Positions 1 to 54,689 of a stretch of 54,689 nucleotides of DNA are shown piece by piece; within the stretch, counting starts at the first letter, position 1, and each line of letters opens with the position of its first letter. Position numbers and translations under genes: made by a program. The stretch spans positions 1-54,689 of the forward strand of contig CAIUPH010000005.1 of assembly GCA_903901015.1 (NCBI GenBank), given 5' to 3'. Source of the stretch: Candidatus Bathyarchaeota archaeon (lineage in GTDB: Archaea > Thermoproteota > Bathyarchaeia > Bathyarchaeales > Bathycorpusculaceae). Below the pieces are notes generated by a model. It made no database searches and was not told where the DNA came from. It was given only the letters and a program-made list of their open reading frames with translations.

Positions 1-2
1 TA

Positions 3-110
3 AATTATTTCGCCATTTTTGATGGCGTTTCCACGGATCATCCTGCATATTTTAATCGTGCAATTGCAGGCAACGTACTGTTGATTGTTCGTCGAAAATA
101 CGAAAAATAG
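3..110 (+). CDS. C-terminal end of a gene cut by the window edge
   Basis: An open frame enters from the left edge and stops at TAG 108-110, giving the last 35 residues of a protein that ends in a basic tail (RRKYEK). The codons look protein-like, with hydrophobic stretches such as GNVLLIV, but no family can be named from this fragment. It converges on the SRPBCC gene, with 31 bases between the two stop codons. Only the C-terminus is visible, so no function is proposed. Confidence 0.5.
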   Translation, partial: NYFAIFDGVSTDHPAYFNRAIAGNVLLIVRRKYEK

Positions 111-114
111 AAGA

Positions 115-143
115 CCCCGCTTTGGTGCGGTTTACAGTTTTTT
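115..143 (+). terminator. Possible terminator between convergent genes
   Basis: A short CCGC/GCGG hairpin is followed by a T-rich run at about 138-143, between the stop codons of two convergent genes. The stem is only 4 bp, so this is weak; the T-run alone may suffice in archaea. Confidence 0.3.
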
Positions 144-606
144 ATTTAGTGATGTCGGTCAGGTAGCTGTTTAAGGCTTTGAACCCTGCCTGCATAACTT
201 CGGAGTGGCCTTTTGCGATGCTTATGAACGGTGAGAGAATGACAAAGCCTAACTTTGCGACTTTGACGTTCCATCGGAACTGCATTTTTGTCTTGTCGCC
301 TTCAGGCTCAAATGTGCATGACCCCGTTCCGACGAAGTCGCCTGAAATGTCCATATCTATGGATTTGCCTTCCACGAGCTTGGTTATCTTGTAGGAGAAC
401 TTGGCGTTTCCAGTGCGGTGTATGGCGATATTAACGACTGCGCCTTCATGGTTGATGGGCAGGTCGCCTTTGAGTTTTGATTCGTGAATGGGCATCCACC
501 AGTGGGTTACTCCTCCGAACTCGTTTAAAACAGCTTTGTAGACATCTACGGGCGGGGCATCTATTACGGCTTCGTCTAATGATTCAATTATTGGCATAGC
601 TGTCAA
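142..606 (-). CDS. SRPBCC (START/Bet v1-like) family protein
   Basis: A 154-residue protein with the layout of the SRPBCC ligand-binding fold. The N-terminal strand (ESLDEAVIDAPPVDVYKAV) matches the usual opening of polyketide cyclase/START-like proteins. Alternating strands follow, including the SCTFEPEGDKTKM segment, and the long C-terminal helix holds GHSEVMQAGFKALNSYL. The fold forms a hydrophobic pocket and usually binds lipids or small aromatic ligands; the ligand here cannot be told. It lies downstream of tiaS on the same strand with a 90-base gap. No membrane segment is seen, so it is probably cytosolic. The family is fairly sure, the function unknown. Confidence 0.75.
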   Translation of the reverse strand: MTAMPIIESLDEAVIDAPPVDVYKAVLNEFGGVTHWWMPIHESKLKGDLPINHEGAVVNIAIHRTGNAKFSYKITKLVEGKSIDMDISGDFVGTGSCTFEPEGDKTKMQFRWNVKVAKLGFVILSPFISIAKGHSEVMQAGFKALNSYLTDITK

Positions 607-696
607 TTGGTTGGTTTCGCTTAAAGGCTTTTCTTATCTGCTCCATGGAGCCGCGTCTGGACCCCGGCTTTGCAGTCAAAAAATCTGGATGAGAGT

Positions 697-2043
697 TCAA
701 GAAAAAGAGGAATGCCACCCATCAATCATCGGTTCATGCTCTCTGCACGCTTTCTCTAAACCGTAGCGCCGAAGCGGTTTAGTCAGGTGCCGCTGAGAAC
801 GCGTCGAAGTGACGTACAACCCCACCTTGAGCGCTCGTGGCATAACAGACTCGGTTTTCTTTAATTCGCTATATTTGCTGCCGCATTTTTCGCAGCGTAA
901 CCCCTGGTTTTTGCCCATGGATTTTAAGCGTTTGTTGCAGTTAGGGCAGAGGGGGTTTTCCGAAACGGTTTTTTTGGCAAGTGATTTGATGCTGATTTTT
1001 TCGAGGTTAATCGTCACGGGCTTATTGGCGGTGGCTTTGTGGACGGCACCGTAAACCTCGATTTCGTCGCCGACAATGAGTTCTCTCGCAATTTTGCGCA
1101 AATCACCCGTGGGCTCGTAGGCGGCGCAATCTACTTCAGCGGTTTCGTCTTTGATGGAGAAGATGACGTGTCGCAGTGGAACTACTCGCGGGTTCTTTGA
1201 AACAGTGCCTTTGGCGATGACTGAGCTATAAGGTTCAAGGCTTCCCAACGATTGGGCGGGTGTCAGGTGGGCGTCTGTGCCCTGGTTGCTTCGGAAGATA
1301 ACCCAACGCTCCACAGACTCCAACGGCTTAACCAAACCGTAGGCTTTCTTGACTATTTCCGCGGATTCACCCCTGATTCCAAACAGGATGGGGTCAGGAC
1401 CACGCGGCGTAATGATAACTCTGCCCTTCTCAACATCCACGTTGTTGAAGGTGAAGGGCTGAGTTTGCTTGTCCATTTCAAAAATCGAACCTTCATCAAC
1501 CCGCCGTTTGGTGCCCAGGTTTTCGGGTGTTCGGTAAGCAATCAACTCGAAGGTGTGGTCGAAATCTAAGGTTTCTCCGATTGCCGCTAGTGCACCGATG
1601 ATTCCCCTGCAAGAGTTAAACCCAGCTGCCTCTGCACCCAACTTTTTGATGAGGGCCGTTGCTTCTTTGAGGGTTACGATGGCGGTTTCAGTTTTTTTCG
1701 AGAACGCGCGCAGCTCAGCGGAGATTTCCTGATTTTTGTAGATGACTATTCCTGGGTCGGTACCTTTTTCTTTGACAGCCGACTGCGTTTCCCAAAGATC
1801 CATGGCGGTGCTTTTTATGTCGTCTTCAAATTCTTCGCTGTAGGTAAATCGAAGGCATAGGGCGCCGTTGCCCCGTGTTTTCCAGGGTACGTTGGGGTTA
1901 AGCCTAATCAGGGTGGGGTAATCGGCAAAGTTAACATTGAATTTTGCGAGTTTCTCGATTAGAACCGCGGCGAGGTATGTGGTGCAGCCTCCCTTCGTTG
2001 AGTCAGTATCATCCAACCCAATATGCATAGTCTGCTGTGTCAA
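697..2043 (-). CDS. tiaS: tRNA(Ile2) 2-agmatinylcytidine synthetase TiaS
   Basis: TiaS attaches agmatine to C34 of tRNA-Ile(CAU) using ATP, so that the tRNA reads AUA; it is an archaeal hallmark enzyme. The 448-residue length fits the family. The N-terminus carries the characteristic IGLDDTDSTKGGCTTYL motif, the middle contains the GFNSCRGIIGALAAIG segment, an OB-fold-like region follows (about 290-370), and a C-terminal zinc ribbon has two CxxC pairs (CPNC and CEKC). Translation could begin at the first Met or at Met6 (MHIGLDD), which is the usual family start. The stop lies 90 bases from the SRPBCC gene. The identification is confident. Confidence 0.93.
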   Translation of the reverse strand: MTQQTMHIGLDDTDSTKGGCTTYLAAVLIEKLAKFNVNFADYPTLIRLNPNVPWKTRGNGALCLRFTYSEEFEDDIKSTAMDLWETQSAVKEKGTDPGIVIYKNQEISAELRAFSKKTETAIVTLKEATALIKKLGAEAAGFNSCRGIIGALAAIGETLDFDHTFELIAYRTPENLGTKRRVDEGSIFEMDKQTQPFTFNNVDVEKGRVIITPRGPDPILFGIRGESAEIVKKAYGLVKPLESVERWVIFRSNQGTDAHLTPAQSLGSLEPYSSVIAKGTVSKNPRVVPLRHVIFSIKDETAEVDCAAYEPTGDLRKIARELIVGDEIEVYGAVHKATANKPVTINLEKISIKSLAKKTVSENPLCPNCNKRLKSMGKNQGLRCEKCGSKYSELKKTESVMPRALKVGLYVTSTRSQRHLTKPLRRYGLEKACREHEPMIDGWHSSFS

Positions 2044-2120
2044 CGCGGCTGCTCTCCAAGATGAAGAATAGAAGACGTGTTAGAAATTAAAAAGTATCGT
2101 TAACCTAAAACATGCTGTGA

Positions 2121-2405
2121 CTATTGGATTAGGGGAGCTTCAAAAACGACTTGTTTTGAGGTTGGGTTCTGGGGTTTCTCAGTGGTTATGATGGTTAATT
2201 TTGAGTTTATCCTGCCGATTTTTTCGATGCGGCTGGTTATGATGCTCTTAAGTTCTTCCAAGCTATCGGCTTTAACATTTACGATTATGTCGTAGACGCC
2301 CCATAAATGGTGCGCTGCGTCTACGCCTCCGATTTTTCTCAGGGAAATTAAAACTTGTTTTTCTGCGCCGATTTCCGTGTTTAAAAGAATGTAAGCCGTT
2401 GGCAT
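2121..2405 (-). CDS. Stand-alone Lrp/AsnC ligand-binding (RAM) domain protein
   Basis: A 94-residue protein of the Lrp/AsnC C-terminal type: it opens with MPTAYILLNTEIG and has the central GVYDIIVNVKADSLEEL segment, which is the alpha-beta sandwich that binds amino acids and oligomerises. There is no helix-turn-helix domain, so it cannot bind DNA by itself in the usual way. Proteins of this kind may sense small molecules for a partner regulator or an enzyme. A good Shine-Dalgarno (AAAGGAG) precedes the ATG. It has about 16 more C-terminal residues than its two neighbours at 2753-2989 and 4896-5129, with which it forms a local family. The domain call is strong; the role is unknown. Confidence 0.88.
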   Translation of the reverse strand: MPTAYILLNTEIGAEKQVLISLRKIGGVDAAHHLWGVYDIIVNVKADSLEELKSIITSRIEKIGRINSKLTIITTEKPQNPTSKQVVFEAPLIQ

Positions 2406-2752
2406 TTCATATTTTTCTCCTTTCCATTTGAGCGAGAGGGTGGCTGGCTTTAGAGGTTCAAGTGTTCTTCATTGCTTGAAGGGAACATAAAAAGATTCGA
2501 TGCATCCCCAAACCTCTCTATCCAACCGATTAAAAAAACCGTGCATCCGCTGGCAACAAAAGCTCTGGTGGGGCTACTTCGCAGATTTTTGATGGGCAAT
2601 GTTGTTTTCATTCTGCTCTACCTTCGGCGCACAGGGAGTTTATTCAGCCGAAAATAATTTAAAATTATGTGACTGTGCCGTGCTAGTCACAAGTGTAATA
2701 TAGCAATTGAAGAAAGCAGGGTTACGCTAAAAGAAAAGGAATGTTTGTTTAT
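2406..2752. other. Intergenic stretch with an inverted repeat (2668-2691)
   Basis: No convincing gene is seen here. The stretch holds a perfect 7-bp inverted repeat, TGTGACT at 2668-2674 and AGTCACA at 2685-2691, separated by 10 bases. A minus-strand TATA-like sequence (rc of gtaatata, about 2694-2701) lies next to it. The repeat could be an operator for the small Lrp-like genes or a terminator hairpin for the gene ending at 2753. Confidence 0.45.
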
Positions 2753-2989
2753 TTATTTATCTTCCACGACGATCATGGTAAGTGTCGAACGCACTTTGTC
2801 AAGTCGCCGAATCCGCCATGTAACAATCTCCTTCAGTTTATCCATAGTATCGGCTTTGACTCTTGCCACTATATCGTAGACTCCGTAAACCGCTGAGGCT
2901 TCTTCTACGCCCTCAACTTTTTTCAGCTCTTTTAGAACATCCGATTCAGAGCCTATTTCAGTATTTATCAACACAAACGCTGTAGGCAT
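2753..2989 (-). CDS. Stand-alone Lrp/AsnC ligand-binding (RAM) domain protein
   Basis: This 78-residue protein is close to a minimal RAM domain: MPTAFVLINTEIGSESDVL, the helix around ELKKVEGV, then the GVYDIVARVKADTMDKL core and a final strand (STLTMIVVEDK). The DNA-binding half of Lrp is absent. It closely resembles the 4896-5129 protein (shared ELKK[VI]EGVEEA, GVYDI, VKADSM/TM, RVRSTLT/KVRSTLT) and is more distant from 2121-2405. An AGAGGA Shine-Dalgarno lies just upstream of the ATG. It is likely an oligomeric small-molecule sensor or partner of a full-length regulator elsewhere; the ligand is not predictable. Confidence 0.88.
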   Translation of the reverse strand: MPTAFVLINTEIGSESDVLKELKKVEGVEEASAVYGVYDIVARVKADTMDKLKEIVTWRIRRLDKVRSTLTMIVVEDK

Positions 2990-3038
2990 AACAAATCCTC
3001 TGACAATATCTTAAGTGAGAGTTTGCTTAAAACATTTC

Positions 3039-4079
3039 CTATTCTGCACTGCCCGATTGCTTGATGATTTTTATGCCTGCCCACTGCAACGCTACATAGG
3101 ACACTGCTAGGCGGAACCACAAGTTCACAACCCGCGTCAAAAGCGTCACCGAGAAACTCAAATCCACCGGGATGCCAAGAAAAGTAAAGATGGATGTCAT
3201 AACTATCTCTGTGAACCCGAAAACCGTCAAGCCGACCGTTTGAAGTGCCCCCGCCAAAGTGAAGACTATGAGGACTTTGTCGATTGGCACAGGATAACCC
3301 AATGCCATGAAGGTTAGGAAGACGACGGAGATTTCAAAAATAAAACCCGTAACTGCAAGAGCAATCGGAAAGATGAGCTCGCGGGGTTTTGCTTTCAACT
3401 GTGAGATGCCAACGTGGAAGTTGCCCAGGGTTTCTTCGCCTTTGGATTGAAAGCTCTGGGGGTTCCAACGTTTCCTGAAGAAAGAGATAATTTTTATTAC
3501 CCAGCCGAGCAGGGTTTTGGTCGCCGTCGGCTTGATGCTCACGTAGTAAACTATGCTTAAACCCAGAATCGACAAACTCAGTATGAAAGCGATTAAGAGG
3601 GCGGTTGTTAGTGGCAGGGAATAGTTAATGAGTACTAAACCCAAACCCAACGCCAACGCAACCACGCTTGTAGTCATGGTGAAAATTTTTTGTCCCACGA
3701 CCGACGCCACAATTTTTCCCGCGTCAACCTTCGAATCTTTATTTAGAAGGTAAGTCTTGGACACTTCCCCAGACCAGCCCAACTGTGGAACGGTTGCTTC
3801 AAAAAACAACCCAACCCACGTGTAGAGCAGGGCTTTTCGTTTGCTGATTTTCACAGATAAGCAACTGAGGAGCCGCTGCCAAACCAGTGAAGAGCAAATC
3901 GTAAACATCGAGTACGCCACGAACGCTCCCGCGAAGTAGGCGAGGTTGGTTTTCGAGAGGATAGCGATGACCTGCGCGGGGTTAATGAAGAACACGATGT
4001 AGAGGATAAAAGCGACTAAACCCAGAACCAACACTACGAAAATGGGGTTTATGCGTCGGGTTTTCTTGGTTTGAATCAT
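3039..4079 (-). CDS. UPF0104/LPG-synthase-type flippase-like membrane protein
   Basis: A 346-residue integral membrane protein with about eight hydrophobic helices. It starts with a basic KKTRR segment followed by a first helix (PIFVVLVLGLVAFILYIVFF). The segments VPQLGWSGEVSKTYLL and FGFTEIVMTSIFTFLG match the lysylphosphatidylglycerol synthase transmembrane (UPF0104) superfamily, which in archaea includes AglD-like proteins linked to lipid or glycolipid handling. No soluble synthase domain is attached, so a flippase-like role or a role in envelope glycolipid assembly is inferred. It sits between RAM genes on the same strand, about 50 bases upstream of the 2753-2989 gene. Confidence 0.72.
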   Translation of the reverse strand: MIQTKKTRRINPIFVVLVLGLVAFILYIVFFINPAQVIAILSKTNLAYFAGAFVAYSMFTICSSLVWQRLLSCLSVKISKRKALLYTWVGLFFEATVPQLGWSGEVSKTYLLNKDSKVDAGKIVASVVGQKIFTMTTSVVALALGLGLVLINYSLPLTTALLIAFILSLSILGLSIVYYVSIKPTATKTLLGWVIKIISFFRKRWNPQSFQSKGEETLGNFHVGISQLKAKPRELIFPIALAVTGFIFEISVVFLTFMALGYPVPIDKVLIVFTLAGALQTVGLTVFGFTEIVMTSIFTFLGIPVDLSFSVTLLTRVVNLWFRLAVSYVALQWAGIKIIKQSGSAE

Positions 4080-4152
4080 TTGGGTTCTGAGCCTTCTTAG
4101 ACTTCGGATGTTTAGCTATTAAGCGTTAACCAAAAAACGACAAAAAACTTTT

Positions 4153-4806
4153 TCACGTTACTTTTGATGTTGCCTTCTTTTTATGTCGCATAGCATACAC
4201 CGCTAATCCTGCGATGACAAACACCAATACGGCAGCAGCCAAAAGCAAAGGGGTGAAATCATAGTCGTGCTGCGACTGCCACATGTTTGTAGCTTCGACG
4301 ATAGTGTGCATTGTATAATCGGGCTGCTGCGAGGTGCCTTCAACGCTGACGCCAGTGGCTTGGTCCCAAACGTACGTGTTCTGGCTCGTGGAGGCATGCA
4401 GAACCGCCCGGTTAGCGCCCAAGTATGTCTGTTGGTCAGAGCTGTTTATGGTTACGTTGCCCAGGTTTTGGTCGAGAAACGTGTCGCCCGCGTTTAGGTT
4501 TGCGGGGATGATGAAGTCATCGATTAATTTGCCCGTCGCCAAGTTCAAGGTTGAGTTGAAGACCTCTGTGGAGCCGTTGGGGTACCTTGACGTGATGCTA
4601 ACGGATATGTTGGTGCCCTGCACATCCACCACTTCCATCCGCGCCCAGTTAATATCGTGACCCTGCCCCGGTGTACCAGTGTAAGTTACCAAGTACTCTA
4701 TCCAATCGCCCTTCTTCACGCCGACTGACAAATCAGCAGACACAGCCGAAGCTAAACTTAAGACGACTAAAAACGCAATCACTAAACCGGCAAGCTTTCT
4801 AAGCAT
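4153..4806 (-). CDS. Secreted protein with one C-terminal membrane anchor
   Basis: The 217-residue protein has a signal peptide (about 1-24, ending SAVSADL), an extracellular beta-rich region with several possible N-glycosylation sequons (NGS, NST, NSS), and a C-terminal hydrophobic helix (about 188-207) followed by a basic tail, RHKKKATSK. That is a type I membrane topology with the bulk of the protein outside. The ectodomain begins with VGVKKGDWIEYLVTYTG, a pattern common in archaeal secreted proteins without assigned function. No enzyme motif is recognised. It is unrelated in sequence to the surrounding RAM genes. Confidence 0.65.
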   Translation of the reverse strand: MLRKLAGLVIAFLVVLSLASAVSADLSVGVKKGDWIEYLVTYTGTPGQGHDINWARMEVVDVQGTNISVSITSRYPNGSTEVFNSTLNLATGKLIDDFIIPANLNAGDTFLDQNLGNVTINSSDQQTYLGANRAVLHASTSQNTYVWDQATGVSVEGTSQQPDYTMHTIVEATNMWQSQHDYDFTPLLLAAAVLVFVIAGLAVYAMRHKKKATSKVT

Positions 4807-4895
4807 ACCAACTGGTTAGGTGTTTATTCTAATAAAACTGACGCTAAAACAATCAAAAAAGAGAAAACAGAGCTCGTTCTCTGTGGCAAAAATGG

Positions 4896-5129
4896 TTATT
4901 CTTCCATCATAATCAACGTTAACGTTGACCGGACCCTGCTGAGGGCTCTTATTTTGCGCGTTACCATTTCCTTGAGTTTCTCCATCGAGTCAGCTTTAAC
5001 CTTAGCAATAATGTCGTAAACACCATAGGAATAGTATGCTTCCTCAACACCCTCAATCTTCTTGAGTTCTTTAACTATGTCTTCTTCTGCTCCTGACTCC
5101 ACGTTTATCAATACAAAGGCTTGCGGCAT
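4896..5129 (-). CDS. Stand-alone Lrp/AsnC ligand-binding (RAM) domain protein
   Basis: The third RAM-only protein, 77 residues: MPQAFVLINVESGAEEDIV, the EGVEEAYYSYGVYDIIAKV core and a closing strand, STLTLIMMEE. It has no helix-turn-helix. It is nearest to the 2753-2989 protein, which points to recent local duplication. A GGAG Shine-Dalgarno at about 5136-5139 precedes the ATG, and a perfect short palindrome (5143-5153) lies just upstream of it, near the transcription start expected from the A/T-rich minus-strand TATA-like region at about 5165-5180. The three copies may bind different amino acids; this is inference. Confidence 0.88.
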   Translation of the reverse strand: MPQAFVLINVESGAEEDIVKELKKIEGVEEAYYSYGVYDIIAKVKADSMEKLKEMVTRKIRALSRVRSTLTLIMMEE

Positions 5130-5142
5130 TTAGAATCTCCAA

Positions 5143-5153
5143 GTACTTAGTAC
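5143..5153. promoter_or_regulatory. Palindrome upstream of a RAM-domain gene
   Basis: GTACT-T-AGTAC is a perfect 11-base palindrome beginning 14 bases upstream of the ATG at 5129, between the TATA-like region and the ribosome binding site. Its position fits an operator at the transcription start. It may be bound by a full-length Lrp-type regulator. Confidence 0.4.
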
Positions 5154-5258
5154 AACCATTGCAATTAATATCTTATGCAGTAGAACGCATACTTTTCATT
5201 GGAAACCAAAAATTATATGAGTTTAAGGCGCACAGAAGGATAATCCAGGAGAATTGAA

Positions 5259-5594
5259 TTGGTTTATTGTTCAAAGTGCGGCACACTCAATCAAGATATC
5301 TCGTCGAACTGAACTAACTGCGGCTCTCCACTCTACTATGCCGACAGACCTTACTCAAGGTATGAACGCAGACGGTACTACCAAGAAAACTATGGTCACT
5401 ACTACCGGGGAAGCAGCGGTTTTGGGCTTCTCATCGCAGGCTTATTCATAATCCTGTTTGGGCTAGCGGCTTTTTGGGGTTTCACGGCGTTCTGGACTTA
5501 TTTCTGGCCCATAGTGATAATTTTGGTCGGCGTGTGGATTCTCGTTTTGGGGCTGCGCCACAACCGCAGATATAACCAAGCCCCGCCCCAATAG
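5259..5594 (+). pseudogene. Zinc-ribbon membrane protein with in-frame TGA at the third cysteine
   Basis: Reading from TTG 5259 (AGGAGA Shine-Dalgarno at 5247-5252) gives MVYCSKCGTLNQDISSN, then TGA at 5310-5312, then TNCGSPLYYADRPYSRYE and two hydrophobic helices, ending at TAG 5592-5594. Small zinc-ribbon membrane proteins normally read CxxC, about ten residues, then CxxC; the TGA falls exactly on the first cysteine of the second pair. The rest of the frame is intact for 93 further codons. Options are a one-base nonsense change (TGC or TGT to TGA), an assembly error, or recoding. Selenocysteine is possible in principle, but no SECIS or Sec machinery is visible and TGA is an ordinary stop in neighbours, so a broken gene is favoured. 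Confidence 0.7.
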
Positions 5595-5660
5595 ATTCTT
5601 CATTCATCCATGCTTCATCATGCTTGGTTGCACGTTTTGACAGTTCTGCACACAAAAGAG

Positions 5661-5668
5661 TTATATTA
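5661..5668 (+). promoter_or_regulatory. TATA box for pyrG
   Basis: TTATATTA is about 34-46 bases upstream of the candidate GTG/ATG starts of CTP synthase. It predicts transcription from about 5688-5690, giving a very short leader. Confidence 0.5.
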
Positions 5669-5706
5669 ATTCTCTATGAAAGGTGTAAGTTATTGTGGGG
5701 AAAAGC

Positions 5707-7335
5707 ATGGTTAAGTACATTTTCGTTACGGGTGGCGTGTTAAGTTCGGTAGGTAAAGGCATCTTAACTTCCTCCATCGGCAAAATGCTTCAGGTAAGGG
5801 GGCTTAAACCGACGGTTGTAAAAATCGACCCTTACGTCAATATCGACGCGGGAACGATGAACCCGTACATGCACGGCGAAGTCTTCGTAACCGACGACGG
5901 CGGGGAAACCGACCTTGACCTCGGCTGGTACGAACGCTTCTTGGATTTAAGCCTAAAACAAGAAAACAACTTAACCACAGGAACCATCTACCGCAGCGTA
6001 ATCGAGAAAGAACGCCACGGCGACTTTCTGGGAAGATGCGTCCAAATTGTTCCCCACGTAACTAACGAGATTAAAAACCGAGTTAGAAACGCCGCCAAAA
6101 TGGTCGGCGCCGAAATCGTGTTAACAGAGGTCGGCGGCACAGTTGGCGACATCGAAGGCTTGCCGTTTCTGGAAGCGATACGTCAGATGCGTGTGGAAGA
6201 AGGATACGAGAACACGCTCTATGTTCATGTAGCTTTGGTGCCTGTTTTAGATGTTACGGGCGAAATGAAGACTAAACCATTGCAGCACAGCGTTAACGAA
6301 CTTCGCCGCATCGGTATCCAACCCGACACCATCGTTGCAAGAAGTCCAACCATGATTGACGCGGAAGCACTTAGAAAAATCGCGTTGTTCGGCACGATTC
6401 CCGAGAGTGCAGTGTTCTGCTCATACAACGCTGAAACCGTTTATCAGGTGCCGCTTATATTGGACAAGCAGGGCATGGGCGACTTCATCTGCCAACGTTT
6501 AGGACTTAAATGCGAAACAAAAGACTTCAGCCAATGGCAAACCTTCGTCGACGGCATGGTTCATCCCGAACACGAAGTAAAGATTGCACTGGTCGGCAAG
6601 TACGCTGGGTTATCCGACAGTTACGTCAGCATGACTGAAGCACTACGCCACGGCGGCGCAGCATGCAAAACCAAAGTCTGCATATCCTACTTGGAAGCAG
6701 AAAAATACGAGCGCGACCCCCAATGCATCAAAGAATTAGCTGACTACGACGGTGTCTTTGTTCCCTACGGGTTTGGTCCAAGAGGCACAGAAGGCAAGAT
6801 TGCAGCTGCAAGGTTTGCACGTGAAAAAGACATACCATTCCTGGGCATCTGTTATGGTTTCCAGCTTGCCGTCATCGAGTTTGCCCGAAACGTATGCGGC
6901 TTAACGGATGCTAACAGCACAGAAATCAACCCTGACTCACCCTACCCAGTCATAGACCTGATGCCTGAGCAACGCGGAATAGAGATTAAAGGCGCAACCA
7001 TGCGTTTGGGCGCCCACAAAATCGTTCTGCAGAAAGGCACATTGGCTTACAGTATGTTTGGGCAAGAAGAAATCCATGAACGCCACCGCCACCGCTTCGA
7101 AGTAAACCTTGACTACATCGAAACGCTCAAGAAAAACGGCTTATGCTTCACTGGAAAGAGCAGCGACGGCAGAAGAATGGAAACTTTAGAGTTGCCAGAA
7201 AAATACTTCTATTTTGCTTCGCAGTTCCACGGTGAATTCAAGAGTCGCCCAGCAAGAGCGTCGCCTGAATATGCAGGGTTTATCCAAGCATGCATCAACA
7301 AGAAGCTTGGGAAACCAAAAACCTCCATTTCCTAA
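5707..7335 (+). CDS. pyrG: CTP synthase (glutamine-hydrolysing)
   Basis: CTP synthase converts UTP to CTP with ATP and glutamine, the last step of de novo pyrimidine nucleotide synthesis. Both domains are complete. The synthetase domain begins [16 protein letters not shown] with the P-loop-like nucleotide site and carries the [17 protein letters not shown] region. The class I glutamine amidotransferase domain (about 290-540) has the nucleophile in LGICYGFQ (Cys382) and HGE at His508/Glu510. The ATG at 5707 gives the usual family N-terminus and has GGGG six bases upstream; GTG 5695 would add four residues. The 542-residue length is normal. A small unknown gene follows after 69 bases and may be co-transcribed. 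Confidence 0.96.
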
Positions 7336-7404
7336 GAAAACCACTTTTTTTAGAAAAGGCTATAATGCCCCATTGACACTTCAGCTTAAAGGACTGATTT
7401 AAAA

Positions 7405-7695
7405 ATGGAACCTACTGGAAAAAGAGATTCAGTTGCTTATAGCAAGAAAATGGTTGAGAGCAAGGATGAACTTACCGTATTACAAGAAGAACTCAACGGT
7501 GTAATCGTTCGATTTGTTCTACGTGCACTGCGAATCTATCAATCAACAAGACCTGAGCCGCTGCGCGTTAACGAAATTGCTTTGCTTGTCCGAAACGAAA
7601 TCAAAAACGTTTTAACAGATTTAAACGACCAGACAAACACTGACGCACTTGCCAAACTGGCAAAAGAAGCTTGGGCAAAAGAAACCAAGGCATAA
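7405..7695 (+). CDS. Small conserved-looking helical protein, unknown
   Basis: A 96-residue, charged, probably all-helical protein (VLQEELNGVIVRFVLRALRIYQS, NEIALLVRNEIKNVL). It has no signal peptide, membrane helix or cysteine motif. Codon use matches pyrG, which ends 69 bases upstream on the same strand, so a shared transcript is plausible. No family is recognised; the middle (LRVNEIALLVRNEI) could be part of a winged-helix-like fold, but this is not supported enough to call. T-rich sequence after the stop separates it from the convergent CBS gene. Confidence 0.6.
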   Translation: MEPTGKRDSVAYSKKMVESKDELTVLQEELNGVIVRFVLRALRIYQSTRPEPLRVNEIALLVRNEIKNVLTDLNDQTNTDALAKLAKEAWAKETKA

Positions 7696-7799
7696 GCCTT
7701 TTTCTATCTTTTTCTTGTTTATTTCTGCGTAGAATCTAATTTTGGTTTGTTTGTTGGAAAAATGGTTGGTAAATAAAAAATTAAAAATTAGGGAAGACG

Positions 7800-8222
7800 T
7801 TATTTTCGGCGGCAGAATTCTTCCATCATCGACATCAATTTTGGAACCGCATAGACAACTGCTCTATCATCGAGTAAGCCTACTAGGGTACCTTTTTTGT
7901 CGACAACTGGTAAGTGTTTGATGTTCCAGTGCTTCATTAGTTTAGCTGCTTCTTCAACGGTTGCGTCTTCGCTGATAGTTACGAGTGGGTTTGTGTAAAC
8001 CATTCTTGCGATAACGGTTTTGAGCGGTACATTGGCTTCGACGGCTCTGATCAGAACATCTTTGACGGTGATGATTCCAGTTGGTATCCCGCTTTGAACA
8101 ACGAGGATTGCGTCTTTGTCGAATTTGTTCATTATTGCAACTACTTCTTGCATAACAGTGTTGTTGTTTACGACTTTAACGTCTTTTTGCATGATGTCTT
8201 TTACGACGACATTACTTGCCAT
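7800..8222 (-). CDS. Tandem CBS-domain protein
   Basis: This 140-residue protein is almost only a CBS pair (Bateman module): first motif about residues 8-60 (VKDIMQKDVKVVNNNT ... GIPTGIITVKDVLIRAV), second about 72-130 (NPLVTISEDATVEEAAKLM ... GTLVGLLDDRAVV). Such modules bind adenosine nucleotides, for example AMP, ATP or SAM, and regulate partner proteins. No catalytic or DNA-binding domain is fused, so it probably acts through a partner. It faces away from the HExxH gene at 8545, and the intergenic space holds one copy of the 8/15/31-kb element. Confidence 0.9.
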   Translation of the reverse strand: MASNVVVKDIMQKDVKVVNNNTVMQEVVAIMNKFDKDAILVVQSGIPTGIITVKDVLIRAVEANVPLKTVIARMVYTNPLVTISEDATVEEAAKLMKHWNIKHLPVVDKKGTLVGLLDDRAVVYAVPKLMSMMEEFCRRK

Positions 8223-8340
8223 TCAATTTTCACCTATAACGCTATGACAGAAGCAGTTGTTGTTTATCAATTTTACGTTTATTTCACCGCTGTAGCCTGA
8301 TGGCTGTTGGGGCGAACTGGCTGAGGAGTTTGCTGGTTCA

Positions 8341-8440
8341 TATTTGGAGCCTATTAGTGGTTCTATGTAGAAACGATAGAGGGGAGGGTCAAATCCATAG
8401 ATGTAGGTCAGTATTGACAGTTTTTCAGGGCGATAACATG
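8341..8440 (-). repeat. Dispersed intergenic element, copy C
   Basis: Read on the minus strand, 8393-8341 contains GACCCTCCCC, CTATCGTTTCTACATAGA, then CTAATAGGCTCCAAATA. The same string of blocks, with changes, recurs at 15419-15469 and 31460-31512. This 322-base gap (8223-8544) between divergent genes holds no convincing large gene; a 36-codon frame from ATG 8439 runs into the next gene's start and is unsupported. Confidence 0.55.
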
Positions 8441-8544
8441 TTAAAAACTTGGCGTGCTATCTTTGAAAACCAAGATGTTTTGAGAGCTATCAGTGCAACC
8501 CTTAAAGGCATGTTCTTTTTCTTACCTCTTGAAGGTGACCACTT

Positions 8545-9054
8545 TTGAGCAAAAACGATTCCAAACCCACAGAACCCTTCGGCACTACTTTGGACAAAGC
8601 CAGAAACTACGCTGAAGTTTGGAAAATCGTGAAGCAAACCGCCGAGTTTGCTTTGGGCAAACGCAGGGATGGGATGATGCTGTTTCTGGATGATTTGCCC
8701 CTGCAGCTTGGCGCCTACTACCCTGTTGGAACTAACAACATCGTCCTTAATCGTGCACTCGTAGAAATCGTCGAAGCATCGTTGAGCGACAAACCCACCG
8801 TTAACGCGTTATTATACAACCTTCTGCTTCACGAATACCTTCATGCACTCGGCGACTTGACAGAGACAGGGGTCAGAAGAGAAGTTGTTGAGGTGGCAAA
8901 AAAAAGCTTCGGGGAACAGCACATTGCTACGGTGGTTGCGTGTAAGTCGCCTTGGGTTTTGCTAAAAGACATTCCTCTTGGACCGTACAATGCACCCAAA
9001 CGCGTAATGGAGATTGTTAGGGACTTTGAGAAAACAGGCAAATATATTGTGTAG
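8545..9054 (+). CDS. HExxH zincin-like putative metallopeptidase
   Basis: The 169-residue protein has HEYLHALGD at 96-104, that is HExxH followed by G and D, the pattern of a gluzincin/metzincin-like zinc site. The preceding helix, NALLYNLLLHEYLH, fits an active-site helix. Upstream, LDDLPLQLGAYYPVGTNNIVLNRALVEIV resembles the beta-strand edge of small archaeal putative peptidases. There is no signal peptide, so it is probably cytosolic. TTG 8545 is taken as start because GGTGA lies eight bases upstream. A short frame ending at 8548 overlaps this start and could be a leader, with little support. Peptidase activity is inferred from the motif only. Confidence 0.7.
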   Translation: MSKNDSKPTEPFGTTLDKARNYAEVWKIVKQTAEFALGKRRDGMMLFLDDLPLQLGAYYPVGTNNIVLNRALVEIVEASLSDKPTVNALLYNLLLHEYLHALGDLTETGVRREVVEVAKKSFGEQHIATVVACKSPWVLLKDIPLGPYNAPKRVMEIVRDFEKTGKYIV

Positions 9055-9077
9055 CCAATTGGGAACGGTCTCAGTTA

Positions 9078-9212
9078 TTGACAAGTCAAGAGCAAGTGCG
9101 AGTTCTTGAAGATTTAGATTCATGCTAACAGACGCGAAAACAAACCATCGGAATAGGTGTACCCGCAGTTAACCTTGCTATATCCCTTAATAAACTGGGC
9201 ATTCAGCATTAA
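9078..9212 (+). pseudogene. Small frame interrupted by TAA, possible gene remnant
   Basis: From TTG 9078 the frame reads LTSQEQVRVLEDLDSC, then TAA at 9126-9128, then QTRKQTIGIGVPAVNLAISL and a short end to TAA 9210-9212. The downstream part has protein-like composition in the same frame. No family is recognised. It may be a decayed small gene; chance open sequence is not excluded. The surrounding 9055-9291 gap otherwise shows only A/T-rich promoter-like sequence. Confidence 0.28.
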
Positions 9213-9291
9213 ATGCCCCACGTGATCTTGGAGTTAATATTAAATACAACTTGGAAGGTAATTATTTTTCTGTATAAAGAGGGAAAGAAAA

Positions 9292-10680
9292 ATGAATAAA
9301 AACATAAAAAACCTAATTACTATTTTAATAATTTCGTTGTTTGCATTTTCAATAGTCAGCGAGGCAGTGGTTTCAAACGCTAGCGCCGCACAGATCCCAA
9401 AGAGTTCAAACGTTGCATTGGTGCCTGGTCCAAGCGGTCAAGCAGCAAACGGCGGAAGCTTACCGACAAGCGGCTGGCCAAACGGCGACGCCTTCACGTT
9501 TACAAACCTCAGTCCAGACACTATCATGACTGCTGCAACAGATCCTCTAACTGGATTTGACACAGTTGTGTTCGTGCAACTCTACATATCTGGCGACGCT
9601 GGATCATCTACCAACTACTGGGCAGACTCAACGTTTAGCAGCAGAATTAGCCATTTCGTTTCCAACGGCGGAAAACTGATAATATACGACTCTGAAATCA
9701 CAACTAACGACTACACAAATTTCATCTACCCATTCAACAGCAGCAACCCTGGACAAACTGGATCTGAAGGCCAAACATGGATAGTTGAAAGCGACACACT
9801 TGGATCGAATTCGACAACCAGTTCAAACTACGTTAACGCACCTGCACTCTGCAATAGTGTCGCCGAGACTGGCGACAGCAACGTAATGACGTCATTTAAC
9901 CAAAACTGGCATGTTCACATGGTTTGCACTAACGTCGATGGAGTCACTGGACCCGTTCACACGTACGCTGAGTTCGGTAAAGGCTTGATAATATTCAACG
10001 GCGAAGACATGGATGAAATGAGCGGCACTGAAGTAAGCAACACCGATGTTAACGGAATCTATGGAATGATTTTCTACCTTGAGCTTAAACAGTCGTTTAA
10101 TCCGTCTTCATTGCCAGGAACCGTGGGCGTATCAGGCATAGCTTTGACGACAGCAACAACCACTGAAACCGTTGGAAACAGCCACATAGTTACAGTGCAC
10201 ATGACAGACGTCGTGGGCAGTCCAGTCGCAGGCGTAACAGTTAGCTTCAAGATTGATTCGGGACCAAACCAGGGACACACAGGTACAGCAGTTACCAACG
10301 CAAATGGAGAAGCAACATTCAGCTGGCAAAGCACAACAGCTGGAACTGACGCAGTCACTGCTACCGCAATAAGCCCAACCGACCATACTTCAACAGTCAC
10401 ATCCTCAACAAACGTAACTTGGGTTGCAAGCCAAGTTACAGTTACAGCAGCACCAGTAGTAACAGTTACTCCGACTCCGACAGCTACTCCTACACCCATA
10501 CCGTCACCGACACCAGCACCTTCGATATTCTCAGGGTCAATGCTGTGGATAATAATTATAATAATCATCATACTCGTAGTGATTATAATTATCGTCCTGT
10601 TGACGCGGGGAAGAAAATCTACAAATCAGACAACCGTAAACGTCAACTATCAAGCACCTCCGCCACCTCCACCACAATAA
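9292..10680 (+). CDS. Anchored surface protein: GATase-like domain, Ig-like (Big_1) domain, polyproline tail
   Basis: A 462-residue exported protein. Residues 1-32 form a signal peptide ending near SNASAA. About 36-265 form an alpha/beta region resembling the ThuA/glutamine-amidotransferase-like fold, with strands such as FDTVVFVQLYI and GGKLIIYDSE. About 276-375 is a bacterial Ig-like domain of the Big_1 type (HIVTVHMTDVVGSPVAGVTV, GEATFSWQ). A Thr/Pro linker leads to a membrane helix at about 416-437, then a basic stop-transfer and a short tail ending in PPPPPPQ that should face the cytoplasm. A GAGGGAAAG Shine-Dalgarno precedes the ATG. It ends at a clear hairpin terminator. The function is likely at the cell surface; the ligand is unknown. 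Confidence 0.72.
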   Translation: MNKNIKNLITILIISLFAFSIVSEAVVSNASAAQIPKSSNVALVPGPSGQAANGGSLPTSGWPNGDAFTFTNLSPDTIMTAATDPLTGFDTVVFVQLYISGDAGSSTNYWADSTFSSRISHFVSNGGKLIIYDSEITTNDYTNFIYPFNSSNPGQTGSEGQTWIVESDTLGSNSTTSSNYVNAPALCNSVAETGDSNVMTSFNQNWHVHMVCTNVDGVTGPVHTYAEFGKGLIIFNGEDMDEMSGTEVSNTDVNGIYGMIFYLELKQSFNPSSLPGTVGVSGIALTTATTTETVGNSHIVTVHMTDVVGSPVAGVTVSFKIDSGPNQGHTGTAVTNANGEATFSWQSTTAGTDAVTATAISPTDHTSTVTSSTNVTWVASQVTVTAAPVVTVTPTPTATPTPIPSPTPAPSIFSGSMLWIIIIIIIILVVIIIIVLLTRGRKSTNQTTVNVNYQAPPPPPPQ

Positions 10681-10706
10681 ACAATTGCAACCGAACGACT
10701 GAAAAA

Positions 10707-10734
10707 TTCCCTTCGGGGAACCAACATTTTTTTT
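10707..10734 (+). terminator. UUCG-loop hairpin plus T-run
   Basis: The stem TTCCC (10707-10711) and GGGAA (10716-10720) encloses a TTCG tetraloop, followed by eight T at 10727-10734. It lies 26 bases after the stop of the surface-protein gene and looks like an intrinsic terminator. Confidence 0.75.
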
Positions 10735-10784
10735 ATTCATTGGAATAGAAAACACGCCGCATCTACCTTGCCGCAACGGCGATT

Positions 10785-10892
10785 ATGAAAAAAGTCGGTT
10801 TTAACAAGGGAAGGGCTCAGTTCATTTTGGGTTCAAAGCTTAAATGGAACAACCCCGTTTCACTTCCAAAAGAGGAAAACACAGTTGGCTAA
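10785..10892 (+). CDS. Possible small basic protein overlapping the trmI start
   Basis: From ATG 10785 the frame encodes 35 residues (MKKVGFNKGRAQFILGSKLK, then a Pro/Glu-rich end) and stops at TAA 10890-10892, overlapping the TTG start of trmI by eight bases, an arrangement typical of coupled translation. The frame is open back to 10749, adding residues such as RRIYLAATAI, but no standard start codon occurs there. The composition (Lys/Arg, Gly) and uninterrupted frame look genuine. No family is recognised and no Shine-Dalgarno is seen before the ATG, so it could be a remnant or have an unusual start. Confidence 0.38.
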   Translation: MKKVGFNKGRAQFILGSKLKWNNPVSLPKEENTVG

Positions 10893-11775
10893 CCAAAAAA
10901 TATGCGACGGCGACTACGTATTAATCTATTTGGACGCACGGCGAACTTACATGTTAAAGATGCAGGTTGGGCAAACCTTTCACACTCACAAAGGATACCT
11001 CAAACTCGACGAGCTCATCGGCAAAGAATACGGAGAACCCATCAAAAGCAGTATGGGTATCTACTTCACCACTCTTAAACCCAGCTTAACCGATTACATC
11101 ATGAAGTCCAGCCGCAACACCCAAATCATCTATCCCAAAGACGCCGCGTTAATCGTGATGTTCAGCGGCATCGGACCGGGAAGCCGAGTGGTCGAATCCG
11201 GCACAGGAACAGGCTCCTTAACCACCGCACTAGCTAATTATGTTGGGCCAACAGGAAAAGTCTACACTTACGAGCTGCGCAGTGAATTCCAGAAAAACGC
11301 CGCTAAAAACTTGGAACGCTCAAAACTAATCGACCGCGTCGAAATGAAAAGCGGCGACGTCACATTGAGCGGCTACGAAGAGCGGGATGTGGATGCGGTG
11401 ATTTTGGATTTGGCGACGCCGTGGCTTGTGGTTCCCCACGCCTACGCAGCATTGAGGGCTTCAGGAGTAATCGTTTCGTTTAGCCCAACTATCGACCAAG
11501 TCGTGAAGACCACTGAGGCACTGCGCGAAAACAACTTTGTATTCATCGAAACCATCGAGTGCCTCATGCGCAGCATGCAGGTGGAACGTGGAAAAACACG
11601 CCCCAACACGATGATGACGGGGCATACGGGTTACATTACGCATGCAAGAAAAATCCTGCCGCTGCCAATCCAAGAAACTCCACAGATGCAGCCGCAACAA
11701 GCAACAGAGCCACCGCAGGAAGCAGTGGAACAAGAAGAAAACAGTGAAGAAATGGCAGAAGAAGAAACTGCCTAA
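10885..11775 (+). CDS. trmI: tRNA (adenine-N1)-methyltransferase, TrmI family
   Basis: TrmI methylates N1 of adenine 57/58 in the T-loop of tRNA using SAM. The 296-residue protein has the small N-terminal beta domain (YVLIYLDARRTYMLKMQVGQTFHTHKG), the connecting IIYPKDAALIVMFSGIGPGS, and a Rossmann SAM motif, VVESGTGTGSLTTALA, followed by the conserved acidic strand end, YTYELRSEFQ, and VILDLATPW. The C-terminal end is extended by a Gln/Glu-rich low-complexity tail of about 35 residues, not needed for activity in the family. TTG 10885 is preceded by AGAGGA. The last four bases overlap the convergent radical SAM gene. Confidence 0.92.
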   Translation: MANQKICDGDYVLIYLDARRTYMLKMQVGQTFHTHKGYLKLDELIGKEYGEPIKSSMGIYFTTLKPSLTDYIMKSSRNTQIIYPKDAALIVMFSGIGPGSRVVESGTGTGSLTTALANYVGPTGKVYTYELRSEFQKNAAKNLERSKLIDRVEMKSGDVTLSGYEERDVDAVILDLATPWLVVPHAYAALRASGVIVSFSPTIDQVVKTTEALRENNFVFIETIECLMRSMQVERGKTRPNTMMTGHTGYITHARKILPLPIQETPQMQPQQATEPPQEAVEQEENSEEMAEEETA

Positions 11776-13397
11776 GCTCTATCTTTCATTTTTCGTTTTG
11801 ACGATTCAGGCATCGGCATGCTCAGTTGCCAAAAAGCCTGTTTTAACGGTTCGCTCTTTTCGCCGCGTGTTAAACCGTAGTACGCACCTATGATTTTGCC
11901 GAAGTACGGAATGAGAACTTGGTCGAATGCTTTATACATCAACGGGTTGCTTAAGCGGTTTTCCAGGAAGGTGGGTTTCCAGATTTTAACGTTGTACTCC
12001 CAGCATTTAATAAAGAAGTCCCAACGTGCTTTCGAGAGTGAATCCATTTCTGCGCCTTTCTTGTTCATGAGTACGCAGTTTTCAAGCGGCACAAAGAACA
12101 ACGGCACGTAGAACGCGTTGTAACCCTTGAGTTTATCCATGAGTTCCAGCGTCTGTAGCATGTCTTCTTCTTTCTCGTCAGGCAACCCAATAATCAAGGT
12201 CGCCAATGGATACCAGTCGTTATCATTTAAGATGCCAAACGCGTTAGTGACCACGTCTTGCCACTGTTCAGGTTTGAACGGCAACATCTTACCCGCCATA
12301 TACTTCTTCATGAGTCGTGGACTGCCAGTTTCAACTCCTGTCTCCGCGGTAATTATTGGTTTTTTACCAAAACTGTACCAGCTTTTTTCGATGAGGATTT
12401 CCGCGAGTTGCTTAATCATCAAGGGGTCATGCCAAACAGGAGCCAAAGACATGTGCGCTGCCTGGATACTTTTGACACCTGGATATTTTGCGACGCTACT
12501 AACCAGGTTCACGACTGCTTCGCGATTGGGGATAAATGTCTTGCCTGTTGCGCCATAGATGAACAGGTCTTCTGTAATCAGTGTTATGTGGTTGCTGCCT
12601 TGAGCTGTGCTTAAAGCAACTTCCTGCATGATTTTTTCAAGCGGCACATCAATTTTATGCTGCAGCGTGGGCGTGCAGAACTGGCAGTTTCGACCGCAAC
12701 CCTTCGAGATTTCTACAGCTCCATGAATAGCCACGTTTTTAGTAAGCGGCATTTCCACATTGTAGTTCCAGTTGTCCAATGATTCATCCGCTTTTGCAAT
12801 CCGCGGAAGTGGTTCGCCGTTGATGGCTTTCTTGAAAAGCTCAACTATCGGAGCAGGTCGACCACCCATGAGAACACAATCAATGCCTAAGCTTTCTGAG
12901 ACGCGTTGGCGCTCAAGCTGCCAGGACCCGTATCCGCCGACGATGATTTTTGGCTTATACTTTTTGATAGCTGGATGCTGGACGAGCTTTTTGAATTCTA
13001 TTCGGTTCATGGGTTCTCCGCCACCGACGATTGAGCTGTATGTTTTGCTCACATAGCCCATGCCAGTGGGGTCCATTGAGGATATGCCTAGAACTTTTGT
13101 TTTTGGACCTATGAATAAATCTAAATCTTCAGGGTATGAAACTGCGATGTCGTCTTGGGAAAATCCGCCTTCAATCAGTATAGATTCGACTTTACGCAGT
13201 CCATAAGGAGCGTAGCTTGCTTGTCCATCCGCTCTTTTTGGGCGGTGGGGGTAAAGTGTTTTTCTAACGTATGACAATGGTATGGGACCTTTGCCGAAGC
13301 CGCCCACGAACGCTATAAATGGATTATTGAAAAAATCGCTCATTTCTGTAGATGATGCTGTGAGAACGATTTTCTTGCCCAATACTGCTGTTGCCAA
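11772..13397 (-). CDS. B12-binding-type radical SAM protein
   Basis: A 541-residue radical SAM enzyme. Cys234, Cys238 and Cys241 form the CxxxCxxC motif (KGCGRNCQFC) that holds the SAM-binding 4Fe-4S cluster. The N-terminal 200 residues have the alternating pattern of a cobalamin-binding domain (KVLGISSMDPTGMGYVSKTY, IIVGGYGSWQLE) but lack the classic DxHxxG, so cobalamin binding is uncertain. Later segments (ITLITEDLFIYG, ITAETGVETGSPRLMKKY, TLIIGLPDEKEEDM) are standard for the superfamily. The substrate cannot be predicted. The gene converges on trmI with a 4-base overlap, and both may share a termination zone. Confidence 0.85.
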   Translation of the reverse strand: MATAVLGKKIVLTASSTEMSDFFNNPFIAFVGGFGKGPIPLSYVRKTLYPHRPKRADGQASYAPYGLRKVESILIEGGFSQDDIAVSYPEDLDLFIGPKTKVLGISSMDPTGMGYVSKTYSSIVGGGEPMNRIEFKKLVQHPAIKKYKPKIIVGGYGSWQLERQRVSESLGIDCVLMGGRPAPIVELFKKAINGEPLPRIAKADESLDNWNYNVEMPLTKNVAIHGAVEISKGCGRNCQFCTPTLQHKIDVPLEKIMQEVALSTAQGSNHITLITEDLFIYGATGKTFIPNREAVVNLVSSVAKYPGVKSIQAAHMSLAPVWHDPLMIKQLAEILIEKSWYSFGKKPIITAETGVETGSPRLMKKYMAGKMLPFKPEQWQDVVTNAFGILNDNDWYPLATLIIGLPDEKEEDMLQTLELMDKLKGYNAFYVPLFFVPLENCVLMNKKGAEMDSLSKARWDFFIKCWEYNVKIWKPTFLENRLSNPLMYKAFDQVLIPYFGKIIGAYYGLTRGEKSEPLKQAFWQLSMPMPESSKRKMKDRA

Positions 13398-13593
13398 TCC
13401 CTATCTTCCTCACGAATAGACTTAATGAATATTCCATAACCCTTTTAAGAATTACTATCGCGTGCATGTTGGTTCCAATGGATTTAACGATAATTCAGCT
13501 GCCACATACCTACTTTTGCATTTGTCCAAAGCATTAACGCGCAAGAAAAATAACATCAAAAAAGACAGATTGACCGCAGAAATTGTCAAGTGC

Positions 13594-13740
13594 ATATATA
13601 CCAATTTCCAGCAATCTCCTTAGTTCGAAGCAGACTTGATGGAGCAATAAAATTCTTGCTCATAAAAAGTTTATCACGAAAGTTAAAATTGGAAGCTTCA
13701 AAACCTCAGGTTTTAGCTTATAAGTTCAAACATTTTTTTA
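13594..13740 (+). ncRNA. Candidate short RNA or structured leader upstream of cdvB
   Basis: A TATA box (ATATATA, 13594-13600) predicts transcription from about 13622. Two hairpins follow: GAGCAA 13642-13647 with TTGCTC 13656-13661, and a longer stem, AAGCT/AGCTT plus AAAACC/GGTTTT, across 13693-13719. A run of T (13734-13740) ends it. This could be a terminated RNA of about 115 nt or a 5' leader of cdvB. It accounts for most of the 390-base gap 13398-13787. Confidence 0.35.
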
Positions 13741-13787
13741 TATCGTTACTGCCAACTGAGGTCAGGTACAACTTAGGAGAAATAATC

Positions 13788-14438
13788 ATGGTTAATCATT
13801 TCATTGACAGATGGACAAAAAAAGAAGCTGAGCCATCTTTGACTTCAAAAATAAAGAATATTGGCAAACCCACCGTGGATTTAAAAGAGCAAATTAACGT
13901 GGTTATTCAAAGGTTAGACGCTCAAACACAAAGTTTGGATAGGGCAGTGAAACGTTTTGAGAGCCGTGATGCTGAAATCTTTGGTCGCATCGTTAAAGCA
14001 CTCGCGGACAGGGACCAAGCAAGAGCAAACATCCTTGCCACGGAGCTTGGTGAGATACGTAAAGTCGAGAAAATGCTTTCCCACGCTTCCATCGCGCTGC
14101 AAAGTGTTTCCATGCGGATGAGCACTGTTTCAGAAATGGGCGATGTAGTTTCAGTGTTGAGTCCCGCAAAAGGCATGCTAAATAACATACGCTCGGAGAT
14201 GTGTAGCATTCTTCCAGAGGCAAGTCAAGAACTTGGAAACATCGGAAGCCTGCTCTCAGACATAGTTACCACGACTAATCAAAGCAGCGACATTCCAGAG
14301 AACACGGTGATGGCAAGTGCGGACGCGATGGCTATTCTGGAGGAAGCTGAGGTTGCGGCGGAGAAGAGGCTTGGCGAAAAATTCCCCGAAGCAGTCTCGG
14401 ACGACGTCATGAATAAACGCACCAGCATCGAAGTTTAG
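13788..14438 (+). CDS. cdvB: ESCRT-III/CdvB family (Snf7-like) protein
   Basis: A 216-residue protein with the helical core of archaeal ESCRT-III. A basic first helix has INVVIQRLDAQTQSLDRAVK and a second helix FGRIVKALADRDQARANILA. Then come EIRKVEKMLSHASIALQSV and a C-terminal region with LPEASQELGNIGSLLSDIV. CdvB homologues polymerise on membranes for cell division or vesicle budding. ATG 13788 is chosen because AGGAGA lies just upstream; the frame is open further back but the extra residues do not look like the family. A TATA box (about 13736-13743) fits this start. The tail ends near DVMNKRTSIEV, without an obvious MIM2 motif. Cdv partners are not in this window. Confidence 0.88.
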   Translation: MVNHFIDRWTKKEAEPSLTSKIKNIGKPTVDLKEQINVVIQRLDAQTQSLDRAVKRFESRDAEIFGRIVKALADRDQARANILATELGEIRKVEKMLSHASIALQSVSMRMSTVSEMGDVVSVLSPAKGMLNNIRSEMCSILPEASQELGNIGSLLSDIVTTTNQSSDIPENTVMASADAMAILEEAEVAAEKRLGEKFPEAVSDDVMNKRTSIEV

Positions 14439-14451
14439 CCGAATGCACAGA

Positions 14452-14478
14452 AAACCTGCTTATGCAGGTTTATTGTTT
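14452..14478 (+). terminator. Hairpin terminator after cdvB
   Basis: AAACCTGC (14452-14459) and GCAGGTTT (14464-14471) form a perfect 8-bp stem with a 4-base loop, followed by T-rich sequence. It lies 13 bases after the cdvB stop. Confidence 0.75.
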
Positions 14479-14518
14479 CTTTTCTTCAAAAAATTTTCTT
14501 AATTTTCGCCTGGGAAAC

Positions 14519-14680
14519 CTATACTTCTTCGTCATATAGGATTTCCCAGACTTTGCCGTCTGGGTAACTCTGAGCTATCATCTGATGTCTAGCTAATGCC
14601 TTCTCATCATTCGGCAAAAACAATAGCGCCGCAGAAACATAAAAGGGTTGATATGAATACTGCCCTTTGACAAGGAACAC
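14519..14680 (-). CDS. Possible 53-residue protein, unknown
   Basis: On the minus strand, GTG 14680-14678 opens a frame of 53 residues ending at TAG 14519-14521. It starts VFLVKGQYSYQPFYVSAALL and ends with YPDGKVWEILYDEEV. The alternation of hydrophobic and charged residues and the neat end look protein-like. It is divergent from rubrerythrin (44 bases between starts) and faces the cdvB terminator. No Shine-Dalgarno is seen, and the alternative ATG is internal, so the start is uncertain. No family is recognised; the segment ALARHQMIAQSYPDG has no obvious motif. Confidence 0.4.
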   Translation of the reverse strand: MFLVKGQYSYQPFYVSAALLFLPNDEKALARHQMIAQSYPDGKVWEILYDEEV

Positions 14681-14724
14681 TTTTATTTTTGGTTACAAAT
14701 AATCAAGGTAGGAGTCGAAATAAC

Positions 14725-15297
14725 ATGGATTTTGTCGGAAGTCAAACAGAGAAGAACCTTTTAGCCGCGTTTGCAGGAGAATCCCAAGCGCGCAATCGGT
14801 ACACATTTTTCGCAAGCGTAGCTAAAAAATCAGGTTACGAGCAGATTGGGGCAATTTTTGAGGAAACCGCCGCCAACGAAAAAGAACATGCGGAGCTATT
14901 CTTTAAGCATCTTAAAGGCGGAATGGTTGAAATCAAAGCGATGTACCCCGCAGGCATCATTGCCTCAACCACAGAGAACCTCAAGGCAGCAGCGGAAGGA
15001 GAAAAACTCGAGTGGGAAACACTCTACCCAAGCTTCTGCGACGTCGCTGAGAAAGAAGGGTTCCCAGAGGTTGCCAAAACGTTCCGAATGATTGCAAAAG
15101 TAGAGGTCTCCCATGAACGCAGGTACAATAAACTGCTTGAAAACCTGCAGCAGGGCAAAGTCTTCAAGAAAGACCAACCTGTAAAGTGGAAATGCAGGAA
15201 CTGCGGCTTAGTCATCGAAGGAACAGAAGCACCCGACATGTGCCCAACGTGTTACCACGCGAAATCGTACTTTGAAGTGTTTGTGGAAAACTATTAA
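14725..15297 (+). CDS. Rubrerythrin
   Basis: Rubrerythrin reduces hydrogen peroxide in anaerobes with a non-haem diiron site fed by a rubredoxin-like centre. The 190-residue protein has the ferritin-like four-helix domain with the iron ligands in FAGESQARNRYTFF, FEETAANEKEHAELF and the AKVEVSHERRY helix. A C-terminal rubredoxin-like knuckle has two CxxC pairs (CRNC and CPTC, about 161-182). ATG 14725 is chosen for the GGTAGGAG ribosome site; the frame is open 12 codons further upstream. It is typical of a strict anaerobe. A T-rich run after the stop (about 15307-15329) probably terminates it. Confidence 0.95.
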   Translation: MDFVGSQTEKNLLAAFAGESQARNRYTFFASVAKKSGYEQIGAIFEETAANEKEHAELFFKHLKGGMVEIKAMYPAGIIASTTENLKAAAEGEKLEWETLYPSFCDVAEKEGFPEVAKTFRMIAKVEVSHERRYNKLLENLQQGKVFKKDQPVKWKCRNCGLVIEGTEAPDMCPTCYHAKSYFEVFVENY

Positions 15298-15384
15298 CAC
15301 CCAACATTTTTTTCTTGTTTATTTTTATCGAATTACACCCGTGATTTTTGTCTATTGCCCCTTATTTAAAAGGATATTTCTACA

Positions 15385-15471
15385 GGTTTCTACATGCTAA
15401 TGCAGGGTTCTGAGCCATATCGACCTACCCCCTTAGGTTTCTGCATAGAGTTTCTAATAGGTTCCGAGGGG
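15385..15471 (+). repeat. Dispersed intergenic element, copy A
   Basis: This lies in a 355-base gap between convergent genes (15298-15652) with no gene seen. Blocks are ACATGCTAATGC (15392-15403), GCCATATCGACC, CCCCCTTAGGTTTCTGCATA and CTAATAGGTTCC. The core 15419-15469 matches copies at 8341-8393 (minus) and 31460-31512. The first block is also at 31401-31412. Confidence 0.6.
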
Positions 15472-15652
15472 TGTGCCGTATTCTGTTTTTTGGTGGTTTG
15501 TTGCTTTTTTTCTGTTACTCTAAAGTTGCCCGTCAAGAAAGTTAAACAGTAAAGAAAACACAAAACCGAATTGTGCACAGGGCTCGGCTCCAAATATACC
15601 AAAAGATAGGATGGCTAGTACTTTGTTTATTGTTAACAAAAAAAAGAAAAAG

Positions 15653-16456
15653 TTAAGGCTTCACTGCTGAAACCTTAATGCTCACAACTGCATCCGAAAT
15701 CTCAGCGATTTCCTTTTTCGTCAACTTCTGTTCTTCGATGAAGGCTTTCACGTCGGGCTCGTTTGCAAACATTTCAGGCACATGAGACTCCTTCACCACG
15801 TCAACTTGCCCAAACCCCGCCGCCTTAATCTTGCCAAGGTACACATCCTTTGAGTCTGCACCAGCGACGCAACCAACATAAGCCAAAACACTGCTCTTCA
15901 CTTTTTCAGGCAAATCCCTGAGCAATACTATGTCAGATATCATTAGGCGTCCTTTGGGTTTTAGCACGCGGAAAGCTTCTTGGAACACGCGTTGCTTGTC
16001 GGGTGAGAGGTTGACGACGCAGTTGCTGATTATGACGTTGGCTGTGTTATCTGCCACAGGCATGTTTTCGATTTCGCCGAGGCGGAACTCAACGTTCTTG
16101 TAGCCGCCCCTCTTGCAGTTTGCCCGTGCCCGCTCCAGCATCTCAGCAGTCATGTCGATGCCGATGACTTTGCCTTTCGCACCGACTTTTTTGGATGCTA
16201 AAAAGCAGTCTAAGCCCCCGCCCGAACCCAAATCAACCACGACTTCGCCTTCCTTGAGCGATGCGAGCGCCACTGGGTTTCCGCAGCCAAGGTTTAAGTC
16301 GGCGCCTTCTGGAACCGACGCTAATTCGCCCTTGCTGTAACCGATTTCTTCGCTGGACGATGGTCCACCGCAGCATCCGCAGCTTTCGGGTTGCTTGGTT
16401 TTAGCTATTTTTCCGTAACGTTCTCTTACTGCTTTGTGTACTTTTTCTTCTTTCAT
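15653..16456 (-). CDS. arsM: Arsenite S-adenosylmethionine methyltransferase
   Basis: ArsM methylates trivalent arsenic with SAM. The 267-residue protein begins with a Cys cluster (ESCGCCGGPSSS, residues 25-35) and the family segment LASVPEGADLNLGCGNP. It then has SAM motif I (VVVDLGSGGGLDCF, 72-85), the acidic IGIDMT, and the ADNTANVIISNCVVNLSPDK segment, whose cysteine corresponds to one arsenic ligand. Another cysteine lies in LAYVGCVAGA. The presence of these cysteines supports arsenic binding. The start overlaps the upstream AbrB-like gene by four bases (ATGA), so the two are translated together. It could also belong to the broad ArsM-like group with unknown substrate. Confidence 0.88.
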   Translation of the reverse strand: MKEEKVHKAVRERYGKIAKTKQPESCGCCGGPSSSEEIGYSKGELASVPEGADLNLGCGNPVALASLKEGEVVVDLGSGGGLDCFLASKKVGAKGKVIGIDMTAEMLERARANCKRGGYKNVEFRLGEIENMPVADNTANVIISNCVVNLSPDKQRVFQEAFRVLKPKGRLMISDIVLLRDLPEKVKSSVLAYVGCVAGADSKDVYLGKIKAAGFGQVDVVKESHVPEMFANEPDVKAFIEEQKLTKKEIAEISDAVVSIKVSAVKP

Positions 16457-16722
16457 AGTTTTTCGTTCTCCGGTTGGAATACGTTTTTAAAAACTGGCCC
16501 CAGTAGGTTCTTTACCGTGTCTTCTAGGGCGTCAACTTTGAGCATTACGATGCAGCATACTTCGCTGTCGCGTTGGAAGGCGATGATTGCGAGTTTGTCG
16601 GTGGGTTTGATTTTTGCTTTTTCTCGGAGTTCTTTGGGTAATACGATTTGTCCTTTTGCGTCTACCGATACGACGGCGTCTATTCTGCAGCACTCACTAT
16701 TGGAACAGTCTTTGTTTGTCAT
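16453..16722 (-). CDS. AbrB/SpoVT-type swapped-hairpin protein with N-terminal cysteines
   Basis: The 89-residue protein has a cysteine-containing start (CSNSECC) and then a clear AbrB/MazE-type DNA-binding hairpin (DAVVSVDAKGQIVLPKELREKAKI). A Cys-Cys in the second half (EVCCIVMLKV) and a C-terminal helix (LEDTVKNLLGPVF) follow. This build matches the small AbrB-like proteins found next to arsM, and next to hgcAB where they are called HgcAB-associated proteins. Four cysteines suggest binding of a soft metal or arsenite; this is inference. The stop codon TGA overlaps the arsM start. A short gap to the uspA gene, with A/T-rich promoter-like sequence, lies upstream. Confidence 0.82.
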   Translation of the reverse strand: MTNKDCSNSECCRIDAVVSVDAKGQIVLPKELREKAKIKPTDKLAIIAFQRDSEVCCIVMLKVDALEDTVKNLLGPVFKNVFQPENEKL

Positions 16723-16783
16723 TGTTGTTCCCTTTAAAAGGGAGTATTTGTAAGAATATTTAAGTTTTTCTGAAAAATCAGAA

Positions 16784-17242
16784 TTATCTTACAATTATTA
16801 CAGAGCAGGGCGCCGAATGAACCACCTTCTCACTCACACTACCCATAAACATTTCCCTAACCCTGCCCGAACCCCGATGCCCAACCACCACAACATCAAA
16901 ACCACCCTCCTTAGCCTCAGCCACAATCTCGGACGACGGGTGCCCCTCTCTAAACTTCGGAAAAACCACCACGTCAGGCTTAACGCTTTTGGCATAGGCA
17001 ACTGCTTTATTCAAAGTTTCTTCGTGAAATTTCTGCAAATTCTTAGAAAATGCACCCATGCTAGCCCCGGAAATCATCGTGGGCTCCATTGGAACCGCAC
17101 CCATAGGTGGCGAGTCACTCACATTCAACGCCGTTACGACTGCGCCGTATTTTTCAGCTAAATCGAGACCGAAATCTAAAGCTCTATCTGAATTTTTTGA
17201 GCCATCCACCGCAATCAGTACATTTTTTATCAATCTGAACAC
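16784..17242 (-). CDS. Universal stress protein (UspA family)
   Basis: A single-domain UspA protein of 152 residues: the first strand, NVLIAVDGSKNSDRALDFGL, and the ATP-binding signature near the C-terminus, GHRGSGRVREMFMGSVSEKV (G-x2-G-x9-G-S), ending with the strand PCSVIIVR. This ATP-binding subtype usually forms dimers and modulates stress responses. It is separated by about 60 bases from the AbrB-like gene downstream and may be transcribed alone. The divergent gap to the kelch gene (17243-17382) contains A/T-rich promoter sequence. Confidence 0.93.
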   Translation of the reverse strand: MFRLIKNVLIAVDGSKNSDRALDFGLDLAEKYGAVVTALNVSDSPPMGAVPMEPTMISGASMGAFSKNLQKFHEETLNKAVAYAKSVKPDVVVFPKFREGHPSSEIVAEAKEGGFDVVVVGHRGSGRVREMFMGSVSEKVVHSAPCSVIIVR

Positions 17243-17382
17243 TCTTCCTCGGAAAACATTATTTTCAGGGGCATTAAACTTTTCCTCGCATCTTATTCAG
17301 GGATTTTCCATGAATAATCCTTTAACAATATAAGCTTAAAGCGCTATTATTTTACAACTAAGAGAATTTGCGGGGGTAACTA

Positions 17383-19050
17383 ATGATTAGGCATCGTCAA
17401 ATCTTAATCTTCATGCTTATCGCATTGATGGTTCTTCCAGCAATCAACCTCAACCTGCCGCAGGCAAAAGCAGCAACCGACACGCAATCCGACTGGACCA
17501 CCGTGTCGCCCATGCCTACTGCACGCGGAGGATTAGGCATAGCGGTTGTATCTGGAAAAATCTATGCTATCGGCGGCATAAACGGCAACAACCTCCCAAT
17601 CGGCACCACTGAAGAGTATGACCCCCAAACCAACACATGGTCAAGCATGGCATCTATGCCAACGCCGAGAAGCGGTTTCGCCACAGCTGTTTTCCAAAAC
17701 AAAATCTACGCCATAGGTGGAAACGTCGGCACAGGGTTTGCCAGCAACAATGAGGTGTTTGACCCTGTGACTAACACTTGGGAAACAAAAACATCCATGC
17801 CAACGCCCAGAGGAGATTTATCCGCGAGTGTAGTAGACGATAAAATCTATTTGATTGGTGGAAAAAAATATTCAAGCATGACTCCCTTCTACAATGAAAC
17901 CGCCATAAACGAAGTTTACGACCCAGGCAACGACACTTGGAGTACTGCTGCGTCACTTCCGAATGCTGTTCAAGGTTACAGTTCGGTGATTCTTGACGGC
18001 AAAATCTACATTATAGGAGGCACGAATGAATCCATGTCGCTGCAGAACACCGTTATCAGCGACGCTAACCAGGTGTTTGACCCTAAAGCGGGCAACTGGA
18101 GCTCAGCTGCAAAGTTACCCAGCGTCAACAGTTATGGGGCAGCCGCGGTAACCGAGGGCATTATGGCTCCTGAGCGAATATACTTTATAGGCGGCTACGC
18201 CAATGAGAGCTTCAGCAAGCAAGTTTTAGCTTATAATCCAGGGAACGATTCTTGGAACCCTGAAGAGTCTATGCCTACTGCCAGGTCATATTTGGGGGTG
18301 GCGGTTGTGAACGATGAGCTGTACGCAATCGGCGGTTTTGATGGAACGAATTGGCTTGACGTAAACGAGCAGTACAAGCCAGTTGGGTACGGAACTGTTG
18401 CACCGAGAGTTCAAATTACTTCGCCTGAAGAAAACAAGACTTATGCAGCCGTGACGTTGTCGTTCACGATTAACAGGGCCACACTGTGGATGGGCTACCG
18501 CATAGATAACGGGGCAAACGTCACGATTAAAGCGGAAACCACCCTGTCAGGCCTCACTGAAGGTGCCCATAACGTGATAATCTACGCGAACGACACATCT
18601 GGCAACATGGGTGCTTCGAACACGGTAACTTTCATCATCGACACGCTTCCCCCGGACATCGTCATTACACTTCCGCAAAACCGATCCTACGATGCAAACG
18701 AAATTCAATTAACCTTCACAGTCAACGAAGCAGTATCGTATTTGGCGTATAGTCTGGATGGACAGGGAAACGTAACCATAATTGGAAACATCACGTTACC
18801 AGCCCTCGCCGATGGATCGCACCATTTAACGCTCTACGCAACCGACAAAGTAGGCAACTCCGCACAGAGAACCGTCACATTTGACATAGCGCCTTTCCCC
18901 ATGGTTACGGTAGTAGCTGTTTTGACGGTTGTGATTATTGTTTTGGCTGGGGCTTTCTTGTTTATGAAGCGCGAAAAACCAAGCGACCCCAAACAGGCGA
19001 CACCAAGCCCATCTGACAAGACAGATGAACCCACCCTTACAAAGCCTTAA
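17383..19050 (+). CDS. Kelch-propeller surface protein with two Ig-like domains and membrane anchor
   Basis: A 555-residue exported protein. There is a signal peptide (about 1-31) and then six kelch repeats (about 35-345), each with an IYAIGG-like strand and a NTW turn (KIYAIGGINGN, EEYDPQTNTWSSM). They form a beta-propeller. Two Ig-like modules follow (about 347-425 and 428-505), each with the WMGYRIDNG/LAYSLDGQG and VIIYANDTSGN/LTLYATDKVGN pattern. A membrane helix lies at about 506-527 and a short charged tail follows. The gene at 45263 encodes a relative with one Ig module. The role is probably adhesion or carbohydrate binding at the surface. Confidence 0.82.
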   Translation: MIRHRQILIFMLIALMVLPAINLNLPQAKAATDTQSDWTTVSPMPTARGGLGIAVVSGKIYAIGGINGNNLPIGTTEEYDPQTNTWSSMASMPTPRSGFATAVFQNKIYAIGGNVGTGFASNNEVFDPVTNTWETKTSMPTPRGDLSASVVDDKIYLIGGKKYSSMTPFYNETAINEVYDPGNDTWSTAASLPNAVQGYSSVILDGKIYIIGGTNESMSLQNTVISDANQVFDPKAGNWSSAAKLPSVNSYGAAAVTEGIMAPERIYFIGGYANESFSKQVLAYNPGNDSWNPEESMPTARSYLGVAVVNDELYAIGGFDGTNWLDVNEQYKPVGYGTVAPRVQITSPEENKTYAAVTLSFTINRATLWMGYRIDNGANVTIKAETTLSGLTEGAHNVIIYANDTSGNMGASNTVTFIIDTLPPDIVITLPQNRSYDANEIQLTFTVNEAVSYLAYSLDGQGNVTIIGNITLPALADGSHHLTLYATDKVGNSAQRTVTFDIAPFPMVTVVAVLTVVIIVLAGAFLFMKREKPSDPKQATPSPSDKTDEPTLTKP

Positions 19051-19132
19051 GGTCACATTTGCGTATTTGCAGTTTTATTTTCTTCTCGGGGAAAATTTTA
19101 AGTAAACATTAAACGAAGCATTCACAGGGGTC

Positions 19133-19390
19133 TTGCAGGTGGGCTATGAAATCGATTATGCTGGAGGCGAACAAATCAGCTGTTCATCCATGATAGTGAT
19201 AGCGGACCGAATCTTCTACGTGAAACTTTTTGTTTCGCAGCCACCGCGGTTTTTCTCGGGAGACCAGCAGGGAGTTATCCAGAAAGAAATTTCAAAGGCC
19301 GAGTTTGAACTGTGGATTAACATATTGGCAGACAGTGAAGCCGATGTAGGGGGTATCCAGAAGAAGCTTGGTTTGGGAAAAAAATATTAG
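19133..19390 (+). CDS. Small protein, unknown
   Basis: An 85-residue frame starting at TTG 19133 (or GTG 19139) after an AGGGG ribosome site. The sequence (VGYEIDYAGGEQISCSSMIV, FYVKLFVSQPPRFFSG, KAEFELWINILADSE) mixes beta-strands with a C-terminal helix. No motif is recognised. It lies 82 bases after the kelch gene on the same strand and before the frameshifted small gene at 19516. Codon use is consistent with a real gene. No signal peptide or membrane helix. Confidence 0.55.
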   Translation: MQVGYEIDYAGGEQISCSSMIVIADRIFYVKLFVSQPPRFFSGDQQGVIQKEISKAEFELWINILADSEADVGGIQKKLGLGKKY

Positions 19391-19515
19391 CTGGCATTTA
19401 ACTCCGAAGGATATTTCGTTTCTGAGAATATTTCGGAAGAAAAATAGTTTGGTTTTTGAAACAACGCTTTAAACAAACGTCATGTTGCATTGGTAAAATA
19501 GAAAGGTTGAGAAAT

Positions 19516-19754
19516 TTGCCTGCTCGCGGTTCCAAGAAAAAAATCAACATTACAGAAGACGCGCCCTCGATTAAATGTTCATGTGGATTTGAGATTTTGC
19601 TGGTTCACAATGCACATGTGGTTAACGCAGCCATCGAGAGACACATTGAAAGCCACATGCAAAAAGTGAAAAACCCAAAGATTCTGAAGTTGAAGCCGAA
19701 CGTTTAAGAGAATATGTAATCACGCAGGCATTTGAGGAAGCAAGTAAAGAATAG
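19516..19754 (+). pseudogene. Small cysteine-pair protein with a one-base frameshift
   Basis: From TTG 19516 the frame gives MPARGSKKKINITEDAPSIK, then CSCGFEILLVHNAHVVNAAI and IESHMQKVKNPK. It would then end at KPNV. In the next frame, from about 19680, the text continues DSEVEAERLREYVITQAFEE and ASKE to TAG 19752-19754. Adding one A in the AAA at 19677-19679 joins the two into an 80-residue protein with a natural helical C-terminus. Either the gene is broken or the assembly misses one base. The CSCG pair suggests a small metal or nucleic-acid-binding protein. Confidence 0.6.
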
Positions 19755-19798
19755 TTTTTTTTATTTCCAACATTGCCGTCACTTCAAGATAATTTAGG

Positions 19799-20542
19799 CT
19801 AAACATCCCGCCACCGTGTCTTCTTCACAGCCACATATAGAATAATCGTGCTTACCACCAGCAGAACCACCCAATCAAGGATTAACAAGCTGGTTGAAAT
19901 ATGCAGAAACCCCGTTGCGGAATGCATGATTTCGGCGGCGTAAGTTGTTGGCGAAAGGTAGGCTAGATAGTTGAAGGGTGAAGGAACGTAGGTAATCGGG
20001 TAATACACGGGCGGCAGGGTGGCAAACAAAAGCGAGAGAAGCCTTGAAAACGCGTAGCTCTGCACGACGTCGTTTGAGAAAGTGGAAAGCATAAAGCCGA
20101 TGGCTACTGAAACCGCGAACATCAGTAGAAGAACGGTGGTTAAGATGCCGATTTGGATGAGGGACGGGTGAAGGTAGATTCCTGCAAGCGCAACAAGGAT
20201 AACTAATGCGGGAAGCGAATAGACGATTTCTGCAAGAGCCATCCCGCTCATGTACATACGTGCAGAAGTCGGTGAACTTACAATCATGTCCTGCAGCTTA
20301 AAATCGTTCTTCAAATGCGACAAGTCGGATTGCAGCGCGATGCCGCTTGAGAAGAAAATCATGATTAATCCACCCTCTATTGCTGTCCCAAAGAGAGCAC
20401 CGCCGCTGACAAAAGTGATAACGAGCAAGAGCGAAAGCGGCGAAATCACCGTGCTAATCAGGACCACGGGGTAATTCTTCATCTCATAAATTGCGTTTAC
20501 AAGGACCCCGGCGAGGATTTGGCTCAGTCTACTGCGCCTCAA
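19799..20542 (-). CDS. ABC-2 type transporter permease
   Basis: A 247-residue membrane protein with six hydrophobic helices in the ABC-2 arrangement, including ISTVISPLSLLLVITFVSGG, LPALVILVALAGIYL and the late segment SRLLSLLFATLPPVYYPITY, where the Pro-rich turn before helix 5 is typical of the family. It directly follows the ATPase gene with no intergenic base (20542/20543), so the two are certainly co-transcribed. It probably forms a homodimer with two ATPase subunits and exports a drug, lipid or peptide-like substrate that cannot be specified. Confidence 0.85.
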   Translation of the reverse strand: MRRSRLSQILAGVLVNAIYEMKNYPVVLISTVISPLSLLLVITFVSGGALFGTAIEGGLIMIFFSSGIALQSDLSHLKNDFKLQDMIVSSPTSARMYMSGMALAEIVYSLPALVILVALAGIYLHPSLIQIGILTTVLLLMFAVSVAIGFMLSTFSNDVVQSYAFSRLLSLLFATLPPVYYPITYVPSPFNYLAYLSPTTYAAEIMHSATGFLHISTSLLILDWVVLLVVSTIILYVAVKKTRWRDV

Positions 20543-21445
20543 CTATTCATCCCTCGCTTTTTCCCCGACGAGACGGAAGAAAATATCGTCGAGCGTAACT
20601 GGGGCAATGGAGAATTTTACGTTTTGCTCAGACAATAACCGTGCTAAACGGAAGGCTTCAGCTTCGTTTGTCATTATCTGCGTGTATCCCGTGGCGCCAA
20701 CGGTTACTTCGCCTTCCACCAACGTTGGCGTTTGCACGTTGGGCGGCAGTTTAAGGCTGTACTGATACTGAGAGCTTAATCGAAGGTCTGCGAGCGAACC
20801 AATTGAAACCAGTTTTCCTTCTTTGAGGATGCCAATTTGGTCGGCAAGCTGCTCCGCCTCATCAAGGTAATGGGTTGTTAAGAAGATAAAACGGGTTTTC
20901 CCAAGTTCCCGAAGAATAGCCCAGAGTTCACGCCGTGAAATCGGGTCTAAACCAGTGGTGGGTTCGTCGAGAAAGATGATTTCGGCTTCCGACGCAGTTG
21001 CCGTGGCGATGAGGACTTTTCTTTTTGTGCCGCCTGAAAGACGACTGTTTAGTGTGTTGGCGTATTGTTCCATGTTGAGTTTTTTAAGTGATTCTGCGGC
21101 AAGCTGGTTTGCTTGTTTGTAGGGGTAGCCGCGCCAGAGAAGATACGACATTACGGTCTGCTTGGGCGTCATCCATCTTATGGGTCTGGCTTCCTGTGGA
21201 ACGACCGCGATTTTTTCCCGAAGTTTATCTGTCTGCTTGAGTATGTCAAAACCGTTTATGCTTGCGGACCCCGATGTCTGTTCAAGCTCGGTTGCGAGAA
21301 TCCGAATCAACGTGGTTTTTCCCGCGCCGTTCCTGCCGATTAACCCAAAAATGCCCTTAGTCTCCACTGAGAAGCTCACGTTATCCAGTGCTTTTCTGTG
21401 GTCTTGGTAAACCTTCGTTAGCCCGCTGCATTCAAGTTTGCTCAT
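20543..21445 (-). CDS. ABC transporter ATP-binding protein
   Basis: The 300-residue ATPase has all expected motifs: Walker A GRNGAGKTT (37-45), the Q-loop region in VVPQEARPIRWMT, the signature LSGGTKRK, Walker B AEIIFLDEP and the H-loop LTTHYLDEAEQL. The C-terminal 80 residues form an extra domain seen in DrrA/CcmA-type exporters (VKFSIAPVTLDDIFFRLVGE). ATP hydrolysis drives the permease encoded immediately downstream. The divergent DUF362 gene begins 139 bases upstream, so the promoters are back to back. Confidence 0.94.
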   Translation of the reverse strand: MSKLECSGLTKVYQDHRKALDNVSFSVETKGIFGLIGRNGAGKTTLIRILATELEQTSGSASINGFDILKQTDKLREKIAVVPQEARPIRWMTPKQTVMSYLLWRGYPYKQANQLAAESLKKLNMEQYANTLNSRLSGGTKRKVLIATATASEAEIIFLDEPTTGLDPISRRELWAILRELGKTRFIFLTTHYLDEAEQLADQIGILKEGKLVSIGSLADLRLSSQYQYSLKLPPNVQTPTLVEGEVTVGATGYTQIMTNEAEAFRLARLLSEQNVKFSIAPVTLDDIFFRLVGEKARDE

Positions 21446-21584
21446 AAGTGTATCTGCCCGAAAACTACCCTGCTTGTTTGATTTGACTTACTTTTGCTCA
21501 AGTAAAAATGTTGCGACTCCGAAGTGTGGAACGCTAAAGTTTATACGGATTGCTTTGCGCTAATTTAAAGATGAGGAATGTTGC

Positions 21585-22610
21585 TTGACGGTTCATTTGG
21601 TTCCGTGGAATACCAAGCTTAACTTGTTGGAGGAGGCAAACCGCCTCTATGAAACAGCAAAAACCTTCGATTGCATACAGAAAGGGGATCTTGTAGCGAT
21701 TAAACTGCATGTCGGTGAACTTGGCAATCCCTACTATGTGCAACCAGTTTTCGTACATGACATAATCTGCAGGGTGAAGGAGGCAGGAGGAAAACCGTTC
21801 CTAACTGACTCCAACACCGCGTACCTGGCCCAGCGAAACAACGCCTATGACCACATGAAAACCGCGTTGATGAACGGCTTCAACATGGCACCCTTCATCG
21901 TTGCAGACGGTTTGCGGGGAGAAAACTTTCAACTCACAAAAACAAAGGGCATCCTAAAAGAAATCGAGGTTTCAGGAGCAATCGCCCAAGCCGATGCCAT
22001 GATTGTTGTTTCCCACTGCAAAGGGCATGAACTCACGGGTTTTGGCGGCGCCATAAAGAATCTGGGCATGGGTTGCACTCCAAAAGCGGGAAAGCTCCGC
22101 CAGCACCGAACAGTCGGCATAGAAATCGACACGTCCAAATGCGTTGGCTGCGGCAAATGCAAAGAAGTCTGCGCGTTTCATCTGCCTGACATCATCCAGG
22201 GAAAAGCCCACAATACTTCGTCGCTGTGCATGCGTTGCCCAATGTGCATCGCCTCTTGCCCCATGGAAGCCATCCACTTCGTCGATAAACAGAACCTTTG
22301 TAAAGCGCTGGCTTCGGCTGCTTACGGAGTTCTCTCGACGTTTGAGCACAAAAAAGTGTCTTATGTGAGCTTCGCCAAGGACATCGCGCAGGGCTGCGAC
22401 TGCTTGCCAAACCCAGGAGAAATCGTCATGAAAGACGTGGGTATCTTTGCTTCTGACTCGGCGGTTTCCATCGACGCTGCGTTCCTGCAGTCGGTTGATG
22501 CCAAATTGTTTAACGATGCCTCTGAAGTGGATTGTATGGTTCAGGTGAAAGAAGCGAAAGCGCTGGGAATTGAAGGAGAAGTTAAACCTAAGATAAACGT
22601 TCTAAACTAA
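21585..22610 (+). CDS. DUF362 protein with two 4Fe-4S motifs
   Basis: A 341-residue protein of the DUF362 family. The N-terminal domain has KGDLVAIKLHVGELGN and the GHELTGFGGAIKNLGMG segment. It is followed by two ferredoxin-type cluster motifs, starting at Cys186 (CVGCGKCKEVC) and about 215 (CMRCPMCIASCP), separated by about 30 residues. It is likely an electron-transfer or redox protein in the cytosol; the partner is unknown. TTG 21585 is supported by GAGG eight bases upstream. The end overlaps the convergent DedA gene by four bases. This family is common in anaerobic archaea. Confidence 0.87.
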   Translation: MTVHLVPWNTKLNLLEEANRLYETAKTFDCIQKGDLVAIKLHVGELGNPYYVQPVFVHDIICRVKEAGGKPFLTDSNTAYLAQRNNAYDHMKTALMNGFNMAPFIVADGLRGENFQLTKTKGILKEIEVSGAIAQADAMIVVSHCKGHELTGFGGAIKNLGMGCTPKAGKLRQHRTVGIEIDTSKCVGCGKCKEVCAFHLPDIIQGKAHNTSSLCMRCPMCIASCPMEAIHFVDKQNLCKALASAAYGVLSTFEHKKVSYVSFAKDIAQGCDCLPNPGEIVMKDVGIFASDSAVSIDAAFLQSVDAKLFNDASEVDCMVQVKEAKALGIEGEVKPKINVLN

Positions 22611-23404
22611 TTTTTTCCATCTTTTTGTGCTTGAATCCACATTTTTCTTCTTCTTAATCGCACAACCACGTAAGCGGCTACTGACGCGACCATTGCAGCT
22701 ATTACGGCGATGAGTATGTAATGGGATACGCCTGCAACTTCTGTCCAGTTATTTCCCAAATAATAGCCCACGTAGATTAAAATGCTGTTCCACAGTAGGC
22801 ATCCCACCGCGGTGTAAACCAGAAACTTTGCCAGCGGCATCTTCGCGGCTCCAGCGGGGAAAGATATTAACGTTCTAATTCCAGGAACCATACGTGATAG
22901 AAAAATTGTGATGGAACCGTACTTGCTAAACCATTTTCCCGCGAAGGTCAATTGGTCTACAGAGAATATTGCTCTGCCCAGAACCCTGTGCTTTGTCAGT
23001 GTTTGGATACCCTTTAAGCCTATGTAGTAATCGACAAGCGAACCCACCACGGCAGCGGCGGTTGCTACGGCAACGGTGACAAAAAAGTCAAGTTGACCAA
23101 CCGAAACGAGAAAACCAGAAAACGGAAGCACAACCTCGCTGGGAACAGGCAACGAACTGGATTCAAGAAGCATCAAACCAAAAATTCCCGGGTACCCCCA
23201 CGAAGAGACCGCGTTCTTGACGTTTCTGGTGAAGTACATGAGGGCGCTTATGAGCGGTCCGCTCGTTAATGGGGCGCCTTCGATGAGGACATCCTCAGTC
23301 AACTCAAACAATATGTAAACTACGATAACGATTAATATCACTGCTGCGATTATCTGCGGTGCTTTCCTGCGTAATAGGGCAAATCTTGAGTTGGGCGATA
23401 CCAA
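22607..23404 (-). CDS. DedA/VTT-family membrane protein
   Basis: The 265-residue protein belongs to the DedA (SNARE-associated/VTT) superfamily, whose members flip phospholipids or act in ion homeostasis. Key segments are LLESSSLPVPSEVVLPFSGF (the re-entrant loop with its conserved Glu and Pro), the GSLVDYYIGL segment and SRMVPGIRTLISFPAGAAKM (the conserved Arg and second re-entrant loop). N- and C-terminal helices complete the fold. A basic C-terminal tail (RLRRRK) faces the cytosol. The lipid specificity is unknown. Its start at 23404 is about 120 bases from the start of the divergent hydrolase gene. Confidence 0.9.
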   Translation of the reverse strand: MVSPNSRFALLRRKAPQIIAAVILIVIVVYILFELTEDVLIEGAPLTSGPLISALMYFTRNVKNAVSSWGYPGIFGLMLLESSSLPVPSEVVLPFSGFLVSVGQLDFFVTVAVATAAAVVGSLVDYYIGLKGIQTLTKHRVLGRAIFSVDQLTFAGKWFSKYGSITIFLSRMVPGIRTLISFPAGAAKMPLAKFLVYTAVGCLLWNSILIYVGYYLGNNWTEVAGVSHYILIAVIAAMVASVAAYVVVRLRRRKMWIQAQKDGKN

Positions 23405-23476
23405 TAGGCTTCGATTGAACTTTAATGATGAACTTGGATTTATCTTAGCCTATGGACAGGCGCAATTTCTAATCTT

Positions 23477-23484
23477 TTTATATA
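23477..23484 (+). promoter_or_regulatory. TATA box for the metallo-beta-lactamase-fold gene
   Basis: TTTATATA lies about 45 bases upstream of the ATG at 23526. It predicts a leader of about 20 nt containing the AAGGAG ribosome site (23511-23516). Confidence 0.6.
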
Positions 23485-23525
23485 GCCCAATATTAACCTC
23501 TTTTAGAGTCAAGGAGAGTTGTTTG

Positions 23526-24212
23526 ATGGAAATTATCGAGGGCATACACCGAATTGACGAAGCAAGCAGCAATCTGGCACACAGCAACGTTTACCTGGTA
23601 ATCAGCGGAAAAGAATTAGTCGTAGTTGACACTGGAATGAGTGGAAACGCCAAGAAAATCGTTCACTACATCCAAAAAATCGGTCACCAACCATCCGAGG
23701 TCTCAGCGATTGTTTTAACCCATTACCACATGGACCATATGGGCAGTGTGAAAGAACTCAAAGACGTAACCAACGCGAAGGTAGCCGTTCACGTGGATGA
23801 CGCGGATTTTGTTGCGGGAAAAAAACCTTTTCCGAAACCAAAAAACGTCCTCTTGAGGGCAGTATCATCCTTCATCAAGCCTACACCTGTCGATGTTGAT
23901 GTTTTGCTTAACGATGGGGACATAATCGGAGACCTCACAGTCGTAGCTACGCCAGGTCACTCGCCAGGAAGCATTGCCCTGTTTGATGCACAGAGAAGAG
24001 CCTTGTTTACAGGCGACACATTACGCTTCGACGGCACCAAAGTCACGGGGGCTCCAGAACAGTACACTTGGGATTCAGAAAAAGAGAAGCAATCGATCCA
24101 GAAATTATCCGCTCTGGACTTTGACATCATGTTGCCCGGACACGGCGAAATCCTCAAGGCAGATGCTTCAAAAAAAGTCAGAGAATTCGTTGATTCTCAG
24201 AGAAAAACCTGA
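23526..24212 (+). CDS. Metallo-beta-lactamase-fold hydrolase
   Basis: A 228-residue single-domain hydrolase of the MBL fold. The metal-binding motif HYHMDH lies at His66-His71. The expected later ligands are in ATPGHSPGS, FTGDTLRF and LPGHGE. It is close to the glyoxalase II-like or general MBL group, and no substrate can be assigned. The start is ATG 23526, with AAGGAG at 23511-23516; TTG 23523 is an alternative. The frame runs further upstream but lacks a ribosome site there. The stop is TGA, one of several TGA stops in this window. It is followed by a degraded region with a histidine-kinase remnant. Confidence 0.9.
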   Translation: MEIIEGIHRIDEASSNLAHSNVYLVISGKELVVVDTGMSGNAKKIVHYIQKIGHQPSEVSAIVLTHYHMDHMGSVKELKDVTNAKVAVHVDDADFVAGKKPFPKPKNVLLRAVSSFIKPTPVDVDVLLNDGDIIGDLTVVATPGHSPGSIALFDAQRRALFTGDTLRFDGTKVTGAPEQYTWDSEKEKQSIQKLSALDFDIMLPGHGEILKADASKKVREFVDSQRKT

Positions 24213-24378
24213 TTTAAGCACTTCAAACTCCTTATACGATGGGGCTATAGAAAAAAAATTATGGTCACGTCCATCAGGCGCATTTGTGTTTGGCATTTGT
24301 ATTATTGTCCACAACCAGTCTGCAGCCCAAACCTGACCCTGAAACAAAAACACAATTTCCTGTTCAGCCTGCTGGTAG

Positions 24379-24576
24379 ATGATGAGTAAAGGGGCTATTC
24401 ATTATTCATCTACTAAAGAAAAAATCTTCAAGCCTCTCTTCACCACGAAGGCGAACGGGCAGGGTTTCGGTTTGGCGGTCTGCAAACGCCTCATGGAAGC
24501 GCAGAACAGCACCATCACGTTTGTAAGCGAAGAAGGCAAAGGCGCGACATTCACTATAACATTGCCCGCAGCATAG
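24379..24576 (+). pseudogene. Remnant of a sensor histidine kinase ATPase domain
   Basis: The frame encodes the end of an HATPase_c domain: KEKIFKPLFTTKANGQGFGL (F-box and G2 box), AVCKRLMEAQNSTITFVSEE and GKGATFTITLP. The N-box, the G1 box and the whole sensor and phospho-acceptor parts are missing; stops lie just upstream. A 65-residue fragment cannot bind ATP properly. It is therefore most likely the 3' end of a kinase gene whose front was deleted. The 166 bases before it (24213-24378) show no gene. Confidence 0.75.
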
Positions 24577-24681
24577 TAAGCTCACCGAAAAAAGCATATA
24601 TGACAAAACAGGGTTTCTTTGGGTAACAGGCACTGGTGAAGTATTACGGCGGCATCTAACTCGTCTGAAAACAATGGCGAA

Positions 24682-25788
24682 ATGGTTGTTACTCCATGGG
24701 AAGTCAAAGGCAAAGTTGACTATGAACGCCTCATCAAAGAATTCGGCACCCAACCCCTAACACCCCAACTGCTAAGCCGCGTAGAGAAACACACCGACAA
24801 GCTCCATCTGCAACTAGAGCGCAAGATTTTCTTCAGCCACCGCGACCTCGACACCGTGCTTGACCTCTACGACAAAGGCACAAAATTCGTGTTGTACACT
24901 GGCAGGGGACCCAGCGGACCCGTACACATCGGGCACCTTGTCCCATGGATATTCACATTGCACATCCAGCAAAAATTCAAAACCAGACTTTACTTCCAAA
25001 TAACCGACGACGAAAAATACCTCGTAAACGATGAACGTGACCTTAAAGAAACCAGCAAATGGTCATACGAAAACGCCTTGGACCTCATCGCTTTAGGCTT
25101 CAAACCCGATGACACCTTCATAATTTACGATACCAAAGACATCGAATTGCTCTACGACATCACATTAGAAGTTGCCAAACGCATAACCTACAGCACCGCA
25201 CGCAGCACGTTTGGCTTCCAGGACAGCACAAACATCGGCTGGGTCTTCTGGCCCGCAATCCAAGCCGCACCTTGCTTTCTGCACAAGAAGCTCACGGGCG
25301 AAAACGTCCCAGCCTTGATTCCGGCAGCCATCGACCAAGACCCCTACTGGCGCGTCACACGCGACATAGCCCAGAAACTCGGCTACTATAAACCAGCGCA
25401 GATCCACTGCCGCTTCCTCCCAGGTTTGGCGGCGGGCGGAAAGATGAGTGCGTCGCAGCCTGAAACCAGCATATTCACCATGGACCAGCCTGACGTTGTC
25501 AAAAAGAAGATTTGGAACGCATTCACAGGCGGCAAAGGAACCGCGGCGGAACAACGTAAAGAAGGCGCCGACCCATCAATCTGCAGCATATTCCAGTACT
25601 ACTTTTTCCTGTTCGAAGAAGATTCATCGAAGCTGGCGGAGCGGGAACGGCGATGCCGAGGCGGCGAGATGCTGTGCGGCGAATGCAAAAAAGACACGGC
25701 GGAAAAACTCAGCAAGTTCCTAACGGCGCACCAGGAAAAACGGGAAAAAGCCAAAGACGTAATCGAACAATACCACGTACAAAGGTAA
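24682..25788 (+). CDS. trpS: Tryptophanyl-tRNA synthetase
   Basis: A class I aminoacyl-tRNA synthetase that charges tRNA-Trp. The archaeal/eukaryotic-type sequence has VHIGH at 81-85 (GPSGPVHIGHLVPW) and KMSAS at 254-258 as the second class motif. The segment FQITDDEKYLV and the PALIPAAIDQDPYWRVTRDI helix are typical. The length of 368 residues is normal. No ribosome site precedes ATG 24682; the frame stays open to about 24640 and an ATT at 24643 lies behind GGTGA, so a 13-residue N-terminal extension from a rare start is possible. A TATA-like CATATAT at about 24594-24600 fits the promoter. The C-terminus is Lys/Glu-rich. Confidence 0.94.
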   Translation: MVVTPWEVKGKVDYERLIKEFGTQPLTPQLLSRVEKHTDKLHLQLERKIFFSHRDLDTVLDLYDKGTKFVLYTGRGPSGPVHIGHLVPWIFTLHIQQKFKTRLYFQITDDEKYLVNDERDLKETSKWSYENALDLIALGFKPDDTFIIYDTKDIELLYDITLEVAKRITYSTARSTFGFQDSTNIGWVFWPAIQAAPCFLHKKLTGENVPALIPAAIDQDPYWRVTRDIAQKLGYYKPAQIHCRFLPGLAAGGKMSASQPETSIFTMDQPDVVKKKIWNAFTGGKGTAAEQRKEGADPSICSIFQYYFFLFEEDSSKLAERERRCRGGEMLCGECKKDTAEKLSKFLTAHQEKREKAKDVIEQYHVQR

Positions 25789-25966
25789 GAATCACTAAAC
25801 TTAGAACCACAAGGGAAAAACCTTCCATTATTTATCATCCCTATATACTCCATAGGGCACTAGAGTAAACTTGTCGGAAATTTTTTAAGAAAAAGTATCT
25901 TATCCTGTTCTTCGCTTAACTTCACTTTTTCAGTCCGATCTTGCATCAAACCTTGGAGAAAAAACT

Positions 25967-26587
25967 TTGAACTATAAAGAACCAATAGTAATCGAGCATC
26001 TCGCGTTTCTTTCAGTAAAATACAACGTTTACCTATCCGAACTATACCGAGCCTTGATTTCAGCGAGAGTAACAGGAGAATCAAAATGCGGAGAATTAAA
26101 CCTCGACTACCGCGGCATCGTAAACAACCAATCAGTCTTCCTAATAACAAAAGCCAACAAAGTAGTGATGCAATTCAAAGTCACTCAGGAATTTCTCCTC
26201 CGAAAAAACATTAGCTTCGAGAGTTGGCTGGATACCGATAAGGTCCGCAGGCAAGTAGCTAGACAAAACCTAACATTCGATTTAAAATATATCCAAAGCC
26301 TTCGGCGCGGAATGAAAAAAGTTAACTTAAACGCGGAAGTTTTGGAGGTCCAAGAAACTAAAATAGTGAACACCCAGTACGGCAGCAGAGTTAAGGTAAC
26401 TGAGCTCTGGATTGCTGACGAAACTGGGAAAGTCAAGGTTTGCCTCTGGGGTGAACAATTAAACATACCCGCAGTTGGCGAAATGGTGCAGGTTAAGGGT
26501 GCAACAGTGAAAACTTTTAAGGGCGAAAACCTGCTGAGTTTGGGACGAACTGGAACTTTAAGCGTAACACATCCGCTCTTGATTTGA
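25967..26587 (+). CDS. OB-fold nucleic-acid-binding protein (RPA/SSB-like)
   Basis: A 206-residue protein. The C-terminal half (about 110-200) has the archaeal RPA OB-fold pattern: KVNLNAEVLEVQETKIV, RVKVTELWIADETGKVKVCL, WGEQLNIPAVGEMVQVKGAT and TFKGENLLSLGRTGTLSV. The N-terminal 100 residues are mostly helical and not recognised; they may be a dimerisation or partner-binding region. It probably binds single-stranded DNA or RNA. TTG 25967 is supported by GGAG 11 bases before. There is no zinc finger. The stop is TGA. It sits alone between trpS and the flavin-reductase gene. Confidence 0.78.
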   Translation: MNYKEPIVIEHLAFLSVKYNVYLSELYRALISARVTGESKCGELNLDYRGIVNNQSVFLITKANKVVMQFKVTQEFLLRKNISFESWLDTDKVRRQVARQNLTFDLKYIQSLRRGMKKVNLNAEVLEVQETKIVNTQYGSRVKVTELWIADETGKVKVCLWGEQLNIPAVGEMVQVKGATVKTFKGENLLSLGRTGTLSVTHPLLI

Positions 26588-26813
26588 TAAAGCAAAAAAC
26601 CAACCAACGGAAATTTTGGTAACCTTCAAGCGCTTTGATTTCGGGCTCCACGTTAATGCAAAAGCATAGGGTCACTTAACATAACCAGCAAACCAGCCCC
26701 GCGGAATGCGCAAGTTTCACTTAAAAGATTATATTACGATTCACTACGCCCTCGGGCAAAAACAGAAATAACCCAAGTCCCATCAAGCTAAACCAGATTA
26801 ACAGGTGAATCAT

Positions 26814-27368
26814 GTGTCAGCAAAAACCCAAGTCAATATCAACTCCGCCTACAGACTCCTCCACCCCATGCACACAGTCCTCATCACATGCATCGGCAAA
26901 GCAAACAAACCCAACATCACAGCCATGGCGTGGGCGATGCCGACATCCATCAACCCACCGCTCCTCGCCATCAGCCTCGCACCCACCCGCCACAGTCACA
27001 CCCTAATTGAAGAATCAGGAGAATTTATCGTAAACATCCCAACTCTTGAAATCCTTCAGGCAGTTTACGCCTGCGGCTCGCTGACGGGCAGGAGCTTTGA
27101 CAAATTCAAAAAAACCAGCCTAACACAGATGCCCGGCAAAAAAGTTAAGGCGCCAGCAATCCGCGAATGCATAGCACACCTCGAATGCGAAGTCGACGGG
27201 CAAATGACCACGGGCGACCACACGATTTTTGTGGGCAAAATCCTCGAAGCATACGCCGACGTAGGCGCATTCACGGAAGCAGGCTACGACCTCAAAAAAG
27301 CACGCGTGATCTACCACACGGGCGGAAACAACTTTGCACTCCTAGACCCCAAACTCTACAAAGCCTAA
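26814..27368 (+). CDS. Flavin-reductase-like FMN-binding split-barrel protein
   Basis: A 184-residue protein of the flavin-reductase-like family: YRLLHPMHTVLITCIGKANK, the conserved ITAMAWAMPTSINPPLLAIS strand pair, SHTLIEESGEFIVNIP and the GRSFDKFKKT helix. The family binds FMN non-covalently, and some members reduce it with NAD(P)H or act as flavoredoxins. The pattern is complete. GTG 26814 is preferred because AGGTGA lies five bases upstream; GTG 26805 would add three residues. It probably functions in the cytosol. Nearby genes give no pathway hint. Confidence 0.9.
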   Translation: MSAKTQVNINSAYRLLHPMHTVLITCIGKANKPNITAMAWAMPTSINPPLLAISLAPTRHSHTLIEESGEFIVNIPTLEILQAVYACGSLTGRSFDKFKKTSLTQMPGKKVKAPAIRECIAHLECEVDGQMTTGDHTIFVGKILEAYADVGAFTEAGYDLKKARVIYHTGGNNFALLDPKLYKA

Positions 27369-27492
27369 GTAAGCGTTTAAATCACGAAGCGAAATGCCCT
27401 ACAACCTCAACGCTTTGCTGAAAAACTGCAGACGAGCCACCAAGAGCAAACGTTAAAAATAAAATCAACAGATAAGCCTATGACCAATATAG

Positions 27493-27995
27493 ATGGAACA
27501 TAAAATAAACAAGAAAATCTTAGCCACAGTCATTGTTGTAATTGTGATAGCTGGACAATAGGCGTAATAGCCTATCAAACACTGGGCACCAACGGACAGT
27601 TAACGGTAACTGTAACTTGCTACAAGGGTCAAGTCGTGCCCATGCCCACAGTACAAGATCAACCACCCGACACCGTCATCCAATTCGGAACCATTATCCA
27701 GATAGACAATGCAGTGGGGGATTTGAAAAACAAGCAAATTCAGCTGAATTTTGATGACTTCGATTTAGTTTCAGATGGACAACAGCTTTCGCTGATGTCG
27801 ACATACTCGGGCATGAGCAGCCACGGTGACTTCAGCATATCAAGCGGACAAAAATACGAATGGGACGCACGATACGTAGTGAAACAGGGAATAACCAGTT
27901 TTCAACTGGGTTATAACGGCACAGCAAACGTTCACATAAATTATGTTGACAAAGATTTTTCCAGTTCAGGATTACAGCGTATTCCTTCAAGCTAA
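27493..27995 (+). pseudogene. Membrane-anchored secreted protein with one-base frameshift
   Basis: ATG 27493 opens MEHKINKKILATVIVVIVIA, a basic start and membrane helix, which then runs into TAG 27559. In the next frame the sequence TIGVIAYQTLGTNGQLTVTV continues without stops to TAA 27993-27995. Adding one G in the GG at 27553-27554 joins the two parts into a normal signal-anchor plus a beta-rich extracellular domain of about 150 residues (VQDQPPDTVIQFGTIIQID, SISSGQKYEWDARYVV). Either the gene is newly broken or one base is missing in the assembly. No family is recognised. Confidence 0.65.
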
Positions 27996-28200
27996 ACCAT
28001 ATTGTTCAAAACAGCAAATAGACAAAAGTAAAGTAACAAAATTTTTAAGTTGATAATATTGCAAAGCTGATACGTTTGCACTTGGGACAAAGAGTGGAAA
28101 ACTAAAAGACAATGGATGGAAACTCACAGTTGCGGTTATTTGAAAAACAACACAGTCCTTAATAATGCGCTTGCCCGATTGCTTGTAAGCCGTAATCTCT

Positions 28201-28326
28201 ATGGTTAACTGTCCTAACTGCAGCGAAAAAATCGCATTGCCCAACAAGAAATTAGAAAACGCATACTTCAGTGTAGCCTCTTAAGAGTGTCCAAAATGCG
28301 GCGAGCATTTCACTGCAAAATGTTGA
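28201..28326 (+). pseudogene. Mini zinc ribbon with in-frame TAA
   Basis: ATG 28201 gives MVNCPNCSEKIALPNKKLEN and AYFSVAS, then TAA at 28282-28284, then ECPKCGEHFTAKC to TGA 28324-28326. The two CxxC pairs (CPNC and CPKC) sit as in a normal zinc ribbon, and the stop occupies the position where an aromatic residue usually precedes the second pair, so TAT/TAC to TAA is likely. A 41-residue zinc-ribbon gene at 50520-50645 is a related but intact example. Downstream, 28327-28443 shows no gene. Confidence 0.6.
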
Positions 28327-28443
28327 CATCATTATAGTAAAGCCAAAAAAACGGTAACATCAACCTATATTCCATTTCTAGCAGGTCGCATAGCATTTAA
28401 GCATCCAACGCGTAATCCAATTTTAACAAAGCAGTGATTTGCT

Positions 28444-29346
28444 ATGCCGTACGACAATGAAGAACTCGAAACTTTCCGTTTATCGGGCAGGATTCTACGT
28501 GAAACACGCGAGGAAATGCGCAGCCAAGTGCATGAGAACATGCCAGTCATCGATGTCTGCGAGAAAGTTGAAGGGCTCATCCGCGCGAAAGGCGGAAAGC
28601 CTGCGTTTCCCTGCAACGTAAGCATCAACGAGGTTGCAGCCCACTATACTTCGCCGCCTAGAGATACTCTGCGGATTCCCTCGGGCGCCACAGTTAAGGT
28701 AGATTTAGGAGTGCAGGTAGATGGCTACGTCACGGACACAGCGTTCACCGCCTGTTTCAGCCCAGAGGGCAGAAGCATGGCAGCCACCGCCGAACTTGCA
28801 CTTAAAACAACTATAGATAACATTCACGGCGACATGGCACTTGGCAAAATCGGCGCCTTAATTGAATCCACAATAAAAAACCGCGGTTTCAAACCCATCA
28901 GCAACCTCACGGGACACTCGGTCGGACGCTACCTCATCCACGCGGGAACATCCATCCCCAACGTCGCAGGGTTTTCGCCAAACAAAGTCCGAGCGGGCGA
29001 AGTCTACGCCATCGAGCCCTTCGTCACCCAACCCGACGCCATCGGCCGCGTTGACGATGGACCACAAATGACGATTTTCCGCTTCCTCAAAGCCAAATCT
29101 GTGAAGAGCGACGCTGCCAAAAAAATGTTAAAACACATCGAAATCAACTTCCACACATTGCCGTTTGCCGAACGCTGGCTCATAGGCGTCGTCCCCGCAG
29201 AGCAGCATAAAGCCGCCTTCAAAGAATTGTACACCTCAAAAGCAATCATGGGATACCCGATTTTTGTTGAAGCCAGCAGAAAACCCGTGGCTCAAGCAGA
29301 GCATACGCTGCTAATAAAAGAAGATGGCTGTGAAGTTTTAACTTAA
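28444..29346 (+). CDS. map: Methionine aminopeptidase, archaeal type II
   Basis: This enzyme removes the initiator methionine from new proteins. The 300-residue sequence has the five metal ligands of the pita-bread fold: Asp87 (VKVDLGVQVDG), Asp98 (VTDTAF), His158 (LTGHSVGRYLIHAG), Glu191 (YAIEPF) and Glu286 (AQAEHTLLI). The insertion between the fourth and fifth ligands, about 90 residues with FRFLKAKSVKSDAAKKML, marks the type II (archaeal/eukaryotic) class. It is essential in most cells. The ATG is followed by a typical acidic start, PYDNEELETFRLSGRIL. The gene converges with the minus-strand pair downstream. Confidence 0.95.
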   Translation: MPYDNEELETFRLSGRILRETREEMRSQVHENMPVIDVCEKVEGLIRAKGGKPAFPCNVSINEVAAHYTSPPRDTLRIPSGATVKVDLGVQVDGYVTDTAFTACFSPEGRSMAATAELALKTTIDNIHGDMALGKIGALIESTIKNRGFKPISNLTGHSVGRYLIHAGTSIPNVAGFSPNKVRAGEVYAIEPFVTQPDAIGRVDDGPQMTIFRFLKAKSVKSDAAKKMLKHIEINFHTLPFAERWLIGVVPAEQHKAAFKELYTSKAIMGYPIFVEASRKPVAQAEHTLLIKEDGCEVLT

Positions 29347-29368
29347 AAAAGGAAAAAAAGATGAAAAT

Positions 29369-29824
29369 TTAAACGTTGTAGGTTTTTTCTTTTTCTTTGA
29401 TTTCTTTGAAGATGCCGGTTATCATTTGTTTGCCGCCGCATTTGGTGCATGGGACATCGATTTCTTTGTAGACATAGTCGCCGCGTTGAAATTCCCTGAC
29501 GGTTTTTTGGTTGCAGCCTTTGTTTTGGCATTCGATGGTGGTTATGACTTTGGGTGCGTCGATTTTCATCTGTTCAACTTGTCTGCGTGATTGGAAAAGC
29601 GTGAACACTGACATGGCTAATGCGACTGCGCCGATGACGCCGAAGGCTGCGGCTGTAATTTGGTCTTCTGCAGTTGCCGCGTTTACGTATGTGTAAGCCG
29701 CTATTAGCAACGCTACCACAGCCAACGCCATGACTATCATGACTATTAACGCGAGGTAGGTTGAGATTTTTTTGCTTGCGGGTGCCGCTTGAGTTTGGTT
29801 TTGCGTCATGTTGTTCATCCTCAT
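29369..29824 (-). CDS. Two-helix membrane protein with cysteine-rich C-terminus
   Basis: A 151-residue protein. Two membrane helices (about 20-45, YLALIVMIVMALAVVALLIA, and 58-80, AAAFGVIGAVALAMSVFTLF) are followed by a soluble domain with two Cys pairs (CQNKGC and CTKC, about 102-131), probably a zinc ribbon facing the cytoplasm. The C-terminus is Lys/Glu-rich. It starts with ATG sharing one base with the TAA stop of the DUF1512 gene, so the two are translationally coupled and probably work together. No catalytic motif is recognised. Confidence 0.7.
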   Translation of the reverse strand: MRMNNMTQNQTQAAPASKKISTYLALIVMIVMALAVVALLIAAYTYVNAATAEDQITAAAFGVIGAVALAMSVFTLFQSRRQVEQMKIDAPKVITTIECQNKGCNQKTVREFQRGDYVYKEIDVPCTKCGGKQMITGIFKEIKEKEKTYNV

Positions 29825-31002
29825 TATTGTCCAACTCCGATTGAGTTGCCCACGCCCACGATTACGACTTTGTCGCCTTCTTTTGTGCGTTCAACGATGA
29901 TTGATTTTATGCGTTCGATGACTTTGTCGGTTGCATCGTGGATTTCTTTGCGCATGGGTGAAACTGCGTCGCCGATGTCTTCTTTGACGATTATGGCGTA
30001 GTTGGGTATCTTGTACTTGGTCAGTTTCTCTTCTATCTTGTATGCGTCTACGCCTGGTCCGCCGATGGCTGCGCCTATGCCTTCTGATACTTCGCCGACT
30101 AATTCGCCTTCCAGCTTTAAGCCAGCGTCAATCATGATTAAGCACGCGATTTTGCCCTGGTTTTCTTCGATGACTGCTTCGACGGCGTCGCCTGGTTTGC
30201 CGACGTTTCCGCCGGGGCCTTCAGCTTTAACGATTATGCCGACTCGCCCTTCGATTGGAACGGTCGCCATCACGCAGTCTTTAGGCAGCTTGCGAACTTC
30301 GTAGCCGTGCATGAGTTTGCCAACGACGAGTGGTCCAACGCCGTCTCCGATTGGTTGACCATACGCGAACGCTTTGAGAGCGCTTGAGTATGCGTCTGCT
30401 TCCTTCATAACCATGGGCAGAATCATCTGCAACTGCATGATTACATAGAGGCTGAGGGTTTTTTTGCCCTGGATGTAGTAGTGGCGTACGACTTTGTAGA
30501 TGAAGTTGAGTGCCATGGCGGCTTCAAGGGTGTTTTCCAAGTTGTTAATTTGAACTTCATCGCTCAATGGTGCCATGAGTTTAACTTCTTCTTTGAGGCG
30601 TTCGTCGCGTACGTCTAGGATGTGGTCTAGTTTGTACACGATACCTGCGGGGTCCATGCCCTGTGGGCCGATGGTGAAGTACTCGAGGAATCGGTCAACC
30701 CGCGGTGTTGGGTCAACGGTTGGTTTGCCGATTTCTTTTATGGCTTCGATGGTGGTTTTTCTGCCTTCCTCTTTTATGTGTTTGAGTTTATGCAGAGAAT
30801 TCTCAACTTCACGAATCATAACGTACATTTGGATACGTTGCCCGTAGAAGATTAAAACTATGAAGAACACGTATGAGAGTAAACTGATTATTTGTGTTAT
30901 CTGGTCGCTTCCCGCTCCTAAGAGCTGTGAATGCGAAATTGACGCGCCTGCAGGCAACGAAACCGCCTGCGCAACTGTATTGGGTCCTGAAATAAAGTTC
31001 AT
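29824..31002 (-). CDS. DUF1512 family protein
   Basis: A 392-residue protein of the archaeal DUF1512 family. One membrane helix (about 35-58) near the N-terminus is followed by a coiled helical part (REVENSLHKLKHIKEEGRKT). The large conserved soluble region has DPTPRVDRFLEYFTIGPQG, FAYGQPIGDGVGPLVVGKLM and a C-terminal alpha/beta domain with DAGLKLEGELVGEVSEGIG and KVVIVGVGNSIGVG. The function of DUF1512 is unknown; the late Gly-rich strands suggest a nucleotide-like fold. It is coupled to the Cys-rich membrane gene at 29369 and lies downstream of the 5S rRNA on the same strand. Confidence 0.82.
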   Translation of the reverse strand: MNFISGPNTVAQAVSLPAGASISHSQLLGAGSDQITQIISLLSYVFFIVLIFYGQRIQMYVMIREVENSLHKLKHIKEEGRKTTIEAIKEIGKPTVDPTPRVDRFLEYFTIGPQGMDPAGIVYKLDHILDVRDERLKEEVKLMAPLSDEVQINNLENTLEAAMALNFIYKVVRHYYIQGKKTLSLYVIMQLQMILPMVMKEADAYSSALKAFAYGQPIGDGVGPLVVGKLMHGYEVRKLPKDCVMATVPIEGRVGIIVKAEGPGGNVGKPGDAVEAVIEENQGKIACLIMIDAGLKLEGELVGEVSEGIGAAIGGPGVDAYKIEEKLTKYKIPNYAIIVKEDIGDAVSPMRKEIHDATDKVIERIKSIIVERTKEGDKVVIVGVGNSIGVGQ

Positions 31003-31088
31003 TCCTACACCACTTCTCAGAAAACTATGAAAAGTAAGTTATAAAGCTATGCCAACTCTCTCGCAGAATTGAAATAAGGAAAAGTGTT

Positions 31089-31202
31089 GCCAGCTTTCCC
31101 AGGTTCACGTGGCCTAAGACCACACTACAGCTGGAAACGGAACACGGTTTAACTTCTGAGTTCGGGATGGGATCAGGTGGAACCCGTGCCCTTTGACCGG
31201 CA
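31089..31202 (-). rRNA. 5S ribosomal RNA
   Basis: Read on the minus strand, the gene has the diagnostic core CCCGAACTCAGAAGTTAA, the GGGCACGGGTTCCACCTGAT arm and a terminal helix TGCCGG/CTGGCA. The ends are set by that helix and may extend 2-4 bases each way. It is not next to 16S or 23S in this window. The minus-strand TATA at 31231-31236 lies about 30 bases before the 5' end. Confidence 0.93.
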
Positions 31203-31230
31203 GACGAAACATAACTGTTCAACAATCCCA

Positions 31231-31236
31231 TATATA
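31231..31236 (-). promoter_or_regulatory. TATA box for 5S rRNA
   Basis: TATATA at 31231-31236, about 30 bases upstream of the 5S 5' end on the minus strand, is at the canonical archaeal distance. Confidence 0.65.
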
Positions 31237-31399
31237 CCTTGCCTTTATTTTTTGCAAATAAGGACATTTAACGGCTTTTTCCATATGGAACACATGGTTT
31301 TATTGGTTTGAAGACTTGTTCAGTTTGGGAAGTTGATATATTTTAGCGTGTTTTGGCGCGGGAATCAACCGCTCACCCATATTTCATGCACTGAACTTC

Positions 31400-31512
31400 A
31401 ACATGCTAATGCGCTTGTTTTAAGCCAATACGACATACCGCTCTTAGGGATTAGAACGGTATCGACCCCCGCTATCGTTTCTGCAATGATATGATATTAG
31501 GATCCAAATAGG
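31400..31512 (+). repeat. Dispersed intergenic element, copy B
   Basis: The longest of the three copies: ACATGCTAATGC (31401-31412), AAGCCAATACGACATACC, CTCTTAGGGATT, then the core TATCGACCCCCGCTATCG, TTTCTGCAATGA and ATTAGGATCCAAATAGG. It fills most of 31240-31605, which otherwise has no gene. The element may be an RNA, a mobile remnant or a binding region. Confidence 0.6.
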
Positions 31513-31605
31513 CTCATTAAACTCGCTCTCAAAGTGGCAAAATATTCCCAGCTTCGCAAGAAACCGCCTCAAAACTAAGTTCAAATTGAACTGCAATTCT
31601 TTAGT

Positions 31606-33105
31606 TTAACCAGTGAAGTTTAGGACCAAGATTCTCCGCGGGTTAACGCCGAATGTAGCCTCAGGCGTTATTTCCGTGAAGTTCTTGGAATCGTATATTT
31701 GCGTGAAGACGTCAACGAGGCTCATTGTAGTGTTGAAGTAGGGGACAGTGCCGCCGTATTCGTAGGCGAACACGAATTTTACATTGTCCCGTTTGCATAA
31801 GCCGATGAATTCAGTGATGTTGAAGTTGGGCGTGTAGGTGTCGACGGGGAGAGCGGGATACTGGTAGGTGTGGATTTGGCTGTTGCCGCTGCGGGTGACG
31901 TAGAAGTTAACCATGTCTTGGCTGAAGTAGTTGAAGGGGCAAAGAAGCATTATCGATTGGTTTGAAGCGTCGCGGGCTAAGGCGTAGTTGGTTGCCTGCG
32001 CGATTTCGATGTTGATGTCTGTTTGCTTGACATTGTAGTAGATGTCGTTTACGCTGAAAGCCACCGATACAGACACGAAAATTATCAGCGATCCGGCGGC
32101 AACTTTAGCGGCTTTCTTCCTGTCTAACTTCACGCTATGCATCCATGTGCTATGCAGTTTATCGAAAGCGAACAGGATGAGCGCGGACGCCGAAATCGCC
32201 AGTGCTGGAAACAACGTTAACACGTATCGCCATTCCCTGTTGGATATCAATGTGAAAAACACGTAGACGCAGATGAACCAGACCACGATAAATTTGTCTT
32301 CGCGTTTTCGCCGCCAAACAAACAAGCCTAAACCGGTTAATCCTACGATGTAGAGCAGCAGGGAAATCGGGTGTACATCAACGTAGGGCCAAGTTATCTC
32401 GATAAGGTAGAATATTGGGGTTGGGAAACGGATGCTGTAGAGTGATCTTTCAGGGTTGCCCATCTGCAATGCATACATCCATTGAGTGAAAACGTAGGAG
32501 GCAAGAACATGGTAGGCGATTATCAGCCAGGGAACAATAACGGCGAGGGCAGCCACAATAAACAATGTAAACCTTGAGAGCAACCGCTTAAGTTGACCTC
32601 GACCCAAAATCAACATAACCGCAACCATCACAGGTACCACTGCAATCACTTGGTACTTCGTCAAAAACCCAAGTCCCAACGCCAACCCACTTAAAACCAG
32701 CAGCCAACTCTTTCGGCTGATAAACCAGCGGAAAAATAAAAACAGCGACAACATGAAAAAGAAGACAAGCATCACTTCAAGCAGAGCAAGCCTTGAAAGC
32801 CAAAAGTAACCAGGCATAACCGCCAAGAGCACAGCTGAAAGCAACGCGACTTTTCCATCGTACATTGTGTGGGCTAATTCGAAAACTACCCAGAGGGAAA
32901 GGATGCTGAAAACTGCTGAGATTAATCGGGCAGAGAACAAGCTTGGGCCAAACAGGTAGAATGAAACCGTGGTGAAACACGAGAAGAGGGGTGGATAGAA
33001 TGAGTCGCGGACAAAATTGTTGAAGAGTCCATCTTTTAATTCTAATGCACGGTTTAAGTGACCAACTTCATCCCAGTTCATGGGTTGTTTAGTCAGGTTT
33101 AACAA
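31606..33105 (-). CDS. GT39 (PMT/ArnT-like) glycosyltransferase, N-terminus interrupted by TGA
   Basis: A multi-spanning glycosyltransferase of the dolichyl-phosphate-mannose/ArnT type. The PMNWDEVGHLNRALELKDG start contains the Asp-Glu pair of the first extracytoplasmic loop. It is followed by about ten membrane helices and a soluble C-terminal domain. The stated start (TTG 33105) cuts into the first helix. The open frame continues upstream (PRWISLKAYFTKWRLAFAFL) to a TGA at 33205-33207, and beyond that to an ATG at 33219 in the same frame (MEHD). A TATA box at 33255-33261 fits that ATG. So either translation starts at a rare codon, or the fifth codon has become TGA. Confidence 0.78.
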   Translation of the reverse strand: MLNLTKQPMNWDEVGHLNRALELKDGLFNNFVRDSFYPPLFSCFTTVSFYLFGPSLFSARLISAVFSILSLWVVFELAHTMYDGKVALLSAVLLAVMPGYFWLSRLALLEVMLVFFFMLSLFLFFRWFISRKSWLLVLSGLALGLGFLTKYQVIAVVPVMVAVMLILGRGQLKRLLSRFTLFIVAALAVIVPWLIIAYHVLASYVFTQWMYALQMGNPERSLYSIRFPTPIFYLIEITWPYVDVHPISLLLYIVGLTGLGLFVWRRKREDKFIVVWFICVYVFFTLISNREWRYVLTLFPALAISASALILFAFDKLHSTWMHSVKLDRKKAAKVAAGSLIIFVSVSVAFSVNDIYYNVKQTDINIEIAQATNYALARDASNQSIMLLCPFNYFSQDMVNFYVTRSGNSQIHTYQYPALPVDTYTPNFNITEFIGLCKRDNVKFVFAYEYGGTVPYFNTTMSLVDVFTQIYDSKNFTEITPEATFGVNPRRILVLNFTG

Positions 33106-33254
33106 AAGAAAGATAAAGTATACGAGTGCAAGAAACGCGAATGCGAGTCGCCACTTAGTAAAGTATGCCTTAAGGCTAATCCAGCGTGGGTTTGCATTCG
33201 TTTGTCAATCGTGCTCCATGAATTAGAACAGTTCCATCCTATTGTAAGTAACCG

Positions 33255-33261
33255 ATATAAA
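33255..33261 (-). promoter_or_regulatory. TATA box upstream of the first GT39 gene
   Basis: TTTATAT on the minus strand lies about 37 bases before ATG 33219. It predicts transcription from about 33232, supporting that ATG as the original start. Confidence 0.45.
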
Positions 33262-33287
33262 ACCTTCCAACTATCCGCTCGATATGC

Positions 33288-34715
33288 TCAGTGGCTCTTT
33301 TGCTGCAGTTCATTAGATGCGTTAAACTCTGCAGCGCGCTTGGACAGCCGCTTGAGTGTGTCTTTGTTTGCCCACAATAGTCCAGACAACACCACTGCGA
33401 AGCCCAAGAACTGAAGAAGCATAAGCGGGCTGGCTGCGGTTATGGGTGTAGGGTTAAGCAGGGCGTATCCGTAGTCAACCTGGGGCTCCACTCTGTACTG
33501 TAGGTAATCGCGTGTCGAAAGCGCGTTTGTGAGGTATATGCTTGACATCAGCGATGCAGTAACCAGAATAACCGCGGCTGAAATGGCGAGGTAGAACAGG
33601 CGCTTTTTTGGCTTCACCACCGATTTTGCCGCTTTAAACAGCGAAAAACTCTTGGTACTAAGCGCAGCAGCTAAAAGCACAAGGAACGGCAGGGCTTGGT
33701 AATCGTATTTGATGGCGCTGAAATACGGCACGTTAAGTTTCAAGCCTGCACCCAGGACAACGTTGATGCTTAAGATAGATGCCGCCGCCACTAAACATAT
33801 CACATCAACAATCACGGTTTTGGAAAAATATTTCCTAAGCGAGAAACCCAAAACCAGAGAAAACGCGACCGCCGCCATAACGTACAACCCCAACCCGTAA
33901 TCCCTAAGAAAATTAGTCACAAAAAAAGGAGAGGCTACGACTCCATTGCTGGCAGGAATCACATCGACAAGGTCCATATGGTGGAATATAGACAGGATTG
34001 GGCGTTCAAGGACGGTTTGGTACCACAAGTAAGCAAACACAAGCGTGGGTATTAAAAACGCGGCGAGTTGACTGAGGATGAGTTTTGGTTTTTTAGGTCG
34101 CGAATAAACGTAGAACAAGAATAGCGGGATGAGGACGAACGCTGCATAAAACTTTGTTAAGACGGCAGCGGAGAAAATCAATCCTGAAAACAAAGCGATT
34201 TTAACAGACCCTTTGCGGATTGCAAAAATACCCACTAAAAGGCAGAGCAGGCTAAAGAAGAGGCATTGCGAGTCGATGAGGAAGCTTCTTGAAAGCACAA
34301 GCTGCCACGGGTTTAAACCTAAAAGCGCGGCTGCAACAAACCCCGCTGATTTGCCGTACAGTTCCCTGCCCAACACATACACCAAGACAACGGAGCCAAG
34401 CCCAAATAAAGTCACCAACGATACGCCCACGCTGATCGATGAGCCAAAAATTCTAAAAACCAAACCTGCAAGGTAGAATCCCACCGGCGGCTGGTCTATC
34501 ACTGCGCCGAAAGATTTCACGTATGGCGTACCCATTTTTACTACGTTTGAGGCGGCTTCAAACTCCAGACTTGTGTCGTAGTTCTGGTAGGGACCCAGCG
34601 AAAACGCGACTAATGCCACACCGATAAGGATTATGGCGAGGGGCAAGGTTTCAGCCGTTGATTTTTTGATGCCGACTTTATCGAGCAAAGTTTCCCCACT
34701 CTTCCATTCATGCAA
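33288..34715 (-). CDS. GT39-type glycosyltransferase
   Basis: A 475-residue integral membrane protein with roughly eleven helices. The region after the first helix (GPYQNYDTSLEFEAASNVVK, GAVIDQPPVGFYLAGLVFRI) is like the first loop of GT39 enzymes, where an acidic residue is catalytic; the D-Q-P-P motif is typical. It is in tandem with another GT39 gene on the same strand. Such enzymes transfer a sugar from a polyprenyl-phosphate donor to proteins or lipids outside the membrane. The C-terminus ends in a helix and a short tail (KRAAEFNASNEL). It is divergent from galT, with 114 bases between starts. Confidence 0.83.
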   Translation of the reverse strand: MHEWKSGETLLDKVGIKKSTAETLPLAIILIGVALVAFSLGPYQNYDTSLEFEAASNVVKMGTPYVKSFGAVIDQPPVGFYLAGLVFRIFGSSISVGVSLVTLFGLGSVVLVYVLGRELYGKSAGFVAAALLGLNPWQLVLSRSFLIDSQCLFFSLLCLLVGIFAIRKGSVKIALFSGLIFSAAVLTKFYAAFVLIPLFLFYVYSRPKKPKLILSQLAAFLIPTLVFAYLWYQTVLERPILSIFHHMDLVDVIPASNGVVASPFFVTNFLRDYGLGLYVMAAVAFSLVLGFSLRKYFSKTVIVDVICLVAAASILSINVVLGAGLKLNVPYFSAIKYDYQALPFLVLLAAALSTKSFSLFKAAKSVVKPKKRLFYLAISAAVILVTASLMSSIYLTNALSTRDYLQYRVEPQVDYGYALLNPTPITAASPLMLLQFLGFAVVLSGLLWANKDTLKRLSKRAAEFNASNELQQKSH

Positions 34716-34829
34716 GGGCTGACTGAAAAAACTTTGCTATCCACAGCCCAAAGTGCCTTTTTTCCTAAAATGTGATGCTCCAACAAGATTAAAATAAGAA
34801 GTCTCCCCCAAACTACAGAGTGCAGAACC

Positions 34830-35870
34830 ATGCCTTATAATGAGCTTAGAAAAGACTATTTGCTTGACCGCTGGGTCGTAATCGCTACTGAACGTAGCCG
34901 AAGACCCACCGACTTCGCCAAACCGCGACCTCAAACTGCCCAAACCGCGGGTTGCCCCATGTGCGTTGGCAACGAAAACATGACGCCGCCAGCCCTGATG
35001 CTCTACCAAAAAGACGGCGACAAAATAACGCGAAGCCAAGACCCCTTGACTGGCGAGCGATCAAAAGACTGGTTAGTCCGAGTTATCCCAAACCTCTACC
35101 CAGCGTTTAGCCCTCCCAAACAGCCCGAGGACGCGAAACAAATCACCAAAAACAAATATTTGTGGAGCGCAGTGGGGCACCACGAAGTGCTTGTTGAATC
35201 GCCAAACCACGAGGAAGACCCCGCCGAGGCAGAGTTGCCCCAGCTTGAACTCGTCATAAATGCTTACATCGACAGGCTCAAAGAACTTAGCGCGAAGCCA
35301 TACGTGAAGTATGTGTCGATTTTCCGCAACCACGGCTTAGAAGCGGGTGCGTCTTTGTCTCATGCGCACAGCCAAGTAATCGCAACTCCGATGGTTCCCA
35401 CCATTATCCGTGAAGAGCAGAAAGCCGCCAGAACATTCTACGAGGAGAATGGGAAATGCATATTCTGCGACATAATTGAAGGCGAAGTGAAAGGTCCACG
35501 ATTGATTTCTGAAGACCACGATTTTGTGGTTTTGGCTCCTTACGCGAGCGTTAACCCGATGGAGTTTTGGATTCTGCCCAAAAAACACGCTCCAAACATC
35601 CTCGATTTGACAGCGCCCGAGGTCAGTGCGTTCGCAAAAAACCTCAAATCATCGCTCAAAGCCCTAAAAACCTTAGTCAACAATCCGCCTTACAACTACG
35701 GCATCCACCTTGCATTAAACCCAGAATCCCAAGACAGCTACCACTGGCACTTAGAAGTTTACCCCAAACTGGCAACTTGGGCGGGCTTCGAGAAGAGCAC
35801 AGGCGTCTACATCAACACGGTTACGCCAGAAACCGCGGCGGAGACTCTGCGAAAAACATTAACCCCCTAA
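34830..35870 (+). CDS. galT: Galactose-1-phosphate uridylyltransferase
   Basis: GalT exchanges UMP between UDP-glucose and galactose-1-phosphate (Leloir pathway). The 346-residue protein carries the N-terminal zinc knuckle (Cys42, Cys45 in GCPMCVGNE), a second pair (CIFC), the catalytic HxHxQ as HAHSQ (178-182) in the segment EAGASLSHAHSQVIATP, and a C-terminal HWHLEVYP. Family members typically read HPHxQ; here Ala replaces Pro, a common archaeal variant. Related HIT-like transferases use other nucleotide sugars, so the donor is not certain. It is placed near sugar-polymer genes (debranching enzyme, TpiA). Confidence 0.88.
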   Translation: MPYNELRKDYLLDRWVVIATERSRRPTDFAKPRPQTAQTAGCPMCVGNENMTPPALMLYQKDGDKITRSQDPLTGERSKDWLVRVIPNLYPAFSPPKQPEDAKQITKNKYLWSAVGHHEVLVESPNHEEDPAEAELPQLELVINAYIDRLKELSAKPYVKYVSIFRNHGLEAGASLSHAHSQVIATPMVPTIIREEQKAARTFYEENGKCIFCDIIEGEVKGPRLISEDHDFVVLAPYASVNPMEFWILPKKHAPNILDLTAPEVSAFAKNLKSSLKALKTLVNNPPYNYGIHLALNPESQDSYHWHLEVYPKLATWAGFEKSTGVYINTVTPETAAETLRKTLTP

Positions 35871-35960
35871 ATTCCCCAAATTTTGTAATTTAATCGGGGA
35901 CTCCAAAATTGCGACAACTTAAAGAGACTATGGTTTGTAGTGCTTTAAGAGGATTCAAAG

Positions 35961-37334
35961 ATGAAATCGCTTGTTGCTATATTGTTGATTGCAACGATTT
36001 TTTGCGCCTTTATGTTGGTTGGTAACGTGCATTTTGGTTCGGCTCAAACTGGAACAAACGTAAACGGCAGCATTAACTCAGATACAACATGGACGCAGGG
36101 CAACAACCCGTACCATCTCACTGGCAACGTTACCGTGCCAAAAGGTGTGACACTCACTATTGAATCAGGCGTTCAAGTTATTTTCATGCAGGACATACCA
36201 ACTCGCGACCAAGTCGGTAGACCCGCCGATGAATTCCATTATCACAATCTTGATGTAGTGGGTACATTACTTGCAATAGGCCAGAACGCTCCCATTACAT
36301 TTAGTTACGCTAACCAAATAACATTTGAAAGCTCAAGCTCAGCTTCAGTTCTGCAAAACGTTAATTTTATTGGCTCAAACGACGGCTCAAATAGCTACGG
36401 CGGATGCAAGATCAACATCCTTGGTTCTTCGCCCAAACTTGATAGCGACTCTTTTAGTATCCCCTACCCAGGGAGCCAAATTTCGATAAATGGGGGGTCA
36501 CCAATAATTGAAAACAGCAACCTTGGCACAAATGTGGGCATCTCAATATATAATTCGGCTGCGCAGATTTTAAACAACAATGTCAAGTCAAATGCTGCTG
36601 AACCCAATAACTATTTTATTTCGCTCTACAACAGTCCAGCCATAATCTCCGATAACAACATCGTTGGAGCTTATACTTCGTCAATGTTTATCATAAGCTC
36701 AGGGGCTCCCTTGATTACTCGTAATTTCATCAGCACATCAACTGTTGGAATGACAATCTACGGCAGTTCCAGCCCAGTGATTGAAAATAACACATTTGCC
36801 GAAAATGGAATAGCCTTAAACATTTATGACTTCAAAGGGTCCCCGTCACCAACAATTAAAGGCAACAACTTTGAGCAAAACAGCCAATACGACATTTACT
36901 TGGGGCAGCAAGGCGTTTATGGTACAACAGCAGGCAGCATAAATGCGGCTTATAACTGGTGGGGAACAACCGACACGTCAACTATTAATCAGTCAATCTT
37001 TGACCACAAAAATAACAATAACATTGGAACAGTATCGATTGACCCAATCTTAGCGTCACACAATAAAGCTGCAATGCCAAACGCTTCACCAAACACACCT
37101 TTGCCATCTTCAATACAGGTAAACCCAACAAACACATCGCCCAATCCATCTGGCACCTCACAAAACCCCACTTCAACACCCCAAACTGGCAACGGAAACT
37201 CCCAAGCAATACCGCAAGAATGGCTCTACGGAATAATTGTGGCTCTCGCCATCGCATTAGCCATTGTGGCAACTGCGCTATTGGTTCAGATGCACGACCA
37301 AAAGAAAAATGCCGCAAGCCAAGAAAAGCAATAA
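35961..37334 (+). CDS. Secreted right-handed parallel beta-helix (NosD-like) protein
   Basis: A 457-residue exported protein. A signal peptide (1-29) is followed by a beta-helix of about 300 residues with repeating NN- and N-containing turns (ITRNFISTSTVGMTIYGSSS, PVIENNTFAENGIALNIYD), which is the NosD/pectate-lyase-like fold. The stretch GSINSDTTWTQGNNPYHLTG, with NVTVPKGVTLTIESG, is a frequent opening of these proteins. A Pro/Thr/Ser-rich linker leads to a membrane helix (about 422-443) and a short basic tail. The protein is probably surface-bound and binds or cuts polysaccharide; no catalytic residues can be named. Confidence 0.8.
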   Translation: MKSLVAILLIATIFCAFMLVGNVHFGSAQTGTNVNGSINSDTTWTQGNNPYHLTGNVTVPKGVTLTIESGVQVIFMQDIPTRDQVGRPADEFHYHNLDVVGTLLAIGQNAPITFSYANQITFESSSSASVLQNVNFIGSNDGSNSYGGCKINILGSSPKLDSDSFSIPYPGSQISINGGSPIIENSNLGTNVGISIYNSAAQILNNNVKSNAAEPNNYFISLYNSPAIISDNNIVGAYTSSMFIISSGAPLITRNFISTSTVGMTIYGSSSPVIENNTFAENGIALNIYDFKGSPSPTIKGNNFEQNSQYDIYLGQQGVYGTTAGSINAAYNWWGTTDTSTINQSIFDHKNNNNIGTVSIDPILASHNKAAMPNASPNTPLPSSIQVNPTNTSPNPSGTSQNPTSTPQTGNGNSQAIPQEWLYGIIVALAIALAIVATALLVQMHDQKKNAASQEKQ

Positions 37335-37338
37335 AACT

Positions 37339-39414
37339 CTAAACATCCGCGATTTCTTTGGGGTTTTTTGGTTTAACCATCAAAATGTCCTCTATGTAAG
37401 CCCGCAGCGGTTCAGCTACGCTCCATGCCTGCGAGATGCAACCTCTGGGTTCGTTTGGGGGGTCGCAGTCGTAGATTTCGTTTATTGTTCCTAAGCCGCC
37501 CTGTTGGATTCCGACGGTGAACAATGGCAGAATGAGGTTTTCAAGTGCCTGCTGCTTTGCCTGCGCCGTGTAATCGTTGACTTTCAAAAACGCGGTAACG
37601 TATGGTCCCAGTAGCCATGGCCAAATCGTGCCGTTGTGATAAGCCATATCCCTGCTTCTGCTGTCTCCTGAGCATTTTCCGATGAATTTGGGGTCGCCAA
37701 GCGATAGAGTCCTCAAGCCGTAGGGTGTTACGAGTTCGCGGTTCACGACATCGACGACTTTCTGGCTTTTTTCTTTGTCGAGCATTGTGTAGTCTAGTGA
37801 GACGGCGAATATTTGGTTGGGGCGAATGGAGGCGTCTTGTGTTTTGTCGTCGATTACGTCATAGAGACAGCCGCCTTTGCTATTCCAGAATTTTTGGCTG
37901 AAGCTTTGGCGGGTTTGGTTTGCCATGGCACCGTACTTTTTCGTTAGCTCGGATTCTTCAAACTTGGTTGCGAGCAGCTCCATCGTTCGCAGGGTGTTGT
38001 ACCATAATGCTTGGATTTCCACTGCTTTCCCAGTCCTTGGCGTGATGACGTCGTTTCCAACGCGGGCATCCATCCAGGTGAGCCTTGGACCATGCATTAA
38101 CAAGCCGTCGTCATCCAATTTGATTCCGAACAATGTTCCCCTTTGATGATTCGCGATTATAGATTGCAGCTTTTCCCAGAGTTCCTCTTTAACAAACCCG
38201 AAGTCGCCCGTGTACTTAACATACTGCAGCACCGCGTTAACATACCACAATGTGCCATCAACCGTATCGTATATTGGGATGCCTGATTTGTCAGTGACTA
38301 AATTCGGAATCAAACCGCTCTTGCAGTACTGCATAAAGGTCCGCAAGATATCTTTGGCTTCGATATACTTGCCAGTTACCAGCAGAAGCCCCGGCAACGA
38401 AACGAAAGTGTCTCTGCCCCACGGCTCAAACCAGTGGTAACCTGCAATAACCGATTTTTTGCCCTCGGCGTCTTGCACCATGAATGAATCAGAGGCCAAA
38501 AGAATCCAGTTTAGCCAATCACTCATCGGTACCTCAGGGTGGATTTGGTAAAAGTCAGCGAGCACCATAGATTTTTGATTCCGTTCTCGGTCTAAGGATG
38601 CGTTAACCTCTTGCGTTATGCCGCCAACAAAATCCAAAATTTCCCATGCTTCTTTGCCTTCATGACTCACGGCAAATGTGACCGCAAACTCTTTCTGGGC
38701 ATTAGCGGGTACTTGCACCTCAAAGTACCCCGGCTGGAAACAATCGTCAACGTCAGCTTCGCCCCGCAGCAATTCGTCGCGGTAATGGATGTGGTTTACC
38801 CAGTTTATTTTTTCCTTAAATTCTCCGTCTGTTATGCGGCACGCAATTGTTGCTTGTGGACGCTGAAAAACTGCCTGGAACTGACTACCTCTGCTTTCCA
38901 TGGTGAAGTTCAACGGGACCTTCATTCGGTAAACGACGGTGTGATAGTACCTGCATGTTAAAAGCGGATAAAGCCGAACCTTAACGTCTGAGTCGTTGTT
39001 GTTTATGATGTTGTAGGTTACTGCGGTGGCATTCTTGTTTTTTGGCATAAAAACCGTTTTGCTAACGTGGACGCTGCTCACGTTGTAGCTGTATGTGGGA
39101 AAGGGGGCTAGCGAAAACTGGCTAATTAGTTTGTAGCCTTCAGGATAGATTGTGTCATGGAACTCGTTTGCGCCCAGTCTGTAAACATCCGTGCCCACGA
39201 TTACGTCTTCATCAAGTTTTGAGACGCAGACCGTGCGGTTTCCAGGCGGATCAAGCGCCGCGACCAGCAATCCATGGTACTTGCGCGTGTTAATCCCCAG
39301 AACAGTTGACGATGCGTAACTTCCTAAGCCGTTGGTTACCAACCATTCCTTCTCGATGAACTCCCCAAAATGTGAAAGCGCATCTTTATGATAGGTTATG
39401 GCGGGCAGATTCAT
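37339..39414 (-). CDS. Amylo-alpha-1,6-glucosidase (glycogen debranching enzyme)
   Basis: A 691-residue debranching enzyme of the archaeal/bacterial GDE type. The N-terminal domain (about 1-270) begins with EKEWLVTNGLGSYASSTVLG, INTRKYHGLLVAAL, typical of the family. The catalytic (alpha/alpha)6 barrel has the motif WFEPWGRDTFVSLPGLLLVT, DARVGNDVITPRTGKAVEIQ and YHNGTIWPWLLGPYVTAF. It removes alpha-1,6 branches from glycogen. The stop lies next to the DUF89 gene upstream (39414/39415), so they form one unit with tpiA. This suggests a storage-glycogen degradation route into triose phosphates. Confidence 0.92.
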   Translation of the reverse strand: MNLPAITYHKDALSHFGEFIEKEWLVTNGLGSYASSTVLGINTRKYHGLLVAALDPPGNRTVCVSKLDEDVIVGTDVYRLGANEFHDTIYPEGYKLISQFSLAPFPTYSYNVSSVHVSKTVFMPKNKNATAVTYNIINNNDSDVKVRLYPLLTCRYYHTVVYRMKVPLNFTMESRGSQFQAVFQRPQATIACRITDGEFKEKINWVNHIHYRDELLRGEADVDDCFQPGYFEVQVPANAQKEFAVTFAVSHEGKEAWEILDFVGGITQEVNASLDRERNQKSMVLADFYQIHPEVPMSDWLNWILLASDSFMVQDAEGKKSVIAGYHWFEPWGRDTFVSLPGLLLVTGKYIEAKDILRTFMQYCKSGLIPNLVTDKSGIPIYDTVDGTLWYVNAVLQYVKYTGDFGFVKEELWEKLQSIIANHQRGTLFGIKLDDDGLLMHGPRLTWMDARVGNDVITPRTGKAVEIQALWYNTLRTMELLATKFEESELTKKYGAMANQTRQSFSQKFWNSKGGCLYDVIDDKTQDASIRPNQIFAVSLDYTMLDKEKSQKVVDVVNRELVTPYGLRTLSLGDPKFIGKCSGDSRSRDMAYHNGTIWPWLLGPYVTAFLKVNDYTAQAKQQALENLILPLFTVGIQQGGLGTINEIYDCDPPNEPRGCISQAWSVAEPLRAYIEDILMVKPKNPKEIADV

Positions 39415-40296
39415 CTATGGCATCAGCTTCGCAACGTTTTTGTCTCTTGGAACACAGAAATAGTTTGCTACGGGAACGCATTTGGTTCGGAACATCAAAA
39501 GGTGAGGTTTTGTCAGTTTGTATTCTGTGAGGGTTTCAGCGTATCCCATGCCCTTAGCGAAGACGAGTTCCGCGGCGTCGTAGACTTTCAGGAACTCAGG
39601 TGAGGCTTCTTTTTTCTGCAAGCCAACTGCGTCGCAACCCGTAGTTATTACTTCGTCAGCGAGTTTGTCCATGTTAGAAACCTCGGCGTCCTCCATCGTG
39701 GCGTCGTTGATTACAGGTCCGCCCTTGACGACATAGGTGACTTTTAATCCCATGTTCTTGAGCTGCTCAACTAGCAACGTATCAAAAACTATTTCGCCCG
39801 CGTTATCCGCCAAGAACAAAACGCTCTGCGCCTTCTTCGCCAACTCATACGCTTTGTCAATGTCGTCGATAACAAGGTCTTTTGTGGCTTCCCTTATGGC
39901 GCCTGCCATACTATTCAAAGTAAACTTGTGCCCGGGAATATCAAACTCCATTATGTTTCCCACAATCGCGCATAAACACGCCTTCTTAAACCGCTCCTGC
40001 TGGTTGATGCCTGATTCAACGTATTTTTTTGCGTGAGGACGCATCTTGAGGGCTTTTTCGTTGGCGAGTTTCTTGTTATACTTGTAGGGGTCGTTGCAGC
40101 TTGTTAATTGCCTGATTATGCGGTCTCTTTTCGTGCCGATGTATGCGGCGTTCGACGTGGGCTTGAACTCGCGGTTCAGCAGCTTCACGATTTCAGCCAA
40201 GCACCTAAAACGTAGGGCTGGGTTTGTGGTGGCTTGGTAGGTTTGAATTTGTGCCCGAAAAAGCAGGCAGGATTCGCATTCAGGTTCAACTTTCAA
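39415..40296 (-). CDS. DUF89 (ARMT1-like) damage-control phosphatase family protein
   Basis: A 293-residue DUF89 protein. It has an N-terminal CxxC (CESC, 8-11), found in the subfamily with that pair, and a basic helical region. The metal-binding part follows, with LADNAGEIVFDTLLVEQL and VKGGPVINDATMEDAEV (DN and ND motifs). DUF89 enzymes are metal-dependent phosphatases that remove damaged sugar phosphates or related compounds. Here it is directly adjacent to the glycogen debranching gene and upstream of it, so clearing abnormal sugar phosphates is plausible. The substrate is not known. It is 15 bases downstream of tpiA. Confidence 0.85.
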   Translation of the reverse strand: MKVEPECESCLLFRAQIQTYQATTNPALRFRCLAEIVKLLNREFKPTSNAAYIGTKRDRIIRQLTSCNDPYKYNKKLANEKALKMRPHAKKYVESGINQQERFKKACLCAIVGNIMEFDIPGHKFTLNSMAGAIREATKDLVIDDIDKAYELAKKAQSVLFLADNAGEIVFDTLLVEQLKNMGLKVTYVVKGGPVINDATMEDAEVSNMDKLADEVITTGCDAVGLQKKEASPEFLKVYDAAELVFAKGMGYAETLTEYKLTKPHLLMFRTKCVPVANYFCVPRDKNVAKLMP

Positions 40297-40311
40297 GGCT
40301 AATTCACACTT

Positions 40312-41061
<750 letters not shown>

Positions 41062-41120
41062 TTAACGGTTTAAATTCTTTTTTCCGTTGAAGGCATCCTC
41101 GGTTTCCGTCTTTCTTATAG

Positions 41121-41179
41121 AAAGTTAAGTTTATCAAGCTTTTCTTTGTGATTTTAGTTTATGCTTTTTTTCTTTAAAC
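41121..41179 (+). repeat. Box2 repeat, copy 1
   Basis: AAAGTTAAGTTTATCAAGCT is followed by a T-rich stretch and TTTAGTTTATGCTTTTTTTC. Nearly the same 59 bases occur at 43247-43305, and a shorter version at 42333-42374. It runs into the ATG of the reading frame at 41161. Confidence 0.6.
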
Positions 41180-41562
41180 GTTGTTTGCGTCAGCTTGCTG
41201 AGGAAGGAAAAGGCTTCAGTGACATTTCACAAGTTATAGGTAAAAGTCACGTCTCAATTAAAAATAAACTATACAATTTGAGTTTATCTCTGAAAGATAA
41301 CACTTATTCGCAATTTCCAGTAGCCGTATCATCATTATCATAATCACCTACTATAGCTCCAATTGTTAATCCAGTTCCTGCTGTCGATCTTGTCAGCGTA
41401 AATGAGGTAGCCCTTGAATTGAAAGCGACTGGACCATTGCCTAGTGTTGAGGAGAAGCTCAGGGTTTTGGATGCGGCTTTGGTTGCTTTGGAGCGGCCAG
41501 GTCTTCATGCAACCAACCTTTTCAGTCATATCGGAGAGTTCTTGCAACGACTCCCCAGTTAA
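41161..41562 (+). pseudogene. HTH-like protein with in-frame TAA
   Basis: From ATG 41161 the frame gives a helix-turn-helix-like part (LRQLAEEGKGFSDISQVIGK, SHVSIKNKLYNLSL), then a Ser-rich segment ending SSLS, then TAA at 41341-41343. The same frame continues SPTIAPIVNPVPAVDLVSVN, EVALELKATGPLPSVEEKLR, VLDAALVALERPGLHATNLF to TAA 41560-41562. The downstream part is protein-like and completes a 132-residue protein. Composition resembles small proteins of archaeal proviruses and mobile regions. The TAA may come from TCA, which fits the serine run. Confidence 0.65.
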
Positions 41563-41581
41563 CGCGCCATAGATAAGTGGA

Positions 41582-41774
41582 ATCGACTTCTAAAGGTATG
41601 CGGTGTTAAAAAAAGGCCAATAATCTTTTATTTTCTTCTTATAAACCTTCCTTTAACAAGGTAATCGTTTGACTTTCAGTTTAAATTGTTTTCAGGAAAC
41701 CAATAAGAAAAAAGCAAGGGTGGATTGAACCTACATGCCGGTGGAGACATCACCCGAACAACCCCTTTTTTTAA
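41582..41774 (+). repeat. Direct-repeat unit R2, copy a
   Basis: This 193-base unit has an upstream block (ATCGACTTCTAAAGG), a TATA box (TTATAAA, 41639-41645), a 53-base stretch (41652-41704) identical to 42199-42251, and a stem GGGTG (41718-41722)/CACCC (41751-41755) with a T-run at 41766-41772. It may be transcribed as an RNA of about 100 nt. It accounts for the gap 41563-41863. Confidence 0.7.
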
Positions 41775-41863
41775 TCAAGTACAATTGATTTAAAACCTAC
41801 AATCAAAAAAAGCAGAAAACAATAAACTTATAATCCAAATCAAACCAATAAAAACCCAAGTAA

Positions 41864-42085
41864 GTGAATAAAATGGACAGAAAATTAAAAACTATACCCG
41901 AACCCAAAAAGGGAACCCAAACCGTTTTCAAATCTAAAACGACGCCAGTAATAAAAAGCAAAGGCGGTAACACTAACTATCTATGTGGCAATTGTGGAGC
42001 AAAAATAGGCGAAACTATCATCGAAGGAAAATTCAAGAATGTTGTGTTAAAGTGTCCAACCTGCAACCTCTACAACGAGATATAG
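41864..42085 (+). CDS. Small zinc-ribbon protein
   Basis: A 73-residue protein (start GTG 41864 or ATG 41873). The N-terminal half is basic and low complexity (KLKTIPEPKKGTQTVFKSKT). The C-terminal half carries two Cys pairs (CGNC and CPTC) in YLCGNCGAKIGETIIEG and VVLKCPTCNLYNEI, which is a zinc ribbon. It could bind nucleic acid or a protein partner. It lies alone between repeats R2a and R2b, like a single-gene cassette. A TATA-like TTATAAT at about 41828-41834 suggests a near-leaderless transcript. Confidence 0.7.
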   Translation: MNKMDRKLKTIPEPKKGTQTVFKSKTTPVIKSKGGNTNYLCGNCGAKIGETIIEGKFKNVVLKCPTCNLYNEI

Positions 42086-42130
42086 TTTAGGTGACGTTTC
42101 TGCTCAAGTAACAGAAACTTAGAACCGCCG

Positions 42131-42316
42131 ATCGACTTCTTGAGGAATGCAGTGTTAAAAAAAAACCAATAATCTCTTATTTTCTTTATATGAACCTTTT
42201 TAACAAGGTAATCGTTTGACTTTCAGTTTAAATTGTTTTCAGGAAACCAATGAAAAAAGCCGGGGTTAATTTGAACCCATCTAAAGTTGAGATGTAACCC
42301 GCATATCCCTTTTTTA
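42131..42316 (+). repeat. Direct-repeat unit R2, copy b
   Basis: This copy matches unit a over its whole length: ATCGACTTCTTGAGG, TATA-like TTTATATG (42185-42192), the identical 53 bases at 42199-42251, and a stem GGGTT (42263-42267)/AACCC (42296-42300) with 28 bases between arms, as in copy a. The changed base pair (G-C to T-A) keeps the stem. Confidence 0.7.
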
Positions 42317-42332
42317 GTTAAAAAACAACAGA

Positions 42333-42374
42333 CAGTTAAGTTTGCCGAGCTTTAATATTTTTTATCTTTTGATG
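42333..42374 (+). repeat. Box2 repeat, copy 2 (degenerate)
   Basis: CAGTTAAGTTTGCCGAGCTT followed by a T-rich stretch and ATG resembles box2 at 41121. It ends at the preferred start codon 42372 of the next gene, so box2 may be a promoter-leader module. Confidence 0.4.
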
Positions 42375-42986
42375 TTACGTAACTTACTTATCGGATGCTT
42401 TTTTATCGAGTATACAGTACTTAGTATTGAATGTTTTGTGCGTGGAAAAATTAAATATCCAAAACTCTCACTGTTCATAATAAGCGTAATCTTAGTATAC
42501 TTTCTTTTTTCTGGTTTAGCATACAAACCCTTGCATGATGCTCTTGTATTCATGGGGTATTTTGGAACTTTTCTTGCGGGTTTACTATACCCCTATGCAT
42601 TAACTTCGGCGGCTGGCACAGGAATATTGCTGATTCTCGCGAAAGAACAAAACTTACTCTTAGCAGGAGTTATAGCTGGAATTGGCGCTTTAATAAGTGA
42701 CATTATCCTATTCCTTTTTGTCAAACATGGCTTTAGTGATGAGGTACACAAACTCTCAAAAGAAACAGTTGTTCAAACTGTTAATAAATGGATACCGGAT
42801 TCTGTTAGAGTATATTTGCTTGCGATCTTTGCGGGTATGCTAATTGCCTCTCCGCTTCCAACTGAAATTGGCATCATGCTTATGACATCAATAAAGAATA
42901 TGTCAGTCAAGAAATTCGTAATCATAGTGTATATCTTGCATGCAAGCGCAATCTTCATAATTCTTCTAATTGGCAACACTATATAA
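42372..42986 (+). CDS. Multi-pass membrane protein, small-multidrug-export/DedA-like
   Basis: A 204-residue membrane protein with about six helices. It has LLIGCFFIEYTVLSIECFV at the start, YFGTFLAGLLYPYALTSAAG, GVIAGIGALISDIILFLF and IASPLPTEIGIMLM near the C-terminus. The loop with Gly-Thr and Pro and the late SPLPTEIG motif resemble the putative small multidrug export/VTT-like group. The ATG 42372 is chosen since the box2-like sequence precedes it; TTG 42342 would add ten residues. It is flanked by repeats R2b and R2c. Specific substrate unknown. Confidence 0.65.
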   Translation: MLRNLLIGCFFIEYTVLSIECFVRGKIKYPKLSLFIISVILVYFLFSGLAYKPLHDALVFMGYFGTFLAGLLYPYALTSAAGTGILLILAKEQNLLLAGVIAGIGALISDIILFLFVKHGFSDEVHKLSKETVVQTVNKWIPDSVRVYLLAIFAGMLIASPLPTEIGIMLMTSIKNMSVKKFVIIVYILHASAIFIILLIGNTI

Positions 42987-43082
42987 TCCGGAATTTTTAA
43001 TTACCTGGGCATACTTCAGAAAATTTTGCCAAAAAGACGAGACGTACAGGAGATAAAAGCTTCACCGCCTGTATTTTTCTGA

Positions 43083-43204
43083 TTGTGGTTGCCTCGACCC
43101 TATAGCCCGTGGAGACTTCACCCGCATTCCCATTTTTTTATTTGAACCTTCCTTTATCAAGGTAATCGTTTAGAGTCAGTTTAAATTCTTTTCAGGAACT
43201 CATT
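43083..43204 (+). repeat. R2-related repeat, copy c, with parts in changed order
   Basis: Here the stem-like part (CCCGTGGAGACTTCACCCGC, with T-run 43134-43139) comes first and the GGTAATCGTTT...TTTCAGGAA block (43161-43197) comes after. The latter matches copies a and b with several changes. It lies in the 331-base gap 42987-43317, which has no gene and also holds box2 copy 3. Confidence 0.6.
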
Positions 43205-43246
43205 CCCAACAGTTCCCGTTCTTAGTTAATTCTTTAGAACTTGGAC

Positions 43247-43305
43247 AAAGTTAAGTTTATCAAGCTTTTCATTTAAAATTTAGTTTATGCTTTTTTCTCT
43301 AAAAG
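43247..43305 (+). repeat. Box2 repeat, copy 3
   Basis: AAAGTTAAGTTTATCAAGCT, TTTAGTTTATGCTTTTTTCT: nearly identical to 41121-41179. Here no start codon of a gene follows on this strand; it lies downstream of the FnIII gene. Confidence 0.6.
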
Positions 43306-43317
43306 TTGGGTTTGTTG

Positions 43318-43893
43318 CTACTTACTCAATGAAATGGGTTTTTGATGCCTAAGAACCACAGCAACAGAGAATAAAGACAGAAGCAAAGGCACAACCATCA
43401 ACCAAGATAGCTCTGGAATAGATGGAGTTGGGGTTGGTGAAGAAGTAGGGCTGAATAATGTATGAACTTCAACTATGTTGGAGAAAGCTCCACCAAAGTA
43501 ATCTGATGCGAAGATATAGAAGTAATATTTTGTGGATGAAGATAAGTTAGTCAAAGTAGTTGTGTTGTGTTGACTATCTGATGTTGTCCAAATGTCTTCG
43601 TAATTTGAATTAGTGTATGGGTATTGAGAATCCAAAGTTTTGTTTGACATACGCAAAATATAGTTATTGAAATAGGGTACTCCACTGATGGATTTAAAAT
43701 CAGCTGGAGGCTGGTCACTTGTCCAAGACAATGTGGCTGTTGTATCGGTAACTTTTGTTACATTAAGTGTTAAAGTAGAATTAAGATTAGGTGTTGGTTC
43801 AGGAAGTGCTTTAACATTTTCTGGCAAAGCTAAGAATGATAAGATAAAAAGAAAAAGAAACATGAAAGCGAAATTCTTACTTTTAGTTCCCAT
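43318..43893 (-). CDS. Secreted FnIII-like protein with C-terminal sorting-type tail
   Basis: A 191-residue exported protein. Signal peptide 1-29 (MGTKSKNFAFMFLFLFILSF). One fibronectin type III-like domain (about 35-140: LNVTKVTDTTATLSWTSDQP, LTNLSSSTKYYFYIFASDYF). A Thr/Pro-rich linker leads to IPELSWLMVVPLLLSLFSVA and a basic end (RHQKP), a tail pattern frequent in archaeal surface proteins and reminiscent of PEF-type sorting signals. ATG 43893 is chosen for GAGG six bases upstream; its signal peptide resembles that of the PQQ gene before it, which it overlaps by 11 bases. Adhesion-like role inferred. Confidence 0.72.
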   Translation of the reverse strand: MGTKSKNFAFMFLFLFILSFLALPENVKALPEPTPNLNSTLTLNVTKVTDTTATLSWTSDQPPADFKSISGVPYFNNYILRMSNKTLDSQYPYTNSNYEDIWTTSDSQHNTTTLTNLSSSTKYYFYIFASDYFGGAFSNIVEVHTLFSPTSSPTPTPSIPELSWLMVVPLLLSLFSVAVVLRHQKPISLSK

Positions 43894-45199
43894 GCTTAGC
43901 CTCAACGTCCTTTTTAATAAAAGACAATTTATGACGCCTTCTATATAGCAAAAGAGAGACAGCGGTAATCACTAAAACTGCAGCCAAAACTATCATTATC
44001 GACTGAGTTGAAATCACTGATGGGACAACTATTGGTTTGCCTATAGCATAGAAGTAGCCGTCCTGAGAGGCAATATAGACAACACCGTTGCTAACAACTG
44101 GAGAAGCGTTTATCGCATTCCCAGTTGAAAAACCCCAAATAGTCTCGCCATTAGAAGCATTGAGAGCTGCAGAGTTTATGTAAACAACGCCATTAGCCAC
44201 AGCTGGAGAAGAATATACAATAAAGAAACTTTCTTTGTTCCATAGTTGTACACCTGTGGAAGCATTCAGCGCATATAGACCGCCACCTTGTGAGCCTATG
44301 AACACTCGACCATCTGCTATTGCTGGTGAAGATGTTACTCCTTTTTCTTCGCCGTTAAATGTCTTGAAGCTCCATATCTTGTTGCCAGTTAAGGCATTAA
44401 GAGCATAAACGTTATCGAACGCTCCCCAGTTTGAACCTACATAAACTGTGCCGTTAACGACAGCGGGTGAGGAATCAACAGGACCACCCAAGGTGTAATT
44501 CCATATTTTTAAGCCTGTTGATGCATCAAGCGCGTAAACATTATGGTCGTCTGAACCCACATAAACAATGTTGTCATTAACGGCAGGAGAAGAAAGAACA
44601 CTATTTCCAGTCTGATAGGACCAGACTCTATTGCCGTTTGAAGCATTTATAGCGTAAAGGTTGCCGTCCCACGAACCCACGTATACTAATCCGTTTACAA
44701 TCGCAGGTGAGGAATAGACGCGACCTTCAGTTGAGAAGCTCCACATCTTGGCGCCTGTCATAGAATTCAGTCCATAGATAATGCCATCGCTTGAACCTAT
44801 AACAAGCAGATTATCTCTTATAGCTGGTGATGAATAAACTGGCGCATCCGTTGAGTAATTCCAAATTCTTCCACCATTGAAGGCGTCAAAAGCATAAACG
44901 TTACCTCCCCGGTGTTCAGCTTGATTGTAATTTGACCCGACATAAACTATACCATTTACAACAGCCGCAGATGAGCCAACGAAGTAACCATCAAAATGTC
45001 CTTCCGCAAAACGCCAAAGTTCGAGCGCTTTTAATGGTCCAATATTGTCTGTTACTCCTGTGTGAGAGGGATCATGGCGAAACATTGACCAGTCATCTGA
45101 AGTTGAGTCGGCTTTTATACTATGAAACGGAAATGCAACTAATGAGGTTAGAAATAAAGCAACAAGAATTAGTGCAATACTCTTGTTTTTAGTACCCAT
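43883..45199 (-). CDS. PQQ-type beta-propeller surface protein
   Basis: A 438-residue exported protein with a signal peptide (1-30) and about eight PQQ-like repeats (about 45-390), each with a GxVYVGSxxGxxYALNA and a GxxxWxY pattern (GLVYVGSWDGNLYAINASNG, NRVWSYQTGNSVLSSPAVND). They form a propeller. There are no catalytic residues of PQQ dehydrogenases visible, so a structural or binding role is likely. A C-terminal helix (about 395-417) and a basic tail (RRRHKLSFIKKDVEAKHGN) anchor it. It is translated ahead of the FnIII gene and 63 bases after the kelch gene. Confidence 0.85.
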   Translation of the reverse strand: MGTKNKSIALILVALFLTSLVAFPFHSIKADSTSDDWSMFRHDPSHTGVTDNIGPLKALELWRFAEGHFDGYFVGSSAAVVNGIVYVGSNYNQAEHRGGNVYAFDAFNGGRIWNYSTDAPVYSSPAIRDNLLVIGSSDGIIYGLNSMTGAKMWSFSTEGRVYSSPAIVNGLVYVGSWDGNLYAINASNGNRVWSYQTGNSVLSSPAVNDNIVYVGSDDHNVYALDASTGLKIWNYTLGGPVDSSPAVVNGTVYVGSNWGAFDNVYALNALTGNKIWSFKTFNGEEKGVTSSPAIADGRVFIGSQGGGLYALNASTGVQLWNKESFFIVYSSPAVANGVVYINSAALNASNGETIWGFSTGNAINASPVVSNGVVYIASQDGYFYAIGKPIVVPSVISTQSIMIVLAAVLVITAVSLLLYRRRHKLSFIKKDVEAKHGN

Positions 45200-45262
45200 A
45201 GTTAGCTCATAGAACCCAACTCAATAAAAGACTTCTCGTACAAGACTCTTGACTAAACTTGG

Positions 45263-46714
45263 TCAAACTTTCTTTACTAAGTTGCTTTTCTTGTGTTTTT
45301 TGTGGTAGACCAACAAACCAGCAACCGCCAAGGCAACTGCCACAATAGAAACAACGGCAACAGGCACAACTGGAAAAGACTCTGGTTCTGGTTTAGCTAC
45401 AGTGAAACTAATAGTCTGTGAGGAACCTATGTTTCCAAAAGTATCTTGGGAGTACATTGTTATGGTATGCAATCCATTGGAAATGTCAGTTAAGTTAGTG
45501 TCGCCAGAAAATGTTACGTTCTGTTGTCCATCAAGACTGTAACTTGTCCAATTAACTGCTTTATCACTATTGAAAACTAAAGGTATGCTTGATTCGTTGT
45601 ATGTTAGGTTTATGGGTGATGTGATGTTGATTTTTGGCGGAGTTATTTCTGTTGGCGGCACATAAGACGGGTCAGATGTACCATAACCAAAGGGAGTATA
45701 CATCTCAACTGCAGCAGACCTAACATAGGTCGTGTCAAACCAAGTAGAATGTTCCGAAATTGTTCCACCAATAGAATACAACCTATCATCTAACACTGCA
45801 ACGGAGCCAACTGCACTCGCATTTAAAACTGCTATACTACTCCAAGTGTCCAGCTTAGGGTCATACACTGCACCCTGAGAACCGACAAAATAAATTCTTT
45901 TAGGAGCCAAAACCCCAGTAGTGGCTGCCCCAACTGGATAAGTTCCTAAGGAAACGTACAGTTGTTTGCCTTGATTCCACGTGTCGTTTTCAATTTCATA
46001 TACCATCATAACAGTGATGCGACCTGTTGGTCCTGAATAGCCACCTGCAGAACTCATAACGTATATTTTGTTATCAACTGCAACTGCAGCGTAATAGGGA
46101 AACACAGGATATGAAACACCCCAGAAAGATACCTTAGAGGGCATAGGTGACTTAGCTGACCAAACATCAGATATTGGGTCATAAACCCAGTTGGAAGTTC
46201 CGCTGAAAACGTAGATTTTGCCGTTTACCACATTAGCAGTGGGTGAACCGGAAGCTGCGGGCATTGGTGTTTTGGTTTCCCAAGTGTCTGTTAAAGTATT
46301 ATACACTTCATTTATGTTTGTGACGTTTGCGTCGTAGCCGATATGACCCTTTGCTATTCCACCTATGCAGTAAATTTTGTCCCGAAAAACTGCTGTAGCA
46401 AAATCCGTTCTTGGATTTGGCATTGGTGATTTAGTAACCCAAGAATTAGTGTTTGGGTTATATTCTTCATTTGTACCGACAATGCCACCTGTGTCTTTTG
46501 AGCCTGTAGCAGATTGGACGGTGAGGTCTGTACCGCCCATGGCGTAGATTTTGCCATTAACTGATGCAACACCAAGAAAATCTCTAGCTTGATGCATCGG
46601 TGCCTTCTCAACCCAAGTATTCTCCTGAGTGGCTCCAGAAACAGGCAAAGCAACAATTATGCTGGATGCTGTTAGGAAGACGAGAACAATTGCCAAAGCT
46701 AAAGTTTTACTCAT
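45263..46714 (-). CDS. Kelch-propeller surface protein with one Ig-like domain
   Basis: A 483-residue exported protein, paralogous to the one at 17383. Signal peptide (1-28), kelch repeats (about 32-350) such as KIYAMGGTDLTVQ, TNSWVTKSPMPNPRTDFA, one Ig-like module (about 370-450: SYSLDGQQNVTFSGDTNLTD, ITMYSQDTFGNIGSSQTISF), and a membrane helix with a basic tail (KKHKKSNLVKK). ATG 46714 gives a standard signal peptide; TTG 46723 would add three residues. It leads a three-gene block of surface proteins (kelch, PQQ, FnIII). Confidence 0.83.
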   Translation of the reverse strand: MSKTLALAIVLVFLTASSIIVALPVSGATQENTWVEKAPMHQARDFLGVASVNGKIYAMGGTDLTVQSATGSKDTGGIVGTNEEYNPNTNSWVTKSPMPNPRTDFATAVFRDKIYCIGGIAKGHIGYDANVTNINEVYNTLTDTWETKTPMPAASGSPTANVVNGKIYVFSGTSNWVYDPISDVWSAKSPMPSKVSFWGVSYPVFPYYAAVAVDNKIYVMSSAGGYSGPTGRITVMMVYEIENDTWNQGKQLYVSLGTYPVGAATTGVLAPKRIYFVGSQGAVYDPKLDTWSSIAVLNASAVGSVAVLDDRLYSIGGTISEHSTWFDTTYVRSAAVEMYTPFGYGTSDPSYVPPTEITPPKINITSPINLTYNESSIPLVFNSDKAVNWTSYSLDGQQNVTFSGDTNLTDISNGLHTITMYSQDTFGNIGSSQTISFTVAKPEPESFPVVPVAVVSIVAVALAVAGLLVYHKKHKKSNLVKKV

Positions 46715-46899
46715 TGCTACCAATCCATTGTTGGATGGTTTTTCGTTATAAGACTTTTTGTCAAAGGATCTGGACTAAACCTGTTTTTCCAAGTCAAGAA
46801 TTCTGGACTAACCACTTTTCATCTCTGGAACTGAAGCTCAAAAGGATATTCCCTAAGAAAAACTAAAGATATTTTACTAGCTTCATAATTGAAATTTCT

Positions 46900-47988
46900 A
46901 TGTCCAAACAAGTAAAAGAATTGAACTGCAAGACACTACTGGTATCCGTAGCCGAATATCCCCTAAATTTCTTAATCTTCCCACATCGCCTTACAGCAAA
47001 TTCCTATGTTGGTTGTACTCATTCTTGCAGTTACTGTTATGCAAAATGGTACGCCAAACCAAATGAATTAAAAGTCAAAATAAACGCCCCAGAAATACTG
47101 CGAAAAGAACTGCAAAAAAGAATAGCTAAAGAAAAACCAAGAGAACCCGTCTGCTTAGGAAGTATTTCTGATCCATATCAACCCATTGAGCTAAAATATC
47201 AGTTAACCGGCAATATGCTTGAAGTTTGCGATGAACTGAGCTATCCAGTTTTCATCGTAACAAAATCCGATTTAGTCACAAAAGACAAAGATGTTCTTTC
47301 CTCTCTTGCAGAAAGAAATCTGGTTGCAGTAAACCTTACAATCACGGCGGTCAACTCAAAACTTCTTAGAAAACTGGAACCATGTTCTCCATCAAACCAG
47401 AAACGATTGGAAGCCATGAAAACTCTAACAGACGCTGGGATTCCAGTCAATCTTTACCTAAGTCCCAATTTCCCATTCTTATCCGAAAACCTATTGAACT
47501 ATTACATCAAGAAGGCAAACGATTGTGGAGCCAGATGCTGTGCAGTTGTCCCTTTGAAAATTCGACCTGTCATCTGGAAAGGAGTCAAGCAATTCCTTGA
47601 AAACAATAGTCCAAGCTTAGTTGCAAAATATGAGGAGCTATACTTCAAACATGGGAGCAAAGACCTTTCAGGATATTGGCTTCCAGAATTATCTTACAGA
47701 AGAAAAATAGCGGAATCAATCGCGGAAAAGTGCAAACAACTTGGAATGAGCTTTACGGCAGAAGAATTCATTGATTTATGGACAACGCCCTATTCTGATT
47801 GCGTAAATATTGATTCATGGCATGCTCCAACAGCCTATGATATTGTCAAATTCATGAAATCTCAGAACCCAAAAAATGTCAGCATGGAAGACACGATTGA
47901 TTACATCAAGAAGAATTTTGCGACTGATAAGAAATGGGAGAAGTTAATGAGAGATTATTGGGAAAACGCTAAGTTACTTTTCGGGTGA
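46900..47988 (+). CDS. SPL-like radical SAM protein
   Basis: A 362-residue radical SAM protein of the spore-photolyase-like (SplB/Rv2578c) group. The cluster motif is Cys39, Cys43, Cys46 in GCTHSCSYCYAKW. Next, VCLGSISDPYQPIELKYQLT and VFIVTKSDLVTKDKDVLSSL match the family (SDPYQP motif, VxTKS). The C-terminal third (HGSKDLSGYWLPELSYRRKI) is less conserved. The natural substrate of this group is unknown. The ATG has a leaderless look, with A/T-rich DNA before it, and is divergent from the kelch gene. Confidence 0.88.
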   Translation: MSKQVKELNCKTLLVSVAEYPLNFLIFPHRLTANSYVGCTHSCSYCYAKWYAKPNELKVKINAPEILRKELQKRIAKEKPREPVCLGSISDPYQPIELKYQLTGNMLEVCDELSYPVFIVTKSDLVTKDKDVLSSLAERNLVAVNLTITAVNSKLLRKLEPCSPSNQKRLEAMKTLTDAGIPVNLYLSPNFPFLSENLLNYYIKKANDCGARCCAVVPLKIRPVIWKGVKQFLENNSPSLVAKYEELYFKHGSKDLSGYWLPELSYRRKIAESIAEKCKQLGMSFTAEEFIDLWTTPYSDCVNIDSWHAPTAYDIVKFMKSQNPKNVSMEDTIDYIKKNFATDKKWEKLMRDYWENAKLLFG

Positions 47989-48045
47989 TAATTGCTATGA
48001 GAAAATTAGTAAAGGTCTCCTGCAAAACAAAGAATGTATGACAAC

Positions 48046-48375
48046 CTAAGAGTAAGGTATTGCGGTTTTTGATGCTATTTCTCCGTCTATGTATAAACAG
48101 ATTTCCTTGTTCCTAAGACTCCAAGTAATTGCTATGTGATGGTCAACATTTTTGTTAAGTTGAGAGACATCTTTTTCGATATCTGTTCTGCCTTTTCCAA
48201 GCATTACATGGGAGAATTTTAGCTTGTTGTCGGAATCTTTGAGGAGAAAAATGCTGCCCTCACTATTCGAAAGATTAATTAGAGCATCTACCAGTCCATC
48301 TGACCAATTCAACTTTCCATTTCTGACCCAGAAAGCTATTGACCCTTCTTTAATGTTCCAATTTGAATTACTCAT
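48046..48375 (-). CDS. Short LamG/concanavalin-like domain protein
   Basis: A 109-residue protein which is mostly a LamG-like jelly roll: EGSIAFWVRNGKLNWSDG, INLSNSEGSIFLLKDSDNKL, HHIAITWSLRNKEICLYIDG and EIASKTAIPYS. The W-x-x-G-x-L and ITW-LYIDGE pattern is the usual end of this domain. It has no signal peptide, which is unusual for a LamG domain. Its ATG overlaps the stop of the 78-residue membrane gene by four bases, so a small coupled unit is likely. Ligand unknown. Confidence 0.72.
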   Translation of the reverse strand: MSNSNWNIKEGSIAFWVRNGKLNWSDGLVDALINLSNSEGSIFLLKDSDNKLKFSHVMLGKGRTDIEKDVSQLNKNVDHHIAITWSLRNKEICLYIDGEIASKTAIPYS

Positions 48376-48608
48376 TGTCTCACCCCTTTATTTCGGAATA
48401 CAGCGGTGTCAGTATCTGGCGAGTTATTAAAAGTGGGATTCCCTATTATATGGTAATTAATCATTGTGCCATTTTGATTGACCGTTGCGTACACTTTGTT
48501 TATTTTCTTCTCAACACTTGTTTTTAGAGCATAAATAGAAATTCCAAAACCAATAATTGTTGCAATATTAGCTGCAACTGCTATAACTGCAATTATATCA
48601 ATGGTCAT
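48372..48608 (-). CDS. Small single-helix membrane protein
   Basis: A 78-residue protein: one N-terminal membrane helix (ITIDIIAVIAVAANIATIIG, with FGISIYALK), then a soluble tail (KKINKVYATVNQNGTMINYH, PTFNNSPDTDTAVFRNKG). Translationally coupled to the LamG-like gene by an ATGA overlap. It may present the LamG-like protein at the membrane; this is inference. No family recognised. The stretch 48609-48720 shows no gene. Confidence 0.55.
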   Translation of the reverse strand: MTIDIIAVIAVAANIATIIGFGISIYALKTSVEKKINKVYATVNQNGTMINYHIIGNPTFNNSPDTDTAVFRNKGVRQ

Positions 48609-48720
48609 AGGCTCAACTGTCTTTCAAAGGGGATGGTTTGTTTAAGTATTTAATTTTTTGGCTCGACATAGACCTATGCGGTTGCCCAGATTTCATAGCT
48701 AAAACAATGATGCATAAATT

Positions 48721-48987
48721 CTAATGCAAATCAGAAAAAAGTATAACAAGATCCTCAATTGTGTCCACTATTTCTCCATTAGTGATTCTACTTAAAAACA
48801 AGGCATACAAATCTTCAGACAAATTCTTGGCAACAAATACTTTACCATCTTTGGTTAATTTAATGTTGAATTGTGTGTTGTTTTTCTTTTGCTTTTTCTG
48901 AAACCTATTGTTCTTTGCAAAAGTTAGTTCGCCATTGGTTCCTTTGAACATTTGAGTACTATAGCTCCTAACAGGGGTTATTTTCAA
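48721..48987 (-). CDS. Small basic protein, unknown
   Basis: An 88-residue basic protein. N-terminal part: MKITPVRSYSTQMFKGTNGE and NNRFQKKQKKNNTQFNIKL. C-terminal helix: DLYALFLSRITNGEIVDTIE. No motif is recognised. Its first bases overlap the upstream gene's stop by four, so they form a coupled pair. Codon use is A/T-rich, like other genes in this accessory part. No signal peptide. Confidence 0.5.
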   Translation of the reverse strand: MKITPVRSYSTQMFKGTNGELTFAKNNRFQKKQKKNNTQFNIKLTKDGKVFVAKNLSEDLYALFLSRITNGEIVDTIEDLVILFSDLH

Positions 48988-49502
48988 TCTTTTACCTCTG
49001 AACTTTTTATAATCAGATTTTGCGAGTGGTTAAAAAACTTGCAGTAGACGACATGGTTGCAGGAAGACCCGTTGCATAGAACCCGTTGGTCTTCTATTAT
49101 CGCATGTGAGATAATTTGAGATTTCTCTTCAGTGAATTCAGCTACTGAGTTGTGAGTTAACAATTTTTCGAATGAAGTATACCAAATTTTATGATGCAAT
49201 AAGGACCGGTTGCAGCTCACTTTCAGAGGAATGTAACCTTTTGTTAAGGGTTTACCCAGTGGAACAATCTGTCCTTTTTCAAACACAGACTTAGTAAGGT
49301 CAATTCTGTATAGCAACTCGACTTGGCAGGTGTCGGGGTCTCGTATAGCTAAAAACTTTGGTCTGTAACTAATTGGTTGGTTAACCTCGTAAAGCTCCCT
49401 TTCAAAGTTGGTCGCGACAGAGAAAGTTCCCGGTTCACAGTCAAAAGTGTTAATATCAAAGATTTTGGGCTTAACCTCAATAATCACAATTTCTTCAGAC
49501 AT
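48984..49502 (-). CDS. Protein of unknown function, coupled to the 88-residue gene
   Basis: A 172-residue protein from ATG 49502 (SEEIVIIEVKPKIFDINTFD). It is rich in beta-strands (FERELYEVNQPISYRPKFLA, VELLYRIDLTKSVFEKGQIV), with a late Cys-rich part (VLCNGSSCNHVVYCKFF) that might bind a metal. The ATG is preferred over upstream codons because the residues before it are unlike a protein start, although GAGTGAGTG is only a weak ribosome site. The gene overlaps the downstream one by four bases. No family recognised. Confidence 0.5.
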   Translation of the reverse strand: MSEEIVIIEVKPKIFDINTFDCEPGTFSVATNFERELYEVNQPISYRPKFLAIRDPDTCQVELLYRIDLTKSVFEKGQIVPLGKPLTKGYIPLKVSCNRSLLHHKIWYTSFEKLLTHNSVAEFTEEKSQIISHAIIEDQRVLCNGSSCNHVVYCKFFNHSQNLIIKSSEVKD

Positions 49503-49715
49503 GACCCACTCACTCTCGTGAAATTTATCACACTTTAGGAGTTTTAAGAGTTGTCTCCAACAAAACAGCAATCTAAGTCACTTAAACTGTTTCAATGAAT
49601 AGAAAAGTTAGCCATGAAACTGTTCTTTTTAGTTTAAGTCACCATTAAAATCATGTAAGAATTCTCAGATAGCCGTGGATGTTTCAAGTAACTTTTTGAA
49701 AAGAGCATTTTATTA

Positions 49716-49746
49716 ATTGGATTCATAGGTCACATAAGAATCCAAT
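49716..49746. other. Inverted repeat near the PadR gene end
   Basis: ATTGGATTC (49716-49724) and GAATCCAAT (49738-49746) form a perfect 9-bp inverted repeat with a 13-base spacer. It lies in the 336-base gap 49503-49838 between the 49502 start and the padR stop, which has no gene. It could be an operator or terminator. Confidence 0.4.
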
Positions 49747-49838
49747 GAATGACGGTCAAAAAAGTAGTCGTTGAATATACGTTCTCGACAACAATGTTTT
49801 CAAAGAAATGCAACGAAGAATTTTTGACTTCACTTAAA

Positions 49839-50234
49839 TTAACAATTGTTGTGTATTTGTAACGTTGGTCTCGCGGAGGTAAGTGAGGCTGCCTGAATCT
49901 GGATTTTGGTGTAAGCTATCATGTTTTTGCAGATGAAATTGAGTGAGTTTTCAGTAAAGTTTAGAACATCTTTTCCATCATTAGTAAGAGTGTATACTTT
50001 TCGCGGTCTTTCTGAATCCATATTCCACACGCTCTTTACGTAGCCTTTTTTCTCCAAAAGCCCTAGTAGGGGATAGACGGTGCTTGGTCCGAAGTTAATT
50101 CCGAAGCCCTTGCGGATTTTGGTTATGAGTTGGTATCCGTGCATTGATTCGTGTTCTAAGTATTGAAGAATAATCATGTCTAAAAGACCCTTGGTGAGTT
50201 TTGTTTGGGCTTCTTTTTGATTGTTAGTGTTCAT
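49839..50234 (-). CDS. PadR-family transcriptional regulator
   Basis: A 131-residue PadR regulator. The winged-helix domain is complete: LTKGLLDMIILQYLEHESMH, GYQLITKIRKGFGINFGPST, VYPLLGLLEKKGYVKSVWN, RKVYTLTNDGKDVLNF. The C-terminal dimerisation helix is short (ENSLNFICKNMIAYTKIQIQ), followed by an irregular tail. It is the small subtype lacking a large effector domain. A perfect palindrome of the PadR type sits next to its own TATA box (50268-50298), which suggests autorepression. The target effector is unknown; small secreted or membrane genes around it are candidates. Confidence 0.92.
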   Translation of the reverse strand: MNTNNQKEAQTKLTKGLLDMIILQYLEHESMHGYQLITKIRKGFGINFGPSTVYPLLGLLEKKGYVKSVWNMDSERPRKVYTLTNDGKDVLNFTENSLNFICKNMIAYTKIQIQAASLTSARPTLQIHNNC

Positions 50235-50267
50235 TTTCTATGTTTTGCTCCTGTTTTTGTGTTGTTC

Positions 50268-50298
50268 AAATATACAATGTGTCGTTTTAAGACACATT
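50268..50298 (-). promoter_or_regulatory. PadR promoter: TATA box with adjoining operator
   Basis: On the minus strand, TATATTT (50268-50274) is the TATA box. Directly next to it, AATGTGTC (50276-50283) and GACACATT (50291-50298) form a perfect 8-bp inverted repeat with a 7-base spacer. ATGT...ACAT arms are the known core of PadR operators. The start codon is at 50234. Confidence 0.65.
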
Positions 50299-50519
50299 TC
50301 TTACGTCTTCATAGTGAGTAAACAGCCAATTAAACCCTCGCACATAACGCAAGCATATGAAAACCACTCAGACGTTCTAATTGTCGAACACATGGACATG
50401 TCGATACATAAAATATATCTAAAAAATCAATATTTCAATTCCATAACAAACTGTACAACAAGTAAACACAAAACTTGTTTTCTCCATCAAGCCAATTCCC
50501 AAGGTTAACAAAAAGAAAA

Positions 50520-50645
50520 TTAACTCGTCACTTTAAAGCTGACTTCGCATTTTTTGCAGGTGTAAACTTTAACAAAGAAGAACCTATTCACGATTGATTT
50601 GTTAGGTTCCATAACGTCTTTGCCGCATTTAGGACATTTAGCCAT
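50520..50645 (-). CDS. 41-residue zinc-ribbon protein
   Basis: On the minus strand, ATG 50645 to TAA 50520 encodes MAKCPKCGKDVMEPNKSIVN, RFFFVKVYTC and KKCEVSFKVTS. Two CxxC pairs (CPKC and CKKC) frame a small zinc ribbon, with the pattern of standalone archaeal zinc-ribbon proteins such as the broken one at 28201. A GGTTGAA sequence precedes the ATG. It lies upstream of padR with about 285 bases between. The length is complete. Partner or function unknown; nucleic acid binding is possible. Confidence 0.7.
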   Translation of the reverse strand: MAKCPKCGKDVMEPNKSIVNRFFFVKVYTCKKCEVSFKVTS

Positions 50646-50780
50646 TTCAACCTTCTCAGAACGGTATTATACCGTACCATAAAAGGACACCAAGCACTTG
50701 AAGATGTGCTGGCACAATAAGATACAACAAACCCTTAGAACAAATCCATGATAGGCAAATTTACATAAAGAGTTCTAAAT

Positions 50781-50845
50781 ATTCACATAATAAGAAACGC
50801 TTAGTCAACTCAAGTTCCACTTACTTCACGTTCGAGAAGTGAGAA
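50781..50845 (+). repeat. Repeat R3, copy 1
   Basis: Blocks TTCACATAATAAGAAAC, CTTAGTCAACTCAAGTTCCA and TTCACGTTCGAGAAGT recur with changes at 54383-54447. It lies between the zinc-ribbon gene and the end of the anchored-protein gene. Confidence 0.55.
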
Positions 50846-50868
50846 CAATACAGTCTGATGTACCTTCA

Positions 50869-52131
50869 CTAGAAATCTCCACTATCGCTTGCACTTTGCG
50901 AATTATCTTTTGACTCTGTAGCAGAATCCGACTGCGAACTACTACCCGCAATGCGTTTACCAGCCCCTACATCCTTACAACATGCTTCCGAGGCTGAATC
51001 CTTTACTTTTTTGTCTATTTCTTCTTGTTGTTGCTGTGGATTTCTATCTTGTGCTTGATTATCTTGTGCTTCACGTACGCTGTAAGTTGTAGGGTCATAG
51101 GTTCCTGCGGGATTCGTATAGCCTGAATCTGGTGAATGCAACCCTTGAGCATCAAAATTTGTAGGATTGTAGTTTGCAGGGTTGTAATTTGTAGGGTCGT
51201 AAGCTCCTTGTGGATCTGTATAACCTGAATCGGGTGAATACGCATTACTGTTCAATCCTGCATCTGAATTTGCGCTACTGCTGCCAAGCCCTGAGTTTCC
51301 GCTTCCACCGCTTCCTCCAATAGTTCCTGCTGAACCCATGGCGCTACCTGCGCCTGCTCCAGCAGCTGATGAAGCAGCGCCACCTCCAGCGAAAAAGCCA
51401 AAGTACACACCTAATCCAACACCTATACCTACACCGCCAACTATACCGCCAATAACGGATGGATTACTCAAAATATTATCCGACTGAGGAGAAACAGATG
51501 AAGGAAAAATAGTCGCAGAAGATAACTGGAAATAATCATACTCTGAACTGCCGCCCCAAGGAGAAACCGCATCCACGCTCGTTATCTGGGAAGGCGTTGA
51601 ATCCGATTCAATATATGTATACTTTAGTTGACCATTATAATAACAGTTAATTTGACTGTTGATTCTAACCATAGACAGTGTAAAGAGCGCACCTTTACTT
51701 TCGGTGTAGGTTCCTTTTTGGGATGTATACACTTTTGAGCCGTCATGATAGAAAACAAATGAGCTACCCCAACCATCAGCCATGAAACTGTAACTATGCT
51801 TCTCAGTTATTGCTGACACGTCATTTCCACTGTGGGGTCCTGAAATCCAGCGGCTTTGATCCTCAACTTTCCAATCATAAATTCCAGACGCAAAATGACC
51901 ACCGTAGTGAATTGCAGTGTCACCGTGGGTTTGATCCAGAATTACGCCGACTGAACCAAAGCTAACTCCTACAGGATGTTCAGATGTCCAGCCTGCTGTT
52001 TGCAACTCACCAAAACTCTGATAGTTCATGTCATCTCTCCAGATAGTAGTGCTATCTTGAGCTTTAACCAGTAAAATTAAACTTAAAACAAATAACATTA
52101 CAGCCAGTGCCGCAAATAATTTTCCTTTCAA
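50869..52131 (-). CDS. Anchored LamG-like surface protein with repeated SPDSGY tail
   Basis: A 420-residue protein from TTG 52131 (AGAGGAG 11 bases upstream; MKGKLFAALAVMLFVLSLIL as signal peptide). An ectodomain of about 190 residues has a concanavalin-like fold (WRDDMNYQSFGELQTAGWTS, SYSFMADGWGSSFVFYHDG, INCYYNGQLKYTYIESD). A Gly-rich membrane segment (IGGIVGGVGIGVGLGVYFGF) is followed by a Gly/Ala/Ser linker. Then a tail of about 150 residues holds two copies of SPDSGYTxPxGxYDPTxY and NPxNY/NF repeats, and a Gln/Ser-rich end. The tail should be cytoplasmic. It is divergent from a protein of the same architecture at 52294. Confidence 0.68.
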   Translation of the reverse strand: MKGKLFAALAVMLFVLSLILLVKAQDSTTIWRDDMNYQSFGELQTAGWTSEHPVGVSFGSVGVILDQTHGDTAIHYGGHFASGIYDWKVEDQSRWISGPHSGNDVSAITEKHSYSFMADGWGSSFVFYHDGSKVYTSQKGTYTESKGALFTLSMVRINSQINCYYNGQLKYTYIESDSTPSQITSVDAVSPWGGSSEYDYFQLSSATIFPSSVSPQSDNILSNPSVIGGIVGGVGIGVGLGVYFGFFAGGGAASSAAGAGAGSAMGSAGTIGGSGGSGNSGLGSSSANSDAGLNSNAYSPDSGYTDPQGAYDPTNYNPANYNPTNFDAQGLHSPDSGYTNPAGTYDPTTYSVREAQDNQAQDRNPQQQQEEIDKKVKDSASEACCKDVGAGKRIAGSSSQSDSATESKDNSQSASDSGDF

Positions 52132-52293
52132 GCTATCCCGCACTCCTCTAAATACTGATTTCCGGCAGAGAATATAAGCTCTTGCAAAAATTGAAGGTAT
52201 CAAGCCCTGAAACGGCAGGAATTATGCATTCCGTGTATCTTAAAAGCAACTTAGACCCATAAATTAGGGTGTTATTGAGAGGAGTTGGTTAAA

Positions 52294-53928
52294 GTGAAAA
52301 AGAGCATAGTCGCAATTATTATAATCGTTTTGTGTTTGTCCATGTCGTCCGTTTTTTCCCCAAAAGCGAATGCAACATCTGTCCCCAATGGAATTGTGTA
52401 TTCTATCCCAATAACGTTAACCAACACACAATCTATGGCAACTCCAACACCTTATCAACAGATGATATCAGTAGATAGCTCAAAGTACAGCGGTTATGAA
52501 GCACCAAACCTGAAGAACGTCGAATTCTTTGACTCTTCAGGGACAGTAATTTATAGCTGGCTAGAATCTGGAGCTGAAAGCTCATCTACAAACACTATCT
52601 ACTGGCTGAATTTGCCAAATGGAATCGCAGCAAAATCAAGCGTTACAATATATTTGGGATTTGCTTCACCAACCACCAATCTGCTCAATGGTCAAACAAT
52701 TGGAGAAGCACCCACTCTCAGCTCGACATATGGGCAATATGATAACGGACGCAACGTGTTTGCTTTTTACGATAACTTTGCAGGAAATACCCTGAGCAAT
52801 TTATGGCTTGATAACAGCGCCCAAACCAAAAACACATTTACAATTGATAATGGAATAACTGTTGCGCCAGCTCAAGCTTTCAACAACTGGACCTCCATTA
52901 ATTCAGTAAACACTTTTTCCCAAGGGGTCACAGAGTTTTATGGAACAATTCCAACAGGAGATGGAACAGCAACTTTTGACGGTGTACTCGTTGGTTTAAT
53001 TTGCCAATCAGGTTGGGATTCAATGATTGGATGCGTCGCGGGTTCTTACGGTTTAATTACAAAAGACGGAGGAAACTGGAATACAGCAGAAGGACTTTCT
53101 TTTGGAACAGCAAATATTTACTCACTTTATGTTCCTTCCGCTACTTCTTCAATGAGGTTAGCAGAGGTGAATTACGGCTCAACAATATCAGGCAACTCAA
53201 ACCCTCTGACATTACCGCAGCCAATTGGTCTTCAAAACCAAAGAAGAAGCGGATTAACTTTAGGACCAATCTTCTGGATTCGCGAAAGAGCTTATCCACC
53301 CAACGGGGTAATGCCCGAAGCTTTGGTTAACGGACAAACCTCCTCAACGCCTCAATCAAACAGTGTCTTTAGCAACCCACTTGTAGTAGCCGCCATAATT
53401 GGAGTTATACTTGCAGGCATTGGAGCAGCCGCGTATTATGGTATTATAGCAAAAGGCGGCAGTGCAGCCGCATCAGCAGGAGCAAAAGTTACTGGAGCGG
53501 CAGATAGCCCAGCTGGCTCGGGGACAGGCAATTTGGGCAGCCCTATCATCGATAACTCTAATTTCCTTGATTCTTTATTCAATGCAAACACTGCAGTCGG
53601 AGTAACTAATCAAGCAAGAGACGTTGGTGAAGGTGCCGATTCAAGTATTCGTAATTCGGGTAGCCTTAGCGTTGACGATTCCAGTTTCCTTGATTCTCTC
53701 TACAACTCTAGCACACCCACCTCGGTAGATCCGAGCCGAGCGGGGAGCGCTGATAGTGAAAGAGTTGGTTCAGTCCCAAGTAGTGGCAGGGTCGATGTCC
53801 GTAATGACTATTTCCTTAATGACTTACGCGATGACCGGTTGTATCTGGATGATGATACGTCTCCTGGCGAGATTATAGGCACTCTTTTGCAATCGGAAGG
53901 AGGATTCGCATGCATTCCGTTTCTATGA
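52294..53928 (+). CDS. DUF2341-type surface protein with repeated FLDSL tail
   Basis: A 544-residue exported protein from GTG 52294 (GGAG nine bases upstream; MKKSIVAIIIIVLCLSMSSV). The signal peptide is followed by a DUF2341 domain (about 30-130: YQQMISVDSSKYSGYEAPNL, AKSSVTIYLGFASPTT) and a concanavalin-like part (NVFAFYDNFAGNTLSNLWLD). A membrane segment follows (NPLVVAAIIGVILAGIGAAA) and then a tail of about 150 residues with three related motifs: DNSNFLDSLFN, DDSSFLDSLYN and RNDYFLNDLRD. The tail should be cytoplasmic. The same plan is seen in the divergent neighbour, so the two probably act together. Confidence 0.72.
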   Translation: MKKSIVAIIIIVLCLSMSSVFSPKANATSVPNGIVYSIPITLTNTQSMATPTPYQQMISVDSSKYSGYEAPNLKNVEFFDSSGTVIYSWLESGAESSSTNTIYWLNLPNGIAAKSSVTIYLGFASPTTNLLNGQTIGEAPTLSSTYGQYDNGRNVFAFYDNFAGNTLSNLWLDNSAQTKNTFTIDNGITVAPAQAFNNWTSINSVNTFSQGVTEFYGTIPTGDGTATFDGVLVGLICQSGWDSMIGCVAGSYGLITKDGGNWNTAEGLSFGTANIYSLYVPSATSSMRLAEVNYGSTISGNSNPLTLPQPIGLQNQRRSGLTLGPIFWIRERAYPPNGVMPEALVNGQTSSTPQSNSVFSNPLVVAAIIGVILAGIGAAAYYGIIAKGGSAAASAGAKVTGAADSPAGSGTGNLGSPIIDNSNFLDSLFNANTAVGVTNQARDVGEGADSSIRNSGSLSVDDSSFLDSLYNSSTPTSVDPSRAGSADSERVGSVPSSGRVDVRNDYFLNDLRDDRLYLDDDTSPGEIIGTLLQSEGGFACIPFL

Positions 53929-54043
53929 CGCGCCAAAATTGGTTAAGGGCTGGCTCCACGGATGCTCTCCATTTTTGAGGACAGCTATCTAAAAATTTAG
54001 GCATTTAGCATAGCACAAGTTCAAAGGGAAAACATTTTCTTGG

Positions 54044-54232
54044 CTATGCCTTTTTGCGTTTAAAATAAGCTACAAAGTCAGAGTGCGCGCTCTTTTGAAC
54101 CATGGCTGGTATAATTGATGTAAGTTCCCATTGGTCCTCTCCATAATTATCTAATAATGTTTTCTGGTCTGTTATTCCCGCTTTTCTGCATTCCTCAAAC
54201 AGGGCAATTACCATGTATTCCCATTTAGTCAT
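54044..54232 (-). CDS. DUF4177-like small protein
   Basis: A 62-residue protein with the DUF4177 pattern: MTKWEYMVIALFEECRKAGI at the start, LLDNYGEDQWELTSIIPAMV in the middle (the G-x-x-W-E-L-x-S-x-I-P signature) and a final YFKRKKA. These proteins are usually free-standing, with no known function. The length is normal. It is on the opposite strand to the DUF2341 gene, with 115 bases between them, where no further gene is seen. Confidence 0.82.
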   Translation of the reverse strand: MTKWEYMVIALFEECRKAGITDQKTLLDNYGEDQWELTSIIPAMVQKSAHSDFVAYFKRKKA

Positions 54233-54689
54233 AACATCATCTGCTCCCGATTATCAGACTACCACAATCTCTTTCTAAGGTTGTGATTTAGAAAGATAAG
54301 CTTTTGCACTTTGTTTTATTTTTGTTTAGTTCATGTCTAAGGTCCAAAGGCTTTCAGCGGATTCAGATTTAATAATGCCTAAATAGTCACATAGAAAGAA
54401 ACACCTAATCTACCTAAGCTCCAACTATCTCACTTTGAGAAGTTTCAATAATTCCTTAACACACCCAAGTTTTGATGTTCATACAAAGATGGATTCATAG
54501 TAGTTTTCCTCTTTCTCCATTCAAACCGTTTCTTTCTAAAAGAAATTTGGTAATGTCCTAATTTAAGATACTTAAATGGAAATGGAACAGTTCATGCCAT
54601 GTCCAGACGTGATCCGTTAAACCCTCAATTCTTGCCGGAGAAGCGCTTCGTTTAAACTCATTAATAAAGTTCCAATAAAACTGAAACAA
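54233..54689. other. Gene-free stretch at the right end
   Basis: No convincing gene of length is seen in these 457 bases. They hold repeat R3 copy 2 (54383-54447). A TATA-like GATACTTAAAT lies near 54567-54577, and a short frame of 18 codons from ATG 54599 follows it, too short to call. A gene may begin beyond the window. Confidence 0.4.
54383..54447 (+). repeat. Repeat R3, copy 2
   Basis: AGTCACATAGAAAGAAAC, CCTAATCTACCTAAGCTCCA and TCACTTTGAGAAGTTTC align with 50781-50845 over about 60 bases at perhaps 70% identity by eye. It is in the same orientation. Confidence 0.55.

Follow-up and report, generated by a model that had tools for sequence, protein, structure and literature searches.

Which kind of genetic element places direct repeats on both sides of single small genes in a Bathyarchaeota genome? 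In the window, the whole stretch of 54,689 nucleotides of contig CAIUPH010000005.1 that was analysed, three repeat units (a, b and c) accompany a gene for a zinc-ribbon protein and a gene for a membrane protein. The initial annotation had offered three readings of these repeats: boundaries of integron-like cassettes, an RNA family or a tRNA-derived repeat. The repeats themselves are real, and each unit is a composite of two repeats, an element here called END and a narrower, separate 53-base block. The array consists of the following features:

41582 to 41731, plus strand: gene-less repeat copy a, with leader, 53-base-type block and a T-arm-like half at the end
41652 to 41704, plus strand: 53-base block of copy a, an exact 53-base identity with 42199 to 42251
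41720 to 41769, minus strand: END site a (model R1, E=7e-11; matrix score 49.5 bits)
41864 to 42085, plus strand: zinc-ribbon ORF of 73 aa, in the unit starting at END site a
42131 to 42277, plus strand: gene-less repeat copy b, about 87 % identical to copy a
42199 to 42251, plus strand: 53-base block of copy b, exactly identical to that of copy a over 53 bases
42265 to 42314, minus strand: END site b (model R1, E=8e-10; matrix score 37.4 bits)
42342 to 42986, plus strand: membrane-protein ORF of 214 aa, the only gene from END site b to END site c
43088 to 43137, minus strand: END site c (model R1, E=1.5e-7; matrix score 33.9 bits)
43140 to 43201, plus strand: 53-base-type block of copy c, 86-97 % identical to the other copies

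The homology of copies a and b ends at the T-arm; beyond it the sequences differ. In both, the block precedes END, while in unit c the block follows END directly after its T-run. Unit c had been described as rearranged, and so it is, yet its order is not random. The 53-base block has five clear copies in this genome and a few in relatives; in copy a it contains the TATA-like TTTAAATT, a putative promoter. A 57-base direct repeat (86 % identical, 41114-41170 and 43240-43296) brackets the whole array; it loosely resembles the 53-base block and may be a promoter-like element in common use. The zinc-ribbon ORF gave a weak LITAF-like/TFIIB zinc-ribbon match below the Pfam cut-off. For the membrane protein no Pfam family was found, and no relative of its gene was confirmed in a search of genome contigs. 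The array looks old and decayed, its repeats resembling degraded copies of a joining site. The sole RNA family detected in the window was a 5S rRNA gene (31085-31204, minus strand; Rfam RF00001, 69.1 bits).

Read on the minus strand, END consists of an A-run, GGGG, TGCGGGTGAYRTCTCCAC, a variable spacer of about 8 bases and a T-arm-like GGGTTCAAATCCC. Site a has this layout of A-run, arm, spacer and T-arm-like half, while the right half of site c is degenerate and not tRNA-like. In shuffled sequence (300 kb) no score of the END matrix exceeded 8 bits. The initial annotation's T-runs and its GGTTCAA on the minus strand were recovered, as were its two stems with exactly 28 bases between the arms, in a (GGGTG 41718-41722, CACCC 41751-41755) and in b (GGGTT 42263-42267, AACCC 42296-42300). 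The covariation seen between the two did not extend to the family: for 17 aligned END sites RNAalifold returned three weak pairs, none compensatory, and no supported helix. A structured small-RNA family with its own promoter and a 3' end at the T-run would explain these local stems, the TATA-like sites and the T-run after a C-rich stretch. With no conserved or covarying helix in the 17 sites, no Rfam match for the repeats and a broken T-stem, we regard such a family as the least probable of the explanations discussed here, and this guess of the initial annotation was abandoned.

END is widespread in one order. A sequence-only covariance model detected it in 95 of 101 genomes, the window's own counted, at E <= 0.5, a threshold at which single weak matches in some genomes may be due to chance. 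Up to 54 copies per genome were present, 13 in the window's own genome, and the family spans about 50 genera. When the phylum was sampled evenly and the threshold set to E <= 1e-5, 14 genomes gave matches, and 13 of these were members of that order. Three weak matches outside the order (E 2e-6 to 1e-5) were found in G142, of another family in the same phylum. The exact pattern of arm and T-arm, searched in 84,980 prokaryote genomes, occurred in 34 stretches, 33 from Bathyarchaeota (one of them titled MCG-6) and one from a contig labelled Hodarchaeota (L334, JAEOTQ010000152.1). The latter holds three END-like sites in one orientation and without A-run, a result of either transfer or mis-binning. 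No viral contig contained the exact pattern. A viral attP was also considered, and a 17-base pattern matched 20 viral contigs, none of which scored as an END site. The literature searched contained no report of this site family.

When right halves of END were compared with the tRNAs of genome G023, they often corresponded to tRNA 3' ends (Leu, Ala, Pro, Cys, Arg and others), and the match ran from the inner T-stem through the acceptor. In the best case, with tRNA-Leu(cag), 27 bases were identical without a gap. The guess of a tRNA-derived repeat was correct in that the 3' end of a tRNA forms the right half. A large number of right halves, e.g., those of site c and of one zinc-ribbon copy, do not resemble a tRNA. 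In four loci (L284, L285, L288, L292; genomes G097 and G094) many END sites have the non-tRNA right half GGTTCAAACCCGATCTGAGCACAAAACTGTCGC in common, which suggests a second class of unit end. Among 102 END sites with the T-loop in register, the T-stem pairs 49-65 and 50-64 were formed in 61 % and 44 %, in contrast to 100 % of 46 tRNAs. The outer pairs are often broken, hence the T-stem has no tRNA DNA on its left side and the junction lies within the T-arm. Tail identity and broken T-stems together point to site-specific recombination at the tRNA T-arm.

At eight loci (L353, L342, L100, L088, L093, L298, L339, L364) an END site with matching tail lies 1-8 kb downstream of an intact tRNA on the same strand, so that both ends carry the tRNA 3' end as a direct repeat, the boundary of tRNA-integrated elements. 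These layouts are attL/attR arrangements. For pairs of tRNA and END site within 6 kb, tails matched in 12 of 20 cases with the tRNA upstream on the same strand versus 2 of 14 in other arrangements. Essentially one gene and no integrase separates tRNA-Arg from the END site in L353 and L342. Stacked sites were observed as well, three with Leu tails below tRNA-Leu in L088, and two each in L100 (Arg) and L093 (Leu). An integrase gene is located directly beside the tRNA in L093 and L364, a fragment of one in L298. The window array lacks this direct repeat; ARAGORN found no tRNA in the window. Ordinary tRNA-targeted integrative elements, serially inserted and then decayed, would account for the attL/attR layout, for the integrases beside some tRNAs and for the serial tails at L088, L093 and L100, and cases of tandem integration are known from archaea (PMC8371274); END sites would then be attR scars and single-gene units deletion remnants. 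Against this speaks that most sites lie at a distance from any tRNA. Such END sites were the majority in three complete genomes, where 7 of 46 sites had a tRNA upstream on the same strand within 10 kb, with 4.1 expected. Accretion at nearby tRNAs only does not account for the site positions in these genomes.

Away from tRNA genes, END sites commonly form arrays, mostly spaced by 0.5-2 kb with mostly one gene between them. Neighbouring sites within 3 kb had the same orientation in 49 cases and opposite orientation in none, which points to a process with polarity and speaks against random dispersal. Contents of neighbouring units differ and so, often, do their tails; simple tandem duplication is insufficient since the units differ in content, and decay of ordinary integrative elements is likewise difficult to reconcile with it. 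The genes between sites had no preferred orientation relative to the site (24 versus 20). Many units consist of one gene and no integrase. The cargo assigned by Pfam comprises a DeoC-type aldolase, aminoglycoside acetyltransferase, M3 peptidase, ketopantoate reductase, AsnC-type regulator, AAA ATPase, methyltransferase, PAP2 phosphatase and zinc ribbons; several cargo genes have no Pfam-named function. We also considered a MITE- or REP-like repeat, dispersed over intergenic regions, whose position beside genes would be fortuitous. END sites are short, multicopy and intergenic, and homologous exchange between copies could yield mosaic breaks. The uniform polarity disfavours such a repeat, and neither right halves taken from the tails of many different tRNAs nor attL/attR layouts with matching tRNAs agree with it, thus we hold it to be very improbable.

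Units appear to have moved between loci. Among 136 internal ends of homology between loci, 24 (18 %) coincided with an END site, compared with 3.0 % expected at random positions, an enrichment that is approximate because the loci were fetched for holding sites; 19 of these 24 had the shared DNA on the A-run side. The window's zinc-ribbon unit is present in four species, at loci that are unrelated apart from it, and starts at the site in every case. In G018, G003 and G023 the gene lies in 310-420 bp of homology starting at the site arm, beyond which the copies diverge. What lies beyond the arm is tRNA-like in two of them (G018, G003) and not in G023; no clear site marks the unit's other end. 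Window copies a and b repeat this pattern, common DNA up to the T-arm followed by divergence. A second zinc-ribbon unit between sites is common to G003 and G018, and two genomes of different genera (G042 and G085) share 773 bp at 97 % from a site onward. Intact single-gene units were found again at unrelated loci of several species, which speaks against deletion remnants, and we consider decayed ordinary elements unlikely. Polar arrays, mostly single-gene units and mosaic breakpoints at the sites bear out the first guess of the initial annotation, that of cassette boundaries.

As the initial annotation had stated, the window encodes no integrase; a Pfam search identified four PF00589 matches in its own genome, all on other contigs. 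One of these four, a protein of 355 aa that also matches PF16795 (G000:C4), lies about 1.3 kb from a double END site, and G023, G005 and G018 contain 16-22 PF00589 proteins each. A single site-specific integrase clade was considered and rejected; the integrases near END sites fall in no one clade. In three genomes integrases are situated just upstream of tRNA-His (L313, L314, L327) and face the tRNA 5' end, an arrangement unlike the END-linked elements. The initial annotation had named repeats found only here, a stable gene order and the lack of a recombinase as speaking against it; this combination was not what we found.

END sites are probably the attachment sites of integrase-dependent, integron-like cassettes of Bathyarchaeia that target tRNA T-arms. 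A circular unit would carry an attP composed of A-run, arm GCGGGTGAYATCTCCAC, spacer and a tRNA T-arm with the 3' half of the acceptor. A tyrosine recombinase, either unit-encoded or acting in trans, would recombine the conserved T-arm core (GGG-TTCAAAT-CCC) with its counterpart in any of numerous tRNA genes or, alternatively, in an END site already present. The tRNA would be restored by the unit's own copy, and the displaced tRNA tail, fused to the arm, would become an END site. Insertion after insertion could then build up arrays of co-oriented cassettes, mostly with one gene each, comparable to those of an integron. Recombination at END sites is inferred, and the same applies to the circular molecule, the precise point of crossover, the action of an integrase in trans and activity at present. 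Several observations count against this model: the many right halves without resemblance to a tRNA, the remoteness of most END sites from tRNAs in the three complete genomes, the zinc-ribbon unit's lack of a clear site at its other end, and integrases near sites that do not belong to one clade.

Three known systems share features with this family. Integrons and CALIN arrays, archaeal integrons included (PMC9668308), consist of co-oriented recombination sites separated by short single-gene units, with cargo of mixed function and, in many arrays, no integrase nearby; the polar array with short ORFs required of integrons is present in END arrays in orientation and spacing. The analogy drawn in the initial annotation therefore holds for the organisation and not for membership. 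END has no conserved single-strand fold of the attC type, its right half is a tRNA tail and tRNA genes themselves are targets, and its cassette genes lack the generally uniform orientation of integron genes. END arrays are not canonical integrons, as fold and gene orientation both disagree. Archaeal tRNA-integrated tyrosine-recombinase elements (PMC8371274, PMC6563490) likewise have a direct repeat of the tRNA 3' end, an intact tRNA at one end and a displaced tail at the other, in some cases with an integrase beside the tRNA, and insert serially. Among END units, in contrast, are ones of about 1 kb with one gene and no integrase, while the smallest reported thaumarchaeal cryptic element has 2.6 kb and encodes an integrase; moreover, the END arm is common to many tRNAs and most sites are away from tRNAs. 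In bacteria, additive genomic islands with tRNA-tail repeats and tycheposons have cargo stacked beside a tRNA with repeated copies of its last ~20 bases, and share metabolic cargo with END units (PMC10872708). They are tied to one or a few tRNAs, and tycheposons measure 4-200 kb (PMC10872708), whereas END units are short, have a common arm and are spread over the chromosome. Since additive islands are known in bacteria (PMC10872708), the END system is not categorically new. We tentatively propose, at somewhat less than an even chance, an archaeal gene-capture system distinct from integrons, in which universal tRNA T-arms are the platform and a fixed arm plus tRNA tail is the cassette site, so that single genes can be collected, stacked and spread by integrases across Bathyarchaeia. 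The END cassettes, mostly single-gene, look like an integron-style collection of genes by Bathyarchaeia.

Bathyarchaeia are abundant and largely uncultured, and their routes of gene gain are poorly known. The END family provides a concrete, searchable route, with single genes for an aldolase, an acetyltransferase, an oligopeptidase, regulators and zinc ribbons bounded by its sites. The system would link tRNA-targeted integration to cassette collection, and with it one could test whether ordinary elements that integrate at tRNAs can give rise to integron-like systems.
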